This document shows, in pieces, positions 1 through 33,332 of a DNA stretch of 33,332 nt. The notes under the pieces are model-generated. The model was not told the origin of the DNA. It saw only the letters and a program-made list of their open reading frames with translations, and searched no databases. This DNA comes from an uncultured Clostridia bacterium (GTDB lineage: Bacteria; Bacillota; Clostridia; Oscillospirales; Oscillospiraceae). The position numbers and the translations under genes are program-made. The stretch lies in the NCBI GenBank assembly GCA_945915065.1, contig CAMEER010000013.1:1-33332 (forward strand), given 5' to 3'. Positions within the stretch are counted from its first letter, which is position 1, and each line of letters starts with the position of its first letter.

Positions 1-661
<661 letters not shown>

Positions 662-728
662 GTTCGTTTCCTCCGGCAGAAATGGTATAAAAACGACAAA
701 TCGTCCGCTTATAGGTACTATATCTTGT

Positions 729-757
729 ATTATATTGCGGAACTTCCCTCAGGTCAA
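729..757 (-). promoter_or_regulatory. Sigma-A promoter of ftsZ
   Basis: On the minus strand the sequence reads TTGACC (752-757), a 17-bp spacer, then TATAAT (729-734). Transcription should begin near 722, giving a leader of about 60 nt before ftsZ. It lies in the only sizeable gap of the distal dcw genes. An AT-rich inverted repeat at about 765-792 sits between ftsQ and this promoter and might end part of the upstream transcripts. Confidence 0.8.
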
Positions 758-799
758 GTGCTAACGGCTTTTTTTCCAAAAAAGTTCGCCGTGGAGGGC

Positions 800-1558
800 T
801 CAGCCGGGGATAAAACTGGCCTTTCCTTCCTGCGTCATGTCGATGGCGCCGACTTCATTGACCTCCAGACGCTCTACCACCGCCACCAGATAGTCCAGCT
901 TATAATCGAAATCCGCATCCCGGCGGAAGGTCACATCGAACCGATCCAGATACCGGATCACCACTGAAGCGGCGTCACTCAGGTCGATGGACTGCACATC
1001 TGAAAGCATATCCTTATTCCGCAGCTGCCCCGTCACCGTCAGCAGCAGCCGGGCGGCGGCCTGCTGCTCCTCCGGCACCTGAATATCCGCGCCTACCTGG
1101 GGCGACTCCAGCGACAGCCCCTTGACCATGGCGTACTGATCGGCGCTGCCGACGGGCTTTGTGTCCACGATCTTGCCGTCGCCGGACAGCAGCCACAGCT
1201 TGCCCTCCTGTTGGATGGCGGCGGGAGCGGTACACTCGGTGACGACCACCACCAGAGTACCCGGCAGCTGGCGGCTGATGCGCACCGTTTCGATATAGGG
1301 CAGGGCGGAGGTGATCTTCTCCGAGACCTTGTATTTGTTCAGAAAGAACATGTTGTCGCCGGGGCTGATGCCGCCCGCCTCCACGATCTGATCGGAACTG
1401 TAGCGGCTGTTGCCAGCCACGGAAATGGTCTCCACCTTGAAAAACAGCGCCAGCGCCACGGCGATGGCGCCGCAAATGGCCGCAAAGACCAGCACTTTAT
1501 ACAGGAACGAGAACCGTCCCTGACGCCGTTTGCGATTGTACCTGCTTCGTCTGGCCAT
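800..1558 (-). CDS. ftsQ: Cell division protein FtsQ/DivIB-type, POTRA domain
   Basis: Bitopic division protein of the FtsQ-FtsL-FtsB (DivIB-FtsL-DivIC) complex that regulates septal peptidoglycan synthesis. The 252-residue protein has a short Arg/Lys-rich cytoplasmic N-terminus, one membrane helix at about residues 19-40, and directly after it a FtsQ-type POTRA domain (VETISVAGNSRYSSDQIVEA, to about residue 115). A beta-rich extracellular domain follows. The ATG start has AGGAT about 7 bases upstream. It sits 20 bp after murA and before ftsZ, the expected position for this gene in Firmicute dcw clusters. Sequence conservation in this family is low, so the identification rests on topology, POTRA and position. 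The name divIB would be equally valid. Confidence 0.9.
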   Translation of the reverse strand: MARRSRYNRKRRQGRFSFLYKVLVFAAICGAIAVALALFFKVETISVAGNSRYSSDQIVEAGGISPGDNMFFLNKYKVSEKITSALPYIETVRISRQLPGTLVVVVTECTAPAAIQQEGKLWLLSGDGKIVDTKPVGSADQYAMVKGLSLESPQVGADIQVPEEQQAAARLLLTVTGQLRNKDMLSDVQSIDLSDAASVVIRYLDRFDVTFRRDADFDYKLDYLVAVVERLEVNEVGAIDMTQEGKASFIPG

Positions 1559-1578
1559 AGTGTATCCTTTCGACTCTG

Positions 1579-2835
1579 TTACGGCTCCGCGGTGCTGACC
1601 TCCGCGCCCAATGCGGCAAGGTCGCCGGCGATATCCTGATAGCCCCGCTGGATATAGTGTATGTTGTGTATTTGCGTGACGCCCTGTGCCTGCAGACCGG
1701 CGATCACCAGGGCCGCGCCGCCCCGCAGATCGGCGGAGCGTACCGCCGCGCTGTGAAGGTCCGTCACGCCGCAGACCACGGCTACCCGGCCCTCCAAACG
1801 GATCTCCGCACCCATCCGCAGCAGCTCCGGCACATGGCGGTAGCGGCTCTCGAACATGTTCTCCACGAACATGGTGGCGCCCTCGCTGCGCAGCAGCGCC
1901 GCCATCAGCAGCGGCTGCGCGTCGGTGGGGAAGCCGGGGTAGGGAGAGGTGCGCACCGGCGCAATGGCCCGCAGACGCCCGCTGCTTTCCAAAGTAATGG
2001 TATCGTCATCACATTGCAGGCGGCAGCCGGCCTGATGCAGCGCCGTGGTGACGGTGGCCAGATGCCGGTAATTGATGCCGGTCAGCGTTACCTGGCCGCC
2101 GGCAGCGGCCGCCGCGCACAGGTATGTAGATGCCGCGATCCGGTCGCCGATGCAGCGGTGGGTGCAGCCGTGAAGGGTACCCTTCCCCTGTACCGTAATC
2201 GAGGAGGTGCCCGCGCCGTGGATCTCTACCCCCAGCTTCTGCAAAAAGTCCTGCAGATCCGCGATCTCCGGCTCCCGTGCGGCATTGGCGATGACGGTGG
2301 TGCCCTCTGCGCCGCAGGCGGCCAGAATGGCGTTTTCCGTGGCGCCCACGCTGGGCAGGGTCAGCACGATGTCGGCGCCCCGCAGGCGGTTTGCCCGGCA
2401 CAGCAGGCTCCCGCCGATCTCGTTGATCTCCGCGCCCAGCGTCCGCAGGGCGGTGAGGTGCAGGTCAATGGGCCGCGGTCCCAGCTCGCAGCCGCCGGGA
2501 TAGGACAGCTCCGCCTGCCCGCAGCGGCTGAGGATAGCCCCCAGAAAGATGACGGAGGAGCGCATTTTCCGCATCAACTCCTCCGGGATGTCGCAGCGGG
2601 AGATGTGGGTGGTGTCCACCAGCAGGTCGTTGCCGTCCCATTGGGCGGTACAGCCCAGATGCCGCAGGATCTCCGCCGCCGTTTCCACGTCGCTCAGCCG
2701 GGGACACTCCGCAATGCGGCAGGTATCGCCTGCCAGAAGGGCAGCGGCCAGCACCGGCAGCACGCTGTTTTTGGCGCACTGTACCGCGATCCGGCCGTGG
2801 AGAGGGCGGCCGCCCCCGATCATCAGATAAGACAT
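1579..2835 (-). CDS. murA: UDP-N-acetylglucosamine 1-carboxyvinyltransferase MurA
   Basis: Cytosolic enzyme for the first committed step of peptidoglycan synthesis, transferring enolpyruvate from PEP to UDP-GlcNAc. The 418-residue length is normal for the family. The substrate-binding pair K22-N23, the active-site Cys116 in the loop PGGCELGPRP, Asp305 in FPTDAQ and Arg371 in the DLRGG segment are all present. The enzyme should therefore be catalytically competent and of the fosfomycin-reactive Cys type. The ATG follows a GGCGGAG ribosome-binding site. It lies between murG and ftsQ, the place where murB is found in Bacillus. Whether it is the only MurA of the genome cannot be judged here, since Firmicutes often carry two. 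Confidence 0.96.
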   Translation of the reverse strand: MSYLMIGGGRPLHGRIAVQCAKNSVLPVLAAALLAGDTCRIAECPRLSDVETAAEILRHLGCTAQWDGNDLLVDTTHISRCDIPEELMRKMRSSVIFLGAILSRCGQAELSYPGGCELGPRPIDLHLTALRTLGAEINEIGGSLLCRANRLRGADIVLTLPSVGATENAILAACGAEGTTVIANAAREPEIADLQDFLQKLGVEIHGAGTSSITVQGKGTLHGCTHRCIGDRIAASTYLCAAAAAGGQVTLTGINYRHLATVTTALHQAGCRLQCDDDTITLESSGRLRAIAPVRTSPYPGFPTDAQPLLMAALLRSEGATMFVENMFESRYRHVPELLRMGAEIRLEGRVAVVCGVTDLHSAAVRSADLRGGAALVIAGLQAQGVTQIHNIHYIQRGYQDIAGDLAALGAEVSTAEP

Positions 2836-2892
2836 ATCGCTCCGCCTTTCCCAATGGTTTTACCCATCCTATGCGGCGCGGAGCTTGCCCTG

Positions 2893-4005
2893 TTACAGCA
2901 GGGACATGAGGGTGTTGTAAATACGTTCCGTGGCGTCGGGGATGCCCAGACCGGCCATAGCCTTGGCCATGGCGCGGCGCCTGCCGTCGTCGTTCAGAAT
3001 GGCGGCGGTCTCCTGATAGAGGGCGTCGCCGGTGGCCTGCTCCTCCGTCAGCACCACGGCGCCGCCGTGGGATTCCAGCATCCGGGCGTTCTTCTCCTGA
3101 TGGTTGGCCACCACATAGGGGGAGGGCACCAGAATGGTGGGCATGCCCAGCGCCGTCAGCTCGCTGAGGGTGCTGGCGCCGGCCCGGCTGATGACCAGAT
3201 CGGCGGCGGCCATGACCACGGACATGTCGTAAATGTACTGCCGCACGTCCAGCATGGGGCCGGACAGCCGGCGGCTCTCCAGTTCGCCGGACAGATGGGG
3301 CCAGTCGCTTTTTCCGGCGGCGTGGATGTGATGGAAGGGGAAACCGGCCTCCTGCTCCCGGGCAAAGAAGTCCAGCATCCGTTCGTTCATGGTGGCGGCG
3401 CCCAGACTGCCCCAGAAGGACACCACCAGCGGCTTATCATCGGTATAGCCCAGCTTCTGCCGGGCCTGCTCCTTCGTCAGGTCGAAGAAATCGCCCCGCA
3501 CCGGCGTGCCGGTGACCACCACCTTGTCGGGGTGCTTGTAGTGATGACGGCAGTCCTCGAAGCCCACCATCACGCAGTTCACACAGCCCTCCAGCAGCTT
3601 GGTGGTCAGGCCGGGGATCATGTTGGACTCATGGACGGCGGTGGGGATATGCCGCCGGGCGGCGGCTTTCACCGCCGGATAGCTGGCGTAGCCGCCGGTG
3701 CCCACCACCAGATCCGGCCGGAACGACCGGATGACGGCGTCCGCCTCATGGCGGGAGGTCACCAGCGTTTTGGCGGTCTTGAAGTTGTGCCGCAGTCCGC
3801 TGGGAGACAGGGAACGGTGGAAATTGCTGACCTCCACCGCTGCGAAATCGTAACCGGCCTTCTCCACAAGACCCCGCTCCATGCCGTCGGGGGTGCCCAC
3901 GAACAGCACGCGGACGACGGGATCCTTCGCCCGCATGTATCCCGCCAGCGCCAGCGCCGGATTCACATGACCGGCGGTGCCGCCGCAGGTAAAAATCACA
4001 TTCAT
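2893..4005 (-). CDS. murG: MurG, lipid II-forming GlcNAc transferase
   Basis: Membrane-associated GT-B glycosyltransferase that adds GlcNAc from UDP-GlcNAc to lipid I to give lipid II. The 370-residue protein has the N-terminal glycine-rich loop GGTAGH (residues 8-13), the second G-loop GGYASYP, and the C-terminal donor-binding segment SRAGASTLSEL followed by the conserved NHQ..NA region. AGGAG overlaps the stop codon of the preceding ftsW gene and lies about 7 bases before the ATG, so the two genes are probably translationally coupled. Position directly after the SEDS gene matches B. subtilis (spoVE-murG). Confidence 0.96.
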   Translation of the reverse strand: MNVIFTCGGTAGHVNPALALAGYMRAKDPVVRVLFVGTPDGMERGLVEKAGYDFAAVEVSNFHRSLSPSGLRHNFKTAKTLVTSRHEADAVIRSFRPDLVVGTGGYASYPAVKAAARRHIPTAVHESNMIPGLTTKLLEGCVNCVMVGFEDCRHHYKHPDKVVVTGTPVRGDFFDLTKEQARQKLGYTDDKPLVVSFWGSLGAATMNERMLDFFAREQEAGFPFHHIHAAGKSDWPHLSGELESRRLSGPMLDVRQYIYDMSVVMAAADLVISRAGASTLSELTALGMPTILVPSPYVVANHQEKNARMLESHGGAVVLTEEQATGDALYQETAAILNDDGRRRAMAKAMAGLGIPDATERIYNTLMSLL

Positions 4006-4019
4006 AGCCGTTGCTCCTT

Positions 4020-5228
4020 TTATCCGTTGCGCGGCGCGGGGATCTGCCGCGAGACGCTCAATACGATGCCCATTTCCACCAGCTGCAAGGCCAGCGCCGT
4101 GCCGCCGTAGCTGAAGAAGGGGAGAGAGATGCCGGTGGCCGGGACAAGACCCGTCACCACGGCGATGTTCAAAAACACCTGTAAGCCCAGATGGGCCATA
4201 ATGCCCACCACCAGCAGCGTGCCGAACCGGTCACGGGCATGAAGGGCGATCCAGAAGCCCCGCAGCAGCAGCAGCGCAAAAATCAGCATGATGACGCACG
4301 CGCCGATCAGCCCCAGCTCCTCGCATACCACGGCGAAGATAAAGTCGTTGTGCTCCTCAGGCAGGTACAGGAACTTCTGCCGTCCCTTGCCCAGTCCCAG
4401 CCCCAGCAGACCGCCGGAGCCGATGGCGATCAGGCTCTGCACCATCTGATAGCCGCTGTCGCTCATGTCCAGCCACGGGTCGTGCCACATGGTGATGCGG
4501 CTGGCGCCGTAGGAGATGACGCCTTTTTCCACCAGCTTCACGAACAGCACCGCCACGGCGGCCACGCTGCCCACGCCGGCGCCGATGAGCCAGCCCTGTA
4601 TGCCGCCCACCGCCATCATGATGGCGCCGGTGCCCACGATCAGGATCGTGCCGGACAGGTGAGGCTCCAGCAGCATCAGAATGGCAATCACGCCAAGAAT
4701 CGCCGCGTAAGGCAAAATCCCTTCCCGCCATTGCAGCATTTTCTCCCGCTTCTTGGAGATGCTGTCGGCGAAATAGACGATGACCGCCAGCTTGGCGATC
4801 TCCGACGGCTGGAAGGTAAACACGCCCTCGATACCCAGCCAGCGGGTGGCGTTGTTGCTGGTGATGCCCACATGGGGGACGATCACCAGTATCAGCAGAC
4901 AGATGGAGAAGATCAGCAGCATCCGGGCCGCGCCGCGCCAGCGCTGATAGTTGATCTTGCCCACCACGAACATGGCGAAAAGACCCAGCGCGGCGAAAAT
5001 GCCCTGCCGCTTGAAGTAGTAAGCGGGGTTGGACCCGCCGGTCTCATAGAAGGCGGAGGGAAAGCTGGCGGAGAACAGCATCACAAGGCCGACACCCGTC
5101 AGCATCAGCGTCAGCAGCAGGAAGGGAACATCCATGCGCCCGCCCTTGGCGGCCAGAATATGCTTGCGTTCCACCGCCTTGCGTCGCATTTTTTCGGAAT
5201 AACGGACAGGTCTTGGCTGCTGTGCCAT
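4020..5228 (-). CDS. ftsW: SEDS-family peptidoglycan glycosyltransferase FtsW/SpoVE
   Basis: Polytopic SEDS protein that polymerises lipid II together with a class B penicillin-binding protein during division or spore cortex synthesis. The 402 residues form about ten membrane helices after a basic cytoplasmic N-terminus. Conserved SEDS segments are visible, for example ITMWHDPW, the LYLPEEHNDFIFAV loop and the C-terminal GLVPATGISLPFFSYGGTA motif. The ATG is preceded by GGAGGG at good spacing. Location between mraY and murG fits either FtsW or SpoVE, and sequence alone does not decide, so the symbol is provisional. Its likely partner is the PASTA-type transpeptidase encoded upstream in the same cluster. 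Confidence 0.93.
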   Translation of the reverse strand: MAQQPRPVRYSEKMRRKAVERKHILAAKGGRMDVPFLLLTLMLTGVGLVMLFSASFPSAFYETGGSNPAYYFKRQGIFAALGLFAMFVVGKINYQRWRGAARMLLIFSICLLILVIVPHVGITSNNATRWLGIEGVFTFQPSEIAKLAVIVYFADSISKKREKMLQWREGILPYAAILGVIAILMLLEPHLSGTILIVGTGAIMMAVGGIQGWLIGAGVGSVAAVAVLFVKLVEKGVISYGASRITMWHDPWLDMSDSGYQMVQSLIAIGSGGLLGLGLGKGRQKFLYLPEEHNDFIFAVVCEELGLIGACVIMLIFALLLLRGFWIALHARDRFGTLLVVGIMAHLGLQVFLNIAVVTGLVPATGISLPFFSYGGTALALQLVEMGIVLSVSRQIPAPRNG

Positions 5229-5300
5229 GGTGTTCCCTCCTTCCTGATATGAGATATTCTCTGCGCGGAATATTTTGTCGCGCCGGAGCGCGAAACGATC

Positions 5301-6311
5301 TTACGCCGCCAAAAACCGCCCCGAGACCGCCACCACGGCCAGCAGGCAGAACAGCAGACTGACGGCGGTGAACACCGCCACCACCTTTTTCTCGCTCCAG
5401 CCGCACATTTCGAAGTGGTGGTGCAGGGGAGCCATCTTGAAGATCCGCTTGCCGTGGGTCAGCTTGAAATACGCCACCTGAATGATGTCGGACAATGTCT
5501 CGCAGATGTAGACAAAGCCCACCAGGATCAGGATCAGCGGCATGTCATAGGCGAAAGCCAGCGCCGCCACCGCACCGCCCAGGAACAGGGAGCCGGTGTC
5601 GCCCATAAACACCTTGGCGGGATAGTGATTATACAGCAAAAAGCCCAGCAGGCCGCCCAACAGCGCCGCGCTGAAGATGCTCAGCTGTCCGTAGTACGCC
5701 GGCAGCGCCGCCAGCACCGGCATGCAGCCCTCCCATGTGAAGAAGGCCGCCACCGGCAGCGTCACGCTGCTGGACAGCCCGTCGATGCCGTCGGTGATGT
5801 TGACGGCGTTGACGGTGCCCACGATGACAAAGGCGGCAAATACCAGATACACGCCCCAGCTCAGCACGATATGGGTGTTGAAAAAGGGAATGTACAGATT
5901 GGGGCTCAGCATCCCCTCATAGCGCATCAGGCACAGGAAGGCCACCGCCGCCGCCAGTTGCAGCAGAAACTTCTGGGGCGCCGTCAGTCCGGTGTTCTGG
6001 TGATGCTTCACCTTCTGATAATCGTCGATATAGCCGATGCCGCCGAACACCAGGGCGAACAGATAGACGTACAGGTGCTGGAAGTTTCCCGCCAGCATCC
6101 CGTTCCAGCCGCAGATGACGATGGCAACGCCGATGCCGATGATGAACATCAGTCCACCCATGGTGGGGGTGCCCTGTTTGGACATATGCCACTTGGGGCC
6201 GATCTCCTTGATGCTCTGGCCCGCCTTCAGGCGGACGAGAGCGGGGATCAGCAGTTTCCCCACCACGGCGGTAACAACAAAGCTGACGATGGCAGCCAAG
6301 ATAATTTCCAT
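5301..6311 (-). CDS. mraY: MraY, phospho-MurNAc-pentapeptide transferase
   Basis: Integral membrane enzyme that transfers phospho-MurNAc-pentapeptide from UDP to undecaprenyl phosphate, giving lipid I. The 336-residue protein has about ten membrane helices and all family hallmarks: Asp96-Asp97 in IDDYQK, the NITDGIDGLSS loop with Asp174, Asp238 in MGDTGS and the His cluster LHHHFE at 296-300. Only a weak AGAGAG sequence precedes the ATG. It stands 45 bp after murE. The 72-bp gap behind it, where murD is normally found in Firmicutes, contains only a short inverted repeat (5278-5293). Confidence 0.96.
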   Translation of the reverse strand: MEIILAAIVSFVVTAVVGKLLIPALVRLKAGQSIKEIGPKWHMSKQGTPTMGGLMFIIGIGVAIVICGWNGMLAGNFQHLYVYLFALVFGGIGYIDDYQKVKHHQNTGLTAPQKFLLQLAAAVAFLCLMRYEGMLSPNLYIPFFNTHIVLSWGVYLVFAAFVIVGTVNAVNITDGIDGLSSSVTLPVAAFFTWEGCMPVLAALPAYYGQLSIFSAALLGGLLGFLLYNHYPAKVFMGDTGSLFLGGAVAALAFAYDMPLILILVGFVYICETLSDIIQVAYFKLTHGKRIFKMAPLHHHFEMCGWSEKKVVAVFTAVSLLFCLLAVVAVSGRFLAA

Positions 6312-6356
6312 GTGAACGACTCTCTTTCTTCTGCCCCGGAGGGCGTTTTCTCTGGT

Positions 6357-7802
6357 TTACCGCATTTCCTTCAGATGCTGGGCCACGATCTCCCGCTCAT
6401 CCATGTGGAAATGCTGGTGATTGATCTCCTGGTAGTCCTCGTGCCCCTTGCCGGCCAGCACGATCACATCGCCCGGCTGGGCGTGATCCATGGCGTAGTG
6501 GATGGCCTTCACCCGGTCCGGCTCCACCGCGTAGGCGGTGCAGCCCTTCATCCCCGCCAGGATATCGTCGATGATGGTCATAGGCTCCTCGGTGCGGGGA
6601 TTGTCGGAGGTAACGACGGAGAAATCCGCCAGCCGCGCCGCGATCTCTCCCATGATGGGCCGCTTGGTGCGGTCACGGTCGCCGCCGCAGCCGAACACCA
6701 CCACGGTGCGGCCCTTGGCAAAGCCCCGCACCGACGCCAGCACGTTCTCCAGCGCGTCGGGCTTGTGAGCGTAATCGTTGAGGACGGTGAAGTCCATGCC
6801 GGGGGTGGGGATGATCTCCATGCGGCCCTTGACGCCGTGATTCCGGGCCAGCGCATCGGCGCAGTCGGCGATGGAAACGCCCAGATTCCAGCAGGCGGAG
6901 ATAGCGTCCAGCGTGTTGTACACCGTGAAGATGGCGGGAATCCCCACATGAACATGGGCCCACTCGGTATCCGCCTGAGCGTCGTAGTCCACACTGCCGG
7001 CGTGGAGCTGGATGTTCTTGGCGGAGAGGTCCGCCTCACCCTTGGCACTGTAGCTGAAGGTGCGGCAGGGGCAGTGGGCCAGCAGCCGCTCATGCCACGG
7101 ATCGTCGGCGTTGTAGATGGCCACGTCGCAGCGGTCGAAGAGGATCGCCTTGGCGTCGCAGTACGCCTCCATGGTGTGGTGGAAGTCCAGATGGTCCTGG
7201 CTCAGGTTGGTAAAGATGCCGATGGCGAACCGGATGCCGTATACCCGGTCCAGCGACAGGGCATGGGAGGAGACCTCCATCACCACATGGGTGCAGCCCG
7301 CGTCGGACATCTGGCGGAACAGCCGGTGCAGCTCGAAGGATTCCGGCGTGGTGCGCTCGGTGTGCAGCACCTGATCGCCGATCATGTTCTGGATGGTGCC
7401 CACCAGTCCTACCTTGGCCCCGGCCTTCTGCTCCAGAATGCTCTTGATGAGGTAGGTGGAGGTGGTCTTGCCGCTGGTGCCGGTGACGCCCACCATGGTC
7501 ATTTCCCGGGCGGGATGATCGAACCAGTTGCCGCCCATCAGGGCCAGCGCCCGGCGGGAGTTGGCCACCTGCACATAGGGGATATTCCCCTCCGGCACAC
7601 GCTCGCATACCACGCAGGCCGCGCCCTTTTCCGCTGCCATGGGGATAAACCGGTGGCCGTCCACCGCCTCGCCGCTGATGGCCACGAACACGTCGCCGGG
7701 AGCGGTGGAGCGGGAGTCATAGCTGACGCCGGTGATCTCCGCTTCCATATCGGCAGTGGCGGAAAGAATATCCAGCCCGTTCAACAGGTTCTTTAATTTC
7801 AT
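6357..7802 (-). CDS. murE: MurE, UDP-MurNAc-tripeptide synthetase (meso-DAP type)
   Basis: ATP-dependent cytosolic ligase adding the third amino acid of the peptidoglycan stem peptide. The 481-residue protein shows the Mur-ligase P-loop GVTGTSGKTT (105-114), the EVSSHAL motif (176-182), a likely carbamylated Lys218 in AKAILF, and DNPRTEEP (400-407). The DNPR motif is the specificity mark of enzymes that add meso-diaminopimelate rather than L-lysine, so a DAP-type wall is inferred. The ATG has GAGGAGG upstream. An internal promoter with an extended -10 lies in the 118-bp gap before the gene. Confidence 0.96.
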   Translation of the reverse strand: MKLKNLLNGLDILSATADMEAEITGVSYDSRSTAPGDVFVAISGEAVDGHRFIPMAAEKGAACVVCERVPEGNIPYVQVANSRRALALMGGNWFDHPAREMTMVGVTGTSGKTTSTYLIKSILEQKAGAKVGLVGTIQNMIGDQVLHTERTTPESFELHRLFRQMSDAGCTHVVMEVSSHALSLDRVYGIRFAIGIFTNLSQDHLDFHHTMEAYCDAKAILFDRCDVAIYNADDPWHERLLAHCPCRTFSYSAKGEADLSAKNIQLHAGSVDYDAQADTEWAHVHVGIPAIFTVYNTLDAISACWNLGVSIADCADALARNHGVKGRMEIIPTPGMDFTVLNDYAHKPDALENVLASVRGFAKGRTVVVFGCGGDRDRTKRPIMGEIAARLADFSVVTSDNPRTEEPMTIIDDILAGMKGCTAYAVEPDRVKAIHYAMDHAQPGDVIVLAGKGHEDYQEINHQHFHMDEREIVAQHLKEMR

Positions 7803-7853
7803 GGAAGAATCCTCCTCATATCCTGTTTTTGGCGGCGCATACCGCCTCTTGTC

Positions 7854-7882
7854 AGTATAGCAGGCAAAAACTGCGCAGGAAA
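7854..7882 (-). promoter_or_regulatory. Probable internal promoter before murE
   Basis: On the minus strand TATACT (7854-7859) is preceded by TGC, forming an extended -10 (TGn). A weak -35 candidate TTTCCT (7877-7882) lies 17 bp upstream. It is placed in the 118-bp gap between the transpeptidase gene and murE. The -35 is poor, so activity would depend on the extended -10. A 12-bp direct repeat, GGCAAAAACTGC, occurs at 7863-7874 and 7905-7916, and the first copy lies inside the spacer. Confidence 0.5.
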
Positions 7883-7920
7883 GACCGAATTATGCCTCTT
7901 ATATGGCAAAAACTGCTCTT

Positions 7921-10182
7921 TCAGTCCCGGACGGTGGTATCGCCCAGCCGCACGGTGATGACGGTGCCGGCAGGCACCTCCGTTCCGGCCTCCAGATCCT
8001 GACTGAACACCAGCACGGTGTTGGATTCGGAGCTGGTGGTGCCGGTAAAGCGGAGCAGCAGTCCCGCGTTGGTGGCGGCAGTGTTGGCCTCGGAGGCCGT
8101 GCGTCCCACCAGTGAGGGCACTGTACACATCTTATCCGGTTTATCCACCCCGGCATACAGAACCACAGTGGATTTGCCGGGAATAATGGCGCCGCCCACG
8201 GGGGTCTGGTCGGTGATGGTCTCGCCGTCGCCCTCCACCTTGCAGGTGAAGCCCCGCTCCTTCATGCGATCCTCGGCCTCCTGCACGGACATGCCGATGA
8301 CATTGGGCACGGTGGTGTCCACACCCATCAGCTCCTCGGCGCTGTAGCTGGGCTCAATGCCCAGATAGGGCAGGATCTCCTCCATGATATGGCTGGCGTA
8401 GGGAGCCACCATGTTGCCGCCGGACACATAGGTGCCGGTGGAGCGGCTGGGGGTATCCATGGTGATCAGCATCATGATCTGGGGATCGTCCGCCGGCGCG
8501 AAGCACAGGAAGGAGACCACCACGTCGCCGGTCTGGCCCTTATCGGCCGTACCGGTCTTGCCGCCGATGCGGTAGCCTGCCACCTGACCGTTTTTGCCGG
8601 TGCCCTTGGCCACCACGTATTCCAGGCATTCCCGCACGGTGGCGGAGGTCTCCTCGCTGATGACCTGCCGCACCGGGGTGTCGTCATGCTGCCAGATCAC
8701 GTTGCCGTCGCTGTCGGTGATCTGCTGGGCAAAGTGGGGGGTGTAGAGGTAGCCGCCGTTGACGCAGGCCGCCTGAGCCGTGATCAGCGCCAGCGGCGTC
8801 ACGGTGAAGTTCTGGCCGAAGGCGTAGCAGGCCAGATCCAGCTGGGTAAAATTGGCGTCCGCGGCAAACACGCCGGTGGCCTCGCCGCCCAGATCGATGC
8901 CGGTGGGGGACATGATGCCGAAGGAACGCATGTATTCATAGAACTTCTCCGTGCCCAGCTTCAGGCCGTAGGAGATGAAGGCCGGGTTGCAGGAGTTTCC
9001 CACGGTCTGCTCCAGGTTCTGCAGGCCGTGACCGGCCTTGCTGGAGCAGTGAATGGTCTGTCCGGAGATGGTCACCGCGCCGCTGCAGTTGACGGTGGTA
9101 TTCTTGTCAATGAGGCCCTCCTCCAGTGCCGCCGCCAGCGTCAGGATCTTGAAGGTGGAGCCCGGCTCGTAGGTGTCGTTGAGGGCCTTGTTGCGCCACT
9201 GGATCAGCTGGGCGTCGCCGGTGTCGATCTCGCCCCGCTCAATGCGCTCCAGCAGCGTCTGGTCGGTGACGGTGGAGAAGTCGTTCAGATCGTAGTTGGG
9301 ATAGGACGCCATGGCCAGGATCCCACCGTTGCGCACGTCCATCACGATACCGGTAGCGCCGTTGGCGGGGGAGAAGGCGTCGCACATGTCCTCCATGCCC
9401 TTTTGCAGGTAGTACTGCACCGTGGCCTCCAGCGTCACCTGCAGCTGGTCGCCGTCCTCCGGATCGAAGTACTGGGAGTACTCAAACAGCATGTCGTTCT
9501 GCTTGTTGTCCTTGGCGGTGACCACCAGACCGGATTTGCCCTGCAATTCCTTGTCGTACTCCGCCTCCAGCCCGTACAGACCGGTGTAGTCGGTGCCCAC
9601 GAAGCCGATGACATGGGAGGCCAGATCGCTGTAGGGGTAGTACCGCTTGGCGTCGGTGGTCAGAAACACGCCCTTGACCTTGTGGTCGTTGATGTATTGC
9701 CGCACCTCGTTGGCCACATCCTCCTCCACCCGGTACTTCAGCACCTCATACATGGAATTGGTCCTGGCCATCTTTTTCAGGATGCCCTCCTCGCTGACGT
9801 CCAGGATATCGGCCAGTGCGTCGGCCAGAGTCTCCTTGGTCCAAGTCACGGGATTCTTTTCGTCGTTCAGCGCGTCGTTGATCTCCTTGGGAGACAGAAA
9901 GATAGTCTCCGCCGTGGAGGAGATGGCCAGAATATTGCCGGAGGCGTCATAGATGGTGCCCCGGTCGGCGTTGACCACGCTGCTGCGGGTCTGCTGGCTG
10001 ACGGCCTTGGACTGCAGCTCCTCATGGCGGGTGATCTGCAGGGAATACAGCTTGAAAAACAGCACGATGAACATACCGATGCCCATAATAAGCATCAGCA
10101 CGAAGGTGCGGGTCTGGATCACCCGGTTGGCCCGGCGGATGGATTCATCCTTCCGGTTGGGATTCTGGCGGTTTTGCGGCAT
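7921..10182 (-). CDS. Class B penicillin-binding protein with two PASTA domains (SpoVD/Pbp2-type)
   Basis: Peptidoglycan DD-transpeptidase anchored in the membrane with its catalytic part outside. The 753-residue protein has a cytoplasmic N-terminus, a membrane helix at about 25-50, a PBP dimerisation domain, then the transpeptidase domain with STFK (342-345, catalytic Ser342), SCN (397-399) and KTG (542-544). Two C-terminal PASTA repeats follow at about 621-680 and 684-747. This layout is that of SpoVD (sporulation) or of division PBPs such as Pbp2x; choosing between them needs phylogeny. AGGAG lies six bases before the ATG. The gene follows the ftsL-like gene, as pbpB/spoVD does in Bacillus, and should work with the SEDS protein downstream. 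Confidence 0.94.
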   Translation of the reverse strand: MPQNRQNPNRKDESIRRANRVIQTRTFVLMLIMGIGMFIVLFFKLYSLQITRHEELQSKAVSQQTRSSVVNADRGTIYDASGNILAISSTAETIFLSPKEINDALNDEKNPVTWTKETLADALADILDVSEEGILKKMARTNSMYEVLKYRVEEDVANEVRQYINDHKVKGVFLTTDAKRYYPYSDLASHVIGFVGTDYTGLYGLEAEYDKELQGKSGLVVTAKDNKQNDMLFEYSQYFDPEDGDQLQVTLEATVQYYLQKGMEDMCDAFSPANGATGIVMDVRNGGILAMASYPNYDLNDFSTVTDQTLLERIERGEIDTGDAQLIQWRNKALNDTYEPGSTFKILTLAAALEEGLIDKNTTVNCSGAVTISGQTIHCSSKAGHGLQNLEQTVGNSCNPAFISYGLKLGTEKFYEYMRSFGIMSPTGIDLGGEATGVFAADANFTQLDLACYAFGQNFTVTPLALITAQAACVNGGYLYTPHFAQQITDSDGNVIWQHDDTPVRQVISEETSATVRECLEYVVAKGTGKNGQVAGYRIGGKTGTADKGQTGDVVVSFLCFAPADDPQIMMLITMDTPSRSTGTYVSGGNMVAPYASHIMEEILPYLGIEPSYSAEELMGVDTTVPNVIGMSVQEAEDRMKERGFTCKVEGDGETITDQTPVGGAIIPGKSTVVLYAGVDKPDKMCTVPSLVGRTASEANTAATNAGLLLRFTGTTSSESNTVLVFSQDLEAGTEVPAGTVITVRLGDTTVRD

Positions 10183-10217
10183 GGCAGACTCCTTTTGCGG
10201 CAGTATCTAAAGGCCAA

Positions 10218-10253
10218 AGCAAGGAGCAAGAAATCACCTTCTTACTCCTTGCT
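10218..10253 (-). other. Hairpin between ftsL-like gene and transpeptidase gene
   Basis: A 15-bp inverted repeat (arms 10218-10232 and 10239-10253) is fully paired in the minus-strand transcript if one G-U pair is allowed. No run of U follows, so it is unlikely to be a simple intrinsic terminator. It lies just upstream of the transpeptidase ribosome-binding site and could be an mRNA-processing or stability element, or a partial attenuator (inference). Confidence 0.55.
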
Positions 10254-10274
10254 GTTGCAATCTATACGGTGTGA

Positions 10275-10814
10275 TCAGCGGAAATATTCCCAGATGAACT
10301 GGGCGCCGCCTTTGATAGAGGAAATGGCTTTCTCCACCACGCCCGGCTCATCGCCGTAGACCACGGCGGTATCGGAGCCGCTCAGGTCGATGTACTGGAT
10401 CTGTCCCGAGGTGGGCTTGGACATGCCCGCCTCCTCGGCCGCCGCCTTGACGGTGGCCAAGTCGAAGGTCTTTTCGTATTCCGTCACCAGCGCCACGTGC
10501 TCCTCCTGCAGAGTAGTCAGCTGGTCCTTGATGGTGACCACGTGATTGGATACAACGGTCAGCTGCACATAGCCCAGCAGCAGCACCATTACCAGCGCGC
10601 ACACCAGAACGATACCGCCCACCAGCAGGGGGGAGGGACGGGTCTTGGCCTGCGCCTGAGGGTGGCGGCGGGGCTGTACCTTGGGCTGGGGCGCACCGGA
10701 ACGCTCCGGCATTTCACCGGCTTCCTCCAGCTGACGCTCACGGGCCAGCGTATCCAGATCATAGGCCAGAGAGCCATAGATCATTGTCATATTACGGCGG
10801 CGTTCGTCAGTCAT
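10275..10814 (-). CDS. ftsL: FtsL-like cell division protein
   Basis: Small bitopic protein of 179 residues, placed exactly where ftsL stands in Firmicutes, between rsmH and the class B PBP. A Pro/Arg/Gln-rich cytoplasmic region of about 60 residues leads into one membrane helix (about 63-84, rich in Val/Leu). A heptad-like extracellular segment follows (about 88-125, including IKDQLTTLQEEHVALVTEYE), the coiled coil by which FtsL pairs with DivIC/FtsB. FtsL proteins are very divergent, so the name rests on topology and position. I chose the ATG at 10814 because GGAAGG lies six bases before it. A TTG further upstream (10847) would overlap the rsmH stop and has no ribosome-binding site. Confidence 0.75.
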   Translation of the reverse strand: MTDERRRNMTMIYGSLAYDLDTLARERQLEEAGEMPERSGAPQPKVQPRRHPQAQAKTRPSPLLVGGIVLVCALVMVLLLGYVQLTVVSNHVVTIKDQLTTLQEEHVALVTEYEKTFDLATVKAAAEEAGMSKPTSGQIQYIDLSGSDTAVVYGDEPGVVEKAISSIKGGAQFIWEYFR

Positions 10815-10843
10815 GGGAAGCCTTCCTTTCTCTTTTTGGTATA

Positions 10844-11806
10844 TCAAAGCTTTTCGGCCACCCGAAGCTTAGCGCTTCTGGCCCGGGGATTCTCGGTCAA
10901 TTCTCCGTCGTCCGGCGTGATGGGCTTGCGGGAGATCAGCTTCATTTTCGGGGTCTTCCCGCATACGCATACGGGGAAATTGGGGGGACAGGTGCAGCCG
11001 GTGGCCAGCTCCTGCATGGTTTTCTTGATAATGCGGTCCTCCAGCGAGTGGAAGGAGATCACCGCCAGCCGTCCGCCTGTGTTCAGATGCTCTGCCGCGG
11101 CATTCAGCATGGGGGGCAGAGCGTCCAGCTCGCCGTTGACGGCGATGCGGATGGCCTGAAAGCTGCGCTTGGCCGGGTGCTGCTTTTCCCGCAGTGCCTG
11201 CGGCGGCATGGCGGACTTGATCACATCCACCAACTGCAGCGTGGTCTCAATGGGAGCCGTCTCCCGCGCCCGGCAGATGCCCTTGGCGATGGCGGGGGCG
11301 TAGCGTTCCTCGCCGTACTCGTACAGGATGCGCCGCAGCTCCTCATAGGGCCACCGGTTCACCACCTGATGGGCGTCCAGCGCCGCCGTGCGGTCCATCC
11401 GCATGTCCAGCGGCGCGTCGTGCATGTAGCTGAAGCCCCGCTGCGCGTCATCCAACTGGGGGGAGGACACGCCCAGATCGAACAGCATCCCGTCCGCGCC
11501 GGAGATGTTCAGCTCCTCCAATATTGCGCCGATGCGGTCAAAATTGCTGTGCACCAGCGTCACATGATCCATATAGTCCCGCAGCCGCTCCCGGGCGGCG
11601 GCGATGGCGGTCTCGTCCCGGTCAATGCCGATCAGACGGCCTGTGGTCAGCCGGCGGGCGATCTCCAGCGAGTGACCGGCCCGCCCCAGCGTTCCGTCCA
11701 CATATACGCCGTCCGGCCGGATGGCCAACGATTCCAGACATTCCTCCAGCAGCACCGGACGGTGTCCGTAGGAGAGATCCTCCTGTACGTTGTGGGTCCA
11801 TTCCAT
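10844..11806 (-). CDS. rsmH: 16S rRNA (cytosine1402-N4)-methyltransferase RsmH
   Basis: SAM-dependent methyltransferase (formerly MraW) that modifies C1402 of 16S rRNA in the decoding site. The 320-residue protein has the SAM-binding loop DGTLGRAGHS (37-46), the signature FDLGVSSPQLDDAQRGFSY, and the C-terminal motif with ISFHSLEDRIIK, all typical. Its ATG lies three bases after the mraZ stop codon, so the pair is probably translationally coupled. It is the second gene of the dcw operon, as in most bacteria. Confidence 0.97.
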   Translation of the reverse strand: MEWTHNVQEDLSYGHRPVLLEECLESLAIRPDGVYVDGTLGRAGHSLEIARRLTTGRLIGIDRDETAIAAARERLRDYMDHVTLVHSNFDRIGAILEELNISGADGMLFDLGVSSPQLDDAQRGFSYMHDAPLDMRMDRTAALDAHQVVNRWPYEELRRILYEYGEERYAPAIAKGICRARETAPIETTLQLVDVIKSAMPPQALREKQHPAKRSFQAIRIAVNGELDALPPMLNAAAEHLNTGGRLAVISFHSLEDRIIKKTMQELATGCTCPPNFPVCVCGKTPKMKLISRKPITPDDGELTENPRARSAKLRVAEKL

Positions 11807-11809
11807 GGT

Positions 11810-12226
11810 TTACAGCCCCATTTCCGCCATAGCCAGCTCCAGTGAACCGTCGGCGAAGGCGGCGTTCTCGATCTCGGCCCAGCGCTGGGCGTTCCAGATC
11901 TCCACCCGGTCGAAGCTTCCGGTGACCACCACGTCTTTTTCCAGACCGGCGTACTGCCGCAGCTTCAGGGGCAGCAAAATGCGGCCCTGGGCGTCCGGCT
12001 CGCAGTCGGCGGCCAGCGCGAACATGGGGCGCAGCCGCTTCACATCGCTGTAATTCATGGTTTTCAGCTTGTCCATCACGGCGTTCCAGCTGTCGTCGGA
12101 GTATACCGACAGGCAGTGATCCTGTCCCACCGTCACATGGAAGGTGCCGCCCAGCTCCTCGCGCAGCTTGGCAGGGATGAACAGACGGCCCTTGGCGTCG
12201 ATGGTGTGTGCGTATTGACCGGTCAT
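11810..12226 (-). CDS. mraZ: MraZ, transcriptional regulator of the dcw operon
   Basis: 138-residue protein with two MraZ/AbrB-like halves, each carrying the DxxGR pattern (DAKGRLFIP near the N-terminus and DAQGRILLP in the middle). MraZ binds short direct repeats ahead of its own operon and controls division and cell-wall genes. The start at 12226 is chosen because GGAGGTGAGG directly precedes it. Upstream in-frame codons read into promoter and operator DNA and are not coding. It is the first gene of the cluster, with a consensus-like promoter and three candidate MraZ boxes before it. Confidence 0.96.
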   Translation of the reverse strand: MTGQYAHTIDAKGRLFIPAKLREELGGTFHVTVGQDHCLSVYSDDSWNAVMDKLKTMNYSDVKRLRPMFALAADCEPDAQGRILLPLKLRQYAGLEKDVVVTGSFDRVEIWNAQRWAEIENAAFADGSLELAMAEMGL

Positions 12227-12275
12227 GTTCCTCACCTCCTGCGGCACAGCGTCTCGGGCAAACCGTGGGATTTTC

Positions 12276-12312
12276 CACCACAAATAGGGATAATTTCCCC
12301 ACAATTCACCAC
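12276..12312 (-). promoter_or_regulatory. Three phased GTGGKG boxes, candidate MraZ operators
   Basis: On the minus strand GTGGTG (12307-12312), GTGGGG (12297-12302) and GTGGTG (12276-12281) are direct repeats whose starts are 10 and 21 bp apart, so they fall on one face of the helix. They lie between the promoter and the mraZ start. Known MraZ sites are short G-rich direct repeats at about 10-bp spacing in this position; assignment here is by analogy. Confidence 0.65.
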
Positions 12313-12322
12313 TACGCCATTC

Positions 12323-12351
12323 AGTATACATAAATCGCAGGGAGATTGCAA
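12323..12351 (-). promoter_or_regulatory. Main sigma-A promoter of the dcw operon
   Basis: On the minus strand TTGCAA (12346-12351), 17-bp spacer, TATACT (12323-12328). Transcription should start near 12316, about 90 nt before mraZ, with the candidate MraZ boxes just downstream of the start point, a suitable place for repression by roadblock. Confidence 0.75.
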
Positions 12352-12454
12352 GGGCAAATTTTGTTGCAGCCACAAGGGTTTCACGGTACATTTTCCAGTA
12401 TTTTCCTAAATTCGGGTTAACAATAAAACGTCTGTTTCAGTTTTGAAAACGCAA

Positions 12455-12490
12455 AAAAGTCCGGACACAATATCTTGTGTCCGGACTTTT
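12455..12490 (-). terminator. Symmetric intrinsic terminator
   Basis: Perfect 16-bp inverted repeat: arms 12455-12470 (AAAAGTCCGGACACAA) and 12475-12490, loop TATC. Runs of A and T at both ends make it able to work in both directions. It ends the operon of the coiled-coil gene and insulates the dcw promoter. Confidence 0.9.
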
Positions 12491-12588
12491 AACAACCACA
12501 ATATAAAAGGGTTTGTACAAAACAGAGAAATTTTACTATAAAAATTGTTGGATTTTACAAAACAAGCCCATGGAGGGGAGTAGCTTGT

Positions 12589-13113
12589 TCAGCTCTGGGG
12601 ATTCTGCTTCTGCGCGTCCTGCTTCAGATGGTTCTGGGCCGCCTGCATCTGCTCCTGAGAGACGGCGCGGAACTGTGCGCGGGAGTTCTGTACCTCGGCC
12701 AGCGCGGTCTGGATGGCCTCCTCCGTGCGGCGCAGGGCGTCCTCGGTATAGGTGTTGGCCACCCGGTACAGCTCGCGGCTGCGCTCCTCGGCCCGGCGGA
12801 TGATGTCGGCGCTCTTCTGCCGTGCCTGCTGGATGACCTCGCTCTCGGAGACGATGGTTTTGGCGTCCAGCTCAGCCTGACGCATCATCTTTTCCACTTC
12901 TTTTTTGGCACCGGCCACATAGTCATTGCGGGCGGCGATCAGTTCCTTGGCCTTTTTCAGCTCCAGCGGCAGCTTGGAGCGGATCTCGTCCAGGATATCC
13001 AGTGCTTCGTCCCGGTTGATGGTGCATTTTTCGGCGTTGAAGGCAACACTTTTGGCCTCGTCGATCATGTTATACAGCATGTCGATCAAACGCTGTACGT
13101 CCTTTTCTTCCAT
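12589..13113 (-). CDS. Coiled-coil protein of unknown function, downstream of coaD
   Basis: Soluble, highly charged protein of 174 residues without signal peptide or membrane helix. Most of it (about 50-165) is predicted long helix or coiled coil rich in Ala, Glu, Gln and Arg (for example ADIIRRAEERSRELYRVA). It resembles the helical proteins next to coaD in Oscillospiraceae that pipelines sometimes label ATPase subunit or DivIVA-like; I see no P-loop and would not call it an ATPase. The ATG at 13113 is one base after the coaD stop (TGA-C-ATG), suggesting translational coupling. A GTG at 13125 is an alternative start but its AGGA is too close. It is the last gene of the six-gene unit, followed by a strong terminator. 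Confidence 0.8.
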   Translation of the reverse strand: MEEKDVQRLIDMLYNMIDEAKSVAFNAEKCTINRDEALDILDEIRSKLPLELKKAKELIAARNDYVAGAKKEVEKMMRQAELDAKTIVSESEVIQQARQKSADIIRRAEERSRELYRVANTYTEDALRRTEEAIQTALAEVQNSRAQFRAVSQEQMQAAQNHLKQDAQKQNPQS

Positions 13114-13114
13114 G

Positions 13115-13597
13115 TCAGCGGTCACATCCTTTCATCAATTCCTCCGCAACCGGTGCGGGTACATATTTTTCAAGGGGCTGGTGATACCGGATCATCTCCC
13201 GCGCCATGGTGGAGCTGAAATGCTCGAACTCCGCCCGGGCAGGCAGCAGCAGCGTCTCCAGTGCCGGGTCTATGCCCTGATTGATCCGGGCCATCTGCAT
13301 TTCCGAATCGAAATCCGTCATATTGCGCACGCCCTTGATGATAATGTGGGCGTCCTTCTGACGGGCATAGTCCGCCAGAAGGCCGGAGAACAGCTCCGCT
13401 TCGGCGTTGGGAATGTGGGCGATGGATTTCCGGATCAGCTCCAGCCGTTTTTCCTGGGTAAACATGGGCTGCTTCTTGTCACAGTTGACCATCACGCACA
13501 TATATACCTTGTCAAAGCACCGGGCGGCCCGGCTGAGAATGTCCAGGTGTCCCAGTGTGATGGGGTCAAAGCTGCCGGGATATATGGCGATCTTCAT
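13115..13597 (-). CDS. coaD: Phosphopantetheine adenylyltransferase CoaD
   Basis: Cytosolic enzyme of coenzyme A synthesis converting 4'-phosphopantetheine and ATP to dephospho-CoA. The 160-residue length is standard. The nucleotidyltransferase motif TLGH (14-17, His17), the RNxTDF segment from Arg91, and the SST..R motif (128-133) for ATP phosphates are all in place. The ATG overlaps the rsmD stop by four bases, the rsmD-coaD pairing typical of Firmicutes. Confidence 0.97.
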   Translation of the reverse strand: MKIAIYPGSFDPITLGHLDILSRAARCFDKVYMCVMVNCDKKQPMFTQEKRLELIRKSIAHIPNAEAELFSGLLADYARQKDAHIIIKGVRNMTDFDSEMQMARINQGIDPALETLLLPARAEFEHFSSTMAREMIRYHQPLEKYVPAPVAEELMKGCDR

Positions 13598-14151
13598 AGG
13601 GTGTCCTCGTTTCCGCTGCGGTGATAGACGCTCAGCTTGATCTTGCCATACCGGTACTGACGATACAGCGAATAGGGGGGTGCCAGCGCCGGCAATTCCG
13701 TTTCAACGGCACTTTCCGCCACAATTATACCATGTTCGCGGCAAATGTCAAATGCCGCGATGTCCTCCAGCGCTTTTCCCAGCAGGCCGGAGGCGTAGGG
13801 GGGATCCAGAAAGATGATGTCAAACTTCTCGCCGCTTTTGAGGTAGGCCATGGCGTCGCCGCTGCGGATCACCGCCCGGTCTGTCAGACCGCAGACCTCC
13901 ACATTCTCCCGGATCAGCTTCACCGCGTCGGCGCGCTGGTCGATGAACACGCACTGCCGTGCGCCGCGGCTCAGGGCCTCGATGCCCAGCTGGCCCGTTC
14001 CGGCGAACAGATCCAGAACGCGCCGTCCTTCGATATCGAATTGAATGATGGAGAAGAGGCTCTCCTTCACCTTGCCGGTGGTGGGGCGGGTCTCCATACC
14101 CTGTAACTCCTTCAGGATCCTGCCCCGGGCAGAACCGGTAATGACTCTCAT
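13594..14151 (-). CDS. rsmD: 16S rRNA (guanine966-N2)-methyltransferase RsmD
   Basis: SAM-dependent methyltransferase acting on G966 of 16S rRNA in the assembled small subunit. The 185-residue protein has the N-terminal signature ITGSARGR, the SAM-binding loop DLFAGTG (47-53) and the catalytic DPPY motif (116-119) of amino-methyltransferases. It overlaps coaD downstream and the GDPD gene upstream by four bases each (ATGA type), so all three are in one transcript. Confidence 0.96.
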   Translation of the reverse strand: MRVITGSARGRILKELQGMETRPTTGKVKESLFSIIQFDIEGRRVLDLFAGTGQLGIEALSRGARQCVFIDQRADAVKLIRENVEVCGLTDRAVIRSGDAMAYLKSGEKFDIIFLDPPYASGLLGKALEDIAAFDICREHGIIVAESAVETELPALAPPYSLYRQYRYGKIKLSVYHRSGNEDTL

Positions 14152-14984
14152 TCGCCTACCCCCCTCGGGTTGAATTGTTCAAAGATCACAAGGGCGCCGT
14201 CCTGCTCGGCAGTTTCCATGTCTTCTTTGGAGCGGATGGTCCAGCTGAATTCCTGGGCGCGATAGATGCTGCGGCACAGCCGCAGGGACAGGCACTTCCG
14301 GTCCTCAAAGCGGTAGGCAATGAAGTCCGGCCTTGTCCGGCAGTTCAGCAGCAGATTGCTCAGTACCCACCGCACCACGCCGGGCAGGTTTTCCCCGTCG
14401 CCGTGGCGGGCGAAGTTCTCCGAAAGCTGGCCCCGCACCACATCCGGCCGGTTTTCCCACAGCCACATGAGGCAGCGGGGGTCAAAGGACTCCATGCAGT
14501 AGGTGACATGGTACTTGTCCAGCAGCGCGCAGGCGGCTTCCGCCAGCGCCGCGGCGTTGCCCCGCTCCGCCTTCAGCTCCACGATCAGCGGCGCCTTGCC
14601 GGCGAAGATGGGCAGCACCTCCTCCAGCAGGGGGATGTGATGCTCGGTGCCCTCCAGCCGGTACTGCTTCAGCTCCTCCGCCGTCAGATCCTCCACCAGC
14701 ACGTCCGCGCCCGCCGTCCGCAGCAGGGAAGCATCGTGGATCACCGCCAGATGGCCGTCCTTCATCAGATGCACGTCCAGCTCCGCGCCGAAGCCGCACT
14801 GTACGGCACGCTTGAAGGCGGGCAGGGAGTTTTCCGGGATGCGGGGCTTGTCATGATAGCCCCGGTGGGCGTAGTACCAGCCCTGAAACTTTTTCCAGTC
14901 CCGGCGGCGGCTGCACCGCAGACAGAGGATATACAGCAAAGCGATTAGAATAACAATTGCCAAAAGAAACCAAAACAGTTTCAT
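14148..14984 (-). CDS. Membrane-anchored glycerophosphodiester phosphodiesterase family protein
   Basis: 278 residues: one N-terminal membrane helix (about 2-22), then a Cys/Arg-rich stretch and a GDPD TIM-barrel domain. The family's metal and catalytic signature is present: His40-Arg41-Gly42, Glu51-Asn52, Glu68-Asp70 and His83-Asp84. Such enzymes cleave glycerophosphodiesters to glycerol-3-phosphate and an alcohol, and some act on lipoteichoic-acid-type polymers. The precise substrate is not visible. Which side of the membrane the domain faces is uncertain; the basic residues after the helix (CSRRRDWKK) suggest it could be cytoplasmic. One base separates it from the transporter gene upstream. 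Confidence 0.88.
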   Translation of the reverse strand: MKLFWFLLAIVILIALLYILCLRCSRRRDWKKFQGWYYAHRGYHDKPRIPENSLPAFKRAVQCGFGAELDVHLMKDGHLAVIHDASLLRTAGADVLVEDLTAEELKQYRLEGTEHHIPLLEEVLPIFAGKAPLIVELKAERGNAAALAEAACALLDKYHVTYCMESFDPRCLMWLWENRPDVVRGQLSENFARHGDGENLPGVVRWVLSNLLLNCRTRPDFIAYRFEDRKCLSLRLCRSIYRAQEFSWTIRSKEDMETAEQDGALVIFEQFNPRGVGE

Positions 14985-14985
14985 A

Positions 14986-16548
14986 TCAGTCGTTCTCCAT
15001 ATTTTCCAAAGCGTCCAGCCCCAGCTTGGCCTCCGGCTTGCTGTCGCCGTGGCGGACGAACAGCATGGTGACGAAGGCCAGCGCCACGAACACGGTGGCG
15101 TAGGGGAACAGTACCCCCATTCCCAGCTTGTCCATCAGAAGACCGGACAGCATGGGGGTGGCCACCTGCGCCGCCATGGAGGCGGTGTAGTAAAATCCGG
15201 TGTACTTGCCCACGCTGCCGCCGCTGCACAGCTCCACCACCATGGGGAAGGAGTTGACGTTGATGGTGGCCCAGGCAATGCCTGCCAGAGCGAACATGAC
15301 GTTCATCAGCAGGGTGGGACTGTCCGCTCGGAGGAAGCCCGCCACGCCGAAGGCGACGGTCAGCATGATGACGCCGGCCTGAATGGCCCGCTTGCGGCCC
15401 ACCCGGCTGGAGATCAGGCCCACCGGCAGATAGGATATGATGGCCGCCGCCTGGGCGATGATCAGCGTCAGGTTGTAGTCCTTGTGAAGGATGTTGCTGG
15501 CATAGACCGAGTATTTGCTGGTGACGGCATTATAGCCGAAGAACCACAGCACGATACTCAGCAGAATAAAGATCAGGGACTTCACCTCGCCGGCGGTCAG
15601 CTTGTGTTCCTCACCGGCGGCCTCGTCCCCGGCAGCGTCCTCCACGCCGCAGGCCACGCTGTCGCGCTGCATTTGCTCGGCCCATTCCGTCTCCCGGACG
15701 GTCAGCATAAAGACCACCAGCGCCGCCAGCATAATGGCGGCGATCACGCCGAAGTAGCCGGTGTAGCTCATCAGGGAGTTGCGCACGGCGGAGGTGGCGA
15801 ACACCATGCCCAGTACCAGCACCAGAATACCGCCGGCGGAGCCCATCAGATTGATAACGGCGTTTGCCTTGGACCGCAGGGGTTTCATGGTCACGTCCGG
15901 CATCAGCGCCACGGCAGGGGAGCGGAAGGTGGCCATGGCCACCAGAATCACCAGCAGCACGGCGATGAAGAACACCAGCGTGCCGGGATGCTCCGCCGTG
16001 ACCTGCCAGGCGTAGGCCTGCCGGGCGGGTGTCACATAGTTGGTGTAGTCCGGATTGGTGACGGTATTGCCGCTCTCGTCGGTGATCTGGCTGCGGATGG
16101 CGGTGAACTGGCTCTCGGTGAACGTCTTGGACAGCACGAACTTCTCACCGTGCGGGGTGATCAGCTGCTCGTCCGCCTGGCTTTCATAGATGGCGGTGAG
16201 GGCGGCGGGATCGTCGATATCGGCGGCGGTGCCCAGATGCTTCAGTTGGGCGTTGTCGATAAAACTCAGGCAGATCAGCGCCACGGCGGCCACCAGTGTG
16301 CCCAGCACGATGAAGGGAGTGCGCCGTCCGCTGCGGTGGGTGCATCTGTCGGAGATGGCGCCGAACAGGGGCAGCATAAACAAGGCCAGCACGTTGTCCG
16401 CCGCCATGATCACGCCGGACCAGGTCTGGCTCATGCCGAACTTGTTGGTGAGGATCAGAGGAATGGTGTTGTCATAGGCCTGCCAGAAGGCGCAGATCAG
16501 GAAAAAGGCAAAGCCCACCAGAATGGTGCGTTTGTAGTTGAGTTTCAT
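14986..16548 (-). CDS. MFS transporter with large external loop (sugar-cation symporter-like)
   Basis: 520-residue polytopic protein with about 12 membrane helices. The MFS motif A region between helices 2 and 3 is readable (GAISDRCTHRSGRRTPFI). Between helix 3 and helix 4 there is an unusually long hydrophilic loop of roughly 85 residues (about 97-185), predicted to be outside the cell, and a charged cytoplasmic loop of about 45 residues follows helix 6. The pattern RSPAVALMPD resembles sucrose/GPH-type carriers (SLC45-like), so a sugar or glycoside substrate is a guess. Its start overlaps the stop of the HAD gene upstream by four bases, and it is followed directly by the GDPD gene. Confidence 0.85.
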   Translation of the reverse strand: MKLNYKRTILVGFAFFLICAFWQAYDNTIPLILTNKFGMSQTWSGVIMAADNVLALFMLPLFGAISDRCTHRSGRRTPFIVLGTLVAAVALICLSFIDNAQLKHLGTAADIDDPAALTAIYESQADEQLITPHGEKFVLSKTFTESQFTAIRSQITDESGNTVTNPDYTNYVTPARQAYAWQVTAEHPGTLVFFIAVLLVILVAMATFRSPAVALMPDVTMKPLRSKANAVINLMGSAGGILVLVLGMVFATSAVRNSLMSYTGYFGVIAAIMLAALVVFMLTVRETEWAEQMQRDSVACGVEDAAGDEAAGEEHKLTAGEVKSLIFILLSIVLWFFGYNAVTSKYSVYASNILHKDYNLTLIIAQAAAIISYLPVGLISSRVGRKRAIQAGVIMLTVAFGVAGFLRADSPTLLMNVMFALAGIAWATINVNSFPMVVELCSGGSVGKYTGFYYTASMAAQVATPMLSGLLMDKLGMGVLFPYATVFVALAFVTMLFVRHGDSKPEAKLGLDALENMEND

Positions 16549-17348
16549 GATGCATTCTCCCCCAAAATGTGATAGATCTGCGCGATGTCCTTATAGACCC
16601 AGGTGGGATTCAGACGGTATTTCGCCATATCGCCCATTACCCCCTCGCCGCTGAGGACGAAGATACTGTCAATGCCGGCGTTGATGCCGCAGGCCACATC
16701 GGTATACAGCCGGTCGCCGATGACCACCGCCTGCTGCGGCGCGAAGCCTGTCCGCTTCAGCGCCAGACGGACCATCTCCGGCTGCGGCTTGCCCAGAAAG
16801 CGGGGCGTTTTGCCGGTGGCCCGGTGCAGCATCTCACACACGCTGCCGCAGTCGGGAACGGAGCCGTACCATGTGGGACACACCCAGTCGGGGTTGGTGG
16901 CCAGCCACGTCACGCCCCGATTCAGCAGAATGCAGCTGTCCTCCAGTTTCTGAAAGGTCAGCTCCGTGTCAAAGCCGCTCAGCAGCAGGTCGATATCGTC
17001 CGACAGCACATCCGTCACGTCCACGCCCGCCTCTTTCAGCTGCCGCTTCAGCGACGCCGTACCGGAGACGTAGCATTTCTGTCCGGCGAACTCCGTCAGC
17101 AGCGTGTGCTCCGCCGCGTCGGCGGAGGTCATGTAGTCCGACAGTTCCGTGGCGATGCCCATGCGTCCCAGCTTTTCCCTATACCCCTCCACGCCACGGG
17201 AGGAGTTGTTGGTCAGAAAGAGATACCGTCCGCCCCGGCGGCGGATCAGGGACAGAAACTCCGGCACCTTGGGAAAGAGTCGGTCGTCCAGATAGAGGGT
17301 GCCGTCCATATCCAGCAGAAACAGCCGTTTGCCGGCCAGCGACGCCAT
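16545..17348 (-). CDS. HAD-IIA family phosphatase (NagD/phosphoglycolate phosphatase-like)
   Basis: Cytosolic haloacid-dehalogenase hydrolase of 267 residues. Motif I DMDGTLY (nucleophile Asp near residue 14) lies at the N-terminus, motif II appears as TNNSS, a C2-type cap follows, and the C-terminal motif is GDRLYTDVACG. The C2 cap and this pattern place it in subfamily IIA with NagD, AraL and p-nitrophenyl phosphatases. Likely substrates are sugar phosphates or phosphoglycolate, not resolvable from sequence. The ATG at 17348 has AGGAGG seven bases upstream; longer in-frame extensions lack such a site. It is the first gene of the six-gene minus-strand unit. A TATACT -10 candidate lies at 17382-17387 but without a clear -35. 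Confidence 0.88.
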   Translation of the reverse strand: MASLAGKRLFLLDMDGTLYLDDRLFPKVPEFLSLIRRRGGRYLFLTNNSSRGVEGYREKLGRMGIATELSDYMTSADAAEHTLLTEFAGQKCYVSGTASLKRQLKEAGVDVTDVLSDDIDLLLSGFDTELTFQKLEDSCILLNRGVTWLATNPDWVCPTWYGSVPDCGSVCEMLHRATGKTPRFLGKPQPEMVRLALKRTGFAPQQAVVIGDRLYTDVACGINAGIDSIFVLSGEGVMGDMAKYRLNPTWVYKDIAQIYHILGENAS

Positions 17349-17533
17349 AGCCTCGCCTCCTGTGCATACATATAAAATAACAGTATACAGAATAGCACAA
17401 GCTGCCGCATATGGCAAGATTTTGTTGCGGTTTCGTACAAAGAGGCTGCCGCGCCCCGGCGGAGGAAATTGTCCCGCCATACATATTCTCCCCGCCGCTC
17501 CATATACTACCGGAAAAATGTGAGGTGAACCAA

Positions 17534-18547
17534 ATGGAAATGCACAGAGTCGGGCGGACGGTGGCGTTTTCCGGCGGCGTCAGCGTGCTGTCTTGGGGCA
17601 GCATCGGCGGCAAGCTGGAGGGTCAGGGGCCGCTGGGCAGTTATTTTGACGAGATCGAGGTGGACTCCTTCTGCGGACAGGCCAGTTGGGAGAAGGCGGA
17701 GTCCATCTTCCAGCAGCGGGCGCTGGGTCATGCCCTGCAGCGTGGCGGCATGCAGGCAGAGGACGTGGATCTGGTGCTGGCAGGCGACCTGCTGAACCAG
17801 TGCGCCGCCAGCTCCTTCGCCCTGCGCAATCAGCCCTTCAGCGTAGGCGGACTGTACGCCGCCTGCGCCACCATGGGAGAGGGACTGGCGCTCTCGGCCA
17901 TGCTGCTGCAGGGGGGCGCGGTGGGAACGGCGGGGGTCGTGACCTCCTCCCACTACTGTGCCGCCGAGCGGCAGTACCGGATGCCGCTGCCCTACGGCTG
18001 CCAGCGGTGTCCCACCGCCCAGTGGACGGCCACCGCCTCCGGCTGCTGTATTCTGGGCCGCTCCGGTGACGGGCCGTATCTCACCCACGCCACCATGGGC
18101 CGGGTGGTGGACATGGGCGTGGACGACGAGTGCAACATGGGCGGCGCCATGGCGCCGGCCGCCATCGACACGCTGGAGACGCTGTTCCGGGATACCCACA
18201 CCGGCCCCCGGGACTACGACCTGATCGTCACCGGCGATCTGGGCGCCGTGGGCCACAGTGTGGTCAAGGACCTGATGGCCCGGGACGGCTTTGACATGGA
18301 CAGCCGCTATACCGACTGCGGCCTGCTGCTGTTTGACAGGCAGAAGCAGGATATGCACGCCGGCGGCTCCGGCGCGGGGTGCAGCGCCTCGGTGCTGTGC
18401 TCCTATCTGCTGCCGGGGTTGAAAAGCCGCCGCTGGAAGCGGATAATCTTCGCTCCCACCGGCGCGCTGCAAAGCCCCACCACCGTCTTTCAGAAGGAGA
18501 CCATGCCGGCGGTGTGCCACGCGGTGGTCTTCTCCGCGGAACGATAA
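17534..18547 (+). CDS. spoVAD: Stage V sporulation protein AD
   Basis: Thiolase-fold protein that binds dipicolinic acid and is needed for its uptake into the forespore and release in germination. The 337-residue length matches the family. The conserved N-terminus (GRTVAFSGGVSVLSWGSIGG), the segment QWTATASGCC and the near-C-terminal HAGGSGAGCSASVL are characteristic. The ATG at 17534 is chosen for its GAGGTGA ribosome-binding site; the in-frame extension to 17411 has no support. It is followed 13 bp later by spoVAE. The usual upstream partner spoVAC is missing; instead a divergently oriented HAD gene lies 185 bp away. I could not find a convincing sigma-G promoter in that gap. Confidence 0.95.
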   Translation: MEMHRVGRTVAFSGGVSVLSWGSIGGKLEGQGPLGSYFDEIEVDSFCGQASWEKAESIFQQRALGHALQRGGMQAEDVDLVLAGDLLNQCAASSFALRNQPFSVGGLYAACATMGEGLALSAMLLQGGAVGTAGVVTSSHYCAAERQYRMPLPYGCQRCPTAQWTATASGCCILGRSGDGPYLTHATMGRVVDMGVDDECNMGGAMAPAAIDTLETLFRDTHTGPRDYDLIVTGDLGAVGHSVVKDLMARDGFDMDSRYTDCGLLLFDRQKQDMHAGGSGAGCSASVLCSYLLPGLKSRRWKRIIFAPTGALQSPTTVFQKETMPAVCHAVVFSAER

Positions 18548-18560
18548 GGAGGTCACGGAA

Positions 18561-18917
18561 ATGGATTATCTATGGTGCTTTCTCTGCGGAGGCCTTTTGT
18601 GTCTCATCGGTCAGGTGCTCATCGACCTGACGAAGCTGACCCCTGCCCGCATCCTGACAGGCTATGTGGTGGCAGGTGTTATTTTGCAGGCGCTGGGGCT
18701 CTATCAGCCGCTGGTGGACTGGGGCGGCGCCGGAGCCACCGTGCCTTTGACGGGCTTTGGCTATTCGCTGGCCAAGGGCGTGGCCAAGGCGGTGGGGGAG
18801 AAGGGACTGCTGGGGGTCATCACCGGCGGCCTGACGGCCACGGCCGGCGGCATCGCCGCGGCGGTGGTGTTCGGCCTGTTGATGGCGGTGCTGTTCAAGC
18901 CCAAAGAAAAGCGTTGA
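18561..18917 (+). CDS. spoVAE: Stage V sporulation protein AE (SpoVAE/AEb)
   Basis: Small inner-membrane protein of 118 residues, mostly hydrophobic, with four likely membrane helices and a basic C-terminus (FKPKEKR). Sequence features such as LIGQVLIDLTKLTPARIL and the glycine-rich ITGGLTATAGGIAAA segment are typical of SpoVAE, which with SpoVAC forms the membrane part of the dipicolinate channel. AAGGAGG precedes the ATG, and it is co-oriented with spoVAD 13 bp upstream. Its stop codon is embedded in the -35 box of the csoR promoter, so the two units are packed end to end. Confidence 0.93.
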   Translation: MDYLWCFLCGGLLCLIGQVLIDLTKLTPARILTGYVVAGVILQALGLYQPLVDWGGAGATVPLTGFGYSLAKGVAKAVGEKGLLGVITGGLTATAGGIAAAVVFGLLMAVLFKPKEKR

Positions 18918-18942
18918 CAAATACCCTGTGGGGGTATATAAT
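18914..18942 (+). promoter_or_regulatory. Perfect sigma-A promoter of the csoR-copA operon
   Basis: TTGACA (18914-18919), 17-bp spacer, TATAAT (18937-18942), a perfect consensus. The spacer is filled by a CsoR-type operator, so the promoter should be strong but repressed unless copper is present. Confidence 0.92.
18921..18937 (+). promoter_or_regulatory. CsoR operator 1 (in promoter spacer)
   Basis: ATACCCTGTGGGGGTAT is an inverted repeat with ATACCC and GGGTAT half-sites, the form of CsoR boxes ahead of copper operons in Firmicutes. It occupies the spacer between -35 and -10, so bound CsoR would block RNA polymerase. Confidence 0.82.
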
Positions 18943-18956
18943 AACCTTATCCTATG

Positions 18957-18973
18957 ATACCCCCGGGAGGTAT
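18957..18973 (+). promoter_or_regulatory. Second CsoR-like operator over the csoR ribosome-binding site
   Basis: ATACCCCCGGGAGGTAT is a 17-bp imperfect inverted repeat of the same design as the promoter operator. It lies just downstream of the expected transcription start and includes the GGGAGG ribosome-binding site of csoR. It could add a second repressor tetramer or simply reflect RBS constraints. Confidence 0.55.
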
Positions 18974-18978
18974 ATGAT

Positions 18979-19275
18979 ATGAGCGCTTGCTGCCAACACA
19001 AAACGAAACACCGCTCCCCTGAGGAGCAGAAGAGCCTGACCAACCGCCTCAGCCGCATTGAGGGACAGGTGCGGGGCCTGCGGGAGATGCTGCAGAAGGA
19101 CGCCTACTGCACGGATATTCTGGTGCAGGTGTCCGCCGTCACTGCGGCGCTGAACAGCTTCAGCAAGGAGCTGCTGGCCACCCATATCCGCACCTGCGTG
19201 GCGGACGGTATCCGGCAGGGGGACGACGGGGTCATCGACGAACTGGTGACCACGCTGCAAAAGCTGATGAAGTAG
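18979..19275 (+). CDS. csoR: Copper-sensing transcriptional repressor CsoR
   Basis: Small all-helical DNA-binding repressor of 98 residues that releases its operator on binding Cu(I). The metal site Cys44, His69, Cys73 has the exact spacing (25 and 4) of the Cys-His-Cys trigonal copper site of CsoR, which separates it from the nickel (RcnR) and sulfur (CstR) branches. The core RLSRIEGQVRGLREML is a family hallmark. A short Cys/His-bearing N-terminal tail (SACCQHKTKH) is extra. GGGAGG precedes the ATG. It is the first gene of the operon, 12 bp before copA, with CsoR-type operators at its own promoter, so it is autoregulated. Confidence 0.95.
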   Translation: MSACCQHKTKHRSPEEQKSLTNRLSRIEGQVRGLREMLQKDAYCTDILVQVSAVTAALNSFSKELLATHIRTCVADGIRQGDDGVIDELVTTLQKLMK

Positions 19276-19287
19276 GGAGGCGGCGTA

Positions 19288-21786
19288 ATGCAGGAAAAAT
19301 TCGTGGTGACCGGCATGACCTGCGCGGCCTGCTCGGCCCATGTGGAAAAGGCGGTCAGCCAATTGCAGGGCGTGGATTCTGTGGCGGTGAACCTGATGCT
19401 GGGCTCCATGCTGGTGGACTATGACCCGGCGCAGGTGACGGCACAGGCCATCGTCTCGGCGGTGGAAAACGGCGGCTACGGCGCGAAGCCGGCGGCCGAT
19501 GCGGAAAAGCAGGATACCCGCCGGGCACAGCAGGAGGCCCTGGGCAGAATGCGCCGCCGTCTGGTGTGGTCCATCGTGTGCCTTGTGCCGCTGTTTTATA
19601 TCAGCATGGGCCACATGATGGGCCTGCCCCTGCCCGCCTTTCTGACCCGCAGCTACCTGACTCACGCCCTGGCGCAGCTGGTGCTGTGCGTGCCCATCCT
19701 GATCCTGAACCGCAGCTATTTCACCGTGGGCTTTTCCCAGCTGTTCCGCCGCAGTCCCAATATGGACACGCTGGTGGCGCTGGGCGCCGGCGCGGGACTG
19801 GTATACAGCCTCATCGAAATGGGACGGCTGGCAGCGGGGCAGGTGTCCGGTATGCCGGAGCTGTACTTTGAGTCGGCAGGCATGATCTGCGCGCTGGTGA
19901 CCGTGGGCAAGTATCTGGAGGAGCGCAGCAAGGGCAAGACCACCGACGCCATCTCCGCCCTGCTGGCGCTGGCGCCGGACAGCGCCGTGGTGAAGCGGGA
20001 CGGCGCGGAGGTCACCATTCCGGCGGAGGACATCCGCAAGGGTGATATCGTGGTGGTGCGTCAGGGGGGCAAGATCCCTGTGGACGGCGTCGTCACCGCC
20101 GGCGGCGGCTCCGTGGACGAATCCGCCATCACCGGCGAGAGCCTGCCGGTGGAAAAGGCGGTGGGTGATGCCGTCACCTCCGCCACCGTCAATCAGAGCG
20201 GCTATCTGGAGCTGGAGGCCACCCGTGTGGGGGCGGACACCACCCTGTCCCAGATCGTGAAGCTGATGGAGGAGGCCTCCTCCAGTAAGGCGCCCATCTC
20301 CCGTCTGGCCGACAGGATCAGCGGCGTGTTTGTGCCGGTGGTCATGGCCATCGCAGTGCTCGCGGCGCTGCTGTGGGGGCTGGTGGGCGGCATGAGCGTG
20401 CAGTTCTGCCTGTCGGTGGGCATTGCCGTGCTGGTGATCTCCTGTCCCTGCGCTCTGGGCCTTGCCACGCCCGTGGCCATCATGGTGGGCACCGGCAAGG
20501 CGGCGGAAAACGGTATTCTGATCAAATCCGCCCAGTCGCTGGAGCTGATGGGCCGTGTGGATACGGTGGTGCTGGACAAGACCGGCACCGTCACCCAAGG
20601 CAAGCCCCGTCTCACTGACTGCCTTGCCGCGCCGGAGGTCACGGAGGAGGAGCTGCTGTGCGTGGCGGCCAGCGTGGAGCAGCCCAGCGAGCATCCTCTC
20701 AGCCGGGCCGTAACGGAGGCCGCCGACGAGCGGAACATTCCCCTTTGTGATGTGGCGGATTTCACCGCCGTGCCCGGCGGCGGTGTGCGGGCCCTTCTCC
20801 ATGACCGGACCATCTATGCCGGCAACGCCCCCTACATGCAGGAAAAGGGCGTGGATATCGCCCCCTTTGCCCCGCAGGCGGGCCGGTGGGCCGATGACGG
20901 CAAGACGGTGCTGTACTTTGCCGAAGAGGGCCGTTTGCTGGGCCTTATCGCCGTGGCGGACACCGTCAAGCCCGACAGCGCCGCCGCCATCGCCGCCCTG
21001 AAGCAAAGGGGCTGCCGCGTGGTGCTACTGACCGGCGACAATGCCCGGACCGCCAACGCCATCGCCCGTCAGGTGGGGGTGGATCAGGTGATCTCTCAGG
21101 TGCTGCCCCAGGACAAGGCCGCCTGCGTGGCACGGCTGCAGCAGGAGGGCCGGCTGGTGGCCATGGTGGGCGACGGCGTCAACGACGCCCCGGCGCTGGT
21201 GCAGGCGGACGTGGGTCTTGCCATCGGCGCGGGCACCGATATCGCCATTGAGTCGGCGGATATCGTGCTGATGAAGAGCAGCCTCGCGGACGTGGCCTCG
21301 GCGGCGGAGCTGTCCCGGGCCGTGCTGCGGAACATCCGGCAGAACCTGTTCTGGGCGTTCTTTTATAACAGCGTGGGTATCCCCGTGGCGGCGGGCGTGC
21401 TGTATCCGTCGCTGCACCTGCTGCTCAATCCCATGATTGCCGCCGCCTGCATGTCCCTCAGCTCCGTGTGCGTGGTGTCCAACGCGCTGCGCCTGCGGCT
21501 GTGGAAGCCCAGACTGAAAAGCGTATCCGGCGCCGCACCGTCTGCGGCGGAACATAAAACCATACCCAATGAGGAGGAACCGACTATGAAAAAGACTGTG
21601 ACCATCGAAGGCATGATGTGCGCCCACTGCGCCGCCCATGTGGAAAAAGCCCTCAACGCCCTGCCCGGCGTGAAGGCCACCGTGGATCTGGCGGCCGGCA
21701 CCGCCGCCGTGGAGGGCGACGCCGCGGACGACGCCATCCGCGCTGCCGTTACCGAGGCGGGCTACACCGTCAAGGACATCCGCTGA
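19288..21786 (+). CDS. copA: Copper-exporting P1B-type ATPase CopA with C-terminal copper-binding domain
   Basis: Membrane pump exporting Cu(I) from the cytosol, 832 residues. Order: N-terminal HMA domain with GMTCAAC (Cys12, Cys15), membrane helices, actuator domain with TGES (282-285), the CPC metal motif (386-388), phosphorylation site DKTGT (430-434), SEHPL (467-471), hinge GDGVNDAP near residue 637, and two last helices with FYN and MSLSS, the marks of Cu(I)-specific P1B-1 pumps. After a linker of about 25 residues there is a second HMA domain with GMMCAHC (775-781), which in most relatives is N-terminal or a separate CopZ gene. In-frame DNA just before that domain has a ribosome-binding site and ATG. 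GGGAGG precedes the main start, 12 bp after csoR. Confidence 0.97.
21586..21786 (+). CDS. Possible internally initiated CopZ-like copper chaperone (within copA)
   Basis: The last 66 codons of copA form a complete HMA/CopZ-type domain (CxxC at internal residues 12 and 15). They begin with an ATG that is preceded by GAGGAGG (21571-21577) at eight bases, an ideal Shine-Dalgarno. This could yield a free cytosolic copper chaperone from the same mRNA as the pump-fused domain. Free CopZ-type products from a copA gene are known in E. coli, there by ribosomal frameshift. Here the mechanism would be internal initiation. Whether it is used is inference; it could instead be a relic of a former separate copZ gene fused to copA. 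Confidence 0.5.
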
Positions 21787-21798
21787 CCGGATGTGACG

Positions 21799-21925
21799 GC
21801 CATCTCCGAGCGGGGATGGCACGCGTAAAACAGCGAGCCACGGCGATCGGATCTGCCGCGGAAAGAGAGCAAGCGCCGCGTCCTCGCAGGGGCGCGGCGC
21901 TTGCGCGATTACAGGAAAAGTCCTG
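21799..21925 (+). other. Cluster of three hairpins after copA
   Basis: The gap after copA holds successive inverted repeats: 21799-21820 (9-bp stem with one G-U), 21869-21904 (12-bp GC-rich stem, arms GCAAGCGCCGCG and its complement) and 21912-21925 (5-bp stem CAGGA/TCCTG, then CCCTTTT). None has a classical U tract directly behind it. The last two may act together as a terminator for csoR-copA, or the region may be a structured 3' UTR. Confidence 0.45.
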
Positions 21926-21998
21926 CCCTTTTGCGGACAGGGTGCTGCTGTGTCAAAGAAAAAGCCGCCCAAAAGGTGTCGCATCGTCAAAATTACTA

Positions 21999-22027
21999 TT
22001 GACATTTAATTTTTAATAGGATATAAT
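21999..22027 (+). promoter_or_regulatory. Perfect sigma-A promoter of the Fur-like regulator/rubrerythrin operon
   Basis: TTGACA (21999-22004), 17-bp spacer, TATAAT (22022-22027). The -10 lies inside a long palindrome, so the promoter is expected to be strong but repressed. Confidence 0.92.
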
Positions 22028-22036
22028 CCTATTAAA
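22012..22036 (+). promoter_or_regulatory. 25-bp palindromic operator over the -10 (PerR/Fur-type)
   Basis: Two perfect 11-bp arms, TTTAATAGGAT (22012-22022) and ATCCTATTAAA (22026-22036), are separated by ATA and cover the -10 box. AT-rich palindromes at this place are typical of Fur/PerR repressor sites, and the first gene downstream encodes such a repressor. The central GGAT/ATCC is not the standard PerR box, so this branch probably has its own specificity. Confidence 0.75.
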
Positions 22037-22067
22037 GAAACAGAACAGAAGAAAGGGGTGAGGTACC

Positions 22068-22451
22068 GTAAAACGCAATACGATTCAAAGAGCGCTTACG
22101 CTGGCCGCGGTGAAGAAGCTAAAGTGTCACCCCACAGCGGATGAGGTGTACGCGCAGGTTTCGGCGGAACACCCCACCATAAGCCGCGGAACGGTGTACC
22201 GGAACCTGAATCAGCTGATGGCGGACGGGGAGATCATCGGCGTGGCGCTGCCGGGCAGCGCGAATCATTTTGACGACCGGCGTGACCGTCACTTCCATGC
22301 CCAGTGCCTCAAATGTGGCAGTGTCTTTGACATGGATCTGGAGAGTATCCCGGATCTCAGCCGGCAGATCAAGGATCCGCACGGATTTGCGTTCAGCGGA
22401 TATGACATCATTTTCAAAGGATTCTGTACGGAGTGCCAAAAAGACAGATAA
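22068..22451 (+). CDS. Fur/PerR-family metalloregulator (start codon apparently GTA)
   Basis: Winged-helix repressor of about 127 residues. The recognition region (HPTADEVYAQV ... SRGTVYRNLNQL), the metal-ligand stretch DRHFHAQC and two CxxC pairs (CLKC and CTEC, structural zinc) fit the peroxide/iron-sensing Fur family. Homology runs upstream to the segment KRNTIQRALTLAAVKKL. An ideal AAAGGGGTG ribosome-binding site (22052-22060) points to codon 22068, but that codon is GTA. Conventional alternatives are CTG at 22101 or GTG at 22110, which would remove part of the first helix and have no ribosome-binding site. The next gene, rubrerythrin, lies 36 bp downstream in the same transcript, so it probably represses an oxidative-stress operon. 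Confidence 0.85.
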   Translation, partial: VKRNTIQRALTLAAVKKLKCHPTADEVYAQVSAEHPTISRGTVYRNLNQLMADGEIIGVALPGSANHFDDRRDRHFHAQCLKCGSVFDMDLESIPDLSRQIKDPHGFAFSGYDIIFKGFCTECQKDR

Positions 22452-22487
22452 CCCAATCAAATTTTAATATGAAAGGAAATCAAGACG

Positions 22488-23033
22488 ATGAACAAGACAA
22501 CGAAGTACGCGGGAACCCAGACTGAGAAAAACCTGATGGCGGCCTTTTCCGGCGAATCGGAAGCCCGGAACAAGTATACCTACTTTGCCTCCGTTGCCAA
22601 GAAGCAGGGCTTTGAGCAGATCGCGGCGCTGTTTCTGAAGACGGCCGAGAACGAGAAGGAACACGCCAAGCTGTGGTTCAAGGAGCTGCAGGGCATCGGC
22701 GACACGGCGGAGAACCTGCTGTCTGCCGCTGAGGGCGAGAACTACGAGTGGACGGATATGTACGACGGTTTTGCCAAGACCGCCGAGGAGGAAGGCTTCC
22801 CTGAGCTGGCCGCCCGCTTCCGTCTGGTGGCCGCCATTGAGAAGCACCACGAGGAGCGCTACCGTGCGCTGCTGCACAATGTGGAGATGGCTGAGGTCTT
22901 TGCCAAGAGCGAGGTCAAGGTATGGGAGTGCCGCAACTGCGGCCATATCGTGGTGGGTGAAAAGGCCCCTGAGATCTGCCCCACCTGCAACCACCCCCAG
23001 AGCTATTTCGAGATCCACGCGGAGAACTATTAA
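22488..23033 (+). CDS. rbr: Rubrerythrin
   Basis: Cytosolic non-haem iron peroxidase that reduces hydrogen peroxide in anaerobes. 181 residues: a ferritin-like four-helix domain with two ExxH iron motifs (Glu56-His59 and Glu118-His121) and Glu24 as further ligand, then a C-terminal rubredoxin-like domain with Cys148, Cys151, Cys164 and Cys167 (CRNCGH and CPTCNH). AAAGGAAA precedes the ATG. It shares a promoter with the Fur-like regulator and is followed by a strong terminator, forming a two-gene peroxide-defence operon. Confidence 0.96.
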
Positions 23034-23047
23034 GCCGCGAATCAAAC

Positions 23048-23086
23048 AAAAGGCAGGCAAGAGCAACCGCTCTTGCCTGCCTTTTT
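23048..23086 (+). terminator. Strong intrinsic terminator after rubrerythrin
   Basis: 17-bp perfect stem (arms 23048-23064 and 23069-23085), loop AACC, T run on the plus side and A run on the minus side. It can also end the convergent amidohydrolase transcript, whose stop lies 23 bp away. Confidence 0.92.
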
Positions 23087-23108
23087 GCAGCAATGAACCA
23101 CCGTATTC

Positions 23109-24317
23109 TTACAAATGCTCCTCCAGCCAGCGGGCGGCGAAGTACGCATACGCGGCGCTGCCCCGATACAGGATGCTGTCGTCGAAGGTCACCTTGGGAT
23201 GGTGCTGGGAATAGGCATACCCCTCCTTGGGGCTGCCGGCGGACAGAAACATTCCCACGGTGGGGACCTTGCAGCTGACGAAGGCGAAATCCTCGCTGCC
23301 GCCGCCCACCTTCGGGCCGCCCAGCGCCGCCATGGACATGGCGCCGTCGCCCAGCAGCTCCTTCATATAGCCCAGTCCGCACTCTGACAGCGCTCCGTCT
23401 GCCAGCATCGGCGGGCAGAAATCAAAGAAGTCCACTGTAACCTCGGTACGCATGGCGCCGCCCACGCCCTGAGCGATCTCCCGGATGCGGGTCTTGATCT
23501 TTTCGTTCACCGCCAGGTCCGCCGTGCGGATGGTGCCCCGCATTTCCGCGGTGTCCGGAATGATGTTGGACGCGTCGCCGGCACGGAACATGCCGGTGGT
23601 AAACACACCGAACTCATCCGGGCCCAGTTCGCGGCTGCTGATCTCCTGCAAGGCCAGATGGATATGGGCGGCTGCGGTGATGGGGTCAACGGAAACGTGG
23701 GGCATGGCGCCGTGGCCGCCCTTTCCCTTCACCACGATCCGGTATTGCTGGCAGGACGCCATGCCGCTTCCGCCTTCGGGCACCAGCACTATGCCGGAGG
23801 GAAGCGGCAGTCCCGGCACCACATGGATCATCACGGCCGCGTCCACATGGGGATTTTCCAGCACGCCTGCGCCGATCATATCGTCGGCCCCCTGAAACAG
23901 CTCCTCGGCGGGCTGGAACATCAGCTTGACCGTGCCCTCCAGCTCATCCTCATGGGCTTTCAGCAGTCTGGCGGCGCCCAGCAGCATCGCCGTGTGCATA
24001 TCATGGCCGCAGCCGTGCATTCTGCCCGGCGTTTCGCTGCGATACTCCACCTCCGCTTCTTCCTCGATGGGCAGGGCGTCCATATCCGCACGGATCAGGA
24101 TCGTCCGGCCTTCCTTTTTGCCGCCGGCCAAGGCCACCAGGCCGCATTTGCCGCACTCCTGGGGTGTGTACCCCATTTCCGTCAGGTGGCGCTTGACGAG
24201 GGCTTTTGTCTCCTGCAGGTCAAAGCCTGTCTCCGGATGGCGGTGAATGGTGCGGCGGCACTGCAGCAGCTCCGGCTGAAGCTGTTTTGCCTCCTGTAAA
24301 AGATCCTGTGCAACCAT
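23109..24317 (-). CDS. M20-family amidohydrolase (N-acyl amino acid / hippurate hydrolase-like)
   Basis: Cytosolic metal-dependent amidohydrolase of 402 residues, family M20D. The metal-binding motifs ADMDALP and HGCGHDMH (with the Cys ligand), PAEE, and a later GGSEDFAF are clear. Relatives hydrolyse N-acyl amino acids (hippurate, indole-acetyl amino acids) or N-acetyl-diaminopimelate; the substrate here cannot be chosen from sequence. No signal peptide. GAGGTC precedes the ATG. It stands alone, convergent with rubrerythrin. Confidence 0.92.
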   Translation of the reverse strand: MVAQDLLQEAKQLQPELLQCRRTIHRHPETGFDLQETKALVKRHLTEMGYTPQECGKCGLVALAGGKKEGRTILIRADMDALPIEEEAEVEYRSETPGRMHGCGHDMHTAMLLGAARLLKAHEDELEGTVKLMFQPAEELFQGADDMIGAGVLENPHVDAAVMIHVVPGLPLPSGIVLVPEGGSGMASCQQYRIVVKGKGGHGAMPHVSVDPITAAAHIHLALQEISSRELGPDEFGVFTTGMFRAGDASNIIPDTAEMRGTIRTADLAVNEKIKTRIREIAQGVGGAMRTEVTVDFFDFCPPMLADGALSECGLGYMKELLGDGAMSMAALGGPKVGGGSEDFAFVSCKVPTVGMFLSAGSPKEGYAYSQHHPKVTFDDSILYRGSAAYAYFAARWLEEHL

Positions 24318-24373
24318 AAAAAATGACCTCTTTTCCTACTGATTGTTGTCAATGCCTGACGCGGTTCACAATG

Positions 24374-24402
24374 AGGGGCGGTGCCGCCGCACCGCCCCTT
24401 TT
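24374..24402 (+). terminator. Terminator-like hairpin with T run
   Basis: 11-bp GC-rich stem (arms 24374-24384 and 24389-24399), loop CGCC, TTTT directly after on the plus strand. No plus-strand gene ends here, so its client is unclear. It lies between two minus-strand genes, on whose transcript it would be a hairpin without a U tract. Confidence 0.5.
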
Positions 24403-24505
24403 CGACGCTGTGACCTGCCGCGCATTATAATACTGTCATACATGAGTATTTCCGGCGAACTGTCGGCATATTCTCCCATATGGAGAGAGCCTGACCGTTG
24501 GGCGG

Positions 24506-25102
24506 TCAGGCAGTCGGATCGAAATAGCTTACCTCGCCGTTTTGAACGGCGTTCTTTCCCTGAGAGATGGCGGAACGCAGTGTATTCAGGTCAGGCGGAA
24601 TGTCCTGGGGACAAACCAGCGTTCCGGTTTTTTCCTCCATTTCGTAGTTCTCCAGAATGACTCTGGAGGCGGTGACTCTGGAGCGCATGGATGTGTGGCA
24701 ATGGGCGGTGAACATCTGCAGCAGGGAATGCCACGAGCTGCCGTGATGGCCGCTCATGAGGAACAGCAGCTCCTTCTTTTCCGCTGCCGACGATTGCCGG
24801 ATCAGCAGGATCAGCGCTTTTTCGACTGCGTCCTCATTGTCGAAGGCCTGCGGCGTTCCGAAGGTGTCGGGGTAGAGGAATGCCAGATAGTAGGGCATGG
24901 GATTCAGCCCCAGCACACGGAACCACTCGCAGCCCTGAAACAGGTCGGGGGAGCTGGTACCCTTCTCCCAGTTCTGAATGGTTTTTTTGGACACCCCCAG
25001 ACTCAGCGCCATATACTCCTGTGATTTTTTTGCGTCAGCCCTTGACTGCCACCAAATTTTGGAAAAGCGTTTTACCCGGTCAATTCTGGATTCTTCGATC
25101 AT
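24506..25102 (-). CDS. XRE-family helix-turn-helix regulator
   Basis: 198 residues. An N-terminal Cro/CI-type helix-turn-helix (about 25-58) shows the usual pattern SQEYMALSLGVSKKTIQNWE, followed by an about 140-residue C-terminal part of unknown function (helical, with GHHGSSWHSLLQM). GGAGG lies five bases before the ATG, with a TATAAT at 25126-25131 as possible -10 and no good -35. The stop codon lies within an inverted repeat (24489-24511) that may help end the transcript. It is a single gene; the nearest candidate target is the divergent small gene at 25374 or itself. Confidence 0.82.
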   Translation of the reverse strand: MIEESRIDRVKRFSKIWWQSRADAKKSQEYMALSLGVSKKTIQNWEKGTSSPDLFQGCEWFRVLGLNPMPYYLAFLYPDTFGTPQAFDNEDAVEKALILLIRQSSAAEKKELLFLMSGHHGSSWHSLLQMFTAHCHTSMRSRVTASRVILENYEMEEKTGTLVCPQDIPPDLNTLRSAISQGKNAVQNGEVSYFDPTA

Positions 25103-25373
25103 GTTTTCCTCCGTCGTTTTTGTTTATTATAAGCAAATTCCTTCTCCATATTTCTTGGCGGAGGAGAAAAAATTTTCTTCCCTTTTCCGAAAAAAATCAG
25201 CGCGACCAGAGAGGCGCACAAGCAGGAAAAAAGCAAGCCGTTATTTTCGGCGTCTATTTGCTTCAAAAAAGGTAACTTACGCATCCTGACAAAAAAACTG
25301 AGTGCGAGTACCATACATTTTAGACAATTTTACAGGAAAACAAAGGCTTTGTCAACGGGGAGAGAGAAAGAAA

Positions 25374-25610
25374 ATGGATTATTGGCAGTATAAAACGCAG
25401 TTGGAACAGCGGTATCATCCTGAGCGCGGCCATTACAGCACCTACATGCTGCTGGCAAGACGGCGAATACCAACCGGTTGGGAGAAAATCGAGATCATAC
25501 ACGACGTCACCACAAAATACCATCTGGCCAAAAAGATCGCCTCCTTATGTACCAAATACCAGGCGTCACCCAAATACATGCGGGAATTTCTGGAGGGGAA
25601 GTCCCTGTAG
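25374..25610 (+). CDS. Small protein of unknown function (78 aa)
   Basis: 78 residues, basic and aromatic-rich at the N-terminus (MDYWQYKTQLEQRYHPERGH), without membrane helix or recognisable motif. The ATG at 25374 is preceded by GGGGAGAGA about ten bases upstream, and a strong terminator follows 20 bp after the stop. That supports a real short transcription unit. The in-frame extension to 25302 has no ribosome-binding site. I do not recognise the family. It is divergent from the XRE regulator, a common arrangement for a regulator and its target. Confidence 0.55.
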   Translation: MDYWQYKTQLEQRYHPERGHYSTYMLLARRRIPTGWEKIEIIHDVTTKYHLAKKIASLCTKYQASPKYMREFLEGKSL

Positions 25611-25630
25611 ACCGGGCGATGCAGAACGGC

Positions 25631-25663
25631 AAAAAACGGGTCTCGCTCAGAGACCCGTTTTTT
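25631..25663 (-). terminator. Bidirectional terminator between the small gene and cstA
   Basis: 14-bp perfect stem with flanking A6 and T6 (arms 25631-25644 and 25650-25663), loop GCTCA. It serves the convergent small gene on the plus strand and cstA on the minus strand. Confidence 0.9.
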
Positions 25664-25707
25664 GCTGAATGAGGTGAGAAACTTACAATGGTACAATGAG
25701 GGGGATG

Positions 25708-27435
25708 TTACTCCGCCTTGGCAGCGGTCTTCTTGTTGCGGCTGAGTGCCTTGATGCCCTCCACCACCAGAACGATGGCCAGAACCACCAGCAGCACAGC
25801 GATGATGCCGCGGATGTAGAACCACACCACGCCCTGACCGCCGGCGATGATACCGGTGATCTGTGCCTTGATGGTGAATGCCAGAGAGGTCAGGGTCACC
25901 ACCAGCATGAAGAACATGGGGAAGTAGAACATCTTGTTGCTGCGGCCGATCTTGCCCAGCCAGCAGCACACAGCCAGCAGACCCAGAGCAGCCAGCAGCT
26001 GGTTGGCAGCGCCGAACAGAGCCCAGATCTTGGCGTAACCGGTCATGCCCAGCGCAACGCCGGCCACAACGGTGATAGCGGTGGCAACATAGGGATTGGT
26101 AATAACCTTCTTCCAGCCGGTCAGATCATCGCGGGTCTGGCCGGGCTCCAGGAAGAACTCCGCGAACATGTAACGGGCCAGACGGGTGGCGGTATCCACG
26201 GAAGTCAGGCAGAAAGCGGACACGGCCAGGATCAGCATGGAGTACACCACATTGTAGCAGCCGGCGCCGAAGACCTTGGAGAACATGGAAGCCAGACCGG
26301 TGGCGAACACGACGGTGGGGGTAACGGTGGTGCCGGCAGCATACTCTTTCCAGATGTAGCCGACAGCGCAGACAGAGATCAGAGCCAGAGCGCACTCGAT
26401 CAGCATGCCGCCGTAAGCGATGGGCTTGGCATCCTTTTCCTGATCCAGCTGCTTGGAGGTGGTGCCGGAACCGACCAGAGAGTGGAAACCGGACACAGCG
26501 CCGCAGGCGATGGTCACGAACAGAGCGGGGAACATATAGCCCAGGGAGGTGCCAGTGGGAGCCAGGGTATCCTTGAAGCCCAGGAAAGCGGGCATATCCA
26601 CCACGGGATGCGCGCCGATGATACCCACAACAGCCAGCACCATCATGCCGTACAGCAGGAAGGAGCTCAGATAGTCACGGGGCTGCAGCAGGATCCACAC
26701 AGGCGTGACGGATGCGATGGCAATGTACAGACCCACGATGATCATCCACACATTGTAGCTCAGATAGATGGGGTGCCAGTTCAGACCGATGACCATGCAG
26801 ATCACGATGCCGGCCACGCCGATAACGGTGGAGATGCCCAGAGGCGCGTTGCGGCGATAGACAAAGAAGCCGAACAGGATGGCCAGCAGGATGAACATGA
26901 TGGAGATGATGGCGGTGGAGGCATTGGCGGCGGAAGCAGCCTGATCCAGCACGCCGTCCACATAGGTGGCCTTGAAGGTGTTGGAAACGATGGAGGCGAA
27001 AGCGGCCACCACCAGGATCAGGGTCAGATACGCGAAGGTGATGAACAGCTTCTTGGCTCTGGCGCCGATGGCGTCACCGATGACCTCACCGATGGACTCA
27101 CCCTTGTGGCGGATGGAAGCGAACAGGGCGCCGAAGTCATGCACGCCGCCGAAGAAGATACCGCCGATCAGGACCCACAGCATCACGGGGACCCAACCGA
27201 ACACAGCGGCCTGAATGGGGCCGTTGATGGGGCCGGCGCCGGCGATGGAGGAGAAGTGATGGCCCATCAGCACAGGAGCCTTGGCAGGGCAGTAATCCTT
27301 GCCGTCTTCCATGGTATGAGCGGGAGTAATATGGGAGTTATCCACACCCCACTTCTTGGCCAGCCAACCGCCGTAGAAAATATAGCCTACGACCAGAACG
27401 GCACAGCCAATGATCAGGAACAAAGCAGCATTCAT
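25708..27435 (-). CDS. cstA: CstA-family carbon starvation protein (pyruvate/peptide transporter)
   Basis: Polytopic membrane transporter of 575 residues with about 15-16 helices. Family hallmarks are HHFSSIAGAGPINGP near residue 60 and SGFHSLVGSGTTSKQLD in the middle. In enterobacteria CstA and BtsT take up pyruvate and CstA also peptides; for this shorter Firmicute form the substrate is inferred. AGGAGAG precedes the ATG, which overlaps the stop of the small gene upstream by four bases, so the two are coupled. The codon choice is strongly biased compared with neighbours, consistent with high expression. A cre-like site lies in the operon leader. Confidence 0.93.
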   Translation of the reverse strand: MNAALFLIIGCAVLVVGYIFYGGWLAKKWGVDNSHITPAHTMEDGKDYCPAKAPVLMGHHFSSIAGAGPINGPIQAAVFGWVPVMLWVLIGGIFFGGVHDFGALFASIRHKGESIGEVIGDAIGARAKKLFITFAYLTLILVVAAFASIVSNTFKATYVDGVLDQAASAANASTAIISIMFILLAILFGFFVYRRNAPLGISTVIGVAGIVICMVIGLNWHPIYLSYNVWMIIVGLYIAIASVTPVWILLQPRDYLSSFLLYGMMVLAVVGIIGAHPVVDMPAFLGFKDTLAPTGTSLGYMFPALFVTIACGAVSGFHSLVGSGTTSKQLDQEKDAKPIAYGGMLIECALALISVCAVGYIWKEYAAGTTVTPTVVFATGLASMFSKVFGAGCYNVVYSMLILAVSAFCLTSVDTATRLARYMFAEFFLEPGQTRDDLTGWKKVITNPYVATAITVVAGVALGMTGYAKIWALFGAANQLLAALGLLAVCCWLGKIGRSNKMFYFPMFFMLVVTLTSLAFTIKAQITGIIAGGQGVVWFYIRGIIAVLLVVLAIVLVVEGIKALSRNKKTAAKAE

Positions 27436-27971
27436 AAAGCTCTCTCCTTTCTGAACAATTTTTTCTTTTGCTTATGAAACAGGCCTCGGTTGAGAACCTG
27501 TGCTGCACTGTGTCCGCTGCGGTTGGTGCTGACCGATTCTTCCGACAGCACCGCCAGAGCGGTATGAAAATCCATCCAGCCCCAATAGGACATGCGGAAG
27601 CTTTTATAGAGCTTGCAGCGCTTCAGCGCTTTCCGCGCCTCCTCGTCGCAGCTGTCGCAGACGAACAGGGCCGTGATGTAGGTGTACATGTGATTGGGGC
27701 CGGGCTTGACACGGGCCATGCCTTTGTCATAGGCCAGTTTTTCACAGGCGTCGTAGATCTCCTTCGTCAGGTGGGGCACGCTGAACAGATAGACATACTC
27801 AAAGCTGTTGGCTTCCCAGAGCTTGGCTTTTTTGGACAGCACGTATTTGGAACTGTATGCATAAAAATCCATCTGGGCGGCCAGCGGCAGCTCGTCCTCA
27901 CCACAGAGCTGCACATCGAAAGTGCTCTGATAGATCTCGCACAAGCGCTGCACGGCATCTTCCCGTGTCAT
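27432..27971 (-). CDS. Unknown protein co-translated with cstA
   Basis: 179-residue soluble protein rich in Tyr, Lys and Cys, with segments such as YAYSSKYVLSKKAKLWEA and MSYWGWMDFHTAL and a CDSC pair. No membrane helix, signal peptide or known catalytic motif. The ATG at 27971 has GGTGGAG four bases upstream; an in-frame ATG at 28004 lacks one. It ends inside the start of cstA (ATGA), so it is part of the same operon and may modulate or support the transporter, but I do not recognise a characterised family. Confidence 0.78.
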   Translation of the reverse strand: MTREDAVQRLCEIYQSTFDVQLCGEDELPLAAQMDFYAYSSKYVLSKKAKLWEANSFEYVYLFSVPHLTKEIYDACEKLAYDKGMARVKPGPNHMYTYITALFVCDSCDEEARKALKRCKLYKSFRMSYWGWMDFHTALAVLSEESVSTNRSGHSAAQVLNRGLFHKQKKKLFRKERAL

Positions 27972-28076
27972 TCTGCTCCACCGTCCTTTCCCTGTATGCG
28001 GCAAACGCGCCGCCGCAGTTCTTTCGCGGTTTTAAGCGCAAAAGAAACTAAGGAGAAAAGTTATATTTTCTCCTGA

Positions 28077-28090
28077 CGAAAACGTTACCG
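28077..28090 (-). promoter_or_regulatory. cre-like catabolite repression site
   Basis: CGAAAACGTTACCG shares the GAAAnCGTT core with the CcpA cre consensus but differs at the outer positions. It lies about 20-30 nt downstream of the predicted start of the cstA operon, where CcpA would act as a roadblock. Carbon-dependent control of a pyruvate/peptide transporter would be sensible. Confidence 0.4.
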
Positions 28091-28113
28091 ATATCTGAAA
28101 AATCATGTTCCAT

Positions 28114-28142
28114 ACTATACGCCTGTTGATTTTGAATTGCAA
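28114..28142 (-). promoter_or_regulatory. Sigma-A promoter of the unknown gene-cstA operon
   Basis: On the minus strand TTGCAA (28137-28142), 17-bp spacer, TATAGT (28114-28119). Start expected near 28107, leaving a leader of about 135 nt. Confidence 0.7.
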
Positions 28143-28202
28143 GACGGAAAAATTCACAAGATTTTCACAGAAAGTTTATCTATTTTTTCTGTCAACTCCA
28201 TA

Positions 28203-28231
28203 TTGAATTTATCAATAAGCAGTGATAAAAT
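28203..28231 (+). promoter_or_regulatory. Isolated sigma-A-like promoter ahead of a terminator
   Basis: TTGAAT (28203-28208), 17-bp spacer, TAAAAT (28226-28231). The predicted start near 28238 lies only about 27 bp before a strong terminator, so the product would be an RNA of about 50 nt without a reading frame. Confidence 0.45.
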
Positions 28232-28264
28232 TAAATCGTATCGCACTCTATTGAACGGGAAAAC

Positions 28265-28291
28265 AAAAAAGGCCGGTTTCCGGCCTTTTTT
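28265..28291 (+). terminator. Symmetric intrinsic terminator
   Basis: 12-bp perfect stem AAAAAAGGCCGG with loop TTT and T6 after it. No protein gene ends near it on either strand. It may terminate the putative short RNA, or shield the two divergent promoters from each other. Confidence 0.88.
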
Positions 28292-28333
28292 GTGTATAAA
28301 GATGCGATAAACGGATAATGTGCAAAATAATGA

Positions 28334-28362
28334 TTGACATATGGAAAGCGAGATATTATAAT
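28334..28362 (+). promoter_or_regulatory. Perfect sigma-A promoter of mgtC
   Basis: TTGACA (28334-28339), 17-bp spacer, TATAAT (28357-28362). Start near 28369, giving a leader of about 89 nt. I saw no clear magnesium riboswitch in the leader. Confidence 0.88.
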
Positions 28363-28457
28363 CACGGAATCACACGCACCGGCGTACAGTTTGTATGGGG
28401 TAAGAACGTTTTTTCTGCCGCGGGACGCGAAGTATTTTGTCAGAAAGGAGTCTGTAT

Positions 28458-29171
28458 ATGCTTTCCGGTTTTTCCAGTTATTTACCTGAGGATCTTTTGA
28501 CGGTCTGGGATAATCTTGAGTTTCTCATCCGGATCCTGATGGCGGCGCTGCTGGGCCTGATGATCGGGTTGGAGCGTTCCCGGCGGCAGAAGGACGCCGG
28601 GATCCGGACCCACTGCATCATCGCCGTGACCTCTGCCACCATCATGATCCTGTCAAAGTACGCCTTTATGGATATCGCTTCGGTAGACGGTCTGCGGAGT
28701 GCTGACCCGGCTCGTATTGCCGCCCAGGTGGTCAGCGGCATCTCCTTCCTGGGGGCGGGCGTGATTTTCAAGGATCGGAATTCCTCCTCCATCAAGGGGC
28801 TCACTACGGCGGCCGGCATGTGGGCCACCTCGGCGGTAGGACTGGCGGTGGGCGCGGGATTGTACTGGCTGGGCGTCATCGAGACGGCAGTGGTGGTCAT
28901 CAGCCAGACGGTGCTGCACAGGTTTCCGGTTGCCAACGATGCCGTGAGCACGCAGGAGCTGTGCATCCGCATGGCCGATACACCGGAGATGTACCGCTGC
29001 GTTCAGGCGTTTATTGAGCGCCACGGCGGTCGTGTGGAGCACAGCGACACGATCAGGAAGGACGATGTGCTGGAGATGAAAATGACCGTCCGCTGCCAGG
29101 AGCCTATCACACAGGAGGAGAGCATGGCGCTGATGGCGGAGAACAAGGATATCTTCCGCATCAGCGTGTGA
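28458..29171 (+). CDS. MgtC/SapB family membrane protein
   Basis: 237 residues: an N-terminal domain with four to five membrane helices carrying the MgtC signature (GLMIGLERSRRQKDAGIRTH and GISFLGAGVIFKDRNSS...GLTTAAGMW), and a cytoplasmic C-terminal ACT-like domain (about 165-237). MgtC proteins inhibit F-type ATP synthase and aid survival under low magnesium or acid in some pathogens. In gut Firmicutes their role is undefined. AGAAAGGAG lies seven bases before the ATG. Monocistronic, with a perfect promoter upstream and a terminator downstream. Confidence 0.92.
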   Translation: MLSGFSSYLPEDLLTVWDNLEFLIRILMAALLGLMIGLERSRRQKDAGIRTHCIIAVTSATIMILSKYAFMDIASVDGLRSADPARIAAQVVSGISFLGAGVIFKDRNSSSIKGLTTAAGMWATSAVGLAVGAGLYWLGVIETAVVVISQTVLHRFPVANDAVSTQELCIRMADTPEMYRCVQAFIERHGGRVEHSDTIRKDDVLEMKMTVRCQEPITQEESMALMAENKDIFRISV

Positions 29172-29202
29172 GGGAGCTGTATCAGTTATTCTATACCATA
29201 AG

Positions 29203-29235
29203 AAAAGCGCTCTGTCCCATGGGCAGAGCGCTTTT
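29203..29235 (+). terminator. Intrinsic terminator after mgtC
   Basis: 12-bp stem AAAAGCGCTCTG (29203-29214) with its complement at 29224-29235, T4 at the end. A short CCC/GGG pairing in the loop extends it. Confidence 0.9.
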
Positions 29236-29238
29236 GAC

Positions 29239-29270
29239 GTACATAGGGACTTCCCGTAGCCGCATAGCCT
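29239..29270 (+). promoter_or_regulatory. Possible sigma-E-type sporulation promoter of sigK
   Basis: GTACATAG (29239-29246) and CATAGCCT (29263-29270), 16 bp apart, partly match the mother-cell sigma-E consensus (CATA-type -35 and -10). sigK is sigma-E-dependent in Bacillus. An inverted repeat (29250-29259 with 29269-29279) overlaps the -10. The match is imperfect. Confidence 0.35.
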
Positions 29271-29291
29271 ACAGGGAAGGGAGGGATAGGC

Positions 29292-29498
29292 ATGTTGAGC
29301 GCGGCGCTGCTGCTGATCTGCCAGAGCCTGTTTTGGCAGCTGCATCTGGCAGGCAGCAGCGGGTCATTTCCGAAGCCGCTGACAGCGGAGGAGGAACAGG
29401 CGTATCTGGAACGGTGTGCCCAGGGCGATCTGGACGCCCGCAATGTGCTGGTGGAGCGCAACCTGCGCCTTGTGGCACACATTATCAAGAACGGTTGA
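29292..29498 (+). CDS. sigK: N-terminal fragment of pro-sigma-K (interrupted sigK)
   Basis: 68 residues that match the start of the late mother-cell sigma factor pro-sigma-K: a hydrophobic pro-sequence (about 1-20), then FPKPLTAEEEQAYLERCAQG and the region 2.1 stretch ARNVLVERNLRLVAHIIK. Family similarity stops at residue 66 and a stop codon follows two codons later; a complete protein has about 230 residues. GGGAGG lies seven bases before the ATG, so the 5' end is intact. The DNA behind it is unrelated and more AT-rich. No 3' half is in the window. Either a mobile element sits in the gene, as the excisable skin elements do in B. subtilis and C. difficile, or the gene is permanently broken. 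Confidence 0.85.
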   Translation: MLSAALLLICQSLFWQLHLAGSSGSFPKPLTAEEEQAYLERCAQGDLDARNVLVERNLRLVAHIIKNG

Positions 29499-30178
29499 AG
29501 CAAACGGAAAGAGAGCCGGAAAAGCCTGTACTGATGCGGCTTTGCGGGAATTGATAAGAGATAAAGCAAAAGGAAAGACCTTCTGGCACAGCAGTGGACA
29601 AGCTGTATTCTGCGACTACAACAGGGATGTGACCATCTGCTGGGAGGTAGTTTTGTAGCGGAGATGTGAGCGGCAAGACAATCGCAGCGATAATAGGGTG
29701 TTGACAGCTTCGGACGTTGCGTGGTCTATTATCCGGTAACTGCGTTTTTCCTAATCCTGTCGAAAAACAGCCTGATATGTCTCGTCTCTGGAAGGCATCC
29801 GGTTGCAGATTTGTACGTGTAATGGCTGTACAGACGTCCTCGATTATGGCAGTATACTATCTGGTTTTCGCCGCTGGCTCCGTTTTGATCTGACTGGAAT
29901 GGTGATTACGAGTTGAGCGAGGCTCAATATTATATCCAAGCTATCATTCCGGAATTGCTGCCACAAATCTTTCTGTTTACCACAATTGTGGTGAAATATT
30001 CCTATAATCGCATAACAACCAAGCTAAAGGACAACATAGATTCTTTATAAGGTTAGGGTATTCTTCCTTTCCTGGGTGGATATAATGAACTGGGAAGATG
30101 TTCTTTGGACTTGATTTTCTCATCAATTTCGAGTAAAATAAAATTAGACTTTAGATTTCTCGGATTGAGGTGTTTTCA
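29499..30178. other. Gene-poor stretch after the sigK break
   Basis: No reading frame here is convincing. A frame crossing the break (to 29658) encodes about 55 residues of no recognised family and has no ribosome-binding site. A perfect 14-bp palindrome, ACCACAATTGTGGT, lies at 29979-29992. The right end holds the promoter of the ATPase gene. The rest looks like decayed sequence. Confidence 0.55.
30111..30139 (+). promoter_or_regulatory. Promoter of the plus-strand AAA ATPase gene
   Basis: TTGATT (30111-30116), 17-bp spacer, TAAAAT (30134-30139). Start near 30146, about 33 nt before the TTG start codon. Confidence 0.6.
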
Positions 30179-31405
30179 TTGTATATTGAGCGACACTTGG
30201 AGGAGCAGATTCTGAACGCTTCTCAGTATTACCCTGTTGTCATGGTCTGCGGTCAGCGGCAGGTCGGCAAATCAACCATGCTGAACCACATCCGTGAGCC
30301 GGAGCGACGCTATGTCACTCTGGATGACGGCAACGCCCGCCGCCTGGCCTCTACCGACCCTGCGCTTTTCTTTGAGACTTACGGATATCCGCTTCTTATT
30401 GATGAGTTTCAGCGTGTTCCGTCCATCCTGCTTGAGATGAAGAAAATCGTTGACCAGAAAGCCCTCGACGGCGAGGATAACAACGGAATGTTTTGGCTGA
30501 CCGGATCGCAGAAGTTCAAGATGATGCAGGATGTTTCTGAGTCCCTGGCAGGACGGATCGCTATCTTTGATATGGCAAGCCTTTCTACTGCGGAGATCGA
30601 GGAGCGTCCGGCCACCTTATTTCATCCTGACCTGGCATCCATTCGTGAGCGGCTGAAATACAGCAAGCCCAAAAACATTCATCAGGTCTATGAGGATATT
30701 TTCCGTGGCGGAATGCCGAAACTTCGCGTCACAGATATTGACCGTGACCGTTTCTACATGGACTATATCAACACTTACATTGAGCGTGACATCAAGGATT
30801 TGGCTCAGGTCGGCAAGCTGAACGAGTTTTACGATTTCCTTGTCTATATGGCGGCACGAACCGGGCAGGAACTGAAATATGATGAGATTGCCGGCGCGAT
30901 TGGCATCTCCGCACCAACGGCAAAGGCATGGGTCACGATTCTGGAGCGTTCAGGCGTAATCTTTATCCTTCATCCCTATTACTCCAACATCACCAAGCGC
31001 CTGGTGAAAACCCCAAAGGTATATTTCATGGATACTGGCCTTGCTGCTTATCTCTGCCGGTGGCCCAGCGCAGAGACCCTGGAGAACGGAGCAATGGACG
31101 GAGCGTTCTTCGAGACCTATGTGGTGTCGGAGATCGTCAAAAGCTACTACAATGCAGGCAAACCTGTTGACCTGTTCTACTATCGTGATATCGACAAGAA
31201 GGAAATCGACCTTTTGATCGTTGAGGGAGACAAAATGTATCCCATCGAAATCAAAAAGGGCAAGGAGCCTTCCAAACCGGACAAAAATTTCGGTGTTCTC
31301 CAGCAGTTTAAAATGGATGTTCAGCCTGGTATTATCCTCTGCATGAGCGATGAGCTCATTCCATACAACCGGGGGTCCTGGTACTGTCCAGTATCTGTTC
31401 TATAA
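30179..31405 (+). CDS. AAA family ATPase with DUF4143 domain
   Basis: Cytosolic P-loop ATPase of 408 residues. Walker A GQRQVGKS (25-32), Walker B LLIDEFQ with Asp75-Glu76, a sensor-like WLTGSQKF, a winged-helix-like segment around IAGAIGISAPTAKAWV, and a C-terminal DUF4143 domain ending in a nuclease-like strand pattern (EIDLLIVEGDKMYPIEIKKG) that resembles the PD-(D/E)XK fold. The family is widespread on mobile DNA and of unknown function. A TTG at 30179 is preferred because GAGGTG lies six bases upstream; a GTG at 30170 falls inside that ribosome-binding site. It is single-gene, with promoter and terminator. Confidence 0.9.
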   Translation: MYIERHLEEQILNASQYYPVVMVCGQRQVGKSTMLNHIREPERRYVTLDDGNARRLASTDPALFFETYGYPLLIDEFQRVPSILLEMKKIVDQKALDGEDNNGMFWLTGSQKFKMMQDVSESLAGRIAIFDMASLSTAEIEERPATLFHPDLASIRERLKYSKPKNIHQVYEDIFRGGMPKLRVTDIDRDRFYMDYINTYIERDIKDLAQVGKLNEFYDFLVYMAARTGQELKYDEIAGAIGISAPTAKAWVTILERSGVIFILHPYYSNITKRLVKTPKVYFMDTGLAAYLCRWPSAETLENGAMDGAFFETYVVSEIVKSYYNAGKPVDLFYYRDIDKKEIDLLIVEGDKMYPIEIKKGKEPSKPDKNFGVLQQFKMDVQPGIILCMSDELIPYNRGSWYCPVSVL

Positions 31406-31421
31406 TCAGACCCAAAGCAGG

Positions 31422-31454
31422 GCGGTGGTGTGTGAGTACACCACCGCTCCTTTT
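31422..31454 (+). terminator. Intrinsic terminator after the plus-strand ATPase gene
   Basis: 10-bp stem GCGGTGGTGT (31422-31431) with its complement at 31438-31447, loop GTGAGT, then TCCTTTT. Confidence 0.85.
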
Positions 31455-31456
31455 CA

Positions 31457-31783
31457 TTAGCCCATGTTCATTCCATCCATTCCTTGGGTCTGGTTCTGGA
31501 TCTGACTCAGACTTTCCCTTGCCCAATCGGGCAGATTTTCCTCTTTGAGAATGCCGATGAAGTCGCTGCGGTCCCAGCGGGTTTGTTCGCCATCGCCCAG
31601 ACAGGCGGCGTACACAGCCCGACCTGCGGCAGGGCGACTGCAGCCAAAGCCGCCAGTTGCCAGCCAGAGCTGGTTCTCCGGCGACCAGCAGGACTCTTTC
31701 AGGGTGTAGGGAGGAATCATGACCAATACGCTGCCCTCCAATTGATCTACGTCCTCTACGATGGATAACAAGTAAATTCCCAC
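31457..31783 (-). CDS. Small protein or C-terminal remnant resembling conjugative-element accessory proteins
   Basis: 108 residues from a GTG start with GAGAGG eight bases upstream. The segment NQLWLATGGFGCSRPAAGRA followed by AVYAACLGDGEQTRWDRSDF recalls the C-terminal parts of YodL/DUF3849-type proteins found on Firmicute integrative conjugative elements. This is an impression from memory, not a search. The N-terminus begins right behind a hairpin (31788-31815), and those proteins are usually longer, so this is probably a truncated remnant. It lies between the two convergent ATPase genes. Confidence 0.45.
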   Translation of the reverse strand: MGIYLLSIVEDVDQLEGSVLVMIPPYTLKESCWSPENQLWLATGGFGCSRPAAGRAVYAACLGDGEQTRWDRSDFIGILKEENLPDWARESLSQIQNQTQGMDGMNMG

Positions 31784-31787
31784 AGCG

Positions 31788-31815
31788 AAAGCCTCTCTGG
31801 CAACAGAGAGGCTTT
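31788..31815. terminator. Hairpin between remnant gene and minus-strand ATPase gene
   Basis: 12-bp perfect stem AAAGCCTCTCTG with loop GCAA and TTT at the end on either strand. It lies 38 bp beyond the stop of the minus-strand ATPase gene and probably ends it. Confidence 0.7.
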
Positions 31816-31852
31816 ACTCTTGCGAACAACAGGGTGGCCGTTGGCAGCACAG

Positions 31853-33145
31853 TTATAGCAGGTCTTTCGTTTTCCGGGCGAGGTAAAGCGGCAGGTTGGT
31901 AATACTGCCATCTTTCCGATAGCCGCGTTTGGAAAAGCGAAGCGCATGATCCGGCTGATGCTCTGTGATGTACCGCTTAAACGAAGGCGCAGACTTGTCT
32001 TCGCCGCCTTTGGCTTCGATGGGGATGATCTCCCTGCCGCATTGAAGCACAAAGTCGATCTCGCTGTTCTTATCGGCGTAATAGCGCGGTTCGACTTCAA
32101 ACTGTCCGCGAAGCTGCTGCAAAACATAGTTCTCCGTCAGCGGCCCCTTGAACTGGTAATCCGTTTTCAAGAGGATCGCGCTGTTGTCAATGCCTGCCAT
32201 GTGCTTGAGAAGGCCGGTATCGAAAACAAACAGCTTGAACTGATCCAGCTTGTCGAATGCGGGCAGTGGATGCTCCATTTTCGAGACATTGTAAACACGA
32301 TTGAGTATTCCGGCTGATACAAGCCATTCAATCGCTTCTTCAAAATCGCGGGCTCTGCCGCCTTCACGGACGGCGCCGTACATGAACTTCTCGTTCGGCT
32401 TGGCAAGCTGGGCAACGATGCTGCGGAAAACCATAAGGATGCGTCCACTGTTGACCTTGCCGTTGTGTTTGGAAAAGTCATTCTCATATACTTCGATCAA
32501 TTCTCTCTGTATCTGAGAAACCTTTGCAGGATCTTTGTATTTTATCCAGGAGGCGACACATTCCGGCATACCGCCGATGATGAGATAGTAGTTGTACGCC
32601 TCAAGCAGGCGGTTATGAAAGATGTCTTCGATCTGCTGTCCCTTCCGGATGTTCTCATAGTAAGCGAACAAAGCGGGATCGGTTGCATCAAGAAACTCGT
32701 CAAAGGTGAGCGGACAGATATCAAGAAGATTGACCATGCCTACTGGATAGGACTTCGGTTCTGCCAGAAGTGTTCCCAACAGACTGCCTGCTGCAATGAC
32801 ATGATATTCGTTTGCTTTCTCCCTGAAGTATTTGAGGGTGTTCAGTGCCTCGGGACATTCCTGGATCTCATCGAAGATGACCAGTGTTTTACCCGGCTGA
32901 ATCTTTTCCCCGCCGATCATGGAAAGAAGCTCAATGATGCGCTGAGGATTCTTGTTCGTCTCGAAGATAGATTTCAACTCATCTTCTTCATCAAAGTTGA
33001 AATAGGCGAAGCTGTCATAGCAGTTTCGTCCGAACTCCTTCATCAGCCAAGTCTTGCCAACCTGTCTTGCGCCTTTCAGCACCATCGGCTTGCGCTCTTC
33101 ACTGGACTTCCAGTTTATCAAATCCTGAATTGCATTGCGCTTCAA
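31853..33145 (-). CDS. AAA family ATPase with DUF4143 domain (second, divergent type)
   Basis: 430 residues from TTG at 33145. Walker A GARQVGKT (25-32), Walker B LVIFDEIQ with Asp92-Glu93, AAGSLLG as sensor region, then a DUF4143 part ending in the nuclease-like pattern NSEIDFVLQCGREIIPIEAK. It shares architecture with the other ATPase in this island but little direct sequence identity, so it is not a recent duplicate. Start choice is uncertain: TTG fits where relatives begin (KRNAIQDLINWK) but its AGGA is 11 bases away; GTG codons at 33154 and 33187 are alternatives. Three direct repeats lie upstream. Confidence 0.9.
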   Translation of the reverse strand: MKRNAIQDLINWKSSEERKPMVLKGARQVGKTWLMKEFGRNCYDSFAYFNFDEEDELKSIFETNKNPQRIIELLSMIGGEKIQPGKTLVIFDEIQECPEALNTLKYFREKANEYHVIAAGSLLGTLLAEPKSYPVGMVNLLDICPLTFDEFLDATDPALFAYYENIRKGQQIEDIFHNRLLEAYNYYLIIGGMPECVASWIKYKDPAKVSQIQRELIEVYENDFSKHNGKVNSGRILMVFRSIVAQLAKPNEKFMYGAVREGGRARDFEEAIEWLVSAGILNRVYNVSKMEHPLPAFDKLDQFKLFVFDTGLLKHMAGIDNSAILLKTDYQFKGPLTENYVLQQLRGQFEVEPRYYADKNSEIDFVLQCGREIIPIEAKGGEDKSAPSFKRYITEHQPDHALRFSKRGYRKDGSITNLPLYLARKTKDLL

Positions 33146-33184
33146 GGGAATCACCGTCCTTTTGAGTGGTCGATGATAGGATAG

Positions 33185-33259
33185 CACATTTTTCCGTCAT
33201 TTTCAACGATTATTAAACACATTTTTCTGACATATTCAGACATGGAAAACACATTTTTC
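33185..33259. repeat. Three direct repeats CACATTTTTC at 32-33 bp spacing
   Basis: CACATTTTTC occurs at 33185-33194, 33218-33227 and 33250-33259, starting 33 and 32 bp apart, about three helical turns. On the minus strand they read GAAAAATGTG and lie directly upstream of the second ATPase gene, so they could be operator or iteron-like sites. Confidence 0.6.
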
Positions 33260-33332
33260 TAAGAAGGGAGCATCAGTTTGTACTTGTCAAGAAAAGTGGA
33301 CACAAAAAATATTTATTTTTTGATTTGTTTTT

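Follow-up and report, generated by a model that had tools for sequence, protein, structure and literature searches.

Skin-like elements at three recurrent positions of sigK in Oscillospiraceae

The sigK gene of the uncultured Oscillospiraceae bacterium studied here is, as read from its assembled DNA, broken at three fixed sites, referred to below as S1, S2 and S3, and so into four pieces, of which three were recovered. These breakpoints recur among relatives, S1 after codon 66 (between HIIK and KYY), S2 at about codon 112 (between CIE and NEIL) and S3 at about codon 213 (between SYVSR and IEK). We consider it likely that three independent skin-like elements split the gene, that each is removed by a recombinase of its own, and that intact sigK results after all of them have left. 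The stretch of DNA from which the analysis started (the window, 33,332 bases) is the complete contig C13 of the assembly G000 (81 contigs, 81% complete, 1.71 Mb), and the remainder of sigK therefore had to be sought on other contigs.

Pieces of sigK in the window and its assembly

The NCBIfam model spore_sigmaK matches the 5′ piece of sigK in the window over residues 3–66 (E 2.3e-18), the match to sigE being weaker (E 7.8e-12), and the likeness to the family stops at codon 66 (29489). The first-pass annotation, which had described an intact ribosome-binding site and an abrupt end of family similarity near 29491, is borne out on both points, the motif GGAGGGA being read directly upstream of the ATG. 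The final codons of the 68-codon open reading frame in the window are element DNA, with the frame stop three codons past codon 66, where intact sigK genes of the same genus mostly continue with KYYTQ. The arm that follows codon 66 is like those found at the same codon in relatives (Table 1), which confirms the proposed interruption of the sigK coding sequence after about 66 codons. A chance end of similarity was rejected on the scores of a weight matrix built from the 24 nt after codon 66 in 39 other loci: the window scores 24.4 bits at 29490 and slightly more at a second arm copy, the next position reaches 13.1 bits, and the best scores on five shuffled windows are 8.3–17.9. Furthermore, the first 113 nt of the element are 77% identical to the left end of locus L123, and the first 160 nt are 73% identical to that of L165.

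Table 1 Features of the window
Feature	Position	Strand	Basis
GGAGGGA, likely ribosome-binding site for sigK piece 1	29280..29286	+	direct reading
sigK piece 1, residues 1–66	29292..29489	+	family match
S1 attL: sigK half CACATTATCAAG, then element arm AACGGTTGAAGCAAACGGAAAG	29478..29511	+	similar arm in G422, G348, G143, G376, L123, L165
Left-end open frame, homologous to the predicted C-terminal circle tail of the S1 recombinase (TVEANGKRAGKACTDAALRELIRDKAKGKTFWHSSGQAVFCDYNRDVTICWEVVL)	29491..29658	+	pN/pS, homology
Second copy of the S1 arm motif inside the element	29556..29579	+	top matrix match, 24.8 bits
Cargo: AAA_14 + DUF4143 ATPase	30170..31405	+	
Cargo: second AAA_14 + DUF4143 ATPase	31853..33187	-	

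The second arm copy lies 66 bases into the element, beyond an inverted repeat whose folding is stronger in G422, L165 and L123, and is possibly an accessory binding site. An ATPase that looks similar, by eye, to those of the window is held by the S1 element of Anaeromassilibacillus sp. An200 (L165:6025-7422).

Later parts of sigK are present on two further contigs, each with a recombinase. Contig C8 encodes residues ~109–213 (NEILMYF...SYVSR; C8:245-559) directly after a 571-aa serine recombinase with Resolvase, Recombinase and zinc-ribbon domains; read toward the first base of the contig, the order is recombinase, sigK piece and a second break ~245 bases from the contig end. Contig C3 opens within a serine recombinase, which is followed immediately, near 1600, by IEKKALGKLEQALREYL and a stop, i.e., the sigK C-terminus (last 17 residues). 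Pieces 3 and 4 join in frame in silico. Residues 67–108 were not found in the G000 assembly, and neither was an S1-type recombinase, the best matches having identities of only 24–27%. At first pass a search to the right of the window had been proposed for the 3′ part of the gene and a large serine recombinase; with the window ending where its contig ends, the later sigK parts and two recombinases were found on other contigs. A second intact sigK elsewhere in the assembly, which had been considered from the outset, was rejected, since the remaining TIGR02846 matches in the family search are sigE, sigG, sigF, sigH and sigA.

Contigs C13, C8 and C3 are physically unlinked, and the triple break in G000 consequently rests on unlinked contigs. 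The assignment of C3 as a sigK locus is supported by its DNA polymerase IV gene, relatives of which are present at the sigK locus in 4 of the 29 genomes compared (L015, L017, L021, L023); the DNA upstream of sigK in the window has a flank match in one of the 29 relative loci, which is weak. An assembly of 81 contigs, in which C8 and C3 end close to sigK pieces, might be suspected of containing chimeric contigs that make apparent breaks. However, 73 of 80 loci from other assemblies show the S1 junction next to a recombinase, including records that bear strain names (An200, An82 and PC13, presumably cultured isolates), and S2 and S3 are present in the single-contig genome G139. An assembly or binning artefact was rejected on the recurrence of the same junctions, and we regard it as highly improbable.

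Recurrence of the three sites and their recombinases

In a sample of 32 genomes of the genus, 23 carry an intact sigK that was checked, and G020 and G027 are intact by length only. Five have a split gene: G000 (S1, S2, S3), G021 (S1, S2), G009 (S2), G015 (S2, 3′ side only) and G008 (S3). A search with the N-terminal part gave no sigK match in G001 and G019, for which the best matches to the middle piece are sigE. From a draw of 400 genomes of the family, 320 were matched by the N-terminal query, and among 150 matches listed there are 16 frames of 70–87 aa, that of the window included; 27 genomes were then searched with the rest of sigK. This yielded S1 elements whose two sides lie on the same contig in G348, G143, G448, G424, G291, G295 and G242, S2 elements in G139, G192, G397 and G210, and a separate middle piece of sigK in G422, G214 and G376.

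Several sites can be occupied in the same gene, where the first-pass annotation had noted a single break. In An200 a single contig carries piece 1, an S1 element, piece 2, an S2 element, piece 3 and the left arm of S3, and the last sigK piece lies behind an S3 recombinase on another contig, so that all three sites are occupied. Both S2 and S3 are occupied in G139, with piece 4 near 1,167,004, and S1 and S3 in G242 and G448.

A scan of the GTDB collection with an alignment of the S1 recombinases gave 394 relatives, labelled mostly as Oscillospiraceae or other Clostridia, with few others, e.g., Brachyspira (L193). Among the best 80 of the 394, which were kept, 75 loci include a piece of sigK, which in 73 adjoins the recombinase; the comparison of the locus in related genomes that had been suggested thus finds the same S1 break again and again. 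Beyond S1, the next piece of sigK runs to an S2-type break in 15 of the best 80 loci and as far as an S3-type break in 7 of the 80. The recombinase is located at the right end of the element in 41 loci and at the left end in 32, seven of the best 80 fitting neither rule, from which it follows that S1 elements sit in both orientations at one site. An additional 33 relatives of the S1 recombinase were found among viral contigs, three of which were looked at: L237 carries residues 66–124 of sigK next to the recombinase gene, L238 is truncated, and L239 lacks sigK.

The attachment arms are inverted pairs at each of the sites. The right junctions of S1 in relatives hold the inverted partner of the left arm, e.g., ...CTTTTGCTATCTCCGTTAAAA followed across the junction by AAGTAC in G143; the S2 arms are GAGAATGCTATCCTATC and GGAGAGGATAGCGAA, and the S3 arms CCGCCGCTGTTATTGTAAG and CTTACAATAGGCGCGGCGG. 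The AA of codon 66 is common to the left and right S1 flanks, and ATGTATCCCGC to both S3 flanks of G000. Hence, att half-sites are present that have inverted arms and share a short core, S1 of G000 being represented by the left side in the window, and the S1 exchange point probably lies near codon 66. The core of the B. subtilis skin element is AATGA. The codons at S2 contain AATGA, and we take S2 to be the B. subtilis skin site; S1, at codon 66, is distinct from it, which supports the earlier suggestion of a skin-like element with a different insertion point.

In a tree of 23 recombinases, those of the three sites form separate groups (S1, n = 9, support 89/88; S2, n = 8, 100/99; S3, n = 3, 100/99), with three sequences outside these groups and a warning of long branches from the tree program. 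The S2 and S3 elements of G000 each encode a recombinase of their own at one end, as do the S1 elements in the 73 relative loci. Judged by sequence, each site therefore has a large serine recombinase family of its own, encoded at one end of the element. A sigmaE-like promoter pattern matched 11 of 75 S1 recombinases versus 14 of 810 other open reading frames (shuffling: 0.6 expected, maximum 5); 9 of the 11 matches share one related sequence, and a strict pattern gave 0 of 75. Among S2 and S3 recombinases, 1 of 8 matched.

The elements themselves vary in size and content. The S1 elements contained in a single contig measure about 5 to 56 kb. A complete S3 element of ~10 kb in G008 (L083:3109-13266, contig C6) encodes three small secreted-looking proteins, one matching Peptidase_M73/camelysin and two without a Pfam match, and a 923-aa von Willebrand A-domain protein adjoining the recombinase; the S3 element of G242 (C1:260192-361878) is apparently ~100 kb long. 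Over 1.9 kb the S2 recombinase region of G000 (L009:477-2371) shares 89% identity with its counterpart in G214 (L106), which belongs to another genus, and the recombinase gene alone is 90% identical in DNA and 95% in protein. A gene 90% identical across two genera indicates that the elements move, and the match points to recent horizontal movement of the S2 recombinase region between the two genera.

Variable cargo and size at one site, the DUF4143 ATPases of the window, the surface-type proteins at S3 of G008, the ~100-kb element at S3 of G242 and the S2 recombinase gene of 90% DNA identity between two genera would all suit integrative elements or prophages of the ordinary sort, for which sigK is a safe place to insert, in which case excision would only permit sporulation and add no regulation. 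This reading, which we hold to be possible but somewhat doubtful, is nevertheless compatible with removal of three skin-like elements by their own recombinases, the DNA mechanism being the same; against a lack of regulation, deletion of the skin element in C. difficile leads to premature sigK activity, according to the available text of PMC5025042.

Attachment sites inside the recombinase gene

New here is the finding that the S1 and S2 attachment sites lie inside the recombinase gene, with the stop codon at or beyond the sigK junction. This holds for the S1 recombinase in 73 of 73 loci (41/41 and 32/32 in the two orientations), the stop being only 2–5 nt past the junction in 25 of the 32 loci of left-end orientation, and the S2 recombinase frame crosses the junction at 9 of 9 right ends. 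As the S1 and S2 recombinase frames cross the attachment site, the integrated recombinase ends inside sigK DNA. For S3, the stop lies beyond the junction in 1 of 6 cases (G000 only), where the predicted circle would add about four residues by hand reading; the other five stop 15–94 nt before the junction core.

In the predicted circle, made in silico by linking the right end with the left arm, the frame of the S1 and S2 recombinases runs on. Among 13 S1 loci with both ends read, six gain a tail of 28–61 residues (L165, 59; L123, 55; L139, 33; L142, 28; L143, 50; L171, 61), the tail of L171 not being visibly like the others, and in seven the tail is short or absent (0–17 residues). The first ~168 bases of the element in the window encode the same tail as L165 and L123. 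Over the three pairs that these three sequences provide, the pN/pS of the tail frame is 0.35, 0.43 and 0.53 versus 0.78–1.83 in other frames; the pairs that include the window have 0.35 and 0.43 versus 0.79–1.83 in the other two frames. On these ratios the S1 tail is under purifying selection in some elements. In L125 (Flintibacter muris, 10001-11764) an S1-type recombinase and the full tail form one frame, and in L190 a recombinase and a less similar tail do so, with no sigK in the fetched flanks of either; this fusion makes the tail look like the protein's natural end, and the attachment site within the L125 gene looks uncut.

The S2 circle tail is open throughout the 400 nt read, about 130 residues, in 4 of 7 elements with both of their own ends read (G139, G036, G214, G422), and short in the other three (G192, G210 and L165, gaining 16–22 residues). 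Tails read to their stop (G422, G214, L177, G139) comprise 201–208 residues with two helix-turn-helix domains each (in G422, HTH_3 at E 7e-16). The tail frame of G422 closes just upstream of the junction, with its first ATG at codon 35 and GTG codons earlier, and to judge from this its translation in the integrated state is unlikely; those of G214 and L177 remain open upstream, with start codons, and might be translated in that state. Relatives of the S2 tail were not found in the viral contigs, plasmids and phages searched.

The swap of tails is evident in the arrangement of the DNA. As to its effect, we give even credence to a built-in switch, whereby integration would exchange the recombinase C-terminus for a stop from sigK and excision would restore the tail, which may favour integration from the circle. 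On the same evenly weighted reading, the tail-less integrated enzyme would be suited to developmental excision, and up to three elements would amount to a set of rearrangements in one cell. A recombinase C-terminus that changes with integration would lend itself as a model of how serine integrases control directionality.

Excision, decay and comparison with known systems

That the elements excise in this bacterium, at a given time and in a given cell type, we infer from the analogy with the mother-cell excision described for B. subtilis and C. difficile (available text of PMC6957869 and PMC5025042). Each recombinase, probably with a directionality factor, would join its attL and attR during sporulation; the elements would depart as circles in the mother cell, where intact sigK would be rebuilt, and the forespore would retain the split gene. 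SigK would be made only once all elements had left. The recombinase would differ in form between the integrated and the circular state, a difference that may contribute to determining which way recombination runs.

Excision that restores the frame was examined in silico, in relatives and for pieces 3 and 4 of G000. In the relatives all 14 joins fit with no codon missing or doubled (S1, 6/6; S2, 4/4; S3, 1/1; S1 and S2 together, 3/3), the joins having been placed at the codon boundary by homology, so that the frame itself is given by construction. Small indels relative to the reference occur elsewhere in some joined frames. The joined frames of G448, G242 and An200 end just after SYVSR, i.e., at the S3 break, and that of G139 continues past it.

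The median pN/pS of the G000 pieces versus 22 intact genes of the genus is 0.28 for piece 1 (intact–intact median 0.31) and 0.37 for piece 3 (0.34), values which are only supportive since dS is near saturation in this comparison. Pairs of S1-split genes gave 0.09 (G291–G242, 207 codons) and 0.33 (G348–G448, 211 codons). None of six piece-1 pairs of split genes was used; two gave 0.22 and 0.52, and four gave 1.06–1.36, which are taken as out of register because the alignment was gapless.

A full-length spoIVA above the family cut-off is present in 7 of 10 genomes (G000, An200, G139, G242, G214, G021 and G008), and in G448 spoIVA is found as fragments at contig ends. The G000 assembly contains sigE above the cut-off and best matches to sigF, sigG and sigH. 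No SpoIVA match was found in G007, a member of the genus with two contigs, 100% completeness and an intact sigK. In G422 spoIVA is itself split: residues 2–404 (L234, C13:52191-53399) and 399–492 (L233, C226:51185-51466) are found on two separate contigs. A serine recombinase of 551 aa, which shares 49% identity with the S1 type, overlaps the beginning of the 3′ piece, and the arrangement has the look of a spoIVA-intervening element.

Piece 2 of sigK in G021 (L084:8142-8255, contig C18) begins at ISIGTIG, 11 codons past the S1 break. By eye its neighbours are metabolic-type genes; on the right it is bordered by an S2-type arm, and ~2.8 kb further on lies a recombinase that is placed as sister to the S1 group. 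A late-starting piece in such chromosome-like surroundings looks like decay.

Permanent disruption of sigK was initially put forward as an equally possible outcome. On such a reading sporulation would be in the course of being lost and sigK would be a dead landing site that collects elements. What stands of this is that residues 67–108 and an S1-type recombinase are missing from the 81%-complete assembly; the piece of G021 without 11 codons at its left edge, and G001 and G019, where the N-terminal search finds no sigK and the middle-piece matches are sigE, also fit such a loss. Against it, the frames of the pieces recovered from G000 are open and conserved, with pN/pS values like those of sigK, all 14 joins in relatives fit without lost codons, and spoIVA, sigE, sigF, sigG and sigH are in the assembly. 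In addition, exact junctions across genera would hardly be expected of a dead gene. We therefore regard permanent loss as unlikely and the claim of equal possibility as weakened.

Assuming three removable skin-like elements, the question is raised of whether several recombinases have to work in the same mother cell, in what order they would act and whether this gates spore formation. On the practical side, genomes of this kind would be misjudged by a sporulation predictor that counts sigK as missing or broken. Among the open-licence PMC papers listed by the searches, judged by titles and the starts of abstracts, there was no work on multiply interrupted sigK, no survey of skin elements in Oscillospiraceae and none on a serine recombinase gene extending across its own att site. 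The available text of PMC5025042 calls the skin element an exception in clostridia; here, split sigK recurs across many genera of one family, the breaks falling at three constant positions, each matched by a recombinase family, and a single gene can hold as many as three elements.

The known systems share parts of this arrangement. The available text on C. difficile (PMC5025042) describes a skin element with the recombinase CD1231 and the directionality factor CD1234, in which, as here, the recombinase gene is directly upstream of the 3′ part of sigK and the att half-sites have inverted repeats; the element is single, and no change of the recombinase C-terminus is mentioned in that text. The sigK gene also serves as a phage integration site in C. 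tetani, C. perfringens (phiS63) and Alicyclobacillus (MMB025), but these prophages are described as single insertions in the portions available of PMC5553647 and PMC13141910, unlike the multiply split genes reported here. The gin element in gerE of Bacillus cereus, a non-phage intervening element with several serine recombinases and excision at sporulation, differs in the gene and in having a single site (PMC5595907, available text). Among the systems read about, the nearest analogue of the tail swap is mycobacteriophage BPs, in which attP lies within a gene and integration shortens the C-terminus of the repressor (integration-dependent immunity; PMC4557955, available text); there it is the repressor that is altered, whereas in the S1 and S2 elements it is the recombinase itself, with a new stop from a host developmental gene. 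The skin element of B. subtilis lies in sigK, carries the large serine recombinase SpoIVCA and the directionality factor Skr, and is excised in the mother cell to rebuild the gene (PMC6957869, available text). The elements described here likewise lie inside sigK with large serine recombinases of their own, but differ in that S1 and S3 are other sites, that up to three elements occupy one gene, and that their recombinases form three separate groups.
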